The notes below the pieces were generated by a model. That model made no database searches. It was not told the DNA's origin and saw only the letters and a program-made list of their open reading frames with translations. The translations under genes were made by a program, and so were the position numbers. This document shows, piece after piece, positions 1 through 64,000 of a DNA stretch of 64,000 nucleotides. Within the stretch, counting starts at the first letter, position 1; every line of letters starts with the position of its first letter. Source of the DNA: Rhizobium acidisoli (lineage in GTDB: Bacteria > Pseudomonadota > Alphaproteobacteria > Rhizobiales > Rhizobiaceae); assembly GCF_002531755.2 (NCBI RefSeq), contig NZ_CP034998.1, positions 1,488,001 through 1,552,000 on the forward strand, read 5' to 3'.

Positions 1-172
1 CTGCTGCAGTTTCAGGCGTTTTCCCAGTGCGACACCTGATGTCGACGGCTTATTTTTCCAGCCCCGTGACGCTTGAGGAAGCGCTCCGTTTCAGCGAAAA
101 GGCATTACGCTTTTCGACATCCATCTTTTGAAGGTCGGCAGCGCCTGATCCTCGGGAAAGAAGGCAGGTTTA
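1..172. other. Left edge without a supported gene
   Basis: No complete gene fits here. One plus-strand frame is open from the window edge to a TGA at 129-131 and could be the last about 42 codons of a gene cut by the window, but its third-position GC is weaker than in the neighbouring genes and I do not recognise the peptide. The rest is the leader of the TRAP permease gene, with a purine-rich GAAAGAAGG stretch just before its TTG start. Confidence 0.3.
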
Positions 173-1999
173 TTGGCCACCAGTGAATTTCATCCGATCG
201 AGCGGGCCGGGGATGACGGGATCGCGGCGCGGGCGCTGCGGGCGCTCGAGGCGGTGCTCGGCATAGCCGCAGCGCTCGTGCTCGCCGTGCTGCTCGCCAT
301 GGTGCTCGTCACCGTCTGCCTGCGCTATTTCTTCGGCACCGGCTTCATTGGCGCCGAGGATCTCGGCATCTGGCTGCATGTGGCACTGATTGCGCTCGGC
401 GCACCGCTCAGCCTCAACAGTGCGCTTGCCATGCGCCTCGATGTTTTCGTCAGGATGCTGCCCGAAAGCCTGCAGAAGGTGACGCGGATCGGCGCCGATG
501 TCTTCACCGTGCTTTCGGCGTTGATCCTCGCCTTCGGCGGCAGCGAAATCATGACGATGCTCGGCGGCGTCTCGCCGACGCTCGGTCTGCCGGAATGGAT
601 CCGCTTCGGCTTCCTCGGCGCCGGCGGCGCGCTGATCCTCATCGTGCTGCTTCTGCAGCGCATCGCCGAAGGCAAGGTCCTGGCGGTTGCTCTTTCGCTG
701 ACCCTCGGTGTCGCTCTCTATGCCGGCATCCCGCATATCTCGCTTGATCTCGACTGGCCGCCGAGCATTTTCCTCGGGCTGATCGCGGCGATCGGTCTGG
801 TGCTGGCTGCACCGCTGCCGCACGCCTTTCTCGCCGCAGCCTATGTCGTCATCGCCTTCGGCAGCAGCCTGCCGGAGCCGGCGATCGTTTCCTCCACCGT
901 CACCGGCATATCGAAATTCCTGCTGCTCGCCATTCCCTTCTTCCTGCTTGCCGGCGGCCTGTTGACGGCATCAGGTGTGGCCAATCAGCTGGTGCGTTTT
1001 GCCGCCGCCATGGTCGGCCATCGCCGGGCAGGGCTGGCGCAGACGACGCTTTTGACCAGCGTTCTCTTTTCCGGCGCTTCCGGCTCCTCGGTCGCAAATG
1101 CCGCTTTCGGCGCGTCGACGTTCCAGCCGGAACTGGTCAAGCACGGTTATCCCCCGGCGCAGGCGGCGGCGATTATCGCCTCGACATCGGTTCTCGACAA
1201 CATCATCCCGCCGTCGATTGCCTTTCTCATCCTTGCCTCGGCGACCAATCTTTCTGTCGGCGCGCTGCTGGTCGGCGGCTTCTTCGCCGGCGGGCTGATG
1301 GCCATATGCCTGGCTGTCGCCATCCATCTGACCGTGCGCGAGCAGGTGACCTTGCCGCGCGCGACCGTCAGGCAGCGCTGGCATTCGGCGGTCCAGGCGA
1401 TCCCCGCCTTCGGGCTCGGGGTCATCGTCGTCGTCGGCATCCGCATCGGCATCGTCACGACAACGGAGGCGGCAGCACTCGCCGCCTTCTACACGTTGCT
1501 GCTCGGCATCGGTGCGCGGCTTGGCATCCTCTCGCTCTATGCCGCCTTCCGCCAGGCGGCGGTCGAGGCGGCGGCGATCGGTCTGCTGATCGGCACGGCC
1601 GGCCCCTTCGCTTTCCTGCTCGCCGTCGACGACGTCTCCGGGCTGATCTCGCATCTGACGACGGCGCTTGGCGGCAGCGCGCTTGCCGTTATCCTTTTGT
1701 CGAACGTCATTCTGCTCGCTGTCGGTCTCGTTCTCGATATCGGCGCGGCGATCCTGCTCTTCGGCCCGATCCTGCTGCCGGCAGCGGTTGCCGCCGGCAT
1801 CGATCCCATCCAGTTCGGCGTGATTATCGTCGTCAACCTGATGATCCACGGGCTGACACCGCCGCTCGGCATGCTGATTTTCGTTGTCAGCGGCGTCACC
1901 CGCATTCCTGCCTCAGAACTCTTCCGGGCCGTCGTTCCCTATCTGCTCGCCCTTCTGGTCTCGTTGGCAATCCTCTGCGCCTGGGCCATCATTTTCTAG
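173..1999 (+). CDS. TRAP transporter fused permease (DctQ-DctM)
   Basis: Membrane part of a tripartite ATP-independent periplasmic transporter, which takes up organic acids or related solutes using a sodium or proton gradient. The 608-residue product is a fusion: roughly residues 1-165 form the small DctQ part with four hydrophobic helices, and residues 180-608 form the large DctM part with about twelve, including the conserved GASGSSVANAAFG stretch. Translation appears to start at TTG (173-175), since no ATG follows early in the frame. The binding-protein gene starts 16 bases after the stop, so the two form an operon. Substrate cannot be read from the sequence. Fused QM permeases are common in TRAP systems, so the fusion is not itself odd. 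Confidence 0.9.
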   Translation: MATSEFHPIERAGDDGIAARALRALEAVLGIAAALVLAVLLAMVLVTVCLRYFFGTGFIGAEDLGIWLHVALIALGAPLSLNSALAMRLDVFVRMLPESLQKVTRIGADVFTVLSALILAFGGSEIMTMLGGVSPTLGLPEWIRFGFLGAGGALILIVLLLQRIAEGKVLAVALSLTLGVALYAGIPHISLDLDWPPSIFLGLIAAIGLVLAAPLPHAFLAAAYVVIAFGSSLPEPAIVSSTVTGISKFLLLAIPFFLLAGGLLTASGVANQLVRFAAAMVGHRRAGLAQTTLLTSVLFSGASGSSVANAAFGASTFQPELVKHGYPPAQAAAIIASTSVLDNIIPPSIAFLILASATNLSVGALLVGGFFAGGLMAICLAVAIHLTVREQVTLPRATVRQRWHSAVQAIPAFGLGVIVVVGIRIGIVTTTEAAALAAFYTLLLGIGARLGILSLYAAFRQAAVEAAAIGLLIGTAGPFAFLLAVDDVSGLISHLTTALGGSALAVILLSNVILLAVGLVLDIGAAILLFGPILLPAAVAAGIDPIQFGVIIVVNLMIHGLTPPLGMLIFVVSGVTRIPASELFRAVVPYLLALLVSLAILCAWAIIF

Positions 2000-2015
2000 T
2001 GAACAGGACAATCCC

Positions 2016-3014
2016 ATGAAAAATCTCAACCGACGTAACTTCCTGAGGACCGCCGCTCTAACCGGTACGGCGCTTGCGGCGCCAGGCTTTGTCCGCACAG
2101 CCGCCGCCCGCACGACGACGATCACGATCGCCTCTCTGCTCGGCGACGACAAGCCGGAGACGAAGATCTGGGTGAAAATCGGCGAACTGGTCGAAGCCAA
2201 GCTTCCCGGCCAGTTCAAGTTCAACATCGTCAGGAACGGCGCGCTCGGCGGCGAGAAGGAAGTGGCCGAAGGCGTGCGTCTCGGCTCGATCCAGGCGAGC
2301 CTTTCGACGGTGTCGTCGCTCTCCGGCTGGGCGCCCGAACTGCAGATCCTCGATCTGCCTTTCCTTTTCCGCGATGCCGACCATGTGCGCAGAACCGTCG
2401 GCGGCGAAGTCGGCGCCGATCTCAGGCAGAAACTGCAGGCGCAGAATTTCGTCGTCGGTGATTTCATCAATTACGGCGCCCGCCATCTCCTGACCAAGGA
2501 ACCGGTGACGAGGCCGGAGCAACTCAAGGGCAAGCGCATCCGTGTCATCCAGAGCCCGCTTCACACCAAGCTCTGGAGCGCATTCGGCACGACGCCGATC
2601 GGCATTCCGATCACCGAGACCTACAATGCGCTCGCAACCGGCGTCGCCGACGCCATGGATCTGACCAAATCGGCCTATGCCGGCTTCAAGCTTTATGAGG
2701 TCGTGCCCGATATGACCGAGACCGGCCACATCTGGGCATCCGGCGTCATCTATTATTCCTCCACCTTCTGGGCCGGCCTGAATGACGAGCAGAAGGCGGT
2801 TTTCCAGCAGGCTTCCAGCGAAGGAGCCGCCTATTTCAACCAGCTGATCGTCGACGACGAGGTAAAGTCCGTCGAAACGGCGCTTGGCCATGGCGGCAAG
2901 CTGTTGAAGCCGGAAGTCTTCGAGGAATGGCAGAGGGGCGCGCAGGGCGTCTGGGCCGATTTCGCGCCAGTTGTCGGCGGCCTCGACAGGATCAAAACCG
3001 TTCAGGCGGCTTGA
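2016..3014 (+). CDS. TRAP transporter substrate-binding protein, DctP family
   Basis: Periplasmic binding component for the permease encoded just upstream. The 332-residue product begins with a twin-arginine signal (NRRNFLRTAAL followed by a hydrophobic stretch and a cleavage-like TAAA), so export through Tat is expected; tatABC lies at 36.3 kb. The mature part has the DctP pattern: a first domain through about residue 150, the RVIQSPLH region carrying the arginine that usually contacts a substrate carboxylate, and the YNAL..GVADAMD segment. The frame is open upstream to 1884, but the ATG at 2016 is preferred because it gives the Tat signal and lies after the permease stop. Confidence 0.9.
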   Translation: MKNLNRRNFLRTAALTGTALAAPGFVRTAAARTTTITIASLLGDDKPETKIWVKIGELVEAKLPGQFKFNIVRNGALGGEKEVAEGVRLGSIQASLSTVSSLSGWAPELQILDLPFLFRDADHVRRTVGGEVGADLRQKLQAQNFVVGDFINYGARHLLTKEPVTRPEQLKGKRIRVIQSPLHTKLWSAFGTTPIGIPITETYNALATGVADAMDLTKSAYAGFKLYEVVPDMTETGHIWASGVIYYSSTFWAGLNDEQKAVFQQASSEGAAYFNQLIVDDEVKSVETALGHGGKLLKPEVFEEWQRGAQGVWADFAPVVGGLDRIKTVQAA

Positions 3015-3042
3015 AGCGGGAGAGGGCGGACGCCTGATGTTT

Positions 3043-3077
3043 CTGACAGTGCCGATTGTAAAAAATCGGCCCTGTCA
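3043..3077. other. Intergenic hairpin after the TRAP operon
   Basis: Two arms can pair: TGACAG (3044-3049) with CTGTCA (3072-3077), and GCCGATT (3051-3057) with AATCGGC (3064-3070), separated by one mismatch and closed by a six-base loop. There is no T run after it on either strand, so it is not a classical terminator. It may stabilise or end the TRAP transcript. Confidence 0.45.
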
Positions 3078-3304
3078 TCACTCGGATGCATCGGAAAAAT
3101 AATGCCGTCGCAGGCCTGAAATCGAAAGAGCGTACCTTCGGTTATCGTGATATATGGCTTAGTGAAAATCCTGGGATGGGACGTTTTTACTTTCGGCCGG
3201 CGCGACCCTGAAGACCGCAATCCAGCGACCGCTTCCGGCGGACGGATCCCATGGCCTCGATTTGAGATGCTCAAGAATTAACACAAGGCTTTGGAGGGCC
3301 GACC

Positions 3305-3964
3305 ATGAGCTTACGCATCAACGATATTGCCCCCGATTTTACCGCCGACACCACTCAGGGACCGATCAGCTTCCATGACTGGATCGGCAATGGCTGGGCC
3401 GTCCTGTTTTCGCATCCGAAGAACTTCACGCCTGTCTGCACGACCGAGCTCGGCGCCATGGCCGGCCTTGCCGGAGACTTTTCCAAGCGTGGCGCCAAGA
3501 TCATCGGCATCTCGGTCGATCCTGTGGAAAGCCATGCCAAGTGGAAGAACGACATCAAGACCGCCACCGGCTTCGACGTCGAATATCCGCTGATCGGCGA
3601 CAAGGACCTAAAGGTCGCCAAACTCTACGACATGCTGCCGGCCGGCGCCGGCGAGAGCTCGGAAGGCCGCACCCCCGCCGACAACGCCACCGTGCGGTCG
3701 GTTTTCATCATTGGCCCCGATAAGAAGATCAAGCTGATCCTCACCTATCCGATGACGACGGGCCGGAATTTCAACGAGATCCTGCGCGCCATCGATTCCA
3801 TCCAGCTGACCGCCAAGCACCAGGTGGCGACACCGGCGAACTGGAACCAGGGCGATGACGTCATCATCACCGCCGCGGTTTCCAACGAAGACGCGATCAC
3901 GCGTTTCGGCTCCTTCGATACGGTCCTGCCCTATCTCCGAAAGACTAAGCAGCCGACGGCCTGA
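3305..3964 (+). CDS. Peroxiredoxin, 1-Cys (Prx6) type
   Basis: Thiol peroxidase that reduces hydrogen peroxide and organic hydroperoxides in the cytoplasm. The 219-residue product has the peroxidatic motif FTPVCTTE with the cysteine at about residue 45, the HPKNF lead-in typical of the Prx6 group, and a long C-terminal part (RTPADNATVRSVFIIGP, then TGRNFNEILR) as in AhpC-TSA/1-cysPrx proteins. I see no second conserved resolving cysteine. An AGG-containing site (GGAGGGCCGACC) precedes the ATG. It is a single-gene unit with a terminator directly after it. Confidence 0.92.
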   Translation: MSLRINDIAPDFTADTTQGPISFHDWIGNGWAVLFSHPKNFTPVCTTELGAMAGLAGDFSKRGAKIIGISVDPVESHAKWKNDIKTATGFDVEYPLIGDKDLKVAKLYDMLPAGAGESSEGRTPADNATVRSVFIIGPDKKIKLILTYPMTTGRNFNEILRAIDSIQLTAKHQVATPANWNQGDDVIITAAVSNEDAITRFGSFDTVLPYLRKTKQPTA

Positions 3965-3988
3965 TCGCTGCTTTCAAGCCTGTTCTGG

Positions 3989-4022
3989 AAGCCGCCGCGG
4001 CCATTGGCCCGGCGGCTTTTTC
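3989..4022 (+). terminator. Rho-independent terminator after the peroxiredoxin gene
   Basis: Arms AAGCCGCC (3989-3996) and GGCGGCTT (4011-4018) pair, with an inner GGCC/GGCC pairing, followed by a run of T on the plus strand. Confidence 0.8.
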
Positions 4023-4113
4023 ATGCGCCATTGCCGAAATCAGGAAGCGTCGCGCCGTGATCGATGCTATCTAGGATCAGCGTCGCGATGGAAGTCGAAC
4101 CTGCCGAGATCCG

Positions 4114-5070
4114 ATGAGAGGGCGAAAGCGTCAGTCCGACATGGTGAGGAGATCGGCGAAGGCCCTGCTTTCGCTCTGTTTTCTGTTTTCCCTCATCGAC
4201 ATGCCGAAAGCTCAGCCGGAAGGAAGCGATGCCGAGCCTGCCTGCCTCTATTCCGGGCCTTCGGCCTCGGGATCGAACGAGACGCTCTGTATCCGCAAGG
4301 ACAGTTTCAATCGCGATCTCTGCGCCGCGATCGAGCATTTCGCCGCGGCCAATCATTTGCCACCGGACTATTTCGCCCGCCTCATCTGGCGCGAAAGCAC
4401 CTTTCGCCCCGACGCGGTCAGTTTCAAGGGGGCGCAGGGCATCGCCCAGTTCATGCCCGGAACGGCGAAACTGCGCGGTCTCGAAGACAGCTATCAGGTG
4501 CTGGAGGCACTGCGGAAATCGGCGCAGTATCTCGACGAATTGCGCAATCGTTTCGGTAATCTCGGTCTTGCCGCCGCCGCCTATAATGCCGGCGAAAACG
4601 GTCTTGCCGCTTACCTTACGTCGGGAAGATTACCTTACGAGACGCGCGGCTATGTAATGGCGATCACCGCCCATACTGTGGAGGAATGGAAGGACAATCC
4701 GCCGGCAACGGCGGCAGCCCCGCTCGACAAGGACAAACCTTTTCTCGATGGCTGCGTGGCGCTTGCCGAACGCCGGACGTTGAAGGACACGCCCTGGCGT
4801 CAAGAGGGCGACTGGGCGCCCTGGGGTGTCCAACTGGCGGCGAACGCCGATGTCGCGGTGGCCCGGCGCATGTTTCTCGATGCGGTGCAGGATCTGCCTG
4901 CGCCGCTCAATACGGAACAGCCGCTGATCCTGCGCCAGCGCGATCGCAGCTTCGGCTTTCGCCCGCGTTATGCCGCCCGCATCGGCCGGCAGACGCGCCT
5001 GGAAGCCAACAACCTCTGCAACCAGATCCGCAGCAACGGCGGCACCTGCCTTGTTTTCAAAAATCGATAG
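4114..5070 (+). CDS. Lytic murein transglycosylase with SLT domain
   Basis: Periplasmic enzyme that cleaves the MurNAc-GlcNAc bond of peptidoglycan with formation of anhydro-MurNAc. The 318-residue product has a basic, hydrophobic signal peptide (residues 10-32), then a goose-lysozyme-like SLT fold: catalytic glutamate in WRESTF, GAQGIAQFMPGTA and the AAYNAGE motif. The C-terminal end (CNQIRSNGGTCLVFKN) resembles the last turn of a SPOR domain, so septal glycan binding is possible. An alternative ATG at 4141 would give a shorter signal peptide; 4114 has a GAG six bases upstream. Confidence 0.87.
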   Translation: MRGRKRQSDMVRRSAKALLSLCFLFSLIDMPKAQPEGSDAEPACLYSGPSASGSNETLCIRKDSFNRDLCAAIEHFAAANHLPPDYFARLIWRESTFRPDAVSFKGAQGIAQFMPGTAKLRGLEDSYQVLEALRKSAQYLDELRNRFGNLGLAAAAYNAGENGLAAYLTSGRLPYETRGYVMAITAHTVEEWKDNPPATAAAPLDKDKPFLDGCVALAERRTLKDTPWRQEGDWAPWGVQLAANADVAVARRMFLDAVQDLPAPLNTEQPLILRQRDRSFGFRPRYAARIGRQTRLEANNLCNQIRSNGGTCLVFKNR

Positions 5071-5165
5071 CGTGCCGCTTTCCCTTCCCTGGCGAAAACA
5101 CCACTTGCAGGATCGCGACAGGGCGCAGCATAGTCGGCGCGGATCATGCAAAGGGAGGAACGACA

Positions 5166-6119
5166 ATGCGGGTTTTGGTCATCGGAGCGACGGGCCATGT
5201 CGGAACCTATCTCGTTCCTCGTCTGGTCGAGGCGGGGCACGACGTCGTCACCATCAGCCGCGGCGCGGCAAAGCCCTACACGGAAAACCGCGCCTGGGCC
5301 TCCGTCGACCAGCGCCGGATGGATCGCGCCGAGATGGAGCGGACCGGTGATTTCGGCCCGGCCGTGCGTGACGTGAAAGCCGATATCGTCATCGACATGA
5401 TCTGCTTCACGCTGGAGAGTGCCGAGCAACTGGTGACCGCGCTATCGGGGCATGTCGGTCATTTCCTGCACACCGGCACGATCTGGACCCATGGCTACCC
5501 CAGCACCGTGCCGACACTCGAAGAGGCGCCCAAGTCTCCCTTCGGTGACTATGGCATCCAGAAGGCGGCGATCGAAACCTATCTGCTGCAGCAGGCAAGG
5601 CTTCGCGGTTTTCCGGCGACCGTCATCCATCCCGGCCACATCGTTGGTCGCGGATGGGCGCCGCTCAATCCCGCCGGCAATTTCAACCTGCAGGTCTTTT
5701 CGACCCTTGCCTGCGGAGACGCCCTGGCGCTGCCCAATTTCGGCCTGGAGACGGTCCATCACGTCCATGCCGATGACGTGGCGGCGATGTTCATGGATGC
5801 GATCGCCAACTGGAATGCGTCGACCGGCGAAAGTTTCCACGCAGTGTCGGAGCAGGCGCTGACGCTGCGTGGATATGCCGAAGCCATGTCGCACTGGTTT
5901 GGGCGAGAGCCGAAGCTCAGTTTCGCCCCATTCGATGCCTGGGCCGAAAGCCAGACGGCCGAAGATGCGGAGGCGACATGGGAGCATATCGCCCGCAGCC
6001 CGAATTGCTCGATTGCCAAAGCCCGGCGCCTGCTCGGCTATGCGCCGAGATATACATCGCTGCAGGCGGTGCAGGAATCGGTTGACTGGCTGGTCGGGCA
6101 GGGGCGGATCGAGACCTGA
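5166..6119 (+). CDS. NAD-dependent epimerase/dehydratase family protein
   Basis: Extended short-chain dehydrogenase/reductase acting on nucleotide sugars or similar compounds; the substrate is not recognisable. The 317-residue product begins with the Rossmann motif VIGATGHVGTYL, contains a YGIQKAAIE segment corresponding to the catalytic YxxxK (Y-G-I-Q-K), and a VIHPGHIVGRG substrate-loop region. The frame is open for 480 bases upstream, but the ATG at 5166 follows an excellent ribosome site (AAGGGAGG) and begins the Rossmann fold at once. It converges on the glycerate kinase gene with 11 bases between stops. Confidence 0.87.
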   Translation: MRVLVIGATGHVGTYLVPRLVEAGHDVVTISRGAAKPYTENRAWASVDQRRMDRAEMERTGDFGPAVRDVKADIVIDMICFTLESAEQLVTALSGHVGHFLHTGTIWTHGYPSTVPTLEEAPKSPFGDYGIQKAAIETYLLQQARLRGFPATVIHPGHIVGRGWAPLNPAGNFNLQVFSTLACGDALALPNFGLETVHHVHADDVAAMFMDAIANWNASTGESFHAVSEQALTLRGYAEAMSHWFGREPKLSFAPFDAWAESQTAEDAEATWEHIARSPNCSIAKARRLLGYAPRYTSLQAVQESVDWLVGQGRIET

Positions 6120-6130
6120 TCCGCTGGATC

Positions 6131-7396
6131 TTAGGCGATCAGGATGGCCCTGAAATCATTGACATTGGTGCCGGTCGGCCCCGTTTCGAAGAGGTCGCCG
6201 ACGGCTGCAAAGCCTGAATAGCTGTCATTACCGTCGAGCAGCCGGCGCGGATCGAGTCCGGCAGCGCGCAAGCGCTTGACCGTGCCGCCATCGGCAAAGG
6301 CGCCGGCATTATCCTCCGAGCCGTCGATCCCGTCCGTGTCGGCAGCAAGGAGATGAATGCCCTCCTGTGCGTCGATCGCAAGCGCCATGGCGAGCGCGAA
6401 TTCGCCGTTGCGTCCGCCCTTGCCGCCCTTGGCGCGGAGCGTCACCGTCGTCTCGCCGCCGGAAAGGATGACGACCGGTTTCGGAAACGGCCTGTTCCGG
6501 CCGAGCACCTCGCGGGCGATTGCCGCATGCACCTGCGCCACGTCGCGCGCTTCTCCCTCGATCGCATCCGAAAGGATGGCCGGCTCGATCCCCTGCGACT
6601 TCGCCAGGGCGGCCGCCGCCTCCAGCGACACGCCGGCAGAGGCAATGATGTGACGCGCGTGGCGTAAAAACACCGGATCGTCCGGCCGCGGTGCATCGGC
6701 CTTGGCTGAGTTCAGATGGTCGAGGGCTGCCTGCGGCAGCTGCAATCCATATTGCTTGACGATCTCAAGCGCATCGTGCCGCGTCGAACCATCGGGCACG
6801 GTCGGCCCGGAGGCGACATGGGCCGGATTGTCGCCGGGAATATCGGAGACGATCAGGCTGACGACCCTTGCTCTGGTTGCCGCTGCAAGTCTGCCGCCTT
6901 TGATGGTCGAGAGATGCTTGCGCACGACGTTCATCGCCGAGATCGGCGCGCCCGAGGCAAGCAGCATTTCGTTGAGGGCAATCTCGTCTTCGAGGGTCAG
7001 CCCCACCGGCGGGGCGGGCAGCAGCGCCGAGCCGCCACCGCAGATCAGCGCGATCACCAGATCGTCTTCCGTCAGTCCACTCACCGTCTCCATCAGCCGT
7101 CTTGCCGCGGCACGTCCCGCCGCATCGGGAACAGGATGGGCAGCCTCGATGATCTCGATGTCGCGTGTGTCGCAGCCATAGCCGTAGCGTGTGACCACCA
7201 GACCGTCGAGCGGCCCGTCCCAGACGCTTTCGAGCGCCCGCGCCATCTGCGCAGCACCCTTGCCGGCGCCGATCACCACGGTCTTTCCCTTCGGCCTGTC
7301 AGGCAGGTTTGCCTTGATGCCGGTCAGCGGATCGGCGGCGCGAACCGCCGCATCGAACAGGCTTTTCAGGAAATCGCGGGGAGCGCTTGTCGTCAT
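6131..7396 (-). CDS. Glycerate 2-kinase / hydroxypyruvate reductase-type protein (MOFRL family)
   Basis: Member of the GckA/TtuD family. Older annotations call these hydroxypyruvate reductase; tested members phosphorylate glycerate to 2-phosphoglycerate. The 421-residue product has the N-terminal DUF4147 domain ([13 protein letters not shown], then [11 protein letters not shown] and [12 protein letters not shown]) and the C-terminal MOFRL domain ([36 protein letters not shown]). The frame continues 57 codons upstream, but the ATG at 7396 matches the family N-terminus. It could feed on a substrate brought in by the TRAP system 3 kb away, but nothing links them directly. Confidence 0.87.
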
Positions 7397-7595
7397 CGGT
7401 GGTTTCTGCTGCCTGGAGTGTCGAACGTGATGCCGACTGTCGACGCATCCCCGTGCCGGCGTCAAGGTCGAAGACGCGGCAGTGTGACGGTTGTGGACTG
7501 CAAATTCTGCTTCATCGAAAGAACGGAGACGAACGATAGAAAGCATTAACCATAGTCCCGTAGACAACGAACAGGATCAAAGGAACCTGTGTTCG

Positions 7596-7895
7596 ATGGC
7601 TACTGAAATGACCTGCCGCCCCGCCGCCCAGAGTGAAGGCGTGGTGATTGCTTTTCCCTCCGGAACCGGAACCGCCAATATCGAGCGCTGCGCCCGCGAA
7701 CTCGGCCGCAGACATGGCGCGGATGCGATCGCATTCTGGAAGGCCGAATGCCGCAGGCTCGCCGATCAGCTTCTGGCCGCCGGGATGCCGGAGAGCGACG
7801 TCGGCGAGCGGGTGCTGCAGTTTCAGCAGGATGTCCAGATCGAACTCGTCCTCAGCCATCAAAACGGGCCGCTGCCCAAGTCTCAGAACCGATAG
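7596..7895 (+). CDS. Small DUF6074-like protein
   Basis: A 99-residue protein with no known function. It begins with a short polar leader, then VVIAFPSGTG, a helix of ARELGRRHGADAIAFWKAECRRLADQL type and a C-terminal FQQDVQIEL helix. This pattern matches the DUF6074 proteins I know from rhizobia. The ATG at 7596 is preferred over an upstream in-frame one at 7491 because the conserved part starts after it and AAAGGAAC precedes it by a short spacing. It is divergent from the glycerate kinase gene and convergent with the esterase gene. Confidence 0.6.
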   Translation: MATEMTCRPAAQSEGVVIAFPSGTGTANIERCARELGRRHGADAIAFWKAECRRLADQLLAAGMPESDVGERVLQFQQDVQIELVLSHQNGPLPKSQNR

Positions 7896-7967
7896 CTGCA
7901 ATCTCGCTGGATTCGACGGTTGCCCCGGCGAATGGCATGGCAGCCAGGTTGCTCCCGTTCTGTCGCT

Positions 7968-9059
7968 TTATCGCAGCAGCCCGGCAGACCGAAGGGCGTC
8001 TTCGATGACCTTCTGAATGCCGCCGCGATCATCCCCCGTGGCAGATGAACCTGCGACGTTTTCCGGTTGCGCAGCAGCGGGTTTTGCATTGCGCCGCTTT
8101 TCAAACGAGGGAATGAGGCCCCAGGACCTGGCGATTTCGACGGTCGAGGAAATTCCGACGTCAAGCATGAAGGGGCCGCTCGCCCCGTAGCCGGTGCCGA
8201 TGTCGAGCGGCGTGCCGTGATCCATTCCGGCAATCGTATAGAGCTCGATCACCTCCACCCCATGAGCATCGGTCCAGACCCTTCGCTGATGGCGTCCGAT
8301 ATTTTCCACGCGCGACGGCGATGCGTCGATGCCGTGGATATTTCTCCATTGCTCCACGATGGCATTCGCATTGGATGGCACGACGGTTCTGTCTGCGCTT
8401 CCCTGCCAGAGCGACAAAGTCGGCCACGGGCCTTTGTGGCTTGAGGCGTTTTTCAACCGCAGTTGCAGTTCTTTGGCGGTCGGCCCGCCATGACCGCGCA
8501 TTCGGTCGAACGCCTCGGGAATGGTCGCGGCGCTGGCATAGGGCAGGCCTGCAATGATGGCCCCGCCGGCAAAAATCTCCGGATAGGTGGCAAGCATGGC
8601 GGCGGTCATGGCCCCGCCGGCCGAAAGCCCGGTCACGAACACGCGCCTGCTGTCGATGCTGTGCTCCGCAACGAGTTTTGCGATCATCTGGCGAATGGAA
8701 AAGACCTCGCCGTGATCCCGGCGTATATCTTCGGGGTTAAACCAGTTGAAGCAGAGGTTGGGATTGTTTGCCCTTCGTTGCTCGGGAAACAGCAGCGCGA
8801 AACCATAATCCTCTGCCAACCTAGACCACCCCGACCCGATGTCATAGCCTGATGCTGTCTGGGTGCAGCCGTGCAGGACGGTGACCAGGGCCATGTTCTT
8901 TGCGCGCTTCGACGGCAGGTAGATGTAACCTCCCAGAGCCCCCGGGTTTGCACCAAATGCGTCCAGGGCGATCAGATCGGGATTTTCCTGCGTGGGGCGG
9001 GGGCGAAGCGTTCCTCGCAACGCAGCAAGGCGCGCAAGCGTGTCGGACATAGATCTCAT
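7968..9059 (-). CDS. Extracellular PHB depolymerase/feruloyl-esterase family hydrolase (LpqC-like)
   Basis: Alpha/beta-hydrolase of the polyhydroxybutyrate-depolymerase (esterase PHB) family. The 363-residue product has the oxyanion segment VLHGCTQTASGYD, the nucleophile elbow GLSAGGAM, and a C-terminal GMDHGTPLD that supplies the histidine. I see no clear signal peptide: the N-terminus is short and polar, so the enzyme may act inside the cell or use another route. The ATG at 9059 is preceded by GGAG at proper spacing; a TTG at 9074 is the alternative. Real substrate (PHB, phenolic esters, other polyesters) cannot be told. Confidence 0.85.
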   Translation of the reverse strand: MRSMSDTLARLAALRGTLRPRPTQENPDLIALDAFGANPGALGGYIYLPSKRAKNMALVTVLHGCTQTASGYDIGSGWSRLAEDYGFALLFPEQRRANNPNLCFNWFNPEDIRRDHGEVFSIRQMIAKLVAEHSIDSRRVFVTGLSAGGAMTAAMLATYPEIFAGGAIIAGLPYASAATIPEAFDRMRGHGGPTAKELQLRLKNASSHKGPWPTLSLWQGSADRTVVPSNANAIVEQWRNIHGIDASPSRVENIGRHQRRVWTDAHGVEVIELYTIAGMDHGTPLDIGTGYGASGPFMLDVGISSTVEIARSWGLIPSFEKRRNAKPAAAQPENVAGSSATGDDRGGIQKVIEDALRSAGLLR

Positions 9060-9269
9060 GAAAGTCTCCGCCAATCAGCAGCCGGGATGGCGGTGATGCC
9101 TGCGTAAACGCGTCAGTCGGCGGAAGGTTGCTGCACTGCACAATATTTTCTGAGCAGGCTGGATTTCCGGATGCGCGGGCAGCTCCGCGGGGCGAGGAAC
9201 TTCGGCCCGGAAATGACGTTGATGTTGTCGATTGACAGCATTGTCGCTGCAATTAGCGAGGCTTTTCAG

Positions 9270-9677
9270 ATGTCGAACAAACCCAACTTCTTCTCTTCCT
9301 TTGCGACCGTCGTCGCCGATTTCTCGGGAAAGCCGTTCACCTTTGTCGCGGCTCTGACGCTCGTGATTGCCTGGGCGGTGTCCGGTCCCTTTTTCGGCTA
9401 TTCTGAAACCTGGCAGTTGGTGATCAATACGACCACGACCATTATCACCTTCCTGATGGTCTTTGTATTGCAGAACAGCCAGAACCGCGACGGCAAAGCG
9501 GTTCAGGCCAAGCTCGACGAACTCATCCTGACGAGCCAGGCCGCCAACAAGTTCGTCGGCATCGAGAAGTTGGACGAGGGTGAACTCAGGGAAATGAGCA
9601 AGACGCTTGCCGCGCAAGCCGAATGTGTCGAGGAAAAAGCGGATGAGAAATCTGCCGCGGAGGCAGCCTCCACCTGA
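9270..9677 (+). CDS. Low-affinity iron permease (Fet4-like) family membrane protein
   Basis: A 135-residue bacterial member of the family named after yeast Fet4; whether these short proteins move iron is unproven. After a short amphipathic start there are two hydrophobic helices (about residues 20-38 and 48-66), then the conserved VLQNSQNRD motif, a KLDEL helix and a charged tail. The frame is open upstream to an ATG at 9171, but 9270 follows AGCGAGG at good spacing and matches the family N-terminus. A paralogue is encoded head-on at 9704-10063. Confidence 0.75.
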   Translation: MSNKPNFFSSFATVVADFSGKPFTFVAALTLVIAWAVSGPFFGYSETWQLVINTTTTIITFLMVFVLQNSQNRDGKAVQAKLDELILTSQAANKFVGIEKLDEGELREMSKTLAAQAECVEEKADEKSAAEAAST

Positions 9678-9703
9678 TGCATATCGCCTCAATGCGACTC
9701 GTT

Positions 9704-10063
9704 TCAGTTCATCGTCTCTGGCATCTGGTCGTGATGTTGCTGCCGCATTTCCTCGATGGCCTCGGCCTCTTTCTTCTCAGCCGCAATCCAGTGATTTCCG
9801 GCCTTGCTTGATCGGATCAGTTCGTCGAGCTTGGTTTGGAGCGCCACCATGTCCCGATTTTGGGAGTGCTGCACCAGCAGAAGAATAAAAAATATGATGA
9901 GCGTCCCCATCATGTTGGTCAGCAGAAACCATTGCCGTGGGAAAGAAAAACTGAGGCCCGCCGCCGCCCATAGGGCGACCAACGCGACCAGCGTGACAGG
10001 GACCGCGCGATGCCCTGCCCATAAGACGGCCAAGTCGGAAATCTGTCGAAAACGCCAGCGCAT
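9704..10063 (-). CDS. Low-affinity iron permease-like paralogue
   Basis: A 119-residue protein with the same layout as its convergent neighbour: a short basic start, two hydrophobic helices, then LVQHSQNRD, a TKLDEL helix and a glutamate-rich end. Shared motifs show the two are paralogues. The ATG at 10063 is chosen because it leaves only the family-like part; the frame could begin at 10111. It lies downstream of katE on the same strand but is separated from it by a terminator, so it probably has its own promoter. Confidence 0.7.
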   Translation of the reverse strand: MRWRFRQISDLAVLWAGHRAVPVTLVALVALWAAAGLSFSFPRQWFLLTNMMGTLIIFFILLLVQHSQNRDMVALQTKLDELIRSSKAGNHWIAAEKKEAEAIEEMRQQHHDQMPETMN

Positions 10064-10135
10064 AGCGCATAAACGAAGGATGGAGCAAATGTTTCCATCA
10101 TCCAGGCTCAATACATCACGTGCTGCGAACAGTTT

Positions 10136-10159
10136 AAAACCCGCGTTTCCGCGGGTTTT
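10136..10159 (-). terminator. Terminator after katE
   Basis: Perfect ten-base arms AAAACCCGCG and CGCGGGTTTT around a four-base loop. The A/T flanks give a T run on either strand; its position directly after the katE stop suggests use on the minus strand. Confidence 0.8.
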
Positions 10160-10192
10160 AGACGACGAGCCGTTCTCATGGCCACCCTAAGT

Positions 10193-12307
10193 TCAATTCA
10201 GTTTGACCGACGGTTCGCGGCCCCAGACACGCAGTTTGCCAAGCGCTTTGACAAAGGCCGCGACATCCCCGGCCGCTCTAAGCGCAAGCACGCCCTCATC
10301 CAGGGAATCGGCAATTCCGGCCTTCTGCATGAGGGGCAGCGCTGTTTCCACATAGCCGATGAACTTGCAGTGCACGAAGGCATCCGACACGAAATCACGG
10401 GCCGTTGCCTCTTTTAGCAGATCGCTGCTTCCCGCGGGCGAGGGCAGCAGCGCGACGGCGTCGTAAAGCACCGAAGGTCCGCCGTCGATCATCTGATGCG
10501 CCTCGATCCAATTGCCGTCCGAGAGCGTCACGCCGCCGATCTTTGGCGCGATCACTTCGAATGTTGCTTTCTGCTCGGTGATCTCGGCAAGCAGCGCCTT
10601 GAAGATCGCGGCGTCGCTGCCGTCGGTGACAAGAATACCGAGCTTGCGTCCTTCGAACCGCTTCGGACCGCGCTCGATAATGCTGAGCGCCGGCGACGGC
10701 TCGAGATCCTGGCGCGTCGGCATGGCGGCATCGGCAGGCTTCGGCATCGATTTGAAGCCGAGTGCGTGGCCGACCTTACTGGCCAAAGTCTCATCGATGT
10801 TCATGAGATGCGAGACCATGCGCTCGCGAATGACCGGTGTTTCGACTTTGCTCAATTCGAAGATCAGTGCTGCTGCGATATGGCGTTGCTCCGGCGGAGT
10901 CTGGCTGATGAAGAACTGCCTGGCCTGGCTGTAATGATCGGCAAAGCTTTCCGGCCGCAACCGGACCTTGGCGCCCTGTTCCTCGGCCGGGAAGTGACGA
11001 TAGCCCTGAACCGGCGATTCTCGCGGTCCCTGATTCCAGGAATTCGGCTGGTAATTGACCCGGCCGACAGGATTGCGCATCGCCATGTGGCCATCCTGCT
11101 GGAAATTGTGGAAGGGACATTTCGGAGCGTTGATCGGCAGATGGGTGAAATTCGGGCCGCCCAGACGTTTCAGTTGCGTGTCGAGATAGGAGAAGTTCCG
11201 TCCCTGCAGAAGCGGGTCGTTGCTGAAGTCGATGCCGGGCGGAACGTTCTGCGTCATGAAGGCGACCTGCTCGGTCTCGGCGAAAAAGTTTTCGGGCATT
11301 CGGTCGAGCACCAGACGGCCGACCGGTTTGACCGGCAGGATCTCCTCGGGAATGATCTTCGTCGGATCGAGGATGTCGAAGTCGAACGTGTCGGCGAAGT
11401 CCTGATCGAAAAGCTGCACACAAAGTTCCCATTCCGGGAAGTTTCCTGACTGGATCGACTGCCAGAGGTCGCGACGATGGAAGTCCGGATCCGCACCGTT
11501 GATCTTGACCGCTTCGTTCCATGCGACGGACTGCAGGCCGAGTTTCGGTTTCCAATGAAATTTGACGAAGGTCGATTCATCGGCCGCGTTGACGAAACGG
11601 AAGGTGTGAACGCCGAACCCCTCCATGAAACGGAAGGAGCGCGGGATGGCGCGGTCCGACATGACCCACATGATCATATGCATGCTTTCCGGGGTGAGGG
11701 AGATGAAGTCCCAGAAATTGTCATGCGCCGACTGCGCCTGTGGAAATTGCCTGTCGGGTTCCGGCTTTACGGAATGGACGACGTCGGGAAATTTGATCGC
11801 GTCCTGAATGAAGAAGACGGGAATATTATTGCCGACCAGATCCCAATTACCCTGCTGGGTGTAGAGCTTCACCGCGAAACCGCGCACGTCGCGCGCCAGA
11901 TCAAACGATCCTTTGCTGCCGGCGACTGTCGAAAACCGGACGAAGGCCGGTGTCTTTTCGCCGGGCCGCTGGAAAAGATCAGCCCGGGTATAGGCGGCCA
12001 GCGATTCATATGTTTCGAAATAGCCATGGGCGCCGTAACCCCGCGCATGCACGACCCGCTCGGGGATGCGCTCGTGGTCGAAATGAAAGATCTTCTCGCG
12101 AAAATGGAAGTCATCGATGACGGCGGGGCCGCGGGCGCCGAGACGGAGCGTATTCTGATCGTCGGAAACGGGGCCGCCTTGTGCTGTGGTCAGCACCGGC
12201 ATGCCGTCCTCGGCAAACTGATGTAGCTCACCGCCTGCACCGCGGTGCAGCTTCTGATCATGAATCGTCGCGTTGTCCGAGGGCGAGGTCTTCGTCTTCT
12301 TGGCCAT
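10193..12307 (-). CDS. katE: Large-subunit monofunctional catalase (HPII/KatE type)
   Basis: Heme catalase that breaks down hydrogen peroxide in the cytoplasm. The 704-residue product is of the large clade: catalytic histidine near residue 87 in [12 protein letters not shown], distal asparagine in [12 protein letters not shown], the proximal heme tyrosine in RNFSYLDTQ, and an extra C-terminal flavodoxin/GATase1-like domain ([17 protein letters not shown] onward). The start ATG follows a GGAGAAG site. Upstream lies a GGAAC-N18-TT element that fits the general stress sigma factor of rhizobia, so stationary-phase or stress induction is likely. Confidence 0.95.
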
Positions 12308-12339
12308 CTATCTTCTCCGGAAAGGGTGTGACCTAACCG

Positions 12340-12364
12340 AAGCTCAAAAATGGCGACATGTTCC
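12340..12364 (-). promoter_or_regulatory. Candidate EcfG/RpoE2-type promoter of katE
   Basis: On the minus strand GGAAC (12360-12364) is followed after 18 bases by TT (12340-12341), about 30 bases before the katE start. The rhizobial RpoE2 consensus is GGAAC-N18/19-TT. The match is short, so it is suggestive only. Confidence 0.45.
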
Positions 12365-12423
12365 GCTCGCCGCGAAATAAACTGCAACCTGGCGAAGGGC
12401 TGCGTTTCAACAAGACTGCATAA

Positions 12424-12463
12424 AACAGGGCGCGGGGCCTTTCGACCCCGCGCCCCCGTTTTT
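12424..12463. terminator. GC-rich terminator, possibly bidirectional
   Basis: Arms GGGCGCGGGG (12428-12437) and CCCCGCGCCC (12446-12455) pair perfectly around an eight-base loop. T runs flank both sides (TTTTA on the minus side, GTTTTTA on the plus side). It follows the stop of the membrane-protein gene on the minus strand. Confidence 0.8.
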
Positions 12464-12472
12464 AGCCGGTTT

Positions 12473-13384
12473 TCAGAGCCGGCGTGCAACGATGAGATCT
12501 TCCTCTTCGTCGCGTTGCGATCCGCCAAACGCTGCGGCAGCAGAGGCGATGAAAGCCCCGATCAGAAGCGAGAGCGAGCCGAGCAGGGCCGTCGTGGAGG
12601 CCGCCTTGCGTGCCTCATCGGCAGCTTTCTGGGCGGCGACCTTGGCGTCGTCGATCCGCTTCAGCACCGTATCGACGCGGGTGCGTGCATCGGCTTCGGA
12701 AAGACCGGTTCGGGACGATACGATGGTGGCAAGATAGGCCTTGTCGTCATCGGGAATCTGGCCCTGGGCAGCGCCGTTGAGGAGGATGCGGGACACCTCG
12801 GATGTTGCCGCGGCATCATTGGACGTCGCCGCGGCGCGAGCCTGGTCAGGGCGCAGCAATGCGTCGGTAAAATAGGAAGTGGAAAGATCCACCGGCGAGG
12901 TTGCCGACGACGCTGCTGCCGTGCCGGCGGCCGTGGCAGTCGATCCCACGGCCGAGCCCACGGCTTGTGCACCCGCGCCGGCCAGCGAGGTCAGCGATGA
13001 TGCGAGAAACCCGGCGACGAAGACGGTCGCCAGAGCCCAGCTTAGGAAACCATGCGCCGTGTCACGGAAGAAAACCTCGTCCGTGTGAACAGCCGCCCAT
13101 TTCGTCCGCAGCCGGCCGGTAATATAGCCTCCGAGCGCCGAAGAGAGCCATTGCACGAGAACGAGCCAGATTGCCGCCGTCACGCCGAGTGTCCCGAGCG
13201 AACTGCTTTGCCCCGACCAGGGCGACACCATCGTCAGCCCGAGCCCGGATCCAAGCAGCAGAAGAATGAGGGTGACGCCAATGGCCGCGGCCGCACCCCC
13301 GAAGATAGGCCCCCATGTCATGGCCGATTTAGAGGATTCGACCGGAGTGGCAACCTCTCCGGAACCTGTCATTGAAACCGACAT
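12473..13384 (-). CDS. Membrane protein of unknown function
   Basis: A 303-residue protein I cannot assign. It has three hydrophobic helices in the first half (about residues 25-45, 62-82 and 110-132), an Ala/Thr/Ser-rich stretch, a soluble helical part with an LSEADARTRVDTVLKRID segment and many lysines and alanines that could form a coiled coil, then a last helix near residues 270-288 followed by an acidic DEEEDL tail. Similar proteins occur in rhizobia, some labelled PhnA-like without functional support. Its start lies nine bases after the stop of a 25-codon hydrophobic peptide gene, so the two are probably co-transcribed from the EcfG-type site upstream. Confidence 0.75.
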   Translation of the reverse strand: MSVSMTGSGEVATPVESSKSAMTWGPIFGGAAAAIGVTLILLLLGSGLGLTMVSPWSGQSSSLGTLGVTAAIWLVLVQWLSSALGGYITGRLRTKWAAVHTDEVFFRDTAHGFLSWALATVFVAGFLASSLTSLAGAGAQAVGSAVGSTATAAGTAAASSATSPVDLSTSYFTDALLRPDQARAAATSNDAAATSEVSRILLNGAAQGQIPDDDKAYLATIVSSRTGLSEADARTRVDTVLKRIDDAKVAAQKAADEARKAASTTALLGSLSLLIGAFIASAAAAFGGSQRDEEEDLIVARRL

Positions 13385-13393
13385 GATCTGTTC

Positions 13394-13471
13394 CTATCGC
13401 ATAAACAGAGCAAGAAGGATGATGATAGGCAGTGGAACACCGAGCAGCCAAAGTAGAATACCGCGACCCAT
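13394..13471 (-). CDS. 25-residue hydrophobic peptide
   Basis: A short frame coding for a single membrane helix: Met-Gly-Arg-Gly, then ILLWLLGVPLPIIILLALF, ending Met-Arg-stop. A perfect AGGAGG ribosome site sits seven bases before the ATG, much better than at most genes here, and the stop is nine bases from the start of the membrane-protein gene. Peptides of this type (MGRGILLWLLG start) recur in alphaproteobacteria. Function unknown; the context suggests a membrane-stress role. Confidence 0.7.
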   Translation of the reverse strand: MGRGILLWLLGVPLPIIILLALFMR

Positions 13472-13516
13472 GAGAGACCTCCTGTCAAAGCTGACGTTAC
13501 GTTGTTGATGCCACTC

Positions 13517-13541
13517 AACTTTTAACCGCGGTGTTTGTTCC
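13517..13541 (-). promoter_or_regulatory. Candidate EcfG/RpoE2-type promoter
   Basis: On the minus strand GGAAC (13537-13541) is followed after 16 bases by AGTT (13517-13520), which also reads as GGAAC-N18-TT. It lies about 45 bases before the 25-residue peptide gene. Confidence 0.5.
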
Positions 13542-13724
13542 CGGCCGCTTGATCATCGACGATCTTCAGACGCAGATTATAAAGATTGACGAAATCTAGG
13601 GCGCTCGCGCTAACGCCAACCGGGGAGCGCACCTATATCTTGGGTTCAAGCTGGGGAAATTCTCCCGTTACTCCCAAAGGCAGAAACTCATGGCTGCGTC
13701 ACAGCGTAAATCGGAGAAGCATCG

Positions 13725-13904
13725 ATGAACAGATTTCGGGCATTTGTCGCGGCCGGAGCAATCAGTCTTGCCTTTATCACTTCGGCCTGCTCGACAGCGC
13801 CGAATTCATATGGCTCGGCATCGGGATATCAGCCGGGAGATTCCTTGAACCCGGCCTGCGCCGATGGCTTCCGACCCGGCGACGGCCGTTCGTGCAGCTA
13901 TTAG
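13725..13904 (+). CDS. Small putative lipoprotein
   Basis: A 59-residue frame with an N-terminal signal (MNRFRAFVAAGAISLAF), then ITSAC with a cysteine at residue 22 that could be lipidated, although the lipobox is not ideal (T at -3). The mature part is short, rich in Gly/Ser/Pro, with two further cysteines (PACADGF and RSCSY) near the end. GGAGAAG precedes the ATG at good spacing. No family recognised. A longer frame in another phase covers the same DNA but lacks these features. Confidence 0.6.
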   Translation: MNRFRAFVAAGAISLAFITSACSTAPNSYGSASGYQPGDSLNPACADGFRPGDGRSCSY

Positions 13905-14281
13905 AAGCGCTCGGCTCTCGTCCGCTAAGAGCGGCAGCTGGTGGCGATAGTATTGTTCGAAAGGGAGTGCGAGCGCGGTTCCCACACTCCAATGATCAAG
14001 AGAGAACGGCCACGTGATCTCGTGGCAGCGACGTGACGTCAATCTGCCGCCCGACCCCATTCTTAAGTTAATGGCGGTCGCGTCCTGCCGCAGTCTCTAT
14101 ACCATCAAATCGGGAACGCAAAGATGGCCGGTTCGTCGCTTGTTGCTTTCGTTAAAGGCGAACGCCCGGACGACTCAGCCCCGGAGTAATCAACTTCGAT
14201 AAACGCCGGCGCCCCTGCGGGTGGACACGACCGCGGCGCTGTTCTCTTGCGACCTGGATCTTTGGGTCGATTCCAACAATG
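13905..14281. other. Intergenic stretch without a supported gene
   Basis: Short frames exist on both strands but none has a ribosome site, a recognisable product or the codon pattern of its neighbours. I see no hairpin strong enough to call. The region separates the small lipoprotein gene from a minus-strand hypothetical gene. Confidence 0.4.
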
Positions 14282-14524
14282 TCACTGGCCGCGGGGCAAG
14301 GCATCGATCAACTGGTGCACCTTATCGGTTGCGTAGACGATATCCTCGCGGGGCAAATGCACCGTGATTTCGATCTCCTGCCATCGACCGCCATTATTTC
14401 TAGCGTAACTCACAGCTGCCTGTAGAGATTTGAATTCAACTGCGGGCGCGCCGGCGATCCAGAACTGCACGGTGCAATCGGCTTCGCAATAGTCGGAGAG
14501 TGCTTTGAGCGGGTCTAGGGCCAT
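14282..14524 (-). CDS. Hypothetical 80-residue protein
   Basis: Not recognised. The product begins MALDPLKALSDYCEADCTV and reads as a small alpha/beta fold: a strand (VQFWIAG), a helix (SLQAAVSYARNN), a strand (EIEITVHLP) and a final helix. No signal or membrane segment. The frame extends 38 codons upstream, but that part is Arg/Cys-rich and unlike a protein, so the ATG at 14524 is chosen. Confidence 0.55.
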   Translation of the reverse strand: MALDPLKALSDYCEADCTVQFWIAGAPAVEFKSLQAAVSYARNNGGRWQEIEITVHLPREDIVYATDKVHQLIDALPRGQ

Positions 14525-14776
14525 GCCGATGGGCTCTACACCTTTGGTGGTTCTTTGGCTACCGCACGTGAAGCGCCGCCGCTGTTTTCGAGTCGCGCAA
14601 TCCGCGCCACATTGACGTGACCTCCGCTCCTCCAACACCGATGGCCGGCGCGATCACCACTCCTTCCGACACTGGTGCGCGACGGCTGGCGACGTTCTGG
14701 AAATTCCACAGGGGAGAGCCGTTCACGCCAGGTTAATGCGTATTAACCCAGACTCGGGGCCTGAAAGGATGCGCCG

Positions 14777-15091
14777 ATGAAAAAGCTTTTTCCCGTAGTC
14801 GCAGCCACAGTCTTGGCTGCATGTTTCGCGCTGCCGCTAAACGCCATGCCGAATTTCGTGCCGAAACCGGTAGCAATGCACACCGCCGACGTCGAGCAGG
14901 TCAAGGACCGTCGCCACGGTAATGGACATGCGTATGGCCACTGGAAGAAAAGCCGGTACGCTTACCGCGACTGCCGGTATTACGGCTCGTGCTATCGTCC
15001 TCGGCACTACGGCTATCGTGATTATTACGGCTATCGCGACGATTACCCCTATCGTCGTCGATCAGCTGTGACCGTGTATTTCAATTTTTAG
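14777..15091 (+). CDS. Secreted Tyr/Arg/His-rich protein
   Basis: A 104-residue product with a clear signal peptide (MKKLFPVVAATVLAACFALPLNA), followed by a short linker and a low-complexity part rich in tyrosine, arginine, histidine and glycine (repeated YGYRDYYGYRD type units). It ends in VTVYFNF, a pattern that could be a last beta strand. Such small exported proteins are frequent in rhizobia and of unknown function. GAAAGGATG lies upstream of the ATG. A hairpin with the features of a terminator follows. Confidence 0.7.
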   Translation: MKKLFPVVAATVLAACFALPLNAMPNFVPKPVAMHTADVEQVKDRRHGNGHAYGHWKKSRYAYRDCRYYGSCYRPRHYGYRDYYGYRDDYPYRRRSAVTVYFNF

Positions 15092-15411
15092 TCGGCAGTG
15101 CTCCGGCCCCTTGAAGCCGGCGATCTGACCTCACCACCACAGCAGCCCGTCGAGCTACCAACTCGGCGGGCGTCTTGTTTCCGGCGCCTGAACAAAGAAA
15201 AAGGTCGGGGCGATTGCTCGCGCCGACCTTCTTTGATTGCATCAGCGCGGTGCCAGTACATCCGTGGTCACCAGCAAAAGCTATCCGATGGATTGAATTT
15301 ATGCGCCTTGTGAATTTTCGCAAGGATTAGGGTATGCTGATTTAGAGCTAAAAGTGAAAAGAAAACGCCTGTCTTCGGATTTCTCAACGAAACGGGCGAT
15401 TAACTTGAAAA
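15092..15411. other. Intergenic region before tRNA-Asn
   Basis: Apart from the hairpin at 15199-15232 I see no gene. Frames on either strand are short, lack ribosome sites and give no recognisable product. Confidence 0.4.
15199..15232 (+). terminator. Terminator-like hairpin
   Basis: AAGGTCGG (15201-15208) pairs with CCGACCTT (15223-15230), extended by GCG/CGC across one mismatch, followed by TCTTT. It probably ends the transcript of the secreted Tyr-rich protein gene. Confidence 0.6.
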
Positions 15412-15486
15412 TGGCTCCCCGGGCCGGATTCGAACCGGCGACCTGTCGATTAACAGTCGAATGCTCTACCGCTGAGCTACCAGGGA
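15412..15486 (-). tRNA. tRNA-Asn (anticodon GTT)
   Basis: The reverse strand folds as a complete tRNA of 75 bases including an encoded CCA: acceptor TCCCTGG, D-stem GCTC, anticodon loop CTGTTAA, T-loop GGTTCGAATCC. The GTT anticodon reads asparagine codons. Confidence 0.97.
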
Positions 15487-15513
15487 TCACTGCTTGGCGC
15501 GGTGTGAGTGGGC

Positions 15514-15542
15514 TAATACAAATGCTTGCCCGATTTGCCAAG
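15514..15542 (-). promoter_or_regulatory. Sigma-70 type promoter of tRNA-Asn
   Basis: On the minus strand CTTGGC (15537-15542), a 17-base spacer and GTATTA (15514-15519), about 28 bases before the tRNA. It fits the alphaproteobacterial CTTGAC-N17-CTATAT pattern reasonably. Confidence 0.5.
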
Positions 15543-15603
15543 CGGTTTTTTCAAAAAAATGAAATGAACTTGTATTTGGGTTGTCTGTGCCCATCTCTGG
15601 GGA

Positions 15604-15921
15604 ATGACGAACCGGAATGAGCGCGAAGACACGAGAGGCGGCGAAAAGCCTAGGAAGCGGGCAGGGCGCTTCGGCATCGATCATGCAAGCGGCAGGCTTA
15701 TGCTCGGCTCCTTCAGCATCGGCATGCCGCGCTCCCGCATCGCGCGGATGGCGATCGGCATCGCCCTCATTCTATGCGGGTTCCTGGGCTTCCTGCCGAT
15801 CCTGGGCTTCTGGATGCTGCCGCTCGGCTTCCTTGTGCTCTCGCATGATCTGCCTGTCGCGCGCCGGCTTCGGCGGCGGCTGGCGGTCTGGTGGCACAGG
15901 CGGCGGAAGCCGGCTGGCTGA
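15604..15921 (+). CDS. Small membrane protein, PGPGW-like
   Basis: A 105-residue protein with a charged N-terminus, one long hydrophobic hairpin (about residues 48-80: IGIALILCGFLGFLPILGFW then LPLGFLVLSHD) and a very basic end (RRLRRRLAVWWHRRRK). The layout resembles the PGPGW transmembrane family, although the exact PGPGW motif is not present. The ATG at 15604 follows TGGGGA closely; later in-frame ATGs are possible. Confidence 0.55.
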   Translation: MTNRNEREDTRGGEKPRKRAGRFGIDHASGRLMLGSFSIGMPRSRIARMAIGIALILCGFLGFLPILGFWMLPLGFLVLSHDLPVARRLRRRLAVWWHRRRKPAG

Positions 15922-16021
15922 GAGCAGCCGGGGAGCGGTCACGGAACAGCGAAAGGATTCTCGCCTCCGTGGTTTATGGATTGTAAAATGCGAGAACGCG
16001 TCAAAATGGTCAGGTGAGGAC

Positions 16022-16366
16022 ATGAAGGCATTTTTTGTTGTCGCCCTGTCGGCGGCGACGATTCTCTCAGGCGTTCCCGCCCAAGCCCAGGCCGTCGACA
16101 GCCGGGGTTTTGACGCTCGCGGCATCTGCCGCCGTCCCGAGGGCTGCATGGTCGATCCCGGCCAGGGCGGCAGCTATAACGGGCCGCGCAACTATCGCAA
16201 TTTCAACGGCCGGAACGAGCGTGACGGCAATAACGATCGCGGCCGAGACGATCGCCGCTATCGCAACCAGAACAGAAGCGACAATGTCGACGGCCATACC
16301 AACCGCGTGGCCGTAGCCTCTATCACCGTTCAGCCGTGTGCATCGCCGACGTCTAGTTGGCTCTGA
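16022..16366 (+). CDS. Small exported Asn/Arg-rich protein
   Basis: A 114-residue product with a signal peptide (MKAFFVVALSAATILSGVPAQAQA), a CRRPEGC pair of cysteines and then a low-complexity region dominated by Asn, Arg, Gly and Asp (for example NDRGRDDRRYRNQN). No family recognised. GTGAGGAC precedes the ATG. The last about 20 residues lose the compositional bias, which could mean a frameshift near the end, but I cannot prove it. It converges on the KTSC gene, overlapping by 14 bases. Confidence 0.6.
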   Translation: MKAFFVVALSAATILSGVPAQAQAVDSRGFDARGICRRPEGCMVDPGQGGSYNGPRNYRNFNGRNERDGNNDRGRDDRRYRNQNRSDNVDGHTNRVAVASITVQPCASPTSSWL

Positions 16367-16688
16367 GTTCGCTTTCCTCGAAAACGCCGTTAGGTCGCTG
16401 ATCGAGGCTGGTCACCATCAGCAGGCTGGAGACGGCAAGGAGGAGGGCGAGCTTCAGCGCGTAGGAAAGGGAGAGTTGATGTCGGCGGGCCGATGAGACG
16501 CGGGAAGGCGCAACATAATATTTGTAGTAGAAGTGCGGATCGCTCGTTTCCAGCAGGTTCTGGTAGACGTGCGGCGGAATGTCCGCATGTTTCACCGGTG
16601 GAGAACCCGGGAATTTTACATGAAGGTCACGGCTGTCGGCATCATAGGCCGCATGCACGTGCTTCGATTTGAGGGCAGCCCAATCCAT
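16353..16688 (-). CDS. KTSC-domain protein with C-terminal membrane helix
   Basis: The 111-residue product has a KTSC domain in residues 5-65: a SKHVHAAYDADSRDLHVKF strand pair, IPPHVYQNLLETSDPH helix and FYYKYYV strand. Family members often occur in phages or next to nucleases, with no established function. Unusually, a hydrophobic helix follows (LKLALLLAVSSLLMVT), so the domain would sit at the membrane. The start at 16688 is supported by AGGAG at five bases; an ATG five codons upstream would use that site as coding sequence. Confidence 0.65.
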   Translation of the reverse strand: MDWAALKSKHVHAAYDADSRDLHVKFPGSPPVKHADIPPHVYQNLLETSDPHFYYKYYVAPSRVSSARRHQLSLSYALKLALLLAVSSLLMVTSLDQRPNGVFEESELRAN

Positions 16689-16715
16689 TGCAGCTCCTAT
16701 CACCCTCCCGGTGGC

Positions 16716-16744
16716 AATATGAGGCCTGCAAAACGATCGTCAAG
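16716..16744 (-). promoter_or_regulatory. Strong sigma-70 promoter of the KTSC gene
   Basis: On the minus strand CTTGAC (16739-16744), exactly 17 bases, then CATATT (16716-16721). This is close to the alphaproteobacterial housekeeping consensus and is the best such match I found in the window. It lies about 28 bases before the KTSC start. Confidence 0.7.
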
Positions 16745-16828
16745 CTGACAATTTGCTTCAAATGCAATCACTACCGCATCGCTGAACGAGCCGCATTTCA
16801 GGCAGACTATGTCGTGTGGGAGAAATAT

Positions 16829-16902
16829 TGGAGGCCTCGCCCGGAATTGAACCGGGGTACAAGGATTTGCAGTCCTCTGCGTCACCACTCCGCCACGAGG
16901 CC
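16829..16902 (-). tRNA. tRNA-Cys (anticodon GCA)
   Basis: The reverse strand gives a 74-base tRNA including CCA: acceptor GGCCTCG pairs with CGAGGCC, the anticodon loop is CTGCAAA, and the T-loop is GGTTCAATTCC. The GCA anticodon reads cysteine codons. Confidence 0.97.
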
Positions 16903-16933
16903 TCACGGGCTCGTTATCAGAGCCGTGGCGAGC

Positions 16934-16962
16934 GTTTAGAATGATCGTAAGGAAATCGCAAG
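16934..16962 (-). promoter_or_regulatory. Sigma-70 type promoter of tRNA-Cys
   Basis: On the minus strand CTTGCG (16957-16962), 17 bases, CTAAAC (16934-16939), about 32 bases before the tRNA. Confidence 0.5.
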
Positions 16963-17118
16963 GGGGCATTTCGGAAAAACGCCATTCTGCGGCTGCTCAA
17001 CACGTCATTTCTCTACCGCGGATTGGCACGGGTGCTGACTAGATTTCCATGCCAAATTCGCCGGCATAAATTGCGGCAAGACGCCATGGCGGTATCTCAG
17101 AGCGCCTCGGCACCTCTA

Positions 17119-17226
17119 TCACTTCAAGGTCGTTTCGCCGTCCAGCAGCCCGCAGCAGAAGATGCCGATGAGCGCTGCGACGATGAAAAAATCGAACAGC
17201 GTCAGATATTCGAAAATCGCAGACAT
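17119..17226 (-). CDS. 35-residue hydrophobic peptide
   Basis: A short frame beginning MSAIFEYLTLFDFFIVAAL and continuing through IGIFCCGLLDGE to a lysine end: one membrane helix with two adjacent cysteines near its far side. A perfect AGGAGG lies seven bases before the ATG (GGAGGAGCAGGCC). No family recognised. It is divergent from the methyltransferase gene. Confidence 0.55.
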   Translation of the reverse strand: MSAIFEYLTLFDFFIVAALIGIFCCGLLDGETTLK

Positions 17227-17430
17227 GGCCTGCTCCTCCTATTTCCTCCGCTGAAAATCATAACATGAAGGGGAAGGGAATTCCACGTTTGCGTGCAGGG
17301 CCTCATTGCCTCTGTTGCGCGGAAGAAGCGCCTGCCGGATTCTTTTCGCCGGCGGCTGCCAAGCCTTGAAAGCATCGGTGGCGGGGATTAAGAGACGAAA
17401 GACAGGAACCGCTTTCAAGAGCGAGAGGAC

Positions 17431-18096
17431 ATGATGGATTTCGAAGCAGCGCGCGCAAAGATGGTCGACACCCAGGTCCGCACGACGGACGTTACCTCGC
17501 ATTCCGTGCTGACGGCGTTTCTCACGGTCCCGCGTGAGGCATTCGTGCCGGAGAAGTCGAAGCTTCTGGCTTACATCGACAACGATGTCGAGATATCGGC
17601 CGCCGCACCCGGAAAGCCGGCGCGCTTCCTGATGGAGGCATCGCCGCTCGCCAAGCTGCTGCAACTGGCCGCAATCACCAAGGATGATTTCGTCCTCGAA
17701 GTCGGTAGCGGCACTGGTTACACATCGGCGCTGCTGTCGATCATTGCCGGCTCCGTCATCGCGCTTGAATGCGACGAGGCACTGGCCGCCGAGGCGAAGA
17801 CCCAGCTCGCCGGCTACGCCAAGGTAGAGGTGGTCACCGGACCGCTCGAAAAGGGCTATGCTGCCGGCGCTCCCTATGATCTGATTTTTGTCAACGGCTC
17901 TGTCGAGGAGGTGCCCGCAGCCCTTCTCGCTCAGTTGCGCGATGGCGGTCGTCTGATCACAGTCGAAGGTTACGGCAATGCCGCCCGCGCCAAGGTGTTC
18001 GTCGCCGAGCGCGGTGCCGTTTCGGAGAACGTCTTCTTCAATGCCTCTGTCAAGCCGCTGCCGGGTTTCGCCAAGGCGCGCGAATTCGTTTTCTGA
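17431..18096 (+). CDS. Protein-L-isoaspartate O-methyltransferase-like protein
   Basis: S-adenosylmethionine-dependent methyltransferase of the PCMT family, 221 residues. It has the family N-terminus (ARAKMVDTQVR, VPREAFVP) and SAM motif I as VLEVGSGTGYTSALL, followed by the ALECDE acidic loop. The usual ISQPYIVA-type substrate segment of true Pcm is replaced by ISAAAPGKPARFLMEAS, so the substrate may differ; rhizobia carry this form in addition to canonical Pcm, which is encoded here at 40130. The ATG follows GCGAGAGGAC. A strong terminator follows. Confidence 0.8.
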   Translation: MMDFEAARAKMVDTQVRTTDVTSHSVLTAFLTVPREAFVPEKSKLLAYIDNDVEISAAAPGKPARFLMEASPLAKLLQLAAITKDDFVLEVGSGTGYTSALLSIIAGSVIALECDEALAAEAKTQLAGYAKVEVVTGPLEKGYAAGAPYDLIFVNGSVEEVPAALLAQLRDGGRLITVEGYGNAARAKVFVAERGAVSENVFFNASVKPLPGFAKAREFVF

Positions 18097-18401
18097 CGCC
18101 GTTTGCCGATGGACCAGCAACGGGCGCCACTGGCGCCCGTTTTTATTGAAGCGCAGCCGCGTCTTCTCCGGCGCCCACAGGACGCTGCAACAGTTTGAAT
18201 CTACGCATCGCCGGAAAGCCTTCACAAACATAATTTATCCTGAGGCTGCCCGGTCGCAAACATCGGGTAACAAAACTGTGCATGGCCGCATTCATTTGAT
18301 TCGCGATGATTTTTTTCACGTCTGAGGTATTCTAAGGTCGCGGTGATTCGGATGACCGCTCCACATCGTCCGGTCGTTGTTTTTGGATAACGGGGATAGA
18401 A
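18097..18401. other. Intergenic region before popZ
   Basis: It holds the terminator at 18120-18146 and then about 250 bases with no gene, presumably the promoter and leader of popZ. I found no clear sigma-70 or CtrA element. Confidence 0.4.
18120..18146 (+). terminator. Terminator after the isoaspartyl-methyltransferase-like gene
   Basis: Arms CGGGCGCC and GGCGCCCG around a three-base loop, then TTTTTATT. Confidence 0.88.
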
Positions 18402-19295
18402 ATGGCTCAGCCAAGTGTAGCGCGTGAACCGTCCATGGAAGAAATTCTGGCCTCCATCCGCCAGATCATCGAAAGCAATGAGCCGGGCGCCGGCAAAGCG
18501 ATTTCCGCATCTCTGCCGCCGGTTTACGGCGCCGATGAGGATGAGAACGGTTCCGAAATCCATCTAACGGTGGATGACACCTATGCCGGCGTGGAGTTCC
18601 CCGAACCGGCCATGCGCTCCTCCGATCCGCGTTTCGTCGCCGCCAACTCGGCCGGCACCGCCCCCGAAGCTGAAGTGCCGGCCCGCGCCCTGTCGCTTGC
18701 CGATGTCGCCGCCCGCGTGCGCGCCGCTTCCGAGCGTAGCGCCGTACAGGCCGGTCAGGCATTGCGTGAAATTCCGAGCGGCTTCCGTCAGCCTGAACCG
18801 CAGCCGGCCATCATGCCGGAGCCGCCGCGCGCGGCTGCACCGCAGCCGCAGCCGACGCAGCCTGTTTTCCCCCCGGCGACCGTAGCGCCGGTTCCCCAGG
18901 CTGCGATCGAGCAGCCAGCCGAGCCGGTATTTGCGGAAGCACCGCGGGTCCAAGTCACCGCATCGGCGCCTCCAGTCGCCGAACCCGCCGCCGCGGTCGA
19001 AACGACGTTGCCGCCTTTGGAATCCGCTCAGTCCTCGGCCGAAGCTTTCCTGCCGAGCCTTGTGGATGAGGTTCAGCCGACCCTGCTTTCGGAGAACGCC
19101 GGCCTGCAGATCAGCCGCTCCTTCGAGGAGCTTGCCGCCGCCATCGACGGTGCGGAGCGCCGCTCGCTAGACGAGATCGCCGAGGATATGCTGCGCCCGA
19201 TGCTGCGCGAATGGCTTGATGATAATCTGCCGACGCTGGTCGAGCGGCTGGTGCGCGAGGAAATCGAGCGCGTGGCGCGCGGCCCGCGCCGCTGA
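18402..19295 (+). CDS. popZ: Polar organizing protein PopZ (DUF2497)
   Basis: Self-assembling pole scaffold that anchors the chromosome origin through ParB and recruits cell-cycle regulators in alphaproteobacteria. The 297-residue product shows both hallmarks: the N-terminal EPSMEEILASIRQIIE helix and the C-terminal oligomerisation part (SLDEIAEDMLRPMLREWLDD then NLPTLVERLVREEIERV). Between them lies a long disordered Pro/Ala/Glu region (residues 60-220), as in the Caulobacter protein but longer. Its position directly before valS is conserved. In Agrobacterium PopZ marks the growing pole, so a similar role is likely here. Confidence 0.9.
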   Translation: MAQPSVAREPSMEEILASIRQIIESNEPGAGKAISASLPPVYGADEDENGSEIHLTVDDTYAGVEFPEPAMRSSDPRFVAANSAGTAPEAEVPARALSLADVAARVRAASERSAVQAGQALREIPSGFRQPEPQPAIMPEPPRAAAPQPQPTQPVFPPATVAPVPQAAIEQPAEPVFAEAPRVQVTASAPPVAEPAAAVETTLPPLESAQSSAEAFLPSLVDEVQPTLLSENAGLQISRSFEELAAAIDGAERRSLDEIAEDMLRPMLREWLDDNLPTLVERLVREEIERVARGPRR

Positions 19296-19313
19296 TCGGA
19301 TTGCTTTTTCCTG

Positions 19314-19346
19314 AAAAGCCGCTCCGGTCTCCGGGGCGGCTTTTTT
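19314..19346 (+). terminator. Terminator between popZ and valS
   Basis: AAGCCGCTCCGG (19316-19327) pairs with CCGGGGCGGCTT (19331-19342) with one G-T pair, followed by TTTTTT. Confidence 0.85.
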
Positions 19347-19410
19347 ATTGACTTGCCCGTGCCCATCCTATTTACAAACGCCATCCTCGAACCTCGAAAT
19401 TGGTCAGAAA

Positions 19411-22254
19411 ATGCTCGACAAGACCTATGATTCTGCTGCCGTCGAACCCAAAATCGCCGCGAAATGGGATGAGGAGGACGCTTTCCGCGCCGGCGCGAAC
19501 GCCAAGCCCGGGGCCGAGACCTTCACCATCGTGATCCCGCCGCCGAATGTCACCGGTTCGCTGCACATGGGCCATGCGCTGAATAACACGCTGCAGGACA
19601 TCATGGTGCGCTTCGAGCGTATGCGCGGCAAGGATGTGCTCTGGCAGCCGGGCATGGACCATGCCGGCATCGCCACGCAGATGGTCGTCGAGCGCAAGCT
19701 GATGGAACAGCAACTGCCCGGCCGCCGCGAAATGGGCCGTGAAGCCTTCATCGACAAGATCTGGGAATGGAAGGCTGAATCGGGTGGCCTGATCTTCAAC
19801 CAGCTGAAGCGCCTGGGCGCCTCATGCGACTGGTCGCGCGAACGCTTCACCATGGACGAGGGGCTGTCGCAGGCGGTTCTCGAGGTTTTCGTCACGCTCT
19901 ACAAGGAAGGCCTGATCTACAAGGACAAGCGCCTCGTCAATTGGGACCCCAAACTGCTGACTGCTATCTCCGACATGGAAGTCGAGCAGCACGAGATGAA
20001 GGGCCATCTCTGGCATCTGCGCTATCCGCTCGAGCCGGGCGTCACCTATCAATATCCGATCGCCTTCGATGAGGAGGGTAAGCCGACCGAATTCGAGACG
20101 CGCGACTATATCGTCGTCGCGACGACGCGGCCCGAGACGATGCTGGGCGATACCGGTGTTGCCGTGAACCCCGAAGACGAGCGTTACAAACCGATCGTCG
20201 GCAAACATGTCATTCTGCCGATCGTCGGCCGCAAGATTCCGATCGTCGCCGATTCCTATGCCGACCCGACGGCCGGCACCGGCGCAGTGAAGATCACGCC
20301 TGCGCATGATTTCAACGACTTCGAGGTCGGCAAGCGCGCGAAGCTGCGGGCCATCAACGTCATGAACGTCGATGCCACGATTGCCATCAAGGACAACGAG
20401 GATTTCCTCGAAGGTCTCGACAATCCGGCCGCGCTGCATGGCGCATGGGACCGCCTGGAAGGGCAGGACCGTTTCTATGCGCGCAAGATCATCGTCGAGA
20501 TTTTCGAAGAGGCTGGCCTTCTCGACAAGATCGAGCCGCACAAGAATATGGTTCCGCACGGCGACCGCGGCGGCGTTCCGATCGAGCCGCGGCTGACCGA
20601 ACAATGGTTTGTTGATAACAAGACATTGGGCCAGCCCGCGCTGGAATCCGTTCGCGAGGGAAAAACCAGGTTCATTCCCAGGAACTGGGAAAACACCTAT
20701 TTCAACTGGCTGGAGAACATCGAGCCGTGGTGCATTTCCCGCCAGCTCTGGTGGGGACATCAGATTCCCGCCTGGTATGGCCCGGACGGTCAGGTCTTCG
20801 TCGAAAAGACCGAGGAAGAGGCGCTGCAGGCGGCGATCCAGCACTACCTCTCGCATGAGGGGCCGATGAAGGCCTATGTCGAGGACCTGCTCGAAAACTT
20901 CGAGCCGGGCGAGATCCTGACGCGGGACGAGGACGTGCTCGACACTTGGTTCTCCTCCGCGCTCTGGCCCTTCTCGACGCTCGGCTGGCCCGACCAGACG
21001 CCGGAACTCGCGCGCTATTATCCGACGAGTGTTCTGGTCACCGGTTTCGATATCATCCCGTTCTGGGTCGTCCGCATGATGCAGATGGGCCTGCATTTCA
21101 TGAAGGACGAGAACGGCGATCCCGTCGAACCCTTCCACACGATCTACATTCACGCGCTGGTGCGCGACAAGAATGGGCAGAAGATGTCGAAGTCCAAGGG
21201 CAACGTCATCGATCCCCTGGAACTGATCGACGAATACGGCGCCGATGCGCTGCGTTTCACCCTGGCAATCATGGCGGCGCAGGGCCGTGACGTAAAGCTC
21301 GATCCGGCCCGCATCGCCGGCTACCGCAATTTCGGCACCAAGCTCTGGAACGCCACGCGTTTCGCTGAGATGAACGGGGCCAAGAGCGATCCGCATTTCG
21401 TGCCTGAGGCGGCTGAACTCACGATCAACCGCTGGATCCTGACGGAGCTTGCCCGTACGGAACGTGACGTTACGGAAGCACTCGAAGCCTTTCGCTTCAA
21501 CGATGCCGCCGGCGCGCTCTACCGCTTTGTCTGGAACCAGGTCTGCGACTGGTATCTCGAGCTTTTGAAGCCGGTCTTCAACGGCGAGGACGAGGGCGCC
21601 AAGGCCGAGGCTCAGGCCTGCAGCGCCTACATCCTCGAAGAGATCTACAAGCTGCTGCATCCCTTCATGCCCTTCATGACCGAAGAGCTCTGGGCGCATA
21701 CGGCCGGCGAGGGCAAAGAGCGCGATACGCTGGTCTGCCACGCCGAATGGCCTTCACCCTCCTATGCCGATAACGGGGCCGCCGACGAGATCAACTGGCT
21801 GATCGACCTCGTCTCCGGCATCCGCTCGGTGCGCGCTGAGATGAACGTGCCGCCGTCGGCCACCGCTCCGCTGGTCGTCGTCAAGGCCAACAACCTGACG
21901 CGCGAAAGGCTGTTCCGCCATGACGCCGCCATCAAGCGGCTTGCGCGTGTCGAGGCGATATCGCTGGCCGCCGATGCGCCGAAGGGCGCCGCTCAGATCG
22001 TCGTCGACGAGGCCACCATCTGCCTGCCGCTCGGCAATCTGATCGACCTTTCCGCTGAAAAGGCTCGGCTTGAAAAGGCTATCGGCAAAATGGAAGGAGA
22101 GATCTCGCGCATCGACGGTAAGCTCTCCAACGAGAAGTTCGTCGCCAATGCCAATCCCGAGGTTGTCGAGGCTGAGCGCGAGCGCCTCGAGGAATTGAAG
22201 GGGCAGATCGCCAGCCTGAAGACCGCACTCGCCAGGGTGAGCGAAGCCGGATAA
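19411..22254 (+). CDS. valS: Valyl-tRNA synthetase
   Basis: Class I aminoacyl-tRNA synthetase that charges tRNA-Val. The 947-residue product has PPPNVTGSLHMGHAL with the HIGH-type motif at residues 52-55, the editing domain (TTRPETMLGDTGVAVNP), KMSKS at about residue 591, the anticodon-binding domain and a C-terminal coiled coil (LSAEKARLEKAIGKMEGE). The frame is open 21 codons upstream, but those lie in the preceding terminator, so the ATG at 19411 is the start. It is followed by its own terminator. Confidence 0.97.
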   Translation: MLDKTYDSAAVEPKIAAKWDEEDAFRAGANAKPGAETFTIVIPPPNVTGSLHMGHALNNTLQDIMVRFERMRGKDVLWQPGMDHAGIATQMVVERKLMEQQLPGRREMGREAFIDKIWEWKAESGGLIFNQLKRLGASCDWSRERFTMDEGLSQAVLEVFVTLYKEGLIYKDKRLVNWDPKLLTAISDMEVEQHEMKGHLWHLRYPLEPGVTYQYPIAFDEEGKPTEFETRDYIVVATTRPETMLGDTGVAVNPEDERYKPIVGKHVILPIVGRKIPIVADSYADPTAGTGAVKITPAHDFNDFEVGKRAKLRAINVMNVDATIAIKDNEDFLEGLDNPAALHGAWDRLEGQDRFYARKIIVEIFEEAGLLDKIEPHKNMVPHGDRGGVPIEPRLTEQWFVDNKTLGQPALESVREGKTRFIPRNWENTYFNWLENIEPWCISRQLWWGHQIPAWYGPDGQVFVEKTEEEALQAAIQHYLSHEGPMKAYVEDLLENFEPGEILTRDEDVLDTWFSSALWPFSTLGWPDQTPELARYYPTSVLVTGFDIIPFWVVRMMQMGLHFMKDENGDPVEPFHTIYIHALVRDKNGQKMSKSKGNVIDPLELIDEYGADALRFTLAIMAAQGRDVKLDPARIAGYRNFGTKLWNATRFAEMNGAKSDPHFVPEAAELTINRWILTELARTERDVTEALEAFRFNDAAGALYRFVWNQVCDWYLELLKPVFNGEDEGAKAEAQACSAYILEEIYKLLHPFMPFMTEELWAHTAGEGKERDTLVCHAEWPSPSYADNGAADEINWLIDLVSGIRSVRAEMNVPPSATAPLVVVKANNLTRERLFRHDAAIKRLARVEAISLAADAPKGAAQIVVDEATICLPLGNLIDLSAEKARLEKAIGKMEGEISRIDGKLSNEKFVANANPEVVEAERERLEELKGQIASLKTALARVSEAG

Positions 22255-22654
22255 GTTTCATCGCCCGTTTTGGTAAGTTATTTCAAAGACGCGCTCCGCG
22301 AGGGGCGCGTCTTTCTGTCGTTTTGGGCGCGCGTGATTCGGTCTTGAAAGCGGCTGATTTCAGGCGCCGAGCCTGTGGATTGTGGCTCCAAGCGCCTCCC
22401 GCGGGCGAAAACTGTCACTGTTGTCGGATTGATACAGCTTCCACAATGTGTGGAATGAAAACCCAAAACCCCATCTGAAAGCCGGCAACTCTGGAATAAA
22501 ATTTTATTAACCAGATTTTTTGACGTGTCCGTCAATTTCTTTACGTAAGTTGGCCAATGTAATGCCTGGGAATGCCGCCGTGGGGCGCGTTGCCATGTCG
22601 AGCGAACACTTACTAGAGTGGCGTCACATCAATTGCTGGAGTGGGGGAGACACA
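22255..22654. other. Intergenic region between valS and the FadL-like gene
   Basis: After the valS terminator the region becomes AT-rich (around 22495-22550) without an evident gene. A plus-strand frame runs from 22520 into the FadL-like gene, but its first 45 codons look like leader sequence. The AT-rich part probably holds the porin promoter. Confidence 0.4.
22285..22318 (+). terminator. Terminator after valS
   Basis: Arms AAAGACGCGC (22285-22294) and GCGCGTCTTT (22305-22314) around a ten-base loop, with a short T run. Confidence 0.85.
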
Positions 22655-23920
22655 ATGGCATCGCGTAGGTTTTCCAAGGGCGTAACGTCGCTCGTTCTTC
22701 TTTCGTCGCTTGCATCGCCGGCCTTCGCCGGCGGCCTGGAGCGCGGCGGCTACAATATCGATCAGCTGTTCGATACGTCGCCTTTCTCGTTTCAGTCGGG
22801 CGTTACCTATGTCACGCCGCAGCGCAGGCTGAAGGACGTCCGTGACACGAACACCTCCGTCTTAACGGGGGGTGGCAATCTCAATACCCGCCCGAACAGT
22901 GCCGACGACACCTCAAATTACACCATTCCTTACATCGGCTTTAAGGCCGGTTTCGCCGATGCAGTCGACTGCCTTGTCGACTATTCCGTACCCTTCGGCG
23001 GGCATACCGACCCGGGTTCGAACTGGGCTGGCGCCAACAACAACATCGAGACGGAAATCAAAACCCGCAACTACGGCGGCACTTGCTCCTATCGTTTTGA
23101 TATGGGTCCCGGACAGCTTCGCTTCATTGGCGGCGCTTTCTATCAGGAAGTTGAAGGTTTCAAAGAGCGTCTGGTTTCAACGCTTCCGGTTTTGCTCGGC
23201 ACCGGCACCGGCGTTGGCCGCCTCGATCTCGAAGACAGCGGCTGGGGCTGGCGCGCCGGCGTGGCCTACGAGATTCCGGAATATGCGATGCGTGCGAGCC
23301 TCGTCTATAACAGCCGCGTCAAGTACGACAACCTGACCGGGACTGTTGATCTCCGTCAGGTTCCAATCGTGCCGATATATGGCGGCAAAATCACCAACGT
23401 CTTCGGCTCCGCCGAAGCGCCGGATTCGCTGGAGATGAAGCTGCAAAGCGGCATCGCTCCGGATTGGCTTGCCTTCGGATCGGTCAAGTGGACGAACTGG
23501 AGTGTTCTGCAGTCCGTGCCCTTCTGCCCGACGTCGACGAAGGGCGTGGCCGCCTGCACAGCGGGCGGCGCTACGGAACTCACTTCGCTCGACCTTCTCT
23601 ATCGTGACGGGTGGACCATCTCCGGCGGCGTGGGCCACAAGTTCAACGATCAGTGGGCCGGCGCAGTCAGCGTCACGTGGGACCGCGGCACCAGTCAGGG
23701 TTATGGCGCACAGACCGACAGCTGGACTCTCGGTCTCGGCGCCGCCTATACGCCGACCGAACATATCGAATGGCGTTTTGCCGGGGCCGTTGGCGTATTG
23801 ACGAGCGGTTCGTCCGGCACCTTCGAGTATAATGGCCAGACCTATGGCGACGATGTCTCCTATTCGTTTGGCAACGATCTGGTCGCGGCACTGTCGACGA
23901 GCCTAAAGATCAAGTTCTAA
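22655..23920 (+). CDS. Outer membrane transport protein, OmpP1/FadL family
   Basis: Outer membrane beta-barrel of the FadL/TodX type, which lets long-chain fatty acids or other hydrophobic compounds pass. The 421-residue product has a signal peptide (to about residue 25, ending SPAFAG), then the GLERGGYNIDQLFD plug-like start and many alternating strands, ending with a terminal phenylalanine (LSTSLKIKF) as barrel proteins do. The ATG at 22655 follows GTGGGGGAGA; the longer frame from 22520 has no signal peptide at its start. Substrate not known. Confidence 0.85.
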   Translation: MASRRFSKGVTSLVLLSSLASPAFAGGLERGGYNIDQLFDTSPFSFQSGVTYVTPQRRLKDVRDTNTSVLTGGGNLNTRPNSADDTSNYTIPYIGFKAGFADAVDCLVDYSVPFGGHTDPGSNWAGANNNIETEIKTRNYGGTCSYRFDMGPGQLRFIGGAFYQEVEGFKERLVSTLPVLLGTGTGVGRLDLEDSGWGWRAGVAYEIPEYAMRASLVYNSRVKYDNLTGTVDLRQVPIVPIYGGKITNVFGSAEAPDSLEMKLQSGIAPDWLAFGSVKWTNWSVLQSVPFCPTSTKGVAACTAGGATELTSLDLLYRDGWTISGGVGHKFNDQWAGAVSVTWDRGTSQGYGAQTDSWTLGLGAAYTPTEHIEWRFAGAVGVLTSGSSGTFEYNGQTYGDDVSYSFGNDLVAALSTSLKIKF

Positions 23921-24641
23921 TTCCCCGATCTGAAGAATTGAGGAGCCCGGCATCGCCGGGCTCTTCTTTATTGACGGCCGTTAATCATGCCATTTTCTGA
24001 TCCCGTTTTGTGACGATTCCGCAACACTTTTTTACGACGATTGGCGTAAGGTGGCAGCGGGGTGAAATTGTCCATTTCCCGCCACAAAGAGAGCGCAGCG
24101 CTATTGGCAGGCGAGGAGATGGGCAGGCTTACGGTGCGTGTAAATAGTAGCATGGGTCGATTTTTTTCCGGTAACACCAGATCGCGCGAAACGATTGGCG
24201 GCAATCGTTTGATTGTGGTCGATTCGCTTTCTGGACAGGGCTGTTCCGGCCGCCAATCCGGCCTCGCGGCGGCGCCGTTGAGCCGTTCGTTGTCGCCGTT
24301 TTCGGCCCGCTCGGATGCGCGGCTCGGCTTTGCCGGAGATGTCGATACCGCTTTCGTCACATTTGCCATTTACGAATATGGTGAAGGCAGGAAGGCGGAT
24401 GCCGCGCCTGCCGAAAGAGTGCCACGGAGATTGCAGTCGGGCCATGCCGGGAGCCGGGTGGTTCTGAATGATGCGCTGAGAATTCGGCCTTCGAGAGAAG
24501 GCCACTGGGCTGGATGCGACGCGGGCAAAGGAGCCATGGAGCTCGCCGCGGGATCGCTCGCCTCGACGAAATACATCCGCGGAATGCACGGCGCGAGCGC
24601 CGCTGCCTCCTGCCTGCGATGAGCGAAAGAAATCGGTTGAA
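23921..24641. other. Long region upstream of exoR
   Basis: About 720 bases between the FadL-like gene and exoR. The first 50 hold a terminator. Both strands contain frames (plus GTG 24062 to 24622; minus 24796 to 24101), yet neither has a good start, a recognisable product or convincing codon bias, so I call no gene. exoR of Sinorhizobium is under feedback control by ExoS/ChvI, and part of this DNA may serve as its regulatory region. Confidence 0.35.
23943..23970 (+). terminator. Terminator after the FadL-like gene
   Basis: Arms GAGCCCGGC and GCCGGGCTC around a three-base loop, then TTCTTTATT. Confidence 0.88.
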
Positions 24642-25445
24642 ATGGTGACGTCCGAGTTCAAACTGTTCAAATTCATGCTGATGGGCATGTCTATGGCCGT
24701 AGCGCTGTCGCTGTCCGGCCCGGTCCGCGCATTCGACATCAAGGCGGGCGTCAGCAAGGAATCCGGCCCCTTCGATCTCTTCAAGTTCGGCTTCAAAGCC
24801 TATAAGAACGGACAGAAGGAAGAGGCGGTCGAAGCCTATAAATACGCTGCCGAAAAGGGCCATACCGGCTCGCGCTGGGCGCTTGCCAACATGTATGCCG
24901 ATGGCGACGGCGTGACGCAGGATGATTTCGAAGCCTTCAAGATTTACAGCGAGATCGCCCAACAGGGCGTCGAGCCCGGCTCGGAAGATACCGGCTTCTT
25001 CGTCAACGCGCTGCTCTCGCTCGCCAATTATTACAAACACGGCATATCAGGCAGTCCGGTCCGGATCGACCTCACCCAGGCACGCCAGCTTTATTTTCAG
25101 GTGGCCTCAACCTTTGGCGTCCCCGAGGCGCAGTTCCAGCTGGCGCAGATGATGCTGGCCGGCGAGGGCGGCAATGCCAGCCCGCAGCAGGCGAAGAAAT
25201 GGCTGAACCAGGCCCGCAAGAGCGGTCATCCCGGCGCCATGGCGGTCTTCGGCAATATTCTTTTCGACGAAGGCCAGTCGGCCCGCGGCCTGGCGATGAT
25301 GACGGCCGCACTCGACCGCTGCAAGCCCAAGGATTGCGGCTGGATGGAAGCGTTGCAGGAGCAGGCCTTCTCGGTTGCCAACGAGGCCGACCGCCGCACG
25401 GCGATGTCCCTCTCGCACAGCATCGCCAGTGGCTCCGACGACTAA
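24642..25445 (+). CDS. exoR: Exopolysaccharide regulator ExoR, Sel1-repeat protein
   Basis: Periplasmic inhibitor of the sensor kinase ExoS in the ExoR-ExoS-ChvI system, which controls exopolysaccharide, motility and symbiosis or acid response in rhizobia. The 267-residue product has a signal peptide ending ARA-like (VRAFDIK), then Sel1-like repeats, for example EEAVEAYKYAAEKGHTGS, ALANMYADGDGV and AQFQLAQMMLAGEGG. The stretch ESGPFDLFKFGFKAYKNG matches the Sinorhizobium protein from memory. In that species processing of ExoR at low pH frees ExoS. The ATG at 24642 is used; a GTG one codon later is equally possible. The TAA stop touches an intergenic palindrome. Confidence 0.92.
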   Translation: MVTSEFKLFKFMLMGMSMAVALSLSGPVRAFDIKAGVSKESGPFDLFKFGFKAYKNGQKEEAVEAYKYAAEKGHTGSRWALANMYADGDGVTQDDFEAFKIYSEIAQQGVEPGSEDTGFFVNALLSLANYYKHGISGSPVRIDLTQARQLYFQVASTFGVPEAQFQLAQMMLAGEGGNASPQQAKKWLNQARKSGHPGAMAVFGNILFDEGQSARGLAMMTAALDRCKPKDCGWMEALQEQAFSVANEADRRTAMSLSHSIASGSDD

Positions 25446-25494
25446 TGCATGTCGCCCGGAAGTGTGCAGCGGTTCCGGGATAAACGACATGCAT
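25445..25494. repeat. Intergenic palindromic repeat (type 1)
   Basis: ATGCATGTCG (25445-25454) pairs with CGACATGCAT (25485-25494), and inside it CCCGGAA (25455-25461) with TTCCGGG (25473-25479). The centre AAGTGTGCAGCGGTT is shared, with small changes, by the element at 48476-48527. It begins on the last base of the exoR stop codon. Confidence 0.85.
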
Positions 25495-25522
25495 CGCGAC
25501 GCGCTTTAAAGCGGCAATAAAC

Positions 25523-26314
25523 TCAGGCTGCGAAATCGAAATAGGCGATCACAGGCACGTGGTCGGACGGTTTCTCCCAAGCCCGCACATGTTTTTCGAT
25601 CGCAGCCGACGTCATCCGGTCGGCGGCCTCAGGCGACAGCAGCAGATGGTCGATGCGGATGCCGTTGTTCTTCGGCCAGGCGCCGGCCTGGTAGTCCCAG
25701 AAGGAATAGAACTGCGTCGCATCCGTCGTCGCGCGCACAGCATCCGTCAGCCCGAGATTTTCGAGCCGGCGGAACGCCTCCCGCGTCTGCGGCAGAAACA
25801 GCGCATCACTTTCCCAGACCTTGGGATCGAAGCAGTCGTGCGGTTCCGGGATGACATTGTAATCGCCGGCAAGCACCAGCATCTCCTCATAGGCCAGCCG
25901 CTCGGCGGCAAAGCTCCGCAGGCGCTCCATCCAGGCGAGCTTGTAGGGATATTTCTCCGTGTCGACAGGATTGCCGTTCGGCAGGTAGATGCAGCAGACA
26001 CGCAGGATGCGTGTGTCGGGCAGCGTGAACACGGCTTCGAGGAAACGCGACTGTTCGTCCAGCGGATCGCCGGGCAGGCCGCGGTTCACTTCCGAAGGCG
26101 AAGTCTTGGAGAGGATCGCCACACCATTGAAGCCCTTCTGGCCGTGTGTTTCGACGTGATAGCCGAGCGCCTCGATCTCCAGCCTGGGAAAACCTTCGTC
26201 GACCGTCTTGATCTCCTGCAGGCAGACGATATCCGGATCTGAATCCTTGAGCCATTGCGTGAGATTGTCGATGCGCGCCTTGACGCCGTTGATGTTCCAG
26301 GTCGCGATCTTCAT
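25523..26314 (-). CDS. xthA: Exodeoxyribonuclease III
   Basis: DNA repair enzyme: AP endonuclease and 3'-5' exonuclease on double-stranded DNA. The 263-residue product is of usual length and shows the endonuclease/exonuclease/phosphatase signature in order: TWNINGVKAR, LQEIK with the metal-binding glutamate, GDYNVIPEPHDCFDP, and a C-terminal IDHLLLSP and PSDHVPVIAYF with the catalytic aspartate-histidine pair. It starts with ATG after ACAGAGAG. It converges on exoR across the palindrome. Confidence 0.93.
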   Translation of the reverse strand: MKIATWNINGVKARIDNLTQWLKDSDPDIVCLQEIKTVDEGFPRLEIEALGYHVETHGQKGFNGVAILSKTSPSEVNRGLPGDPLDEQSRFLEAVFTLPDTRILRVCCIYLPNGNPVDTEKYPYKLAWMERLRSFAAERLAYEEMLVLAGDYNVIPEPHDCFDPKVWESDALFLPQTREAFRRLENLGLTDAVRATTDATQFYSFWDYQAGAWPKNNGIRIDHLLLSPEAADRMTSAAIEKHVRAWEKPSDHVPVIAYFDFAA

Positions 26315-26380
26315 CTCTCTGTCCTGTTTAGCTTCGTGCGCTTCTTTTATCGCGGTCTTTCACCGGCGAACAAGCCGATA

Positions 26381-26409
26381 AACCGGCCGGAAGTAAACTT
26401 CGGCCGGTT
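26381..26409 (-). terminator. Hairpin between erpA and xthA
   Basis: AACCGGCC-G-GAAGT (26381-26394, with one bulged base) pairs with ACTTCGGCCGGTT (26397-26409). On the minus strand it is followed by TTATCGG only, so the T run is weak; it may still end the erpA transcript. Confidence 0.55.
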
Positions 26410-26439
26410 CGATGGGGACAACGCTCTATGTTCAGATAT

Positions 26440-26772
26440 TCAGATCGAGAAGCTGGTGCCGCAGCCGCAGCTTGCCACTGCGTTCGGGTTCTTGATCTGG
26501 AAGGATTGACCGAGCAGATTGTCGACGAAGTCGATCTCCGAACCCGCCATGTAGACCAGCGAAAGGCTGTCGATCAGCACCTTGGCGTCGTTCTTCTCGA
26601 CGACCACGTCGTCATCGCCGGCGCTGTCGGCAAGATCGAACTTGTAGGAAAAGCCCGAACAGCCGCCGCCTTCGACGGAGACGCGCAGCGCGCTCTTGCC
26701 GGCCTCGGCGCCGACGATCGCAGCGATACGCTTTGCGGCGGCATCTGAAAGGGTTACACTCGTATCCGTCAT
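26440..26772 (-). CDS. erpA: Iron-sulfur cluster insertion protein, ErpA/IscA family
   Basis: A-type carrier that delivers iron-sulfur clusters to target enzymes. The 110-residue product has the three conserved cysteines at residues 38 (GGGCSGF), 102 and 104 (SCGCGTSF), and the HesB fold pattern. An AGGAGG six bases before the ATG at 26772 fixes the start; an in-frame ATG seven codons upstream would lie before this site. The gene stands alone, not in a suf operon. Confidence 0.92.
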   Translation of the reverse strand: MTDTSVTLSDAAAKRIAAIVGAEAGKSALRVSVEGGGCSGFSYKFDLADSAGDDDVVVEKNDAKVLIDSLSLVYMAGSEIDFVDNLLGQSFQIKNPNAVASCGCGTSFSI

Positions 26773-26994
26773 ATTTCCTCCTGCCGGGGTCAAGATCCGG
26801 AGAGAATGGGTTTTGGCACTTGAATGTTCAAATGCCTGATATCAAACAAACTTATCATGATCCTCGGAAAAAGGCCATGATGCACCGAGGGGGTTGAGAA
26901 AGCGCCTCTTTGCCGTTTCTTCGGGCTATAGGTATGAAGAGCGCAAAGCGGCGTCAATGGGCAGATGCGGCAACATGCAGGATGACGGTGAAGA

Positions 26995-28212
26995 ATGACG
27001 ATCGATACGCGTGCTTTAGGTTTCGGCAGCAGTGACAGGGCGGTCTTTGCGGCAGACCCCTGGACGAGCCGCGGGCGGCTCTATCGGGAGGACGGCAGTC
27101 CGACGCGCTCCGATTTCCAGCGCGACCGCGACCGCATCGTCCATACCACCGCCTTCCGCCGGCTGAAGCACAAGACCCAGGTCTTCATCGCTCAAGACGG
27201 CGATCACTACCGCACCCGGCTGACGCATACGATCGAGGTGGCGCAGATCGCCCGCGCGCTTGCCCGCGCCCTGAAGCTTGACGAGGATCTGGCCGAGGGC
27301 GTGGCCCTGGTGCACGATTTCGGCCACACGCCGTTCGGTCACACCGGCGAGGACGCGCTGCACGAGGTGCTGCTGCCCTATGGCGGCTTCGACCACAATG
27401 CCCAATCGCTGCGCATCGTGACCAAGCTGGAGCGGCGTTATGCCGAATTCGACGGCATCAACCTGACATGGGAAAGCCTCGAAGGCCTGGTCAAGCACAA
27501 TGGTCCGCTGTTGACGCCGGATGGCGTGGGCACACGCGGCCCGGTTCCACAGCCGATCCTCGATTATTGCGAACTGCACGATCTCGAGCTTGCGACCTAT
27601 GCCAGCCTCGAGGCCCAGGTCGCGGCGATTGCCGACGACATCGCCTACAACACCCACGATATCGACGACGGCCTGCGCTCCGGCTACCTGACTTTCGACA
27701 TGCTGGAGGAAATCCCGTTCCTTGCCGGGCTGATGGCCGAGGTGAGGGCGCGATACCCGCATCTGGAGCCGAGCCGCTTCACCCATGAGATCATGCGGCG
27801 GCAGATCACCCGCATGGTCGAAGACGTGATCGCCGTCGCGCAGGAGCGCCTTTCGCTGCTGCGCCCCGAGAGCGCCGCCGACATCCGCGCTGCCGACCGG
27901 GTCATCGCCACGTTCTCAAGTCGAATGGCCGAAACCGATAGCCAGATCAAGGCGATGCTCTTCAAACGCATCTACCGCAATCCCGATATCATGCGCATCC
28001 GCGCCGGTGCCGCCCAGATCGTCACCGATCTCTTTGCCGCCTACATGGCCAATCCCAAGGAGATGCAAAGCCATTACTGGGTCGATCATATCGCCGGCCT
28101 CGCCGATGCGCCGAAGGCCCGCCACGTCGGCGATTATCTGGCCGGCATGACCGACACCTATGCGATCAGCGCCCACAGGCGATTGTTTGACCACACTCCG
28201 GATTTGCGATAG
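26995..28212 (+). CDS. dgt: dGTP triphosphohydrolase-like HD-domain protein
   Basis: Hydrolyses dGTP or other dNTPs to the nucleoside and triphosphate, helping set dNTP pools. The 405-residue product has the HD phosphohydrolase layout: [25 protein letters not shown] (first His), [15 protein letters not shown] (His-Asp pair) and [15 protein letters not shown]. The length and the NEXXH-free form point to the dGTPase type 2 subfamily. The ATG follows GGTGAAGA. argS begins 64 bases after the stop and may share the transcript; this dgt-argS order is common in alphaproteobacteria. Confidence 0.92.
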
Positions 28213-28276
28213 GCAGCGGTCGCCCCGCCAAGGGCCGATTTGGGCCTTTGGCACAGCCTATGCATGGAAGAGTGCG

Positions 28277-30034
28277 ATGAACCTTTTTACCGACTTCGAA
28301 GCCAGGATCAAAACCGCCCTTGAACAGATCGATCTGGTCAGGGAAAAGCGATCTGAGCTCGATTTCGGCCGCATTGCCGTCGAGCCGCCGCGTGACGCGA
28401 GCCACGGCGACGTTGCGACCAATGCCGCGATGGTGCTGGCAAAACCGCTCGGAACCAATCCCCGCGCGCTGGCCGACATCATCATCGCCAAGCTCCGGGA
28501 GGATGCCGACGTTGCCGATGTTTCGGTCGCCGGTCCCGGTTTCATCAATATCCGTCTCTCTGTTGGCTACTGGCAGCGGCTGCTCGCCGCGATGATCGGC
28601 GCCGGCACCGATTACGGCCGCTCGACGCTCGGTGAGGGCCGGAAGGTCAACGTCGAATATGTCTCGGCCAATCCGACCGGGCCGATGCATGTCGGCCATT
28701 GCCGCGGCGCCGTCGTCGGCGACGCGCTCGCCAACCTGCTCGCCTTTGCCGGCTACGGCGTTGAGAAGGAATATTACATCAACGATGCCGGCTCGCAGAT
28801 CGACGTGCTCGCCCGTTCCGTCTTCCTGCGTTATCGCGAAGCGCTCGGCGAAAAGATCGGCGAAATTCCCTCGGGTCTCTATCCGGGCGACTATCTCGTG
28901 CCTGTGGGACAGTCGCTTGCCGCCGACTATGGCGTGCGGTTGCACAACATGCCGGAAGATCAATGGATGCCGATCGTCAAGGACCGCACCATCGATGCGA
29001 TGATGGTGATGATCCGCGAAGACCTGGCGTCGCTGAACGTCCATCACGATATCTTCTTCTCCGAGCGTACCCTGCATGCCAATGGCGCGGCCGCGATCCG
29101 CACGGCGATCAACGACCTGACCTTCAAGGGCTATGTCTACAAGGGCACCTTGCCGCCGCCGAAGGGGCAGCTGCCCGAGGATTGGGAAGACCGTGAACAG
29201 ACGCTGTTCCGCTCGACCGAAGTGGGCGACGATATGGACAGGCCGCTGATCAAGTCGGACGGCTCCTACACCTATTTCGCTGCCGACGTCGCCTATTTCA
29301 AGAACAAGTTCGATCGCGGTTTCGACGAGATGATCTATGTGCTCGGCGCCGACCATGGCGGCTACGTCAAGCGCCTGGAAGCGGTTGCACGTGGTGTTTC
29401 GGATGGTAAGGCGAAGCTGACGGTGCTGCTCTGCCAGCTCGTCAAGCTCTATCGCAATGGCGAGCCGGTGAAGATGTCGAAACGCTCGGGCGATTTCGTC
29501 ACGCTTCGGGACGTCGTCGAGGAAGTCGGCAGTGATTCGGTCCGGTTCATGATGCTTTACCGCAAGAATTCCGAGCCGCTCGACTTCGATTTCGCCAAAG
29601 TGACGGAACAGTCGAAAGATAATCCGGTCTTTTACGTGCAATATGCGCATGCCCGCTGCATGTCGGTCTTCCGGCAGGCGAGGGAGGCTTTCGGCGACCT
29701 CGATGTCTCCCCCGAAGAATTTGCGCAAACCGTTGCAGGCATTGGCGATCCGGCCGAATTGCAGCTCGTTGCCAAGCTCGCCGAATTCCCGCGGATCGTC
29801 GAGGCGGCGGCCCAGTCGCAGGAGCCGCATCGGCTCGCTTTTTACCTCTACGACCTCGCCAGTTCTTTCCACGCCCACTGGAACAAAGGTAAAGATCAGC
29901 CGGAATTACGATTTGTTAATGATAAAAACCGAGAATCAACTATTGCCAGACTTGGGCTGGTGTACGCCGTCGCGTCGGTTTTGAAGTCGGGACTTGCCAT
30001 TACAGGCACTGCCGCACCGGACGAAATGCGATAA
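28277..30034 (+). CDS. argS: Arginyl-tRNA synthetase
   Basis: Class I synthetase that charges tRNA-Arg. The 585-residue product has the ArgRS-specific N-terminal domain, the HIGH-type motif in [15 protein letters not shown] near residue 136, the KMSKR loop near residue 399 ([13 protein letters not shown]) and the DALR-type anticodon-binding domain (residues 460-585) ending in DEMR. The ATG at 28277 matches the family start; the frame upstream runs into dgt. The gene for the SPOR protein begins 61 bases downstream. Confidence 0.97.
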
Positions 30035-30095
30035 CGTCACCATTTACCCACAATGCGCTGGCATTTCAGAGTTGGCGTTTGCGAGTGGGATAGGC

Positions 30096-33000
30096 ATGGC
30101 TGATAAACAACTTGCGTATGATACGCGCGGAAAAGATGACCTGTTTGCCGACGATGATCCGTTGGCCGAACTTGCCCGTATCGTCGGCTTCGAGCCGCGT
30201 GTTGCAGCAAACACGATAACTGAGACTGCGCGGCACGAGCCCGCCCTCGATCTCGAGGACGAGTTGGGGCGCGAGTTCGACCGTTACGATTCGCCGCGTC
30301 CGCTCGCAGAGCTCGACCGGCCCGCCGAGCCGATCTCCGATGACGACACGCCGGAAGATTACATCGAGCCCGTTCTCGATGTGTCTCCCGCCGCCGAGAC
30401 AGCTGATTTGGCCGAGCCGGTCTCCGTCGCCTCCGTTGAGGTTGAGGAAGAAGCTGCGCCGGCCGCAAGCAACTGGGATGCGCCCGCCGACGAGGCGGCC
30501 TGGCCGCAGCAGCTTTCCATCGAGCCCGCTTCCGAGGCGCCGGTGCAATCGGCCTTCGGCGGCGCACGCGACCTGATCGAGGAGCTTGAGCTGTCGATCG
30601 GCTCTGCTCCGGTCTCTTCGCTGCCGCAGCCCGCCAAGGCGCCGCAATGGTCGGCCGCCAGCATCAGGCTGCCGCTTGCCAATTTCCACGCCGCCAAACG
30701 TGATGAAACGGTTGTTCCGCCAGAGCCGGTGGCAGAAGCGCCGGTGGCTGAAGCGGTAGCGCCAGCGGCTGAAGCGCCGTCTGCCGATCTTGCCGCGGCA
30801 GAGTCGCAGCCCGCGATCGAGCCGTCCGCCCCGGTCGCCGAGCAATTGGCGCCGGCCGTCACTGTCGATCCGTCCGAGGAATTCGAATCCGCGTCTCCGT
30901 CGCTTGGCTTCCCCGCCGAGCACGATCGCCATGACGAGGTGATCGCGTCGGAAGAAATTGCCGAGGCCGACGACTTCGTCGAAATCGAAGACGAACTCGA
31001 AGATTTCGGGTCCGACGCCGGTTTCGATCTCATCGCCGCTGCCGTCGAAGGCGAGATCCAGGCCGATGCGGCGCTGACCGAGGTCGTGCCTGAAGTTCCG
31101 CATACTGCCGGCACTTTCGATCTGGACGATCTGCTCGCCGACGTCTCGCGTTATCCGGTGCCGCAACGCCCCAATACGGCGCCCGTTTCGCCGCAGGCCG
31201 CATCGATCGAGGCTGCGCCGGTTGCTGCCGCCGCCCTTGCTGTCGCCCCTATGGCCGCCGCATTTGCCCAGCCTCAGGTGATCGCGCCAGCGCCGCTCGC
31301 CGCAGCCCCCGTTCAGCCTGCTCCGGTCGAGCCGGCGCCGGTCTATGCCGCCGAAGCCGCAAGGCCGGTCGCGCCGCAGCCTGCCGAGGTTATTGCACCC
31401 CAGCCCGCCGCAATGGCCTATTCGCGGGCGCCGCAGCCTGTGCCGGAAGCCGACGACCCCTTCGCCGGCCATGATTTCGAGCTGGATCTTGCCGGCATCG
31501 AGCTGGAACTCGCCGATCTCGATTTCTCCGAGTCCGAGGTGACGCCGGCTGAGCCCGAGCGGCAGCCGGAGCCGGCGGTCCGTGCCGCCCAGCCGGCCGC
31601 TGCCATCTCGCCCCGATCTGCCACCGGTTTTACGCCTGAGCCGCAAAATCCCGCTTTCCAGCAGGCGGCTTCCGCCGCTGCGCGGCCTGCTCCGGCCTTC
31701 GTTGAGCCCCAGGCTCCAACGCCGGCTCCGGCCGTCAACTGGTCTTCTGTCGCCGACTCGACCGAAGACCTGCCGTTTGATCCGGCGATGATCTCCGATC
31801 CGGAGGAACGTCCCGAGACGGTCGAGGACATGCACGTGCCGGCGCTGCCGCCGGTCGAGCAGCCCGCGCCGGTCGCGAAAACACAGGATTTCGATTTCGA
31901 TCTCGACGCGGAGATTGCCAGCTTCTTTGAACCGGCCAAGCCGCGGGAAACGCCGGCCCCGGTTCGCGATACCGCTGCCGCCGCGGCAAAGCCGGTCAAG
32001 CCGACCATCGCCGACGGCCTCGATGATTTCGAACGGGCGCTGGAAGAAGATTTCCGCCGCAGCGTGCGCGAGCCGGTCGAGCGCCGCGAGACCTCTGAGG
32101 TCCGCATCGAATCGGCAAGCCAGGCAGCCGACTTCAGCCGTGCCCGGTCGATGCGCCGGCTGCTGGCCGGAGCCGTCGTGCTCGTGGTCTTCGCCGGTGT
32201 CGCTTATGGTGTCTATTCCTCCGTCTGGAACGGCGAGGGGCTCGGCATCGTCGCATCCGGCGAACCGCGCGTCATCACGGCCGACAAGGAGCCGGTCAAG
32301 GTCGTTCCGGAAAATCCCGGCGGCAAGACCGTGCCGAACCAGGATAAGGCCGTCTACGATCGTGTTGCCGGTTCTGCCGAGGAGCCGAAGCAGAAGGCGC
32401 TGGTTTCTTCCGATGAGGCACCGGTCGATGTCGTCCAGCGGACGCTGACACCGGAATCGCTGCCTGAGGACGACGAGAACGCCAACGCCAGTGATCAGGT
32501 CTCGCCGACCGCAGTCGGTGAGACGGAAGATCCGCGTTTGCTGCCGAACCAGGACAGCGCCGATAACGCTGCCGCCAGCGATGCCGACAAGACGCCATCG
32601 GTTTCACCGCGCAAGGTCCGCACGATGATCGTCAAGCCTGACGGCACGCTGGTCGCCCGCGAGGAACCAGCACCCGTCGACCAGCCGGCTGCCCAGGCGA
32701 CACCTTCTGTGCCGGCGACGCAGTCTGCACAAGCCGCTCAGCCGATGCCGGCCTTGACGGCTCCGTCGGCGCAATCGGCTTCACCCGTGCCGCCGGTCGC
32801 CGGAACGGCCGCAAGCTTCCCGGCGAACGCCGAGGTTGCTTCAGCCGATGCCCGCTCCGCAACGCCTGCCGAAAGCGCGCCGGCAAAGCCGCCGCTTGCT
32901 GCCGATGCGCCGGCCGCAAATCCCGCCCCGGTCAAGACCACGGCGGTCACCGATACCGCTCCGGTTCCGATCGCGCGCCCGGCCGATCAGCCCGTCAACG

Positions 33001-33380
33001 TCGTCGGCACGGTGACCGAAAAGGGCAACGTTCGCGCTCCCGCACAGCAGCCGAAGCCCGCGCAGCAGCCGAAGACGACGGAAGTCGCTGCTGCAGCACC
33101 CGCCGCCGCACAGCCGCAGCAGCAGGCTGCCTCCGCCGGCGGCTACGGCATACAGATCGCCTCGCTGCCATCGCAGGACGAAGCGACCAAATCCTATGCC
33201 AACCTGTCGAAGAAATTCGCCGGTGTGCTTGGTGGCCGCGCTCATGAAATCCGCAGGGCCGATATCGCCGGCAAGGGCACTTTCTACCGTGTCCGTATTC
33301 CGGCCGGTTCCAAGGACGAAGCCGCAGCGCTCTGCGAACAGTATCGCGCGGCGGGCGGAAGCTGCCTGATCTCCAAGTAG
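30096..33380 (+). CDS. SPOR-domain protein with very long disordered region
   Basis: Probable cell-division or envelope protein that binds glycan stripped of stem peptides at the septum. The 1094-residue product is mostly low-complexity Pro/Ala/Glu/Asp sequence on the cytoplasmic side (residues 1-685), then one membrane helix (MRRLLAGAVVLVVFAGVAYG), a second Pro/Ala-rich linker and a C-terminal SPOR domain (YGIQIASLPSQDEATKSYANL to the end, with the Cys pair). The ATG at 30096 follows GAGTGGGATAGG. Its place between argS and nagZ is conserved. The length is far above FtsN-like proteins; the cytoplasmic part has repeated acidic FDLDDLLADV-type and FELDLAGIELELADLDF segments that could be binding sites. 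Confidence 0.88.
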   Translation: MADKQLAYDTRGKDDLFADDDPLAELARIVGFEPRVAANTITETARHEPALDLEDELGREFDRYDSPRPLAELDRPAEPISDDDTPEDYIEPVLDVSPAAETADLAEPVSVASVEVEEEAAPAASNWDAPADEAAWPQQLSIEPASEAPVQSAFGGARDLIEELELSIGSAPVSSLPQPAKAPQWSAASIRLPLANFHAAKRDETVVPPEPVAEAPVAEAVAPAAEAPSADLAAAESQPAIEPSAPVAEQLAPAVTVDPSEEFESASPSLGFPAEHDRHDEVIASEEIAEADDFVEIEDELEDFGSDAGFDLIAAAVEGEIQADAALTEVVPEVPHTAGTFDLDDLLADVSRYPVPQRPNTAPVSPQAASIEAAPVAAAALAVAPMAAAFAQPQVIAPAPLAAAPVQPAPVEPAPVYAAEAARPVAPQPAEVIAPQPAAMAYSRAPQPVPEADDPFAGHDFELDLAGIELELADLDFSESEVTPAEPERQPEPAVRAAQPAAAISPRSATGFTPEPQNPAFQQAASAAARPAPAFVEPQAPTPAPAVNWSSVADSTEDLPFDPAMISDPEERPETVEDMHVPALPPVEQPAPVAKTQDFDFDLDAEIASFFEPAKPRETPAPVRDTAAAAAKPVKPTIADGLDDFERALEEDFRRSVREPVERRETSEVRIESASQAADFSRARSMRRLLAGAVVLVVFAGVAYGVYSSVWNGEGLGIVASGEPRVITADKEPVKVVPENPGGKTVPNQDKAVYDRVAGSAEEPKQKALVSSDEAPVDVVQRTLTPESLPEDDENANASDQVSPTAVGETEDPRLLPNQDSADNAAASDADKTPSVSPRKVRTMIVKPDGTLVAREEPAPVDQPAAQATPSVPATQSAQAAQPMPALTAPSAQSASPVPPVAGTAASFPANAEVASADARSATPAESAPAKPPLAADAPAANPAPVKTTAVTDTAPVPIARPADQPVNVVGTVTEKGNVRAPAQQPKPAQQPKTTEVAAAAPAAAQPQQQAASAGGYGIQIASLPSQDEATKSYANLSKKFAGVLGGRAHEIRRADIAGKGTFYRVRIPAGSKDEAAALCEQYRAAGGSCLISK

Positions 33381-33404
33381 CATCGGTTTTCAACGAAATA
33401 ACAG

Positions 33405-33439
33405 GAGCGGCGGGCCCGATCGGCCCGCCGCTCTTTTTT
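33405..33439 (+). terminator. Terminator after the SPOR gene
   Basis: Arms GAGCGGCGGGCC (33405-33416) and GGCCCGCCGCTC (33422-33433), perfect over twelve bases, five-base loop, then TTTTTT. Confidence 0.93.
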
Positions 33440-33494
33440 GTGCATCGCGCCCGAGCTTGCTCGCATTTGGCCGGGCGCCGTCTATGATTCTGAT

Positions 33495-34508
33495 ATGACC
33501 GAATCAAAAGCGATGATCCTTGGCTGCAGCGGCCTTGCCCTCACATCCGAAGAGAAAGCCTTCTACCGGGGCGAACGGCCCTGGGGCTTCATCCTCTTCG
33601 GGCGCAACATCTCCGAAGCAGGACAGATTGCCGATCTTGTCGCCGAACTGCGCGACAGCGTCGGCTGGCATGCGCCGGTGCTGATTGACCAGGAGGGTGG
33701 CCGCGTTCAGCGCATTCGTCCGCCGGTCTTCGCACGTTATCCCTCCGGCCAGGCGCTTGGCGATCTCTATCGCCGCGATCCGGCGCTTGGGTTGCGCGCT
33801 GCCTGGGCGATGTCGCGGCTGCACGCCTTCGACCTTTCGAGCCTCGGCATCGATGTCGATTGCCTGCCGGTGCTCGACGTGCCGGTCGAGGGCAGCAGCA
33901 GCGTCATCGGCGACCGCGCCTATGGTGACGACCCCCAAACCGTCATCGCCATGGGCCGGGCGGCTGCCGAGGGGCTGAAGGCCGGCGGCCTGTTGCCAGT
34001 GATGAAGCATATGCCCGGGCACGGCCGCGGCTTTGCGGATTCACATCTGGAGCTGCCTGTCGTCACCGTCTCGCGCGATGAGCTGGAGGCCCATGATTTT
34101 CCGCCCTTTATCGCGATGAAGGACGAACTGATGGCGATGACCTGCCACGTCGTCTTTACCGCCATCGACCCCGACAATCCGGCGACGACCTCACGCAAGG
34201 TGATCGACGGCGTCATCCGCGAGCAGATCGGCTTTACCGGTCTGCTGCTTTCCGACGACAGCTCGATGAATGCTCTTTCCGGCACGATCGGCGAACGCGC
34301 GGCGAATATTATTGCAGGCGGGTGCGATATCGTGCTGCATTGCAATGGCCATATGGACGAGATGCTGGATGTCGTGGCAAATGTTCCGCCGCTCGCCGGT
34401 CAATCGCTTGCCCGCGCAAAAGCGGTGGAAGCAGGTTTTGCCGCGCCGGATGCCGCCGATGAGGCGGAATTGCGGGCGGAATTCGAGGCGATGTTTGCGA
34501 TCGTGTGA
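33495..34508 (+). CDS. nagZ: Beta-N-acetylhexosaminidase (NagZ, GH3)
   Basis: Cytoplasmic glycoside hydrolase of family 3 that removes GlcNAc from muropeptides during wall recycling. The 337-residue product carries the GH3 signature LPVMKHMPGHGRGFADSH, with the loop histidine used as acid/base in NagZ, and the nucleophile region LLLSDDSSMNAL. VLIDQEGGRVQRI is also typical. The ATG at 33495 is used; an in-frame ATG 19 codons earlier lies close to the terminator. scpA follows after 15 bases and is likely co-transcribed. Confidence 0.93.
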   Translation: MTESKAMILGCSGLALTSEEKAFYRGERPWGFILFGRNISEAGQIADLVAELRDSVGWHAPVLIDQEGGRVQRIRPPVFARYPSGQALGDLYRRDPALGLRAAWAMSRLHAFDLSSLGIDVDCLPVLDVPVEGSSSVIGDRAYGDDPQTVIAMGRAAAEGLKAGGLLPVMKHMPGHGRGFADSHLELPVVTVSRDELEAHDFPPFIAMKDELMAMTCHVVFTAIDPDNPATTSRKVIDGVIREQIGFTGLLLSDDSSMNALSGTIGERAANIIAGGCDIVLHCNGHMDEMLDVVANVPPLAGQSLARAKAVEAGFAAPDAADEAELRAEFEAMFAIV

Positions 34509-34523
34509 TCGCAGAGGAGCAGG

Positions 34524-35384
34524 GTGGTGATCACGGTCAAGGGCACGGAGCGTCCGCAGGCGGCAACGCCGATGGACAAGTTGTGGCAGGAGAACGGCGC
34601 CGAGCGCGCCAGCCACGAGCCGGCGCTGGTGATCGATGTCGCCGGCTTTGAAGGCCCGCTCGATCTGTTGCTCTATCTTGCCCGCAACCAGAAGGTCGAT
34701 CTGTCGCGCATTTCGGTGCTGGCGCTGGCCGAGCAATATTTGCAGTTCGTCGAAAGCGCCCGGCGCATCCGCATCGAGCTTGCCGCCGATTATCTCGTCA
34801 TGGCGGCCTGGCTTGCCTATCTCAAGTCGCGGCTGCTGATACCCCAGCAGATCAAGGACGACGGTCCTTCGGGCGAGGAGATGGCGGCAACGCTCGCCTT
34901 CCGCCTGAAACGCCTCGAAGCCATGCGCCAGGCCGCCGAAGGCCTCGTCAACCGCAACCGCCTCGGCCGCGACATCTTCGTGCGCGGCGCGCCCGAGCAT
35001 ATTCCCGACCGGCAGCAATCCGCCTATGCGGCAAGCCTCTACGATCTTCTGACCGCCTATGCGGCGCTGCGCCAGCGCAATGCCGTCACCCAGGTGACGA
35101 TCGAGAGGCGCAACGTCTGGTCGCTGACCGATGCGCGTGAATTGCTGACCCAGATGATCGGCGAGGTCGGCGACTGGACGGCGATGGAGCATTATCTGCT
35201 GCGTTATCTCGCAACGCCCGAGGAACGCGTCACGGCGATCGCCAGCGCTTTTGCCGCCTCGCTGGAGCTGGTGCGCGAGGGCAAGCTGGAAATCCGCCAG
35301 GACGGCGCCTTTCAGCCGATATACATGCGCCGCGGACCAAAACACGCCACGCTGCAGGTGGTGGAGCAGGAGCAGCCGGCTTGA
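34524..35384 (+). CDS. scpA: Segregation and condensation protein A
   Basis: Kleisin subunit of the SMC-ScpAB complex that compacts and separates chromosomes. The 286-residue product has the ScpA start (VDVAGFEGPLDLLLYLARNQKVDL), the helical N-domain that binds the SMC neck (LAADYLVMAAWLAYLKSRLL) and the C-terminal winged helix (ERVTAIASAFAASLELVREGKL). The start is GTG, either 34524 or one codon later, after GAGGAGCAGG. scpB overlaps its stop by four bases (TTGA). Confidence 0.93.
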   Translation: MVITVKGTERPQAATPMDKLWQENGAERASHEPALVIDVAGFEGPLDLLLYLARNQKVDLSRISVLALAEQYLQFVESARRIRIELAADYLVMAAWLAYLKSRLLIPQQIKDDGPSGEEMAATLAFRLKRLEAMRQAAEGLVNRNRLGRDIFVRGAPEHIPDRQQSAYAASLYDLLTAYAALRQRNAVTQVTIERRNVWSLTDARELLTQMIGEVGDWTAMEHYLLRYLATPEERVTAIASAFAASLELVREGKLEIRQDGAFQPIYMRRGPKHATLQVVEQEQPA

Positions 35385-36097
35385 TCGATCCGAAGAGCGT
35401 CGAGGATTTCGAAGACGATTTCGAAGGCAGGAGCCGTGACCTGCAGGCCGAGATCGAGGCAGAGCGCATCGCCGAGGCGCTGGTCTTTGCCTCCTCGCAA
35501 CCGGTCTCCGAAGGCTTCCTCGCCGAGCGCCTGCCCGAGAAGACCGATGTCCGCGCCATCATGCTGCGCCTGAAGGCGCACTATGCGCCGCGCGGCGTCA
35601 ACCTCGTGCAGATCGAGGGCGCCTGGGCCTTCCGCACCGCCGCCGATCTCTCCTTCGTCATCCGCCGCGATGACAACGAGGTGAAGAAGCTCTCGCGAGC
35701 CGCATTGGAAGTGCTGGCGATCATTGCCTATCACCAGCCGGTGACGCGCGCCGAGATCGAGGATATCCGCGGCGTCCAGACCTCGCGCGGCACGCTCGAC
35801 GTGCTGATGGAAGCCGGCTGGGTGCGGTTCCGCGGCCGGCGGCGCACGCCGGGCCGGCCGGTGACATTGGGCACCACACGCGATTTCCTCGACCATTTCG
35901 GACTCGAAGAGCTGCGTGACCTGCCCGGTCTCGAAGAATTGAAGGGCGCGGGCTTGCTGTCGGGCCGCATTCCGGCGAATTTCAATATTCCCTCGCCGTT
36001 GATGAACGACGAACTGACCGAGGACGAGGATCCGATCACCCAGATGGATCTCGAGGAATTGGGGTTGCTGGCACCGCGCGGCACCTCCGAAGATTGA
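35381..36097 (+). CDS. scpB: Segregation and condensation protein B
   Basis: Dimeric winged-helix partner of ScpA in the SMC complex. The 238-residue product shows two winged-helix domains: EAERIAEALVFASSQPVSEGFL at the start and LSRAALEVLAIIAYHQPVTRAEIEDIRGV in the middle, then TLGTTRDFLDHFGL. The start is TTG, overlapping the scpA stop, which points to translational coupling. The end is acidic (DEDPITQMDLEE). Confidence 0.93.
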   Translation: MIDPKSVEDFEDDFEGRSRDLQAEIEAERIAEALVFASSQPVSEGFLAERLPEKTDVRAIMLRLKAHYAPRGVNLVQIEGAWAFRTAADLSFVIRRDDNEVKKLSRAALEVLAIIAYHQPVTRAEIEDIRGVQTSRGTLDVLMEAGWVRFRGRRRTPGRPVTLGTTRDFLDHFGLEELRDLPGLEELKGAGLLSGRIPANFNIPSPLMNDELTEDEDPITQMDLEELGLLAPRGTSED

Positions 36098-36278
36098 AGG
36101 ACTTCGTCTTGCTTTCGCCATGCATGGCGAAAACAATGGCGGCCATCACTTTTCGACCGGTCAATGGCTTGTCACAAAGGGCGATACCGTGACATTAAGC
36201 GCAGTTCAAAGGGCTTGATGTTGGAAACGGTGTCGGAAATTCTTACATCAGGGAACATCGAAACAGGGAGTTAGGGTA

Positions 36279-36470
36279 ATGGGTTCTTTTAGCATGTGGC
36301 ACTGGCTGATCGTTCTGGTCATCGTGCTGTTGTTGTTCGGTCGCGGCAAGATCCCGGAACTGATGGGCGATGTCGCCAAGGGCATCAAAAGCTTCAAGAA
36401 GGGCATGACGGACGAGGACGCGCCCGACACGGCCAAGACCGTCGATCACAAGGCCGACGAAACGAAGTAA
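36279..36470 (+). CDS. tatA: Twin-arginine translocase subunit TatA
   Basis: Pore-forming subunit of the Tat system for folded proteins. The 63-residue product has a short membrane helix ([20 protein letters not shown]) with the conserved FGRGKIPEL hinge, an amphipathic helix ([15 protein letters not shown]) and a charged tail. AGGGAG lies before the ATG. tatB and tatC follow. A Tat-dependent client in the window is the TRAP binding protein at 2016. Confidence 0.95.
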
Positions 36471-36521
36471 CCAAGTGCGGGAAAAAGCGCAGCCCCCGCG
36501 CTTCCCGTCCAGGAGCCTTGC

Positions 36522-37148
36522 ATGTTCGATATTGGCTGGACCGAGCTTTTGGTCATCGCGGTCGTCCTGATCGTGGTCGTCGGTCCCAAGGATTTGCCGC
36601 CGATGCTGCGCGCTTTCGGCAAGATGACGCAGCGCGCTCGCAAGGTGGCGGGTGAATTTCGTGCGCAGTTCGACGAAGCGTTGCGCGAGGCCGAGCTTGA
36701 CGATGTCCGCCAGACGCTCAGCGACGCCCAGAAGCTAAACCCGGTCAACAGCCTGCGCGAGGCGATGAACCCGCTTCGCCAGATGGGCAACGAGATCAAG
36801 GCCGACCTGCAGAAGGCGACCGCAGTCCCGGAAAACAAGACCGAGGTGCCGCCGGATGCCGTTTCCGCGCCGACGCCGTCGATGGGCCTGCCGGAAACGC
36901 CGCCGATGGTGCCGGCACCTGCGCCGACGCCGGAACCCGCTGCTGCCGCGGTCGCCACAGCCGACACAGTAGCCGCCAAGCCGAAAACGGTGCGCAAGCC
37001 GCGGGCCAAGGCTGCGGATAAGGCGGCCTTTGCCATCGCCGCGCCCGTGGAAAACGTGCCTGCGGAAAAACCGAAGCGCACGACTGCTGCCAGAAAGCCC
37101 GCAGCGCCGAAGACGCCGGCGCAGATGAAGAAAAAGGACGAGGCATGA
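36522..37148 (+). CDS. tatB: Twin-arginine translocase subunit TatB
   Basis: TatB forms the substrate receptor with TatC. The 208-residue product has the MFDIGWTELLVIAVVLIVVVGPKDLP N-terminal helix (shown in part), the amphipathic helix that follows (residues 22-60) and a long Pro/Ala/Lys-rich tail. The tail is longer than in Escherichia coli and typical for alphaproteobacteria. Its stop overlaps the tatC start (ATGA). Confidence 0.95.
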   Translation: MFDIGWTELLVIAVVLIVVVGPKDLPPMLRAFGKMTQRARKVAGEFRAQFDEALREAELDDVRQTLSDAQKLNPVNSLREAMNPLRQMGNEIKADLQKATAVPENKTEVPPDAVSAPTPSMGLPETPPMVPAPAPTPEPAAAAVATADTVAAKPKTVRKPRAKAADKAAFAIAAPVENVPAEKPKRTTAARKPAAPKTPAQMKKKDEA

Positions 37149-37972
37149 GCGGTGATATCGAAGACAAGCCGCAGCCGTTGATCGAGCACCTGATGGAGCT
37201 GCGCACGCGGCTGATCTGGTCGATCGGCGCGTTTTTCGTCGCCTTCATCGCATGCTTCTTTTTTGCCAAGCATCTCTTCAACTATCTGGTCATTCCCTAC
37301 AAGACGGCCGTGCAGTGGGCGCATCTCGATGTCGAGAAGGCCCAGCTGATCTACACCGCACCGCAGGAATTCTTCTTCACCCAGGTCAAGGTGGCGATGT
37401 TCGGCGGCCTCGTGGTTGCGTTTCCGATCATTGCCGCCCAGGTCTACAAGTTCGTCGCGCCCGGGCTCTACAAGAATGAACGCCAGGCCTTCCTGCCGTT
37501 CCTGATCGCTTCGCCGGTGCTGTTCCTGATGGGCGCGGCACTCGTCTATTTCTTCTTCACGCCGATGGTCATGTGGTTCTTCCTGTCGATGCAGCAGGCG
37601 CCGGGTCATGACGAGGTGGCGATCTCGCTGATGCCGAAGGTCTCGGAATATCTGAGCCTGATCATGACGCTGGTCTTCTCCTTCGGCCTCGTCTTCCAGC
37701 TGCCGGTCATCACCACGCTGCTTGCCCGCGTCGGCCTGCTGACATCGCAATGGCTCGCCGAAAAGCGCAAATTCGCCATCGTGCTCGCCTTCATCGTCGC
37801 CGCCGTGCTGACGCCGCCGGATCCGATGTCCCAGATCGGCCTTGCGATACCGACGATCCTTCTCTACGAGATTTCCATCCATGCGGCGCGACTCGTGGAG
37901 CGCCAGCGTGCCCGGCAGGCGGTCGAAAAGGACACCGAATCCGCGGACGTTGCCAAGACGGACAGCGTCTGA
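37145..37972 (+). CDS. tatC: Twin-arginine translocase subunit TatC
   Basis: Multi-spanning receptor that binds the twin-arginine signal. The 275-residue product has six hydrophobic helices and conserved segments: PLIEHLMELRTRL at the N-terminus, the FFTQVKVAMFGG region, and FGLVFQLPVI with its glutamine-proline turn. The C-terminus is charged. The ATG overlaps the tatB stop by four bases, so the two are translationally coupled. serS follows after 99 bases. Confidence 0.95.
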   Translation: MSGDIEDKPQPLIEHLMELRTRLIWSIGAFFVAFIACFFFAKHLFNYLVIPYKTAVQWAHLDVEKAQLIYTAPQEFFFTQVKVAMFGGLVVAFPIIAAQVYKFVAPGLYKNERQAFLPFLIASPVLFLMGAALVYFFFTPMVMWFFLSMQQAPGHDEVAISLMPKVSEYLSLIMTLVFSFGLVFQLPVITTLLARVGLLTSQWLAEKRKFAIVLAFIVAAVLTPPDPMSQIGLAIPTILLYEISIHAARLVERQRARQAVEKDTESADVAKTDSV

Positions 37973-38071
37973 GCGGCAATCCGGAAATCCTTTCACGAAC
38001 GCCGTCTCATCCGGCCGAAGCCCGGTCAGGCTTTGGCCGGGTCACTTCTGTTGCAACGACCTGGAACGACG

Positions 38072-39355
38072 ATGCTCGATATCAAATGGATCCGTGAGAA
38101 TCCCGAAGCGCTCGATGCCGCCCTCGCCAAGCGCGGTGCGGAGCCCCTGGCGCAAAATCTCGTTGCCCTCGATGAAAAGCGCCGCTCCGCCGTGCAGAAG
38201 GCGCAGGACCTGCTGTCCCGCCGCAACCTCGCTTCCAAGGAGATCGGCGCGGCGCTGTCCCAGAAGAACGGTGAGCTCGCCGAGAAGCTGAAGGTCGAGG
38301 TCGCCGAATTGAAGGCTATGCTGCCGGCGGTCGAGGAAGAGGACCGTCAGCTGACGGCGGAACTCAACGACGCGCTGTCACGCATCCCGAACATTCCTTT
38401 CGACGACGTCCCGGTCGGCAAGGACGAGCACGACAATATCGTCACCCGCACCGTCGGCGAAAAGCCGCGCTGGAACCACACGCCCAAGGAGCACTTCGAA
38501 ATCGGCGAGGCGCTCGGCTATATGGATTTCGAGCGCGCCGCCAAGCTCTCCGGCTCGCGCTTCACGGTTCTCACAGGGCCGCTCGCCAGGCTCGAGCGCG
38601 CGCTTGGCCAGTTCATGATCGATCTCCACACCCGCGAGCACGGCTATACCGAAGTCAGCTCTCCGCTGATGGTTCGCGCTGAAGCGCTGTTCGGCACCGG
38701 CAACCTGCCGAAGTTCGAAGAGGATCTCTTCAAGACGACGGATGGACGCTATCTCATTCCGACGGCGGAGGTGACGCTGACCAATCTGGTGCGCGAGGAG
38801 ATCCTCGACCAGGAAAAGCTGCCGCTCCGCTTCACCGCCTTGACGCCGTCCTTCCGCTCGGAAGCGGGTTCTGCCGGCCGCGACACCCGCGGCATGCTGC
38901 GCCAGCATCAGTTCTGGAAATGTGAGCTCGTCTCGATCACCGATGCCGAGAGCGCTGTTGCCGAGCATGAACGGATGACCGCCTGCGCCGAAGAAGTGCT
39001 GAAGCGCCTCGGCCTGCATTTCCGCACGATGACGCTTTGCACCGGCGACATGGGCTTCGGCTCGCGCAAGACCTACGATCTCGAAGTCTGGCTGCCGGGA
39101 CAGAATGCCTTCCGCGAAATCTCCTCCTGCTCGGTCTGCGGCGATTTCCAGGCCCGCCGGATGAATGCGCGCTACCGCGGCAAGGACGACAAGAGCAACA
39201 GGTTCGTGCACACGCTGAACGGCTCCGGCACCGCCGTCGGCCGCTGCCTCATCGCCGTGCTTGAAAATTATTTGAACGAGGATGGCTCGGTCACGATTCC
39301 GGACGTTTTGCTGCCTTATATGGGCGGATTGACCAAGATCCAACGGGCGGCCTGA
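38072..39355 (+). CDS. serS: Seryl-tRNA synthetase
   Basis: Class II synthetase that charges tRNA-Ser and tRNA-Sec. The 427-residue product has the N-terminal coiled-coil arm (residues 25-105), the class II core with [20 protein letters not shown] (motif 2), the [15 protein letters not shown] stretch, and motif 3 in [19 protein letters not shown]. The ATG at 38072 is chosen over an upstream one at 38033 by family length. surE follows after four bases. Confidence 0.96.
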
Positions 39356-39359
39356 GGCG

Positions 39360-40133
39360 ATGCGCATCCTGCTTACGAATGACGACGGCATTCACGCCGA
39401 AGGCTTGGCCGCGCTGGAGCGGATCGCCCGCACGCTGTCCGACGATGTCTGGATCGTGGCGCCCGAGACCGACCAGAGCGGCCTTGCCCATTCGCTGAGC
39501 CTGTCCGAGCCATTGCGGCTGCGCAAGATTTCCGACAAGCATTTCGCCTTGCGCGGCACGCCGACCGATTGCGTCATCATGGGCATCCGGCAGGTGATGG
39601 ACATCAAGCCCGATCTGGTGCTGTCAGGCGTCAATTCGGGCTCGAACGTCGCAGACGACGTAACCTATTCCGGCACGATCGCCGGCGCCATCGAAGGCAC
39701 GATGCAGGGCGTGCGCTCCTTCGCGCTGAGCCAGGCCTATCTCTATGAAGACGGTGCGCGCATCGTGCCATGGGAGGTCTGTGAGACGCATGCGCCGGCT
39801 CTTCTGGAAAAGCTGATGGTTCTGGATTTGCCGGAGGGCACGTTCCTCAATCTCAACTTCCCGAACTGCGGTCCGGGCGAGGTCGACGGCGCCGAGGTGA
39901 CCATGCAGGGCAAGCTCGCCTTCAACCTGCAGGTCGATGCCCGCTCCGATGGCCGCGGCTTTCCCTATTACTGGCTGAAGTTCGGCGAGCGCGCCGGCGC
40001 CTTCATCGAAGGCACCGATATTCACGCCCTCAAGCATAACAAGATTTCGGTAACGCCTTTGAAACTGGATCTGACCGATTATTCCGTGACGGACCGCGTG
40101 GCGCGGGCCCTGGGATACGGAGCACAGGTTTGA
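39360..40133 (+). CDS. surE: 5'/3'-nucleotidase SurE
   Basis: Metal-dependent nucleoside monophosphate phosphatase. The 257-residue product starts with [16 protein letters not shown], whose adjacent aspartates bind the metal, and has APETDQSG, the [20 protein letters not shown] stretch and the C-terminal [16 protein letters not shown]. It lies between serS and pcm with overlaps or minimal gaps, so it is part of one operon. Confidence 0.95.
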
Positions 40134-40783
40134 CGGCAAGACTGGCCGAGAAAGAGGGCTTTGCGGCGCTCGTCCTCAGATTGCGTGCCGAAGGCATCTC
40201 CGATCTCGATCTGCTGACCGCGGTCGAGCAGACGCAGCGCTCGCTTTTCGTGCCGCCGCAATTTTCCGATGACGCCTATTCGAGCCGGACGATCCCGATC
40301 GAATGCGGCTCCTTCCTTGAAGGCATCGATTTTGTCGTCCGCATCCTGCATCACCTGAAGCTGAAGCCAGGACAGCGCGTTCTGGAAATCGGCACCGGCA
40401 GCGGCTTTACCGCCGCCGTCATGGGCCGCATGGCCGAGCGTGTTCTGTCCATCGACCGCTACAAGACGCTGACATCGGCTGCGCAGCGGCGCATGGAATC
40501 GCTTAGTCTGCGCAACGTCATCATCCGCCACGCCGACGGCAGTGCCGGCATGCAGGGCGAGGGCACCTTCGACCGCATCCTGGTGACGGCGGCCTTCAAT
40601 GCGATGCCGCGCTTTTATACCGATCAGCTTGTTTCCGGCGGTTCGATGATCGCGCCGCTGATGATCTCCGAGCACGAATGCCGCATGGTCCGGCTGACGA
40701 AAACCGGCAGCCGTTTCGAACGCGAGGAATTGTTCGAAGCCCCTTATCTGCCGATCGTTCCGCGCCTTGCCTCGCTGCTGTAA
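40130..40783 (+). CDS. pcm: Protein-L-isoaspartate O-methyltransferase
   Basis: Methylates isoaspartyl residues in damaged proteins, starting their repair. The 217-residue product has [20 protein letters not shown] and SAM motif [18 protein letters not shown], followed by the IDRYKTL acidic region. Compared with the gene at 17431 this one keeps the classic Pcm layout and the surE-pcm gene order. The start is TTG overlapping the surE stop (TTGA), implying coupled translation. Confidence 0.9.
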
Positions 40784-40920
40784 GCTCTACGATTTTTCCC
40801 GTAAGCTATGGTTATCAACTTCTCAAAAATATCGCACTGATTCCAGCATCTTAACTGCGTGGTAATACTAACGCGTTTTAATAGACTCACAAATGGTTGC
40901 GTTCTCAGTGGGTCGAGTCA

Positions 40921-42513
40921 ATGCGTTTCAGTCTTTCGCCGAAGTTCGGGAAGTCGGCCGGTAATCTTCTGGTTGTGAGCCTGCTGGCAAGTGCCGCAAC
41001 AGGCTGCAGTTCCGATGTGACACGGTTTGGTGGCTTGTTTTCCTCCTCAGGGCAGGATCAGATCACCACAAGTTCCATTCCGCGCAGGGGCGGCGCTCAG
41101 GCTGATCCTGTGCCGCGCGCCGATCTCGGCGGCTCCGCCGTTGCAAGCCAGTCGGGTTATGGTGGTGGCAATGGCGCACTGAACCAGCCTTATCCGTCGA
41201 ACCCGAGTTATGATCCGGTCCGCACGTCGAGCGCCCGTATGGCCTCCGCGCCGGTTGCGGTGCAGCGTTCCGAGCTTGCAGCTCCGGGCGCCGTTGCGCC
41301 AGTCCGGCAGCGGGAAAAGGAAGTCGCGCTCGCCCAGCCTTTCCCTTCAGCGCCTCAGGCGGAAAAAAACCGATTGGTGGCCCCGACCGCGCCGAAGCTG
41401 ACGCCTGATACTTTGACGACGGGCACGACGCCGAAGGTGTCCGGCTGGTCCGGGACCAATGCCCCTTCCGTAACGCTGCGTCCGGGTGAAAGCGTTGCCA
41501 CGCTGTCCAGGCGCTTCGGTGTTCCGGAAAAGGAAATCCTGCGCGTCAATAATCTGAAGACAGCCTCCGCCGCCACGCCCGGCCAGGCGATCCTGATCCC
41601 GACCTTCAATGGCGGCAATGCCGCCAAGGCGGCGTCGCAGGCGGCTGACCTCTCCAAGCCCGGCAAGATGCCGGAACCGGTGAAGGCGCCTGAACAGAAC
41701 GTCGCCGTCGTTCCCGGCGCCAGTTCCGCTCGCGACAAGACCATGGCGAGCGCCGATGCCACCGGCAAGCTTCCGCCCGGCGCCGGCAAGGATCCGAAAG
41801 CGCCTGCCGGCACCTATGTCGTCAAGCAAGGCGATTCGCTGGCAAAGATCGCCAAGGCGACCGGCACCAAGATCGACGATCTCAAGGCCGCCAACAATCT
41901 GTCTGCCAGCTCGGTGAGGGTCGGCCAGGCGCTGAAGATCCCGAACGGCACCGCCGACAATATCAAGACAGCATCGATCCAGCCGCAGAAGGTCGATCCG
42001 AAGCCGGCTCAGGCGGCGCCCGCCCAGCAGACGGCCTCCGTCGAACCCGCACCCTACAAGGCGCCGGTGGCCACTCAGACGGTCGACGATGTCGAGAAGA
42101 AGTCCGACGTCAGCTCCGCCGCACCGGAATCGACCGGCATCGGCAAGTATCGCTGGCCGGTCCGCGGCCAGGTCATTGCTTCATACGGCGCCAACGTCAA
42201 CGGCAACCGCAATGACGGCATCGACATCTCTGTGCCGCAGGGAACGCCGATCAAGGCCGCGGAAAACGGCGTCGTCATCTATGCGGGCAACGGCCTGAAG
42301 GAACTCGGCAACACGGTTCTCGTCCGTCACGACGACGGTACCGTCACCGTCTACGGCAATGCGGATACGCTGAGCGTCGCCCGCGGTCAGAAGATCCAGC
42401 GTGGCCAGACCGTCGCCGTCTCCGGCATGAGCGGCGATGTCAAGCAGCCGCAGGTCCATTTCGAGGTGCGCAAGGACGCATCCCCGGTCAACCCGATGAC
42501 TTTCCTGGAATAG
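40921..42513 (+). CDS. nlpD: NlpD-like lipoprotein with LysM and degenerate M23 domains
   Basis: Probable activator of cell-wall amidases at division. The 530-residue product has a lipoprotein signal (LLASAATGCSS), two LysM glycan-binding domains (ESVATLSRRFGVPEKEILR region and GDSLAKIAKATGTKIDDLKAAN), Pro/Ala linkers and a C-terminal M23/LytM domain. In that domain the usual metal ligands are changed: HxxxD reads NDGID and the final HxH reads QVH, so enzyme activity is unlikely and the NlpD/EnvC activator role is favoured. The surE-pcm-nlpD order is the same as in enterobacteria. The ATG at 40921 is used; an earlier start at 40897 is less likely. Confidence 0.88.
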   Translation: MRFSLSPKFGKSAGNLLVVSLLASAATGCSSDVTRFGGLFSSSGQDQITTSSIPRRGGAQADPVPRADLGGSAVASQSGYGGGNGALNQPYPSNPSYDPVRTSSARMASAPVAVQRSELAAPGAVAPVRQREKEVALAQPFPSAPQAEKNRLVAPTAPKLTPDTLTTGTTPKVSGWSGTNAPSVTLRPGESVATLSRRFGVPEKEILRVNNLKTASAATPGQAILIPTFNGGNAAKAASQAADLSKPGKMPEPVKAPEQNVAVVPGASSARDKTMASADATGKLPPGAGKDPKAPAGTYVVKQGDSLAKIAKATGTKIDDLKAANNLSASSVRVGQALKIPNGTADNIKTASIQPQKVDPKPAQAAPAQQTASVEPAPYKAPVATQTVDDVEKKSDVSSAAPESTGIGKYRWPVRGQVIASYGANVNGNRNDGIDISVPQGTPIKAAENGVVIYAGNGLKELGNTVLVRHDDGTVTVYGNADTLSVARGQKIQRGQTVAVSGMSGDVKQPQVHFEVRKDASPVNPMTFLE

Positions 42514-42534
42514 GTACAGCGTCCCAGGAAGCGC

Positions 42535-42562
42535 AAAAGCCCGGCCACCCGCCGGGCTTTTG
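42535..42562. terminator. Bidirectional terminator between nlpD and the DUF815 gene
   Basis: Arms AAAAGCCCGGC (42535-42545) and GCCGGGCTTTT (42551-42561) pair perfectly, with A and T flanks that give a T run on both strands. The genes on either side converge here. Confidence 0.9.
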
Positions 42563-42593
42563 TCATTTAAGGCATGCTGCAACGAGGAGCGGA

Positions 42594-42619
42594 TCTGAAA
42601 GAGCGCGCGACGCGCTTTA
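42594..42619. repeat. GCGACGCGCTTTA-type intergenic repeat
   Basis: GAAAGAGCGCGCGACGCGCTTTA (in part) contains the 13-base word GCGACGCGCTTTA seen again at 25496-25508 and 55750-55762. The TTA at 42617-42619 is the reverse complement of the DUF815 stop codon, so the repeat abuts the gene end. Confidence 0.55.
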
Positions 42620-43489
42620 GGCCCGGTCGATATGCACGCGCATGCGTCCGGCCAGATCCTGGATATACTGCCAGGCGACGCGGCCGGAGCGGGCGCCGCG
42701 CGTCGTTGCCCATTCCAGCGCCTCGGCATGCATCTTGTCACGTTCGAGCCCGAGCTTGAAATGCTCGGCATAGCCGTCGATCATGCCGAGATAATCTTCC
42801 TGGCTGCATTTATGGAAGCCGAGCCAGAGGCCGAAGCGGTCGGATAGCGAAACCTTCTCCTCGACGGCCTCAGACGGATTGATCGCCGTCGACTGCTCGT
42901 TTTCCATCATGTGGCGCGGCAGCAGATGGCGCCGGTTCGAGGTGGCGTAGAAGAGCACATTGTCCGGTCGCCCTTCGACACCGCCGTCGAGTGCCGCCTT
43001 CAGCGACTTGTAGGCGGTGTCGTCGTGGTCGAAGGAAAGATCGTCGCAAAAGACGATGACGCGGTACGGCGTGTCCTTCAGTAGATCGAGCAGGTTGGGC
43101 AGGCTCGCTATATCCTCGCGATGGACCTCGACCAGCTTCAGCGCAGAGCCGCTTTCGCGCCTGACATCCTCGTGCACGGCCTTGACCAGCGAGGATTTTC
43201 CCATGCCGCGCGCACCCCAGAGCAGCACATTGTTGGCCGCATAACCTTCGGCGAACCGCACCGTATTCTCATGCAGGATGTCGCGCACATGATCGACGCC
43301 GCGGATCAGCTTCAGCGCCACTCGGTTCGGCTTGTTCACCGGCTGTAGATGCAGGCGCGATGGCGCCCAGACGAAACAGTCCGCCGCATCCCAATCGTTG
43401 ACGGCAGGCGCTGGTCCGGCAAGGCGCTCGACGGCATTTGCAAGCCGCTTGAGCTCGGCAAGCAGCGCGGTGTTGATTTCCTCGGTCAT
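42617..43489 (-). CDS. DUF815 family ATP-binding protein
   Basis: AAA-type ATPase of unknown cellular role. The 290-residue product has Walker A GARGMGKSSLV at about residue 90, Walker B VIVFCDDLSFD, and the conserved NRRHLLPRHM and FGLWLGF stretches of DUF815. The ATG at 43489 follows AGGAGCTTGCG. Family members are single genes in most proteobacteria; here the gene points against the flanking nlpD and yajC genes. Confidence 0.9.
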   Translation of the reverse strand: MTEEINTALLAELKRLANAVERLAGPAPAVNDWDAADCFVWAPSRLHLQPVNKPNRVALKLIRGVDHVRDILHENTVRFAEGYAANNVLLWGARGMGKSSLVKAVHEDVRRESGSALKLVEVHREDIASLPNLLDLLKDTPYRVIVFCDDLSFDHDDTAYKSLKAALDGGVEGRPDNVLFYATSNRRHLLPRHMMENEQSTAINPSEAVEEKVSLSDRFGLWLGFHKCSQEDYLGMIDGYAEHFKLGLERDKMHAEALEWATTRGARSGRVAWQYIQDLAGRMRVHIDRA

Positions 43490-43692
43490 CGCAAGCTCCT
43501 GATTTCTTGCTGCGGCAATGCACTCTATCTTTCGATGCGGGGTAGCATGGTGTTTTGCCGGCGGAAAGGTTATGAGGCAGCGGAATCGGTACTGTTTCGG
43601 GCTGTTTCTGTTGCATTCATCGAAGCGGCAATTATAGTCCGGCAACCTGAAAAATGAGGCGGAGTTCCGCCGCCAAGCCTGAGGAGTTTAGC

Positions 43693-44040
43693 ATGTTCAT
43701 CACCCCGGCATTCGCCCAGAGTGCCACCGACACCGCAACCGGTTTCGGCGGCTCCGGTTTCGAAATGATCATCCTGTTCGTGCCGCTGATGGTCGTCTGG
43801 TACTTCCTGCTGATCCGTCCGCAGCGCGCACAGGCCAAGAAGCGTGAGGAAACCCTGAAGGCGATCCGTCGCGGCGATCAGGTCGTCACGGGTGGCGGTC
43901 TCGTCGGTAAAGTCACCAAGGTTATTGACGACAAGGAAGTCGAAGTCGAGATTGCCGATGGCGTTCGCGTGCGCATCGTCCGCAGCGGTATTTCGGATGT
44001 GCGCGTCAAGGGTGAACCCGTCAAGGCCGACGCAGCGTAA
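43693..44040 (+). CDS. yajC: Preprotein translocase subunit YajC
   Basis: Small partner of SecDF at the Sec translocon. The 115-residue product has an unusual N-terminus (MFITPAFAQSA, as in other rhizobia), one membrane helix (MIILFVPLMVVWYFLLIRPQ) and a soluble part with RRGDQVVTGGGLVGKV. GAGGAGTTTAGC precedes the ATG. secD begins 45 bases after the stop. Confidence 0.95.
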   Translation: MFITPAFAQSATDTATGFGGSGFEMIILFVPLMVVWYFLLIRPQRAQAKKREETLKAIRRGDQVVTGGGLVGKVTKVIDDKEVEVEIADGVRVRIVRSGISDVRVKGEPVKADAA

Positions 44041-44085
44041 CAAGCGATAACGGCAGCACTGCCGGATCGGAAGATCGTCGAGAGA

Positions 44086-45681
44086 ATGTTGCATTTTTCC
44101 CGCTGGAAAACACTTCTGATCTGGCTGGCCGCGTTTGCGGCCATCATCATTGCTGCGCCCAATCTGCTGAGCGAGGCGCGGCGTTCCTCTCTGCCGGGTT
44201 GGCTGCGGCAGGACCGCGTAACGCTCGGTCTCGATCTGCAGGGCGGCTCGCATATCGTTCTGAAGGTCGAGCGTTCCGATATCGTCAAGGACCGCCTGGA
44301 AGAAGCGGTCGCCAATGTCCGCAACACGCTGCGCGGCGCCGGCATCCGCTATACCGGGCTGACCGGCAACGACCAGACCGTCACCGTCCGGATCACAGAT
44401 CCGGCTGAGACGCAAAAGGCGGTCGAGCTCCTGAAGCCTTTGACGGCGGCCGGCGGACGTTCCGGACCGGAGGTCGCGCTGCAGCAGGGCGAGGACGGGC
44501 AGCTCTCGCTGCAGATTTCCGACGCCGGCATCACCGCTGACGTCGCCTCCGCCCGGACCCGATCGCTCGATATCGTCGCCCGCCGTATCGCTGGATTCGG
44601 CCATGCGAATTTCATCGTTCGCCCCGATGGCGCCGACCGCATCGTCGTGCAGGTGCTGGGATCGGTCGATGCGGAACGGCTGAAAAACCTCCTCAATCAA
44701 CCGGCAAAGCTTTCCTTTCATCTGATCGATGCAAGCATGTCGGGGCAGGAGGCGCTGAACGGCCGCTGGCCGGCGACATCGCAGGTGCTCTATTCGCTGG
44801 ATGATCCGCCGGTTCCTTATCTCGTCGATCGCACGGCTTTCCTCACCGGCAGCAACATGGTCGGTATCGAGCCGGTCGTCGACCCGCAGACCCAGGATAG
44901 CTCGATTGCCTACCGCCTCGATGCCGAAGGAACGCGGCGGCTGGCCGAGGTGACGGGGCAAAATATCGGCAAGCACCTTGCCATCGTCTTCGACGACCAA
45001 GTGATGTCGTCACCGGCCATCGATGCGGCGATCACCGGCGGCGAGGGGGCAATTTCGGCAAACTTCTCCGAGGATGGCGTCCGCGACCTGGCGATCATGC
45101 TGCGCGCCGGCGCCCTGCCGGCGACGCTGACGAGCGTCGAGGAGCGCAGTGTCAGCCCGCGATTCGGCGCCGACTCCATCTTCTCCGGCCTCATTGCCGG
45201 CCTCGTCGCCGTCGTGCTGGTCGCGGCACTGATGATCGCGCTCTACCGCATCCTCGGCGTCGTTGCCGTCGTCTCGCTTGTCTTCAACTTGATCTTCATT
45301 GTCGCGGCGCTCAGCCTTGCCGGCGCGACGCTCACCTTGCCCGGCATTGCCGGCATCGTGCTCATCGTCGGCATGGCGGTCGACTCGAACGTTCTGATCT
45401 ACGAGCGCATCCGTGAAGAGGAAAAAACCGCCCATTCCTTTGCAGAGGCTGCCGGCCGCGGTTTCTCGCGCGCCTTCGCAACGATCGTCGATGCGAATGT
45501 GACGATCTTCATCGCCGCGATCATCCTGTTTTTCCTCGGCAGCGAATCCATCCGCGGTTTCGCGGTGACGCTGGCGGTCGGCATCCTCACGACCGTCTTC
45601 ACGGCTTTCACGCTGACGCGCTCGATCGTTGCCGTCTGGCTGCGGCGGCGCCACCCCGGCATCTGCCGAAAAGCGTTCTGA
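44086..45681 (+). CDS. secD: Protein translocase subunit SecD (N-terminal half of a split SecDF)
   Basis: Proton-driven helper of SecYEG that pulls proteins out on the periplasmic side. The 531-residue product has helix one, the large periplasmic part with TLGLDLQGGSHIVL and GISDVRV-like folds, and the five C-terminal helices including PGIAGIVLIVGMAVDSNVLIY. The normal reading continues into SecF without stop in close relatives. Here the frame is lost after RRRHP and ends GICRKAF. Adding one C to the CCCC at 45654-45657 would restore a run through PRHLPKSVLTHLFEHANIRF into the SecF start. See the finding on this junction. Confidence 0.9.
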   Translation: MLHFSRWKTLLIWLAAFAAIIIAAPNLLSEARRSSLPGWLRQDRVTLGLDLQGGSHIVLKVERSDIVKDRLEEAVANVRNTLRGAGIRYTGLTGNDQTVTVRITDPAETQKAVELLKPLTAAGGRSGPEVALQQGEDGQLSLQISDAGITADVASARTRSLDIVARRIAGFGHANFIVRPDGADRIVVQVLGSVDAERLKNLLNQPAKLSFHLIDASMSGQEALNGRWPATSQVLYSLDDPPVPYLVDRTAFLTGSNMVGIEPVVDPQTQDSSIAYRLDAEGTRRLAEVTGQNIGKHLAIVFDDQVMSSPAIDAAITGGEGAISANFSEDGVRDLAIMLRAGALPATLTSVEERSVSPRFGADSIFSGLIAGLVAVVLVAALMIALYRILGVVAVVSLVFNLIFIVAALSLAGATLTLPGIAGIVLIVGMAVDSNVLIYERIREEEKTAHSFAEAAGRGFSRAFATIVDANVTIFIAAIILFFLGSESIRGFAVTLAVGILTTVFTAFTLTRSIVAVWLRRRHPGICRKAF

Positions 45682-45713
45682 CCCATCTTTTCGAACACGC
45701 CAATATCCGGTTC

Positions 45714-46625
45714 ATGGGGATCCGCCGTTACGTCTTTACGGCGTCGGCGATCATTTCGCTGATTGCCATGGCCGCCTTTGCCACCGCCGGCCTGCGTCTC
45801 GGCATTGATTTCACCGGCGGCTCGCTCATCGAGGTGACGGCGAAGCAGGGCAATGCCGACCTTGCCGATCTTCAATCGCGCCTCAACGATCTCAATCTCG
45901 GTGAGGTCAGCGTCGCGCGCGCCGGAGGGCCGTCGAATGCACGGATCCGCATCGCCTCCCAGGGCGGCGGCGAGAATGCCGAGCAGTCTGCGGCGACGCT
46001 GGTGCGCGGCGAGCTCCAGGAGGATTATGACTTTCGCCGCGTCGAGGTCGTCGGGCCCGCCATCTCCGGCGAATTGACGATGATGGCGACGCTCGGCGTG
46101 CTGGCAGCGCTGGCGGCGATCCTGATCTACATCTGGATCCGCTTCGAATGGCAGTTCGCGGTCGGCGCCATCGTCGCGACGCTGCACGACGTCATCATCT
46201 TGCTCGGTCTCTTCGTCCTCACCGGCATGGAATTCAACCTGACGAGCGTCGCCGCCGTGCTGACCGTTGTCGGTTATTCCCTGAACGACACGGTGGTGGT
46301 CTATGACCGAATGCGCGAGAATCTGAAGCGATACAAGAAGATGCCGCTGCCGATCCTGATCGATGCGTCGATCAACCAGACGCTGTCGCGCACCATATTG
46401 ACCGCGGCGACGACGCTGCTCGCCTTGCTCGCGCTCTATCTTTTCGGAGGGGAGGTTATCCGCTCCTTCACCTTTACGATGCTCTTCGGCGTCGCTCTCG
46501 GCACCTTCTCTTCGATCTATATCGCCGCTCCTGTGCTGATCGTCTTCCGGCTGCGGCCGGAAAGCCCCGATGGGGAAGAGAGCAACAAGACGGATGCTGG
46601 TGTAAAATCCGGCACGGTGGTTTGA
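45714..46625 (+). CDS. secF: Protein translocase subunit SecF (C-terminal half of a split SecDF)
   Basis: The 303-residue product has the SecF pattern: first helix, GIDFTGGSLIEVTA, a small periplasmic part and five helices with GYSLNDTVVVYDRMREN. The ATG at 45714 lacks a ribosome site, and its frame is open back through 17 codons that read like the linker of a fused SecDF, so this ATG was probably an internal Met. Whether it is used as a start depends on the frameshift being real. The combined length of SecD, linker and SecF is about 850 residues, as expected for a fused protein. Confidence 0.9.
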   Translation: MGIRRYVFTASAIISLIAMAAFATAGLRLGIDFTGGSLIEVTAKQGNADLADLQSRLNDLNLGEVSVARAGGPSNARIRIASQGGGENAEQSAATLVRGELQEDYDFRRVEVVGPAISGELTMMATLGVLAALAAILIYIWIRFEWQFAVGAIVATLHDVIILLGLFVLTGMEFNLTSVAAVLTVVGYSLNDTVVVYDRMRENLKRYKKMPLPILIDASINQTLSRTILTAATTLLALLALYLFGGEVIRSFTFTMLFGVALGTFSSIYIAAPVLIVFRLRPESPDGEESNKTDAGVKSGTVV

Positions 46626-46629
46626 AAAC

Positions 46630-47016
46630 ATGGCAAAAGGCATAGAAATCCGCGCCGCGCATTTTCCCGGGCGCGCGCCGATCGATACTTACGGCAATGG
46701 CGGCTTCCGCTTTGCCGACATGTCGCATCGCGGCTCGATCCTTTGCCTCCCCTCCGGCATTCACGGCTGGGACATGGACATGTCGAAGCCTCTGTCACCG
46801 GAAAACTTCCGCCGCGTATTGGAGGAGGCTGATGATATCGAAGTTCTCCTCGTCGGGACCGGAACCGAGCTTCGCCGGCTGCCCGAGGAATTGAAGCAGG
46901 CGCTGAAGGCGCGCGGCATTGCTTCCGATCCGATGAGCACCGGTGCAGCGGTACGCACCTTCAATATCATGCTTGCCGAGCAGCGCGCCGTCGCTGCGGC
47001 ACTGATTGCGGTCTGA
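46630..47016 (+). CDS. Mth938/DUF498 family protein (NDUFAF3-like)
   Basis: A 128-residue protein of the Mth938 fold. Seen: IRAAHFPGRAPIDTYGNGGFRF at the start (in part), GSILCLPSGIHGW, LLVGTGTELRRLP and DPMSTGAAVRTFNIMLAEQR. The human member NDUFAF3 assists assembly of respiratory complex I; the bacterial role is unproven. It begins four bases after the secF stop and is followed after two bases by the squalene-synthase-family gene, so the three are probably one unit. Confidence 0.85.
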   Translation: MAKGIEIRAAHFPGRAPIDTYGNGGFRFADMSHRGSILCLPSGIHGWDMDMSKPLSPENFRRVLEEADDIEVLLVGTGTELRRLPEELKQALKARGIASDPMSTGAAVRTFNIMLAEQRAVAAALIAV

Positions 47017-47018
47017 CG

Positions 47019-47876
47019 ATGGTTGAAGCGAAGACTGCGACGAACCAGGAGATCTGCCTGGCGATGCTGCGCGACAGCGATCGCGACCGCTACCTTGCCT
47101 GCCTGCTGTCGCCGGAGGACAAGCGCGGCGCGCTTGCAGCACTCTACGCCTTCAATGCCGAGCTTGCCCGCATTCGTGATCTCGTACACGAGCCGTTGCC
47201 CGGCGAGGTGCGGCTGCAATACTGGCGAGACCTGCTGGAAGGCAGCGCCCATGGTTCGACGGCGGCCAATCCCGTCGCTTCAGCACTTCTGACGGCGATC
47301 GAAACGCACCGCCTGCCGCGCAAGACGCTGATCGACATGATCGAGGCCCGCACCTTCGATCTCTACGACGATCCGATGGAAACGCGTCTGTCGCTCGAAG
47401 GTTATGCCGGCGAGACGGCATCGGCCCTCATTCAGCTTGCAAGCCTGGTGCTTTCGCCCGAGGAAGCCGCACGATCGGCCGCCGCCGCCGGTCATGCCGG
47501 TGTAGCCCAGGCGGTCGCCGGCCAGTTGCTGCTGATGCCGCTCCATCGCCGCCGCGGCCAGGTCTATATTCCGCTGCAGATCCTGTCCGCCACCGGTCTC
47601 AACCGCGATACCTTCCTTGCCGGGGACGACCGGCCGCGCATTTCCGCCGCCATCGAAGCCTTTGCCGGCCTCGGTCGCGAACATCTGGCAAAGGCGAGGG
47701 CGGCAGGGCCGATCGCGGCCACGGTCTTTCCGGCCTTCCTGCCGGCGACGCTTGCCGAACCGGTGCTTTTCAGGGCGCAGAAGCTCGGCGCCGTCCTGTT
47801 CGACCGGCCGCTACAGCCGCCGCAATGGCGCCGCCAACTCAGTATGGCCCTCTCGGCCGTCCGCAGAAAAATCTGA
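47019..47876 (+). CDS. Phytoene/squalene synthase family protein (NDUFAF6-like)
   Basis: A 285-residue protein with the trans-isoprenyl synthase fold (CLAMLRDSDRDRYLACLLSP start, ALYAFNAELARIRDLVHEP). The first Asp-rich motif is changed to RDLVHE and the second reads FDLYDDPMETR, so a catalytic role is doubtful. The human homologue NDUFAF6 is a complex I assembly factor, and the neighbour belongs to the NDUFAF3 family. Alternatively it could make an isoprenoid. It starts with ATG two bases after the preceding stop. Confidence 0.8.
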   Translation: MVEAKTATNQEICLAMLRDSDRDRYLACLLSPEDKRGALAALYAFNAELARIRDLVHEPLPGEVRLQYWRDLLEGSAHGSTAANPVASALLTAIETHRLPRKTLIDMIEARTFDLYDDPMETRLSLEGYAGETASALIQLASLVLSPEEAARSAAAAGHAGVAQAVAGQLLLMPLHRRRGQVYIPLQILSATGLNRDTFLAGDDRPRISAAIEAFAGLGREHLAKARAAGPIAATVFPAFLPATLAEPVLFRAQKLGAVLFDRPLQPPQWRRQLSMALSAVRRKI

Positions 47877-47947
47877 CACCGGTCAAACTCGCGCAAGTCT
47901 CGCGCGTTACAAGGCCTGAACCGCTACCTTTTGAACGGAGACTCGGC

Positions 47948-48415
47948 GTGGGCATTATCGTCTGGTGCGTTCTTTTCGCCATCGTCATCTTCTTTGCCTT
48001 CGTGGTCACGCGCATGGCTGCGCAGAACAAGGAAGACGGCCTGCATGACACGGGCCTCGCCATCATCGAGTTCGGCCGCGCCTTTCCGAACGAGGCGATC
48101 CGCCAGTTGCAGGCGACGGAGAACGGCCAGGCCATCTTCGTGCGCCTGCATGACAATAAGGCCGGCTTCATGCGCAACATGTCGCGCCACTTCGCCTGTC
48201 ATCTGATCGAGCCGGGCCGGGTGCGCGTCGTCAGCTCGCAAACGGGCAGGGGCCTGGTGATCGATTTCCTCGATGCGCCGCATCACAACGGCGATTTCGA
48301 ATTCTCTTCCGCCAAGGAGTCCGCGGAAGTGGCGCTCTGGCTGCTCGGCAACTATATCGCCGAGCCGGATAAGGATCTGCCGTCCGACCATATTTCGGCG
48401 GCGAACAAGCACTAG
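47948..48415 (+). CDS. Hypothetical membrane-anchored protein
   Basis: A 155-residue protein with one N-terminal helix (IIVWCVLFAIVIFFAFVVTRMAA) and a soluble, mostly alpha/beta remainder (AIIEFGRAFPNEAIRQL, FVRLHDNKAGFMRNM, VIDFLDAP). I do not recognise it. The GTG at 47948 follows GAACGGAGAC at fair spacing; the frame is open to 47825 inside the previous gene. The TAG stop lies at the edge of a palindromic repeat. Confidence 0.65.
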   Translation: MGIIVWCVLFAIVIFFAFVVTRMAAQNKEDGLHDTGLAIIEFGRAFPNEAIRQLQATENGQAIFVRLHDNKAGFMRNMSRHFACHLIEPGRVRVVSSQTGRGLVIDFLDAPHHNGDFEFSSAKESAEVALWLLGNYIAEPDKDLPSDHISAANKH

Positions 48416-48464
48416 AACAGGATGATTTTAGGCCCGGTTGGCCTAAAATCTGAATCCTGTTCTA
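48413..48464. repeat. Intergenic palindromic repeat (type 2)
   Basis: TAGAACAGGAT (48413-48423) pairs with ATCCTGTTCTA (48454-48464), and GATTTTAGGC (48424-48433) with GCCTAAAATC (48441-48450), giving a long near-perfect hairpin with a three-base bulge. The stop codon of the upstream gene is its first three bases. Confidence 0.85.
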
Positions 48465-48475
48465 AATTACAGAGT

Positions 48476-48527
48476 TAGAGCATGATGTCGTCCGAAAACC
48501 GCTCACACTTTTCGGCATCATGCTCTA
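48476..48527. repeat. Intergenic palindromic repeat (type 1)
   Basis: TAGAGCATGATG (48476-48487) pairs with CATCATGCTCTA (48516-48527); inside, CCGAAAA (48492-48498) pairs with TTTTCGG (48509-48515). Read on the minus strand its centre AAAGTGTGAGCGGTTTT matches the centre of the repeat at 25445-25494, so both belong to one family. Confidence 0.85.
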
Positions 48528-48536
48528 GATAGCGAG

Positions 48537-49970
48537 TTAGGCGCTTTCGGCGAGCGGCGAGTTCTGACCCAGCCAGGCGGCGCAGTCCGCAAGCGCGCGC
48601 CGCGCGATCAACTGCCGCTTCATGATCGTCTTGTCCTTGCCGCGGAAGCGTTTGACGCCCTCGGGCTTGACGATCAATCCGGGCTGGAGCTCCGGAAACA
48701 GCCCGAAATTGATGTTCATTGGCTGGAACGAGCGTTTGCCCGGCTCTTCGTCGGTGACGATATGGCCGCCGGTGATATGACCGAGCAGCGAGCCGAGCGC
48801 CGTCGTTGCCGGCGGCAGCGAGATCGCCTCGCCCTTGCGTTCGGCAGCGGCGAAACGGCCGGCCATCAGCCCGACGCTGGCGCTTTCCACATACCCCTCG
48901 CAGCCGGTGATCTGGCCGGCGAAACGCAGGCCGGGCCGCGATTTCAAAGTCAGCGACGGGTCGAGCAGGGTGGGGGAGTTGATATAGGTGTTGCGGTGCA
49001 GGCCGCCGAGGCGGGCGAATTCCGCATTTTCCAGGCCGGGGATCATCCGGAAGATTTCCACCTGCGCGCCATATTTCAGCTTCGTCTGAAAGCCGACCAT
49101 ATTGTAGAGCGTGCCGAGCGCATTGTCCTGGCGCAGCTGCACGACGGCATAGGCTTTGACCGTCGGGTTATGCGCATTGGTCAGCCCCATCGGCTTCATC
49201 GGCCCGTGGCGCAGCGTCTCGCGGCCGCGTTCGGCCATCACCTCGATCGGCAGGCAGCCGTCGAAATAAGGTGTGCCTTCCCATTCCTTGAAACCGACCG
49301 TGTCGCCCGATATCAGCGCATCGACGAAGGCATTGTACTGCGCCTCGTCCATCGGGCAATTGATGTAATCCTTGCCGGTGCCGCCGGGACCGACCTTGTC
49401 GTAGCGCGACTGATACCAGCAGATATCCATGTCGATGCTCTCGCGGTAGACGATCGGCGCGATGGCATCGAAGAAGGCGAGCGAATCCTCGCCCGTCTGC
49501 GCCTGGATGGCGCTTGCGAGTGACGGCGCGGTCAGCGGCCCGGTGGCGACGATGGCGAGATCCCAGTCACCAGGCGGCAGGCCGGTGACCTCTTCACGCA
49601 CGACCGTGATCAGCGGGTGGTCGTGGATCGCCCGCGTCACGGCTTCGGAAAAGCCGTCGCGATCGACGGCGAGCGCGCCGCCAGCCGGCACCTGGTGGCG
49701 ATCAGCAGTGGCCATGATCAGCGAGCCCGCCATGCGCATCTCGGCATGGATGACGCCGACGGCATTGCTGGTCGCGTCGTCGGAGCGGAAGGAGTTGGAG
49801 CAGACCAGCTCGGCAAGTCCGTCGGTCTTGTGTGCATCCGTGCCGCGCACCCCGCGCATTTCATGCAGGATGACGGGAACGCCGGAACTGGCGATCTGCC
49901 AGGCGGCTTCCGAACCGGCAAGTCCGCCGCCGACAACGTGGATGGGGGAATAGGAAGAGATCGTGTTCAT
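48537..49970 (-). CDS. trmFO: Methylenetetrahydrofolate--tRNA-(uracil-5-)-methyltransferase TrmFO
   Basis: Flavoenzyme that makes ribothymidine at position 54 of tRNA using methylene-THF. The 477-residue product has [18 protein letters not shown] (FAD-binding), [19 protein letters not shown] with the catalytic cysteine, and the [19 protein letters not shown] stretch. Near the C-terminus [10 protein letters not shown] is typical. It starts with ATG after GGAAGAGATCG-like sequence. It is the last gene before the DUF1127 cluster on the same strand and is separated by a terminator. Confidence 0.95.
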
Positions 49971-50017
49971 TCCGGGCTGATATCATGTCGGCAGGTGCGA
50001 TCCAACACCCCGGAATC

Positions 50018-50041
50018 AAAAACGGCGCCTCGGGGCGCCGT
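50018..50041 (-). terminator. Terminator after the first DUF1127 gene
   Basis: Arms ACGGCGCC (50022-50029) and GGCGCCGT (50034-50041) around a four-base loop; on the minus strand the stem is followed by TTTTTGATT. Confidence 0.85.
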
Positions 50042-50076
50042 CTTGGAAGCATCAAGCCGTTGTTAGCGACTAGCTA

Positions 50077-50220
50077 TTAACGGAACGAGCGGGATGCGAT
50101 ATTGCGGATGTCGTAACGGCTGACGCCGATATCGGACAGGGTCTGGTTCGAGAGGCCGCCGAGTTCGTTGAGCGTACGGCGGTAGCTGAGCCAGCTTCTT
50201 GCAATGCGGATCGGGTTCAT
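50077..50220 (-). CDS. DUF1127 small basic protein
   Basis: A 47-residue protein of the DUF1127 (YjiS-like) family: MNPIRIARSWLSYRRTLNEL, then GLSNQTLSDIGVSRYDI. Rich in arginine, with the SD.ID/GVSR motif. In Rhodobacter a DUF1127 protein (CcaF1) binds RNA and influences stress RNAs; in Agrobacterium members affect growth and phosphate metabolism. A terminator follows directly. AGGAAAAAGACA precedes the ATG. This frame is too short for most gene callers. Confidence 0.88.
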   Translation of the reverse strand: MNPIRIARSWLSYRRTLNELGGLSNQTLSDIGVSRYDIRNIASRSFR

Positions 50221-50435
50221 TGTCTTTTTCCTCAAACAAATGTCCGCTGGATGGCGGGATCGCCTCTCTCTCTGCGGTTGATGTTTATATAGGCGAGAAC
50301 CGCGCTTTTGTGCAGTGCAAATAAAAGGCGTCTGCTATGCAATTGTGCAATGTGATGCTTGCCAATTAAGCGGTGGATATTTTTTGAGCGGGCTAAAGCA
50401 CGCAAAGGCGTGCAACCGACGCGGCAGTGCGTCGG

Positions 50436-50473
50436 GAAAAAGAAAACGCCCGGTGTGGGTACAGCGGGCGTTT
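50436..50473 (-). terminator. Terminator after the second DUF1127 gene and its 3' RNA
   Basis: Arms AAACGCCCG (50444-50452) and CGGGCGTTT (50465-50473) pair; on the minus strand the stem runs into TTTTCTTTTTCCC. Confidence 0.85.
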
Positions 50474-50518
50474 CGATCGAGGACAAGCTGCTTGGGAGGA
50501 GACAGCGAATGCCTTGAA
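50438..50518 (-). ncRNA. Candidate CcsR/cuckoo-like 3'UTR RNA downstream of DUF1127
   Basis: Directly after the stop of the second DUF1127 gene the minus strand has a short hairpin: GCTG (50503-50506) and CAGC (50487-50490) enclose the loop TCTCCTCCCAAG, then the terminator above. CCUCCUCCC-type loops mark the cuckoo/CcsR RNAs, which in Rhodobacter are co-transcribed with a DUF1127 gene and cut from its mRNA. The stem is only four base pairs, so confidence is limited. Confidence 0.55.
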
Positions 50519-50665
50519 TTAGCGGGCGGAAGCCTCACGGGCAACGCGATGGATGTCCGAACGGTCGATGCCGAGGTCGTGCAATTCGCGGTTGCTCATG
50601 CGGCCGAGTTCGGTGACGGTCTGACGGTACTTGCGCCAGTTATTGAAAGAGCGAGAGAAGTTCAT
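50519..50665 (-). CDS. DUF1127 small basic protein, second copy
   Basis: A 48-residue protein: MNFSRSFNNWRKYRQTVTEL, then GRMSNRELHDLGIDRSDI and a short basic end. Same family as the neighbour at 50077, but only moderately similar. The gap to the first copy (298 bases) holds a terminator and an RNA candidate, so each probably has its own promoter. AAGGGGCTTAAC precedes the ATG. Confidence 0.9.
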   Translation of the reverse strand: MNFSRSFNNWRKYRQTVTELGRMSNRELHDLGIDRSDIHRVAREASAR

Positions 50666-51088
50666 GTTAAGCCCCTTTCCGAGGGTTTGATCTGCCAGCA
50701 GCCACTGATCGGCGCTGACCTCTATTTGATGACCGGAATATATGTTGCGGCGCGAAAGAGGAAAACAGCCAAGTTTTCAGATCACCTATGCGAAGTATGC
50801 AATGCTCAAACGCTGTTTGACCAACATCTACCGCTTTTTGGTCAACGAATAGGCAAAATGATTCTGAGGAAAGCAATCTGGTTTGGCGCAACGAACGGGC
50901 GTTCTTGCGTCAGAACGCCGTTCCCTCCGGCGGTTCCGCCTGTGCGTCCACCACAATGAGGCGTTTCGCCTCGGATCGACAGCCGCCCATGTATGCGCAG
51001 CCTCGGCGAGGGCGGTGTGGCGGCAGTGTGGCAAGACGGGGCCAAGCGGCCGAAATCTTGGGACGCCAATGCTTTAATGCGTTTTTGC
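50666..51088. other. Region upstream of the second DUF1127 gene
   Basis: Several short frames on both strands, none with a ribosome site or a recognisable product. It probably carries the DUF1127 promoter and the region between it and the RNA locus that follows. Confidence 0.4.
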
Positions 51089-51210
51089 GCAATAAGACGC
51101 CCGCCGGGGGAGGATCCGGCGGGCGCATTACGATGACTGGCAACTGGGAGGAGGAGTGTTGCCAGTCTTATCGCAGCGCGCTTGGGAGGAGGAGTGCGCG
51201 GCTGCGAATC
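51089..51210 (-). ncRNA. Candidate alpha-r14/cuckoo-type small RNA with three CUCC-loop hairpins
   Basis: Read on the minus strand, three hairpins follow one another. H1: arms at 51196-51206 and 51172-51181, loop ACTCCTCCTCCCAA. H2: GACTGGCAAC (51158-51167) and GTTGCCAGTC (51135-51144), perfect ten pairs, loop ACTCCTCCTCCCA. H3: CGCCCGCCGG (51116-51125) and CCGGCGGGCG (51098-51107), perfect ten pairs, loop ATCCTCCC, then TCTTATT as a weak terminator. The loops are complementary to Shine-Dalgarno sequences. This is the layout of the cuckoo/alpha-r14 RNAs of alphaproteobacteria, which lie near DUF1127 genes as here. The 5' end is not certain. Confidence 0.8.
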
Positions 51211-51537
51211 TCGTCACGGACAATCATTCCGCGGGCATCCGGCAGAGCCGGGCCGGGGCGCCATCCCCGTGCTTCGATGAGTCTTTAAATAGTATGACTA
51301 ATTGAATTTTTGCAGTGCAATAAATTCATGAGGGATGTGCGCAAAATGCATACCTCTCCGGATATGCACTTATAATAGCGCTGATGACGTTAGCGGCCGG
51401 TTAATACTCGCCCCAATTTAGACCAATGAGGAATTTGTATATTTGTCGCGAGGACGTTTGCGAACCTCGATGCTGCGTCTATAACGACGGAAGCCGCAGC
51501 GCCGGAACGAGCGTCGCGGAAGTCAAGGGGTGGGAGC
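51211..51537. other. Intergenic region between the RNA locus and the DUF2157 gene
   Basis: No gene supported. It includes a candidate minus-strand promoter at 51289-51320 and, further right, the leader of the DUF2157 gene. An AT-rich block lies at 51280-51370. Confidence 0.4.
51291..51320 (-). promoter_or_regulatory. Possible promoter of the RNA locus
   Basis: On the minus strand TTGCAC (51315-51320), 18 bases, CATACT (51291-51296). If used, transcription would start near 51283 and the primary RNA would be about 195 bases, longer than the hairpin part, so processing would be needed. Confidence 0.35.
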
Positions 51538-52641
51538 ATGTATCGCGGCAGATTGGAGCGGGATCTCTCCCTCTGGGTGGGCAAGGGCCTGCTGGGGCAG
51601 GAAACGGCAGGCGCGCTTCTTGCCGAATATGACAGCCGCCCGGCAAGCTTCAGCCTCGGGCGGGTGTTGATGGCTCTGGCGGCGGTGCTGCTGGCAGCCG
51701 CCATCCTGCTGGTCGTCGCCTCCAACTGGGAGGCCATCCCGCGGCTTATCCGCGTCGGCGTTATCCTTGCCCTGATCTGGGTGGTGCACCTCGCCGCCGC
51801 CCGGATGCTCGCCCGCGGTGCGTCCGCGGCGGCAAGCGGCTTGCTGATCATCGGCGCGATGAGTTTCGGTGGCGCCATTTCACTGGTCGGACAGATGTAT
51901 CATCTCTCCGGCGACGAGCAGACGGTGATGTATCTCTGGTTCGCCATCGCGACGATCTCGGCGATCCTGTTCCGCTCGGGTGCCGTGGCCGTCGTCGCGG
52001 GTTTCCTGTCCTGGGCATCCTTTGCCGTCTATCTCGAGAATTACGACACACATTGGATAGGGCTCGATCCCTGGATGGCGCCCGTCATGGCGGTAATCGT
52101 CATCGGGCTGGTGCGGTATACCGGCGCCGAGCGGGTCCGCCATCTCGCCTATCTGCTGCTGATCGGTTGGCTCGCCTGGCTCTATACGCTTTACGAGGAG
52201 ATCGCCGTGGCGCTCGCCTTCGCGATCGGCGGCATGGCGGCCTTCGTGCTGACGGCGTTGCCGACCCGCTCTGTTGCCTCCCTGGTCAGGAGCGCCGGTG
52301 CGGCCCCGGCCTTCTACAGCTTCCTCGTTGCCGCGATCGGCTTCCTGCTGCTGCATATCGAAATCGAGGACGGCTGGCCGCTGGTGGTGCTCGGCGTGGC
52401 GACACTTGCCGCCTCGGTGCTGGCGATCGCCCTGCATGGCAGGGACAACGGCGCGGTGCGTTATCTCGCTTACATGACCTTTGCCGCCGAGATGCTTTAT
52501 CTCGCTTCCGTCACTGTCGGCTCGATCCTCGGCACGTCGAGCCTCTTCCTGTTCTCCGGTCTCGTCGTCGCGTTGGTTGCCTGGATCGTCATCCGTCTCG
52601 AACGGCGCTTTTCGGCGAATGCACAGGGGGAGCGCGCATGA
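51538..52641 (+). CDS. DUF2157 multi-pass membrane protein
   Basis: A 367-residue protein with a short N-terminal soluble part (RDLSLWVGKGLLGQETAGALL, the DUF2157 start) and about nine to eleven membrane helices. The function of DUF2157 is unknown. The ATG follows GGGGTGGGAGC. The next gene overlaps its stop by four bases (ATGA), and that partner (GDYXXLXY family) is found beside or fused to DUF2157 in many bacteria, so they likely act together in the membrane. Confidence 0.85.
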   Translation: MYRGRLERDLSLWVGKGLLGQETAGALLAEYDSRPASFSLGRVLMALAAVLLAAAILLVVASNWEAIPRLIRVGVILALIWVVHLAAARMLARGASAAASGLLIIGAMSFGGAISLVGQMYHLSGDEQTVMYLWFAIATISAILFRSGAVAVVAGFLSWASFAVYLENYDTHWIGLDPWMAPVMAVIVIGLVRYTGAERVRHLAYLLLIGWLAWLYTLYEEIAVALAFAIGGMAAFVLTALPTRSVASLVRSAGAAPAFYSFLVAAIGFLLLHIEIEDGWPLVVLGVATLAASVLAIALHGRDNGAVRYLAYMTFAAEMLYLASVTVGSILGTSSLFLFSGLVVALVAWIVIRLERRFSANAQGERA

Positions 52642-53228
52642 ACTCGCTGATGGCAAGGCTGCACTCCGGCAGGGGTTATCTGCTTTCGGCAATCATCGTC
52701 GCCGGTCTGCAGACCGTGATCCTCGGCACGATCATCCAGAGCCGCGCCTCGATCCTCAACAACGGCGCCGAAGTGCTGCTGAAGACGGCGCCCGTCGATC
52801 CGCGCGATTTCCTGCGCGGCGATTATGTCGTCTTGAACTATGACATTTCCTCGGTGCCGGTGCAGACGGTCTCAGGCGGCATTCCAGCCGAGCCCGGCGA
52901 GCGCACGCTATGGGTTCGATTGAAGAAGCAGGAAGACGGTTTCTGGACGGTGATCGAATCGTCATTTCGCGAACTGCCGCCGCTGCCGGAGACCGTGATC
53001 CTGCGCAGCCAGCCCTTCTACAGTGGCGGCCTTGCCGCCGGCGACAGCATCCGCGTCGAATACGGCATCGAGCGCTATTACGTTCCTGAAGGTCAGGGCA
53101 AGCCGATCGAGGAGGCCAGAAACGGCGGCAATGTCGCAATCGCCGTGCGCGTCTCGCCGGCGGGAAGCGCGCAGATCCGCGGTCTTCTCGTTGACGGCAA
53201 GCCGGTTTACGACGAGCCGCTCTACTGA
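52638..53228 (+). CDS. GDYXXLXY family protein
   Basis: A 196-residue protein with one N-terminal helix (YLLSAIIVAGLQTVILGTII) and an outside domain containing the name-giving motif GDYVVLNY at about residue 60, preceded by APVDPRDFLR. Function unknown. The frame continues far upstream on the same strand inside the DUF2157 gene, but the ATG at 52638 gives the family start and overlaps the previous stop by four bases. Confidence 0.87.
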   Translation: MNSLMARLHSGRGYLLSAIIVAGLQTVILGTIIQSRASILNNGAEVLLKTAPVDPRDFLRGDYVVLNYDISSVPVQTVSGGIPAEPGERTLWVRLKKQEDGFWTVIESSFRELPPLPETVILRSQPFYSGGLAAGDSIRVEYGIERYYVPEGQGKPIEEARNGGNVAIAVRVSPAGSAQIRGLLVDGKPVYDEPLY

Positions 53229-53297
53229 TCCGGCGGCACTTCGGAAGGGCGCGGTTTGCGAGCCGCAAATCCCTGTCATTTGCCGTTCATTTTTCCT

Positions 53298-53325
53298 TTG
53301 CCTCGACCAAATCGGGTGATATAGA
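53298..53325 (+). promoter_or_regulatory. Promoter of tRNA-Leu
   Basis: TTGCCT (53298-53303), 16 bases, TATAGA (53320-53325), about 55 bases before the mature tRNA. Confidence 0.45.
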
Positions 53326-53380
53326 GACGCCGCGCTCCGGAAGGCCTCATGCGCAGGCTTAGGCATGCGGTTTTGTGAAC

Positions 53381-53465
<85 letters not shown>

Positions 53466-53636
53466 AGCTGTTTGCAGGCGGGAGATAGTCGTCCCGAATA
53501 CCCCGCGAGTGCCGTTCCCCTTTGGGTGGAATGATACAGGAATTGGGAAAAGCCACGCGCGGCACGCTGCCGGCGTCGTGCTCATTGAAACGAACGGCGT
53601 CTGGGCACGGCCGCCAGGACATGAAGGTAGGAAGAC

Positions 53637-55124
53637 ATGCAGGTTATCGAAACGCTCGCTGAAGGGCTGAAGCGCGAAATCAAGGTCGTTATCCCGGCCA
53701 AGGACATGCAAGACAAGATGAATGAGCGTCTTGCCGATGTGAAGGACAAGGTCCGCATCAACGGCTTCCGTCCGGGCAAGGTACCCGCTGCTCACCTGAA
53801 GAAGGTCTACGGCAAGTCGATCATGGCCGAACTCGTCAACGAGATCGTCCGCGAGCAGCCGTCGGCCATCCTCTCCAGCCGCGGCGAGAAGTCGGCCACG
53901 CAGCCGGAAATCGCCATGACCGAGGACAAGGACGAAGCCGACAAGATCCTCGCCGCCGAGCAGGATTTCGAATTCACGCTCTCCTATGAAGTGCTGCCGC
54001 CGATCGAACTGAAGTCGGTCAAGGGCATCAAGGTCACGCGCGAAGTCATCGACATCTCGGACGACGAAGTCACCGAGCAGGTCCTGAAGGTCGCCGAAAG
54101 CGCCCGCGCTTACGAGACCAAGACCGGCAAGGCCGCCAACGGCGACCGCATCACCATGGATTACGTCGGCAAGGTCGACGGCGAAGCCTTTGAAGGCGGC
54201 ACCGACCAGGGCGCCGAACTGGTGCTCGGCTCCGGCCGCTTCATTCCGGGCTTCGAAGACCAGCTCGTCGGCGTCAAGGCCGGCGACGAGAAGACCATCA
54301 CCGTGACCTTCCCGGCCGACTATCCGGCCAAGAACCTCGCCGGCAAGGAAGCCACCTTCGACGTATCGGTCAAGGATGTTGCAGCCCCCGGCGCCGTCGA
54401 GATCAATGACGAACTCGCCTCCAAGCTCGGCATCGAATCCGCCGATCGCCTGAAGGAAATCGTCCGCGGCCAGATCGAATCGCAGTACGGTTCGCTGACC
54501 CGCCAGAAGCTGAAGCGCCAGATCCTCGACCAGCTCGACGAGATGTACAAGTTCGAGACCCCGACCTCGCTCGTCGACGCCGAATATAACGGCATCTGGA
54601 GCCAGGTGAACAACGACCTCGCTCAATCCGGCAAGACCTTCGAGGACGAAGAGACGACCGAAGAGAAGGCACGTGAGGAATACAAGACGCTTGCAGAGCG
54701 TCGCGTCCGCCTCGGCCTCGTTCTCTCCGAAATCGGCGAAAAGGCCGGCGTCGAAGTCACCGAAGACGAGATGCAGCGCGCCATCTACGATCAGCTGCGC
54801 CAGTATCCGGGTCAGGAAAAGCAGATCCTCGAATTCTTCCGCAGCCAGCCGGGCGCCGCAGCTTCGATCCGCGCGCCGATCTTCGAAGAGAAGGTCATCG
54901 ATCATCTGCTGACCGAAATCGACGTCACCGACAAGAAGGTGACCAAGGAAGAACTGCTCGCCGAGGAAGAAGGCGAGGCGAAGGCTGAAACCAAGAAGGC
55001 CGCCCCGAAGAAGAAGGCCGCCGCCAAGGCTGAAGCTGCCGACGCCGGCGAAGGCGAAGAAGCCGCCGCTCCGAAGAAGAAGGCCGCTCCGAAGAAGAAG
55101 GCAGCCGACGAAAGCGCCGAATAA
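53637..55124 (+). CDS. tig: Trigger factor
   Basis: Ribosome-associated chaperone with peptidyl-prolyl isomerase activity. The 495-residue product has the ribosome-binding N-domain (signature [16 protein letters not shown]), the FKBP-type domain ([19 protein letters not shown]) and the helical C-domain. The last about 55 residues are an unusual Lys/Ala-rich tail with repeated PKKKAA units (residues 445-495), seen in rhizobia. AGGAAGAC precedes the ATG. A terminator follows. Confidence 0.95.
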
Positions 55125-55147
55125 TTGCTTCCCGGTTCTGATGTTTG

Positions 55148-55180
55148 AAGGCCCCGCCATCGTGCGGGGCCTTTTCTTTT
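55148..55180 (+). terminator. Terminator after tig
   Basis: Arms AAGGCCCCGC (55148-55157) and GCGGGGCCTT (55164-55173) around a six-base loop, then TTTTCTTTT. Confidence 0.92.
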
Positions 55181-55285
55181 GCGGGGCATCCGGCAGTCCC
55201 CGGTGTTGTCCTCATCCGCAACAACAAATAGTTGCAATGAAGTATAAATCGGTGCAGATTTGCTGGTGGGTGGAGGGACCTGAAA

Positions 55286-55723
55286 ATGACCGCAAAGAAC
55301 GACATGAAGAAGCTGGTAGAGGATATCTATGCTGTGCGTGGCCGCGGCGATATCGAGGGCACGCTGGCGCTGTTCGGGGAGGATTGTACCTTTCGGATGG
55401 CCGGCAGTGCACGGATGGCGCCTCTTTCGACTGAATCCGGCGGGCCTGCCTTTCGTCAGGTGATAGAGCAGCTCATCACTGTTTGGGATCTATCCAAGAT
55501 CAAGACAACCGGCATTTATGTGGACGAGGACGAGCATATGGTCTTCGCCCATCGCGAAGGTGAGGTCCGGCACATTCCATCGGGCGTGAGCTTCCATACG
55601 GAATTCGTCGACAAAATCCATTTCAAGGATGGGAAACCAGTCAAGATCGTCGAATTCGTCGACACGCTGCAAGTGGCTGAGATAGCCCAGATAAACCAGG
55701 TCGCTCAAACCTCAAGCCGCTAA
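55286..55723 (+). CDS. NTF2-like (SnoaL/ketosteroid-isomerase fold) protein
   Basis: A 145-residue protein with the cone-shaped NTF2 fold pattern: an N-terminal helix (LVEDIYAVRGRGDIEGTLALF), EDCTFRMAG, a middle helix (FRQVIEQLITVW) and curved strands ending DKIHFKDGKPVKIVEFVDT. No catalytic residues could be assigned, so its substrate is unknown. The ATG follows GGAGGGACC. Its TAA stop is the first three bases of a short repeat. Confidence 0.75.
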   Translation: MTAKNDMKKLVEDIYAVRGRGDIEGTLALFGEDCTFRMAGSARMAPLSTESGGPAFRQVIEQLITVWDLSKIKTTGIYVDEDEHMVFAHREGEVRHIPSGVSFHTEFVDKIHFKDGKPVKIVEFVDTLQVAEIAQINQVAQTSSR

Positions 55724-55765
55724 AGCGTATCGCGTTGACCGTGATCCGTGCGACGCGCTTTAGCG
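55721..55765. repeat. Short palindromic repeat with GCGACGCGCTTTA core
   Basis: TAAAGCG (55721-55727) can pair with CGCTTTA (55756-55762), and the right half contains GCGACGCGCTTTA, a word also seen at 25496-25508 and 42607-42619. Confidence 0.6.
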
Positions 55766-55775
55766 GAATGGCAAT

Positions 55776-57551
55776 TCAATGCGCCGTCCGCGTCAGCTCC
55801 GCGACTTTCCTCACATGGCTGACGGCAGCAGTGCCGCCTGCTGTTTTGGTGAAGAGGCTGAGTGTCTCTTCCTCATCGTCGGCGACCGGCGTCAGGGCCT
55901 GATCCATATAGGTCTTCGACTTCGCTTCCCTTGAAATCAGGAATGCCGAAATGGTCAGGCCGATGATCGTGCCGGCGAGCGAAGCGTGTTTTCTGAAGGT
56001 TTCCCAGGCAAAACGCGGCCAGAAGACGAGCGGATTTTCACGCGGCAGGTCGGGGCGCCGCTCCGAAGGCGTCTTCAAGCGCAGGAGGCCGCTCTGCAGC
56101 GGATGGACGTTTTCCAGCGGCACGGTCGTTGCGAAGGAGACGAGAACCTTGACGAGTCTTGCGAGCGGTACCCCGGTCGCCACGGCGCGGCGCAGCAGCG
56201 TCTTCATATGATCAGGTGAATAATAGAGCGCCCAGGCCTCGTGGTAGATGTCTTCCCACTCCTGCTTGCTCATCTTCGGATGCGCGGTGCAGACGTGCTC
56301 GACATCGTAGATGTTGAGATCGCTGTCCATCTCGACATTCTTCTTCCATAGAACCTGATGATCCTCGGAGCCGGGCAGCGGCGTCAGGATGAAGAATTCG
56401 ATGACATCGAGCGGCAGCTCTTCCTGGATGATCGCGATGTCGCGGCGGATCGATTCCGGCGTATCGGCGGGGAAGCCCAAGATATAACCGGCGAGCGTCA
56501 TGATGCCCTGCGCCTTCCAGGCGAGCAGCATCTTGCGATATTCGGTGATCTTGTTCTGGTTCTTCTTGGCGGCCGTCAGATTGTCAGGGTTGACGTTTTC
56601 GAGGCCGATGAAAACGCGGGTGACGCCGGCCCGCCGGGATTTCTCGATAAAATTCGGGATCTTGTGGCAGAGCGTGTCGACCTGAATCATCAGGCCGAGC
56701 GGAATGCCGTCCCGCTCCTTGAGTTCGATCAGCCGGTCGAAGATCGCTTCCCAATCCTTGTTGCGAGCGAAATTGTCGTCGGTGATGAAGAATTTATGGA
56801 TGCCCTGCGCCCAGTTCATCCGCACCAGCTTCTCGACGTCATCGGCCGAGCGGAAACGCGACTTGCGTCCCTGCACGTTGATGATGGTGCAGAACGAGCA
56901 CTGATAGGGACAGCCGCGTCCGGCATCGAAGCTGGTGCTGAGCCCAAGCGTGCGCTGGATATTGTCCTTCGGGAGGAAGGGAACCGGCGTGCCGCCGATG
57001 CCGGGAAGGTCGTTCATGAAATTATAGAGCGGCTTCAGCTCGCCGCTCGCGGCATCGCGCAACACCATCTCCAGCCGGCCCTCGGCCTCGCCGGCAAACA
57101 TCGAAATGCCCATATCACGGCAGGCTTCGAGCCCGACCGCCTTGCCGTCCAGCATCGACAGGCAGCCGGAAACATGGAAGCCGCCGATCGAAACCGGCAG
57201 GCCGGCATCGCGGAAGGGCCGGGCGATATCGAGCGCACGTGGATACTGGTTGGTCTGGACGCCGACCAGCGCGATCATGCCGAAATTGTCGTGGCGCTTG
57301 AATTGTGCGAGCAGCCCGGCGAAGTCGATCCGCGTATTGGTCTCGTCGATCACGGTGATGTCGATCGCCGTATCGGGCCCGAGCACCTTACGCTCAGCGC
57401 ATTCGGCGGCGATGCCATAGAGAGCCGCGAGCGAATTGGAAGGGATCATCGCCCGCCACCAGCGGATGACATAGCCGTCGTCGTCATAATGCGACGGCTT
57501 GATCAGGATTAGCTGAAAACGTCGGCGCGCAGCTTCCAAGACATGGGACAA
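55776..57551 (-). CDS. B12-binding radical SAM protein of unknown product
   Basis: The 591-residue product has an N-terminal cobalamin-binding-like domain (residues 15-170, with VGVQTNQYPRALDIARPF), a radical SAM domain with the cluster motif AGRGCPYQCSFCTI (CxxxxxCxxC type, three cysteines), FITDDNFARN and GLENVNP, and one hydrophobic helix near residue 525 (LAGTIIGLTISAFLIS). Such enzymes often methylate unactivated carbons or build lipids and cofactors; I cannot name the product. The start appears to be TTG at 57551. The gene is followed by no close partner on the same strand. Confidence 0.82.
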   Translation of the reverse strand: MSHVLEAARRRFQLILIKPSHYDDDGYVIRWWRAMIPSNSLAALYGIAAECAERKVLGPDTAIDITVIDETNTRIDFAGLLAQFKRHDNFGMIALVGVQTNQYPRALDIARPFRDAGLPVSIGGFHVSGCLSMLDGKAVGLEACRDMGISMFAGEAEGRLEMVLRDAASGELKPLYNFMNDLPGIGGTPVPFLPKDNIQRTLGLSTSFDAGRGCPYQCSFCTIINVQGRKSRFRSADDVEKLVRMNWAQGIHKFFITDDNFARNKDWEAIFDRLIELKERDGIPLGLMIQVDTLCHKIPNFIEKSRRAGVTRVFIGLENVNPDNLTAAKKNQNKITEYRKMLLAWKAQGIMTLAGYILGFPADTPESIRRDIAIIQEELPLDVIEFFILTPLPGSEDHQVLWKKNVEMDSDLNIYDVEHVCTAHPKMSKQEWEDIYHEAWALYYSPDHMKTLLRRAVATGVPLARLVKVLVSFATTVPLENVHPLQSGLLRLKTPSERRPDLPRENPLVFWPRFAWETFRKHASLAGTIIGLTISAFLISREAKSKTYMDQALTPVADDEEETLSLFTKTAGGTAAVSHVRKVAELTRTAH

Positions 57552-57707
57552 GATTATCTATCTTTCTTCAGAAGCTTTTGCCGGAGGCAAAATGGCGTTG
57601 AATGCATCTATCAGGCATGGCGTATCAATACGATTCAGGCGGTCAAACTAAGGCGCAAAAAACGGCGCTGCACGCAAAACGCTTCTCGCAGCACATTCCT
57701 CAATATA

Positions 57708-58511
57708 CTACCCGATATCGAGCAGCAATGCGCGGTGGTCGGAGACCTCGGGCGCCTCGACCACCTCGAACCTGGCAATCTTCACCTCCGGTGTGACCAG
57801 CATGTAATCGGCAAAGCGGCCATGCTTCAGATAGTAGGAGGTTCGCGTGTCTACAAGGCCGTTTCCGGTGACGAGCTCGGAAAGCCCGAGTCTGGCGAGA
57901 ATCGCGAAAGTCTCGCTGTCGGGCAGTACGTTGAAATCGCCGCAGACAACGAGCCCTTCACCGCCGGGCCAGACGCGCTCGACAAGCGCAACCAGTGCGG
58001 CGGCCTGCTTCGCGCGCGCCGCCGTGTCGCTCTTGCCGGCCGGATCACGCAGGCCATGCATATGGGCGATGGTCAGGCTGGAAGCGTTCTCACGGCTGAC
58101 GACGCGGATGCAATGGGCGTTCCGCGGCCGCGGATGTTCACCCCAGCCGTTGGCGGAAAAACCGCCATGCACGAAGTCCAGCCCCTGGGCGATAACCGAA
58201 TGCGATTTGCGCACGAAGGTCGCCAGCCCGAATTCGGCGGCAATGGCGCTATCGCCGTTAAACAGCTCGCCTCTCGATGTCGGGCAGAAGAAGCCGTCGT
58301 GGCCGGGCAGGGCGGCGCTGATCTCTGCAAACAGATTGGCGCGCTGCGGCAGTTCCAGCCCGGCATCCCGATAGATCGACCATCCCCAATCCGCACCCGG
58401 CGCCCGCAGCACCTCCTGCAGGCACAACACGTCCGCATCGGCCTGCCTGACATAATCGATCAGGGCCTCATGCAGCCTGCCGCCCCAGGCGTTGAGCGAA
58501 ATGATGCGCAA
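57708..58511 (-). CDS. Endonuclease/exonuclease/phosphatase family protein
   Basis: A 267-residue protein with the EEP fold: RIISLNAWGGRLHEAL, LCLQEVLRAPG with the metal-binding glutamate, the VCGDFNVLPDSETF motif, and SDHRALLLDIG at the end with the catalytic Asp-His. It could act on DNA, RNA or phosphoinositide-like substrates; the specific role is unknown. The start appears to be TTG at 58511, after GGAGCCGAACGACA. Different from xthA at 25523, which is a true exonuclease III. Confidence 0.82.
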   Translation of the reverse strand: MRIISLNAWGGRLHEALIDYVRQADADVLCLQEVLRAPGADWGWSIYRDAGLELPQRANLFAEISAALPGHDGFFCPTSRGELFNGDSAIAAEFGLATFVRKSHSVIAQGLDFVHGGFSANGWGEHPRPRNAHCIRVVSRENASSLTIAHMHGLRDPAGKSDTAARAKQAAALVALVERVWPGGEGLVVCGDFNVLPDSETFAILARLGLSELVTGNGLVDTRTSYYLKHGRFADYMLVTPEVKIARFEVVEAPEVSDHRALLLDIG

Positions 58512-58574
58512 TGTCGTTCGGCTCCGTTTTTGGACGGCCGGACCGAGTCGACAGCTCTGTCGTCCGGGATGCGT

Positions 58575-59984
58575 TTAAAGTTCCGACTTGATGTCGCCCA
58601 TCCGGTTCCAGGCGTCGAGGCCGGCGATCTTGTAGGCTTCGGCAAGCGTCGGATAGTTGAAGGTGTTTTCGACGAAATATTCGACCGTGCCTTTGAGATT
58701 GAGCACCGCCTGGCCGATATGCACCAGCTCGGTGGCGCCTTCGCCGACAATATGCACGCCGAGCAGGCGGCGTGTCTTCAGCGAGAAGATCAGCTTCAAA
58801 AGCCCGGTGTCGAGGCCCATGATATGACCGCGCGAGGTTTCGCGGAAACGGGCGATACCGCATTCATAGGGAATGCCGCGCTCCTTCATCTCCTCTTCGG
58901 TCAGGCCGCAGGTCGAAATCTCCGGCACGGCATAGATGCCGTAGGGGAAATATTTCGGCGGCTCCTTGGCAACCGCGCCGATCGCAACGCGGGCGGCGAT
59001 GCGGCCCTGTTCCATCGAGGTCGAAGCAAGGCTCGGAAAGCCGACGACGTCGCCGGCGGCATAGACGTTGGCCACGGATGTCTGGAAGGTTTCCGGATTG
59101 ACCTTGAGACGGCCGCGGCTGTCGGCTTCGAGGCCGATGGCCGGAAGGTTCAGCGCGTCGGTCGCGCCCATGCGGCCAGCGGCAAACAGCACCATATCAG
59201 TCGTCAGGCGCCGGCCGCTGTCGAGCGTCAGCTCGACCTTGCCGCCCTCGAGCGTCTCCACCTTGTCTGCCTTCTGGCCGAGCAGCAGCTTCATGTTGCG
59301 GTCGCGCAGCTGGTAGGTGAAATCCTCGACGATTTCCTTGTCGATGAAGTCGAGCATCGTCGCCTTCGGGTCGATGACGGTGACGGCCGTGTCGAGCGCG
59401 CTGAAGATCGTCGCATATTCGATGCCGATGACGCCGGCGCCGATGACGACCATCGAGCGCGGCAGCTCCTGGATATCGAGCAACTCGTCGCTGTCGAGAA
59501 CGGTCTTGCCGTCGAAGGGTATGTAATCGGGGCGGAACGGCTTCGTGCCGACGGCAAGCAGCACGCTTGCGGCGGTGACCTGGGTAATCTCGCCGTCATC
59601 CTTGATCACCTGCAGCGTCGACGCATTGATGAAGCTCGCCTTGCCGCGAATATGCTGCACGCGGTTGCGGGCGAACTGGTGTTCCAGCACCTCGACTTCG
59701 TGGTTGAGCGTGATCAGCAGACGGCGGCGCAGGTCATCCGCACTGATCTCTTCCTTGACGCGGTAAGACCGGCCGTAGAAGCCGCGTTCGCGCCAGCCGG
59801 AAAGATTGAGCGCGGTCTCGCGCAGCGTTTTGGAGGGAATGGTGCCGGTATGCACGGAGACGCCGCCGACGCGTTTGCCCTGCTCGATGACAAGCACCTT
59901 CTTGCCGAGTTTCGCAGCCTGGATCGCGCCGCGGCGCCCCGCGGGACCGCTGCCCACCACAACAAGATCGTACTGAAGCATCAT
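58575..59984 (-). CDS. sthA: Soluble pyridine nucleotide transhydrogenase
   Basis: FAD enzyme that moves reducing equivalents between NADPH and NAD+ in the cytoplasm. The 469-residue product belongs to the disulfide reductase family: DLVVVGSGPAGRRGAIQA, the region where relatives have CxxxxC here reads VSVHTGTIPSKTL without both cysteines, which is the sign of SthA, then VIGAGVIGIEYATIF, the NAD(P) site, and the dimerisation domain (YAVPEISTCGLTEEE). It starts at ATG 59984, with a second ATG directly after. Confidence 0.92.
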   Translation of the reverse strand: MMLQYDLVVVGSGPAGRRGAIQAAKLGKKVLVIEQGKRVGGVSVHTGTIPSKTLRETALNLSGWRERGFYGRSYRVKEEISADDLRRRLLITLNHEVEVLEHQFARNRVQHIRGKASFINASTLQVIKDDGEITQVTAASVLLAVGTKPFRPDYIPFDGKTVLDSDELLDIQELPRSMVVIGAGVIGIEYATIFSALDTAVTVIDPKATMLDFIDKEIVEDFTYQLRDRNMKLLLGQKADKVETLEGGKVELTLDSGRRLTTDMVLFAAGRMGATDALNLPAIGLEADSRGRLKVNPETFQTSVANVYAAGDVVGFPSLASTSMEQGRIAARVAIGAVAKEPPKYFPYGIYAVPEISTCGLTEEEMKERGIPYECGIARFRETSRGHIMGLDTGLLKLIFSLKTRRLLGVHIVGEGATELVHIGQAVLNLKGTVEYFVENTFNYPTLAEAYKIAGLDAWNRMGDIKSEL

Positions 59985-60080
59985 CTGGCCCCGGATTGGA
60001 AAGGAATCATTTGCGACACAAAAATGTCGCCTGTCTATCGGTAGCCGGTCAATGTTACAGATTGTTTTACAAGTGCCGTT

Positions 60081-60219
60081 TCAGCCGGATCTGTGTTTTA
60101 TCAGCGTCAGGCCCGTAAGGCCGACATCGCCGTTGATGATGTGGTCATGGACGATGATATCAAGTGCATCCGCCGCGTCGATGATCACCATCGTCAAATC
60201 GATGTCAGCGCGCGACGGC
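60081..60219 (-). pseudogene. Degenerate copy of the radC 3' end
   Basis: Immediately after the radC stop codon the minus strand, in another phase, encodes [19 protein letters not shown] then [21 protein letters not shown]. This matches the last about 42 residues of RadC ([19 protein letters not shown] and [24 protein letters not shown], in parts) at most positions. Differences are mostly synonymous or conservative, so the copy diverged under selection before it was cut down. No start codon or ribosome site remains. The frame ends at a TGA at 60081-60083. Confidence 0.85.
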
Positions 60220-60220
60220 T

Positions 60221-61048
60221 TCAGATCAACTTCAGCCCCTTCAGGCTGACATGGCCATCTTTGCCGATGATGACATGGTCGTGGACGGTGATATCGAGCG
60301 CCTTGGCTGCCTCGATGATTACCTTGGTCATGTCGATGTCGGCGCGTGACGGCGTCGGGTCGCCGGAGGGGTGGTTGTGGACGAGGATCATCGCCGTTGC
60401 CGAAAGCTCGAGTGCGCGTTTGACCACCTCGCGCGGATAGACCGGCGTATGGTCGACCGTGCCGCGGCCCTGCACCTCGTCGGCGATCAGCACGTTGCGT
60501 TTGTCGAGGAACAGGATGCGGAATTGTTCGCGCGTCTCATGCGCCATGGCCGCATGGCAATACTGGATGACCGAGGACCACGAGGAGAGCACCTGCTTGC
60601 TCCTGAGTTCGCTCTTCAGCGTCCGGTGGGCGACGGTCGAAATCAGCTTCAGGTCGAGCGCCACGGCCTCGCCGACACCCTTTACCTCCGTCAGCAGCGC
60701 CGCCGGGGCGCCGAAGACGCCGGCGAGCGAGCCGAAGCGTTCGATCAGCGCCTTAGCGATCGGCTTGGTGTCGCGCCGCGGGATCAGGCGAAAAAGCAGG
60801 AGTTCGAGAATTTCGTAGTCGGCAAGGGCGGTGTCGCCCTGTTCGCGGAAGCGGTCACGCAGCCGCTCGCGATGGCCGTGATAATGCTCCTGCGCGGCGA
60901 GCGAAGCGGGCAGGGCGGCCTTGGCATTCGGCGCGGCCGTTTTTTGCGGCTGTCCGCCGAAGAACGAGCGTTCGTCGGCGGCAACAGGCTCTTCGGTCTC
61001 GAAAGGCAGCTCGTCGTCGGAAGATGTCGCTACCGGCCCCTTCGCCAT
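60221..61048 (-). CDS. radC: RadC family protein (JAMM/MPN+ domain)
   Basis: The 275-residue product has an N-terminal helix-hairpin-helix region ([28 protein letters not shown]) and the RadC domain with the JAMM metal site [17 protein letters not shown]. RadC was once linked to DNA repair, but its function remains unclear; members occur near mobile elements or in the chromosome. The ATG at 61048 has GGGTGACG upstream and is preferred; a TTG at 61066 would overlap map by 11 bases. A remnant of a second copy follows directly downstream. Confidence 0.9.
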
Positions 61049-61055
61049 CGGATCG

Positions 61056-61892
61056 TCACCCGGCAAACGATGGCAGGCCGGGGCGGTCGAGCCCGCCGGG
61101 CGACAGGGTGAAGATCTCGCAGCCGTCGGAGGTGACGCCGACGGTGTGTTCGTACTGCGCCGAAAGCGACCGGTCGCGGGTGACCGCCGTCCAGCCGTCG
61201 GCCAGCACCTTCACATGCGGCCGGCCGAGATTGATCATCGGCTCGATCGTGAAGATCATGCCTTCGCGCAGTTCCGGCCCCTCATTGGCGCGGCCGTAAT
61301 GCAGGATATTCGGCGAATCGTGAAACAGCCGGCCGACGCCGTGGCCGCAGAAATCACGCACCACCGAGCAACGCTCGGCCTCGGCATAGGTCTGGATCGC
61401 CTCGCCGATTGCGCCGGTGCGAGCGCCGGGCCTGACGGCGGAAATGCCGCGCATCAGCGATTCATAGGTGACCTCGAGCAGTCGCTCGGCGGCGCGCTTG
61501 ATCGTTCCGACAGGATACATCCGGCTGGAATCGCCGTGCCAGCCGTCGAGCACGAAGGTGACGTCGATATTGACGATATCGCCTTCGCGCAGCGGCTTGT
61601 CGTTCGGAATGCCGTGGCAGACGACATGGTTGATCGAGGTGCACGTCGATTTGGTGTAGCCGCGATAATTCAGCGTCGCCGGATGGGCGCCGTGATCCAT
61701 GCCGAAATCGAAGACGAACCGGTCGATGTCATCGGTCACTAGCCCCGGCTTGACGATGTCGGCCAGCGCATCGAGGCAGCGCGCGGTCAGCTGGCATGCC
61801 CTGCGCATGCCCTCGTATGCTTGCGCGTCGTAAAGCCGGATGGCGCCCGTATTCTTCGAGGGCGCGGAAGAGGCTTCGATATAGTTCACCAT
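61056..61892 (-). CDS. map: Methionine aminopeptidase, type I
   Basis: Removes the start methionine from new proteins. The 278-residue product has the pita-bread signature: [35 protein letters not shown] with two metal-binding aspartates, [16 protein letters not shown] with the histidine, and [13 protein letters not shown] with the glutamate. An N-terminal extension of about 25 residues precedes the catalytic domain. radC follows closely on the same strand. Confidence 0.95.
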
Positions 61893-62038
61893 TGCAGGGC
61901 CTTAGCGGAGAATATTAGAATTGTTCATAATGCAGCTATGCCGGGTTCGTCCATCGCGATCAACAGTCGGGGTGAGATTTCTGAAAAGATACGGCCCGGG
62001 ACGGTCAGCCCGCTCTTTGAAAGTAAAGTCGTTCGTTG

Positions 62039-62677
62039 TCACTTCGATGCGGCGGACACCGATTTCCTGAAGCCGTCATGCACCCAAATCAACCCGTAGG
62101 CCTCGCAGACCTTGGCCGCCATAAGGCGATGCAGCTCTTGGCTATCGTCGATGTCGAAAGATTGGACCACGCCGCCATTGATGGCGAATACCGCGTGCGG
62201 TTCAAGGCCGCTGTTGTCGATCAGCAAAACCTCGTCCGCGATCGTCAGGGCGTCCGTCAGCTTTGCCAGCGATCCCTTGTGCCGCCTCCGGATGTCGGCT
62301 TCAGGAATGTTGTGTCCGCCCTTCTGGACGCGCTGCCTGACGCGCTCCACGTTCGTTTCTACGGAATCCAGGGCCACATAGTAGAGATCGACTTTGAAAC
62401 CAGCCGACTTCGCCTCGCGCATCAGCCGGAGAGATTGCTGGCTGCTCAGTGTTGTCTCAAAGACGAATGATTGCCGGGTTTCGATCATCTCTGCGATCCG
62501 GCGAAGGGCGACCTCGGAAGCTCGCCGTTCCTTTGACTTGCCGTCGTCGCTCTCAGGCAGAGACTTGGCAATCTCGTCGGCATTGATCCATACGCCTTCA
62601 AGATCGAGCTTCGCGAAGGCGGATGATTTGCCGGAGCCGTTCGGCCCACCAAGGATGATGCACGTCAATTCCGGCAT
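62039..62677 (-). CDS. Zeta-toxin-like AAA/kinase-fold protein
   Basis: A 212-residue P-loop protein with LGGPNGSGKSSAF (Walker A), INADEIAKSLPES and FVFETTLSSQQSLRLM, the pattern of zeta-toxin and related kinases, in which the aspartate corresponds to the catalytic base. Zeta toxins phosphorylate UDP-GlcNAc and block wall synthesis. Chromosomal relatives may do other work. It starts at ATG 62677, ten bases after the stop of a 58-residue basic protein, so the two form an operon. That partner is unlike the epsilon antitoxin in size and sequence. Confidence 0.75.
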   Translation of the reverse strand: MPELTCIILGGPNGSGKSSAFAKLDLEGVWINADEIAKSLPESDDGKSKERRASEVALRRIAEMIETRQSFVFETTLSSQQSLRLMREAKSAGFKVDLYYVALDSVETNVERVRQRVQKGGHNIPEADIRRRHKGSLAKLTDALTIADEVLLIDNSGLEPHAVFAINGGVVQSFDIDDSQELHRLMAAKVCEAYGLIWVHDGFRKSVSAASK

Positions 62678-62687
62678 GAAGCGATTG

Positions 62688-62864
62688 CTACCTTACTGTA
62701 GCAGGAGCGCGATCCTTGTTACGCTCACGTTTCGCCCGATCCTTAGCTTCGTTCTGTCGATCCTTGGCAGAGATCGTCAGACCCATGCGACGGCTTTCGG
62801 CCAACGCTTCCCGGCCGATTTGCTTGAGCGCTTCCTTGTTTTCTCGATACTTCCGCAACAGCAT
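62688..62864 (-). CDS. 58-residue basic protein, partner of the zeta-like kinase
   Basis: A short protein: MLLRKYRENKEALKQIGREA then SRRMGLTISAKDRQNEAKDRAKRER and a basic end. Helical, with about one third Lys/Arg and many Glu, and likely a coiled coil. ATAGGAGATTGCCG lies before the ATG at 62864 at ideal spacing, which is why this start is chosen over an upstream in-frame one at 62891. The stop is ten bases from the kinase gene. It could be an antitoxin, but no family is known to me. Confidence 0.65.
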   Translation of the reverse strand: MLLRKYRENKEALKQIGREALAESRRMGLTISAKDRQNEAKDRAKRERNKDRAPATVR

Positions 62865-62897
62865 CGGCAATCTCCTATTCGTTGCCAACATAATGCG

Positions 62898-63041
62898 TCA
62901 GGCCGTCGGCTGCAAATTTCTCTTGTTCCAGGTTCCGCCCGCAAACAACACCGGTTGCAACAGGTCGCGGGAGACGGCTTTTAAGCCCTGTCGCCGGGTA
63001 ACCCAACCACGGATCGCCTGCCGGTCCTCGTTCGCCGTCAA
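62898..63041 (-). CDS. Short uncertain frame upstream of the zeta module
   Basis: A 47-codon frame from TTG, with a product that reads like a protein (TANEDRQAIRGWVTRRQG, then LLQPVLFAGGTWNKRNLQPTA), but with no clear ribosome site and no recognised family. An in-frame stop lies 19 codons upstream of the TTG. It may be a real small gene of the zeta operon or a remnant. Confidence 0.25.
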   Translation of the reverse strand: MTANEDRQAIRGWVTRRQGLKAVSRDLLQPVLFAGGTWNKRNLQPTA

Positions 63042-63147
63042 ATCATTGGCCAGGATTGAATATCCACAATCTTCTCAAGAGGATAGGATTGATTGCGTGA
63101 AACCTCCCCGCTACTCACCGATTGGTGACAGCGGGGAAGGGTCGTTC

Positions 63148-63807
63148 GTGCTTGATGAAGCGGTAAAACTTGAAAATTTGCCTGAGGTCGGCGGCGAGCC
63201 GGAACGGCGTGTGCGGGATCGCGGCGCCACGGAGCGCGCCATCCTTGCCGCTGCCAAGGGGTTGCTGGCCGAGGAAGGCTTCCAGAATTTCGGCATCAAT
63301 GCCGTCGCCCGCCGTGCCGGTTGCGACAAGCAGCTGATCTATCGTTATTATGGCGGTCTTGACGGATTGGTCGAGGCGATCGGCGCCGATCTCGGCACAT
63401 GGGTCAGGGATCGCATTCCGGAAGACGCCGGCGGCATGTTCCTGCTCACCTATGGCGACCTGATGGAGCGGCTGTCGCTTCTCCTCCTCGAAGCCTTGAG
63501 GAACGATCCGCTGATGCGACGCATCCTCGCCTGGGAGATATCTGAGAACACCGAGCAGGTGAGGCGGCTTTCCGAAGCGCGTTCGAAGGCGCTCGCTCTC
63601 TGGCTGGAGCGCATGCGCGGCTCGCTGGCGCCGCCGAAGGGCGTCGATGCCGCAGCCGTCAATGCCGTCATCATCGCCGCGATCCAGCATCTCGTGCTTG
63701 CCGCTGCAAGCGGCGGGCAGTGCGCCGGTCTGTCGCTGAAGACGCCGAAGGACTGGGAGAAGGCGGCGACGGCGCTGAAGCGCATCGTGCGCGGCGTCTA
63801 CGGCTGA
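63148..63807 (+). CDS. TetR family transcriptional regulator
   Basis: A 219-residue DNA-binding regulator. The helix-turn-helix lies in residues 25-65: ERAILAAAKGLLAEEGFQNF, GINAVARRAGCDKQLIYRYYG and LVEAIGADLG. The rest is the helical ligand-binding domain, with a DPLMRRILAWEI stretch. GTG at 63148 with GGGGAAGG upstream is used as start; GTG 63097 is the alternative. Target genes and ligand are unknown. The frame is open for another 380 bases upstream, but that part is a shadow. Confidence 0.8.
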   Translation: MLDEAVKLENLPEVGGEPERRVRDRGATERAILAAAKGLLAEEGFQNFGINAVARRAGCDKQLIYRYYGGLDGLVEAIGADLGTWVRDRIPEDAGGMFLLTYGDLMERLSLLLLEALRNDPLMRRILAWEISENTEQVRRLSEARSKALALWLERMRGSLAPPKGVDAAAVNAVIIAAIQHLVLAAASGGQCAGLSLKTPKDWEKAATALKRIVRGVYG

Positions 63808-63846
63808 CAGCTCATTCATCCACAGGCAGCGGCTGCCGCGTTAACC

Positions 63847-63862
63847 TTAATGAATGGTTTAC
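63847..63862 (+). promoter_or_regulatory. Possible CtrA box upstream of the last gene
   Basis: TTAA, seven bases, TTTAC, one mismatch from the CtrA consensus TTAA-N7-TTAAC. About 75 bases before the truncated gene at 63940. Confidence 0.3.
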
Positions 63863-63939
63863 GTTGCCTGGCCTCGGTTAACCCGACAGTGTGGAGGGGA
63901 GCAGAGATGGAATGAGTAAGAGCCCCCGAGTTGACATCA

Positions 63940-64000
63940 ATGGGAACCAGGATCGCCAAAGCCGCCTTTCTCGTGACTGCGATGATGTTTTTCGCAGTCC
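63940..64000 (+). CDS. Start of a truncated exported protein (partial)
   Basis: A frame that runs off the window edge. Its product begins MGTRIAKAAFLVTAMMFFAV, which reads as a signal peptide. No ribosome site is obvious for this ATG; a TTG at 63931 is the alternative. Another ATG at 63912 in a different phase has a GGAGGGGAG stretch upstream but gives a charged, unlikely product. I prefer the signal-peptide frame. Confidence 0.45.
   Translation, partial: MGTRIAKAAFLVTAMMFFAV

Follow-up and report, generated by a model that had tools for sequence, protein, structure and literature searches.

An alpha-r14 small RNA gene next to two DUF1127 genes in Rhizobium acidisoli, and its possible leader-bearing form

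Small RNAs (sRNAs) of the alpha-r14 family have been described as three hairpins, each with the ultraconserved motif CCUCCUCCC (PMC10746234), and this anti-Shine-Dalgarno (anti-SD) motif is reported to be unpaired in all loops of the family (PMC7143759). RNA families with three and four such hairpin loops had already been described in 2011 (PMC3927594). In S. meliloti, the sRNA NfeR1 (SmrC14, SmelC397) sits between SMc02051 and tig (PMC2780559). Its promoter, CTTAGAC-N17-CTATAT, lies at the core, carries the motif TGCA-N6-GCAT and binds LsrB, which activates NfeR1; the sRNA silences ntrB through its anti-SD seeds, and its three motifs are redundant (PMC10746234). A further RNA of 217 nt, SmelC398, has been reported approximately 150 nt upstream of NfeR1 on the same strand (PMC2873474), and sm7' is listed in PMC2573895. 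In Rhodobacter sphaeroides, CcsR1-4 are described as co-transcribed with the DUF1127 protein CcaF1. In Brucella, the LysR-type regulator VtlR controls three DUF1127 genes and AbcR2 (PMC12595884).

In this work we analysed a stretch of 64,000 nucleotides of Rhizobium acidisoli DNA, called the window hereafter. An earlier note, made from the sequence alone, had drawn attention to 51089-51210, where the minus strand would form three successive hairpins with CUCC in their loops, and folding of 51080-51220 reproduced them, with a minimum free energy of -65.3 kcal/mol against a shuffle mean of -38.3 (sd 4.06; z -6.65; 0/200 shuffles as good). The note had also counted two stems as perfect over ten pairs and had guessed at the cuckoo/alpha-r14 family. 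A covariance-model search with Rfam, as the note had proposed, bore this out: RF02344 (ar14) matched over its full length with 111.3 bits, against a gathering threshold of 58.8 (E 9.9e-20 for the window). The core RNA is composed as follows.

51092..51212, minus strand: alpha-r14 (ar14, RF02344) sRNA core with three hairpins (cmscan 111.3 bits, model positions 1-123 of 123)
51171..51207, minus strand: hairpin 1, 11 pairs with one bulged C, loop 51182-51195 ACUCCUCCUCCCAA (fold)
51134..51167, minus strand: hairpin 2, 10 perfect pairs, loop 51145-51157 ACUCCUCCUCCCA (fold)
51097..51126, minus strand: hairpin 3, terminator-type, 11 perfect pairs in the model, shortened loop 51108-51115 AUCCUCCC (fold)

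The core thus has the three hairpins of RF02344 with a terminator-type hairpin at the end. The U-tract that follows hairpin 3 is weak (UCUUAUU) and a strict terminator scan listed no minus-strand terminator in the window, so the terminator role of this hairpin is taken from the ar14 family. The features of the cuckoo/CIN1 loci, i.e. two to four hairpins, a conserved loop motif and a DUF1127 gene nearby, are likewise all found here. The sequence TCCTCCTCCC occurs twice in the window, both times inside the core, with 0.11 occurrences expected and two or more in 1/100 shuffles. Membership of CcsR1 (RF02791) was rejected at 39.7 bits, under the cut-off of 65.3, and matches to 6C, sX13, Betaproteobacteria toxic sRNA and RAGATH-25, all under their own cut-offs, were taken as chance. 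The segment 51092-51212 of the minus strand is an ordinary copy of the known ar14/alpha-r14 family. A second Rfam sRNA of the window, ar35 (RF02346), was found at 15194-15300 on the minus strand (48.1 bits, cut-off 45).

The family is widespread. Eight ar14 copies lie above the cut-off in the genome itself, and all 60 genomes of the genus that were searched (own genome included) contain ar14, with 3 to 9 matches each. At the family level, matches with an E-value of 0.001 or less were obtained in 78/81 genomes, and 73/81 exceeded the cut-off, the own genome and one congener being among the 81. Four other copies in the genome of the window, G000 (L004-L007, on contigs C4, C2, C5 and C3), have an extra CACCTCCTCCC stretch just upstream of the ar14 core. 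Judged by eye, this stretch could fold into a fourth hairpin (CGAAGC...GCTTCG or GATGC...GCATC), as in the published four-hairpin SmelA099 type.

For comparison between relatives we used the 60 genomes of the genus, 50 of which yielded a syntenic locus (that of the window being L038). The other ten (G003, G014, G021, G024, G027, G031, G036, G037, G042 and G056), where the locus may be absent, were left out of the 50-locus set: for nine of them the best match covered the core only, and for G003 the match was not among the matches listed. The best match of G048 also covered the core only; it was taken, and proved to be syntenic. Compensatory changes, on which the earlier note had made its reading depend, are present in all three stems, with 11/31 pairs changed on both sides among the 47 distinct rows of the 50-locus alignment. 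In these rows 97.9% of the stem cells are standard pairs, which drops to 25-56% when the partners are slid by 1-3 columns, and 113 cells are changed on both sides against 34.8 in shuffles (0/500). Both-side changes affect 5/11 pairs of hairpin 1, 3/10 pairs of hairpin 2 and 3/9 main-helix pairs of hairpin 3; in hairpin 2 and in the main helix of hairpin 3, 100% of the cells are paired. The innermost pair of hairpin 3 is broken in 17/47 rows, where the loop length differs. Further pair types in the core stems showed no excess over shuffles (467/500).

The note had considered it unusual that the terminator hairpin, too, carries a CCUCC loop. This part did not hold: the RF02344 consensus has the CUCC motif in all three loops, the third one being ACCUCCUCCC, and the published descriptions (PMC10746234, PMC7143759, PMC3927594) concur, so members of the family normally have a CUCC loop on their terminator hairpin too. 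A novel three-loop RNA was ruled out on the same grounds. What differs is the third loop itself. The motif CCUCCUCCC is exact in loops 1 and 2 of the window, as it is in 50/50 syntenic loci, and loop 3 keeps only UCCUCCC. Among the syntenic loci, loop 3 has the full CCUCCUCCC in 17/50, one substitution in 1/50, eight of the nine bases in 1/50 and the seven-base form (U/C)CCUCCC, with seven of the nine motif bases, in 31/50, window included. Of the three loops, the third shows the least conservation in this clade and is the one that is eroding, which fits the published redundancy of the three motifs.

Upstream of the core, the alignment of the 50 loci revealed a conserved promoter-like block at about 75-138 bases from the core (from the conservation line over 50 loci, 16/50 rows being displayed). 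The following elements belong to this region.

51213..51280, minus strand: putative 5' leader with three small hairpins, outside the Rfam model (suggested by the upstream promoter-like block; ordinary fold energy)
51287..51292, minus strand: -10-like CTATTT (alignment of 50 loci)
51308..51320, minus strand: LysR-type box TTGCACTGCAAAA (three matches in the window with at most one mismatch, 0.17 expected)
51337..51350, minus strand: LsrB-like box, TGCA-N6-GCAC here and TGCA-N6-GCAT in several relatives (alignment)

A TTGCNCTGCANAA box is found upstream of ar14 in 47/50 loci, followed after 8-22 bases by a CTAT-type hexamer in 38/50, and a relaxed LsrB-like box in 44/50. TGCA-N6-GCAT was rejected as stand-alone evidence, as it occurs in the window at the expected frequency (3 found, 2.95 expected), so that only its conservation counts. 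A scan for E. coli-type promoters found none at the ar14 locus. The third match, to the TTGCACTGCANAA box with one mismatch, is at 9129-9143 on the plus strand and lies 28 bases before an open reading frame (9171-9677) with a Pfam hit to Iron_permease (PF04120, 156.4 bits).

The position of the conserved LysR-type promoter-like block implies a leader of approximately 67 nt with three hairpins. It is not an exceptional fold, its energy being no better than that of shuffles (z -0.61). The consensus fold over all 50 loci gave only two of the three hairpins, and the two groups of loci folded apart gave three each; one locus whose leader did not align (L070) was left out of the leader alignment (A4). 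In the group of 30 loci 96.2% of the cells pair, and 16 cells are changed on both sides against 4.3 in shuffles (0/500); counted as pairs, 3 against 2.5 (255/500), there is no excess. In the 19 other loci 92.6% pair, with 27 both-side-changed cells against 10.5 (0/500) and, as pairs, 5 against 3.3 (64/500), which is no clear excess. Covariation thus lends the leader hairpins moderate, mixed support. A small peptide in the leader was also considered: the loop of leader hairpin 1 contains AUGGCG or GUGGCG, but the reading frame, as judged by eye, is not preserved from one relative to another, and the idea was dropped. Titles and abstract openings of the literature on this RNA family yielded no description of the leader, a weak indication.

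The gene order in the window is trmFO (assigned by a Pfam GIDA match), DUF1127, DUF1127 and ar14, all on the minus strand, then DUF2157, GDYXXLXY and tig on the plus strand. Nine loci of other genera (L100-L107 and L109) have the reverse order, one or two DUF1127 genes being followed by two or three tandem ar14 genes and then trmFO, a CcaF1-CcsR-like arrangement. From the best rows of the family-level list, 20 places were taken, chosen mostly for tandem copies. The ar14 copy of the window occupies the place of the NfeR1 locus between SMc02051 and tig, Ensifer relatives having a DUF1127 gene at the SMc02051 slot (L090). Five Ensifer loci have two tandem ar14 genes here, the first preceded by a leader and the second placed straight behind a promoter-like block of its own. 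With the start set by a simple rule, the predicted leader-bearing transcript measures 211-225 nt in 5/5 of these loci, near the 217 nt of SmelC398, so that SmelC398 would itself consist of a leader and an alpha-r14 core, as the Ensifer relatives suggest. In a tree built from 24 cores, the window core clusters with the cores of the same locus from three Ensifer and three other family genomes, and not with six other copies of its own genome (split 0.92); the second copies from those loci branch from among the first copies, support elsewhere in the tree being often modest. The window copy is probably a co-orthologue of the SmelC398 and NfeR1 locus. An identity with NfeR1 itself was ruled out by the upstream layout: instead of a start at the core behind CTTAGAC-N17-CTATAT, the conserved block precedes a leader. 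The upstream region of locus L001 (contig C1, 99540) is more NfeR1-like than that of the window copy.

The same region can be read otherwise: the promoter-like block may serve something else, with the core starting beside hairpin 1 and the leader being spacer DNA. The ordinary energy and the mixed covariation of the leader would agree with this, and transcription of NfeR1-type copies appears to begin at the core itself. Set against it are the strong conservation of the upstream block, contrasted with the lack of any -10-like block conserved beside the core in the 50 aligned leaders, as judged by eye, and the fit between the Ensifer prediction and the length of SmelC398. We regard a leaderless core at this place as unlikely, and return to the leader-bearing form below.

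Two DUF1127 genes, placed by the note at 0.4-1 kb, were identified as PF06568 genes at 0.43 kb and 0.88 kb, downstream of ar14 and on the same strand, an arrangement shared by 50/50 syntenic loci.

50519..50665, minus strand: DUF1127 protein a, 48 aa (Pfam PF06568, 60.2 bits)
50788-50801, minus strand: LsrB-like TGCATACTTCGCAT upstream of DUF1127 a (motif search; weak alone, at the window frequency given above)
50077..50217, minus strand: DUF1127 protein b, 46 aa (Pfam PF06568, 49.7 bits)
50308-50320, minus strand: TTGCACTGCACAA box upstream of DUF1127 b (box search)
50441..50522, minus strand: 3' end of DUF1127 a, probably a degenerate alpha-r14 copy comprising one CUCCUCCC hairpin and one hairpin of terminator type

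The relaxed LsrB-like motif is present upstream of DUF1127 a in 50/50 loci and the TTGCNCTGCANAA (TTGC) box in 0/50; upstream of DUF1127 b the TTGC box is found in 48/50 and the relaxed LsrB-like motif in 0/50. The two genes may share an LsrB/VtlR-type regulon with ar14, though each carries a different box.

The element at the 3' end of DUF1127 a scores 24.9 bits with RF02344, below the cut-off of 58.8. Just past the DUF1127 a stop codon, 31/31 loci with a short third loop have a CCTCCC hairpin loop, against 0/19 others, six of which have CCTCC in the terminator loop instead. RF02344 also matched this 3' element, again below the cut-off (26.9-38.5 bits), in 8/9 tested short-loop loci and in 0/4 of the other group. 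As a full ar14 immediately follows a DUF1127 gene in one locus (L097), we read the element as probably a decayed alpha-r14 gene. The correlation between the short loop and the 3' hairpin may reflect one event, since the two groups of loci look like clades.

The locus as a whole is very probably best explained as an alpha-r14 sRNA gene, a likely co-orthologue of the SmelC398/NfeR1 locus, whose product would act in trans as a translational repressor, a function assigned by homology only. Transcription would start near 51280, driven by sigma-70 polymerase together with a LysR-type regulator of the LsrB/VtlR kind, giving an RNA of approximately 190 nt made up of the structured leader and the 121-nt core and ending at hairpin 3. 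On several mRNAs the C-rich loops would base-pair with the purine-rich Shine-Dalgarno region and keep ribosomes from entering, so that translation would drop, as reported for NfeR1. Independence of Hfq and induction by nitrogen or salt stress are further marks of NfeR1. The two neighbouring DUF1127 genes, with boxes of the same general kinds, may belong to the same regulon.

The loops could also act globally, by titrating Shine-Dalgarno sequences or ribosomes and not a chosen set of mRNAs, and the retention of the motif in loops 1 and 2 in 50/50 loci while the stems vary, together with the eight ar14 copies in the genome, speaks for this; NfeR1, however, has individual mRNAs as its published targets, and deleting this single copy gives phenotypes (PMC10746234, PMC7143759), which makes a global role improbable. 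That the hairpins are the 5' leader of the DUF1127 a mRNA, lying 0.43 kb away on the same strand, and sense ribosome supply by attenuation in cis, as does the C-rich leader of a DUF1127 gene of S. meliloti for which the main text of PMC12218461 gives no SMc number and which could even be this neighbour, is very improbable, given that the conserved LsrB-like motif before DUF1127 a suggests its own start, that the ar14 core finishes in a terminator-type hairpin, that the published leader uses a translated uORF starting 279 nt upstream of the gene and the core here lies at least 427 bases upstream, that the terms NfeR1 and anti-Shine have 0 occurrences in the text of that paper, and that the order is reversed, with DUF1127 before ar14, in the nine loci of other genera.

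With the trans-acting sRNA as the preferred reading, the residual interest of the locus lies in its leader-bearing form; the probable extra front piece and the shortened loop 3 are small local twists. We tentatively propose, with somewhat less than even confidence, that the DUF1127-linked alpha-r14 of Rhizobiaceae has a long form, in which a conserved, CUCC-free three-hairpin leader precedes the three anti-SD hairpins behind a LysR-type (LsrB/VtlR) promoter of the kind also marking both DUF1127 genes, and that the clade of the window has an alpha-r14 relic hairpin in the 3' end of DUF1127. If so, processing could separate the leader from the core, or the leader could govern how stable the RNA is, which proteins it binds or which targets it chooses, and studies of NfeR1-type RNAs should distinguish the long form from the short one. 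If the relic hairpin stays in the 3' end of DUF1127, an sRNA and a protein mRNA would carry the same seed. As to the loops, the third anti-SD loop in the terminator is the family norm, and the locus offers a case of loops 1 and 2 being kept while loop 3 erodes in one clade.

Compared with known systems, the window copy shares with NfeR1 (RF02344) the three hairpins, the anti-SD loops and the core length, as well as the place beside a DUF1127-type gene slot and tig and a LysR-type upstream box. It differs in its loop 3, shortened to UCCUCCC, and in its putative 67-nt leader, whereas SmrC14 has 123 nt by TAP-based 5' mapping and its terminator (PMC2780559). With SmelC398/sm7' it has in common the position and the presumed layout of leader plus core, which the five Ensifer loci display alike; in Ensifer, however, a second, leaderless copy follows, and at this place the window contains only one copy. 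The Rhodobacter sphaeroides RNAs CcsR1-4 (RF02791) resemble the window copy in their CCUCCUCCC loops and DUF1127 neighbour, but have two hairpins in the model and a reversed gene order. Finally, the SmelA075 and SmelA099 families, with three and four hairpins, respectively, are reported to have a CCUCCUCCC-like motif in every loop (PMC3927594), and the window copy has three hairpins.
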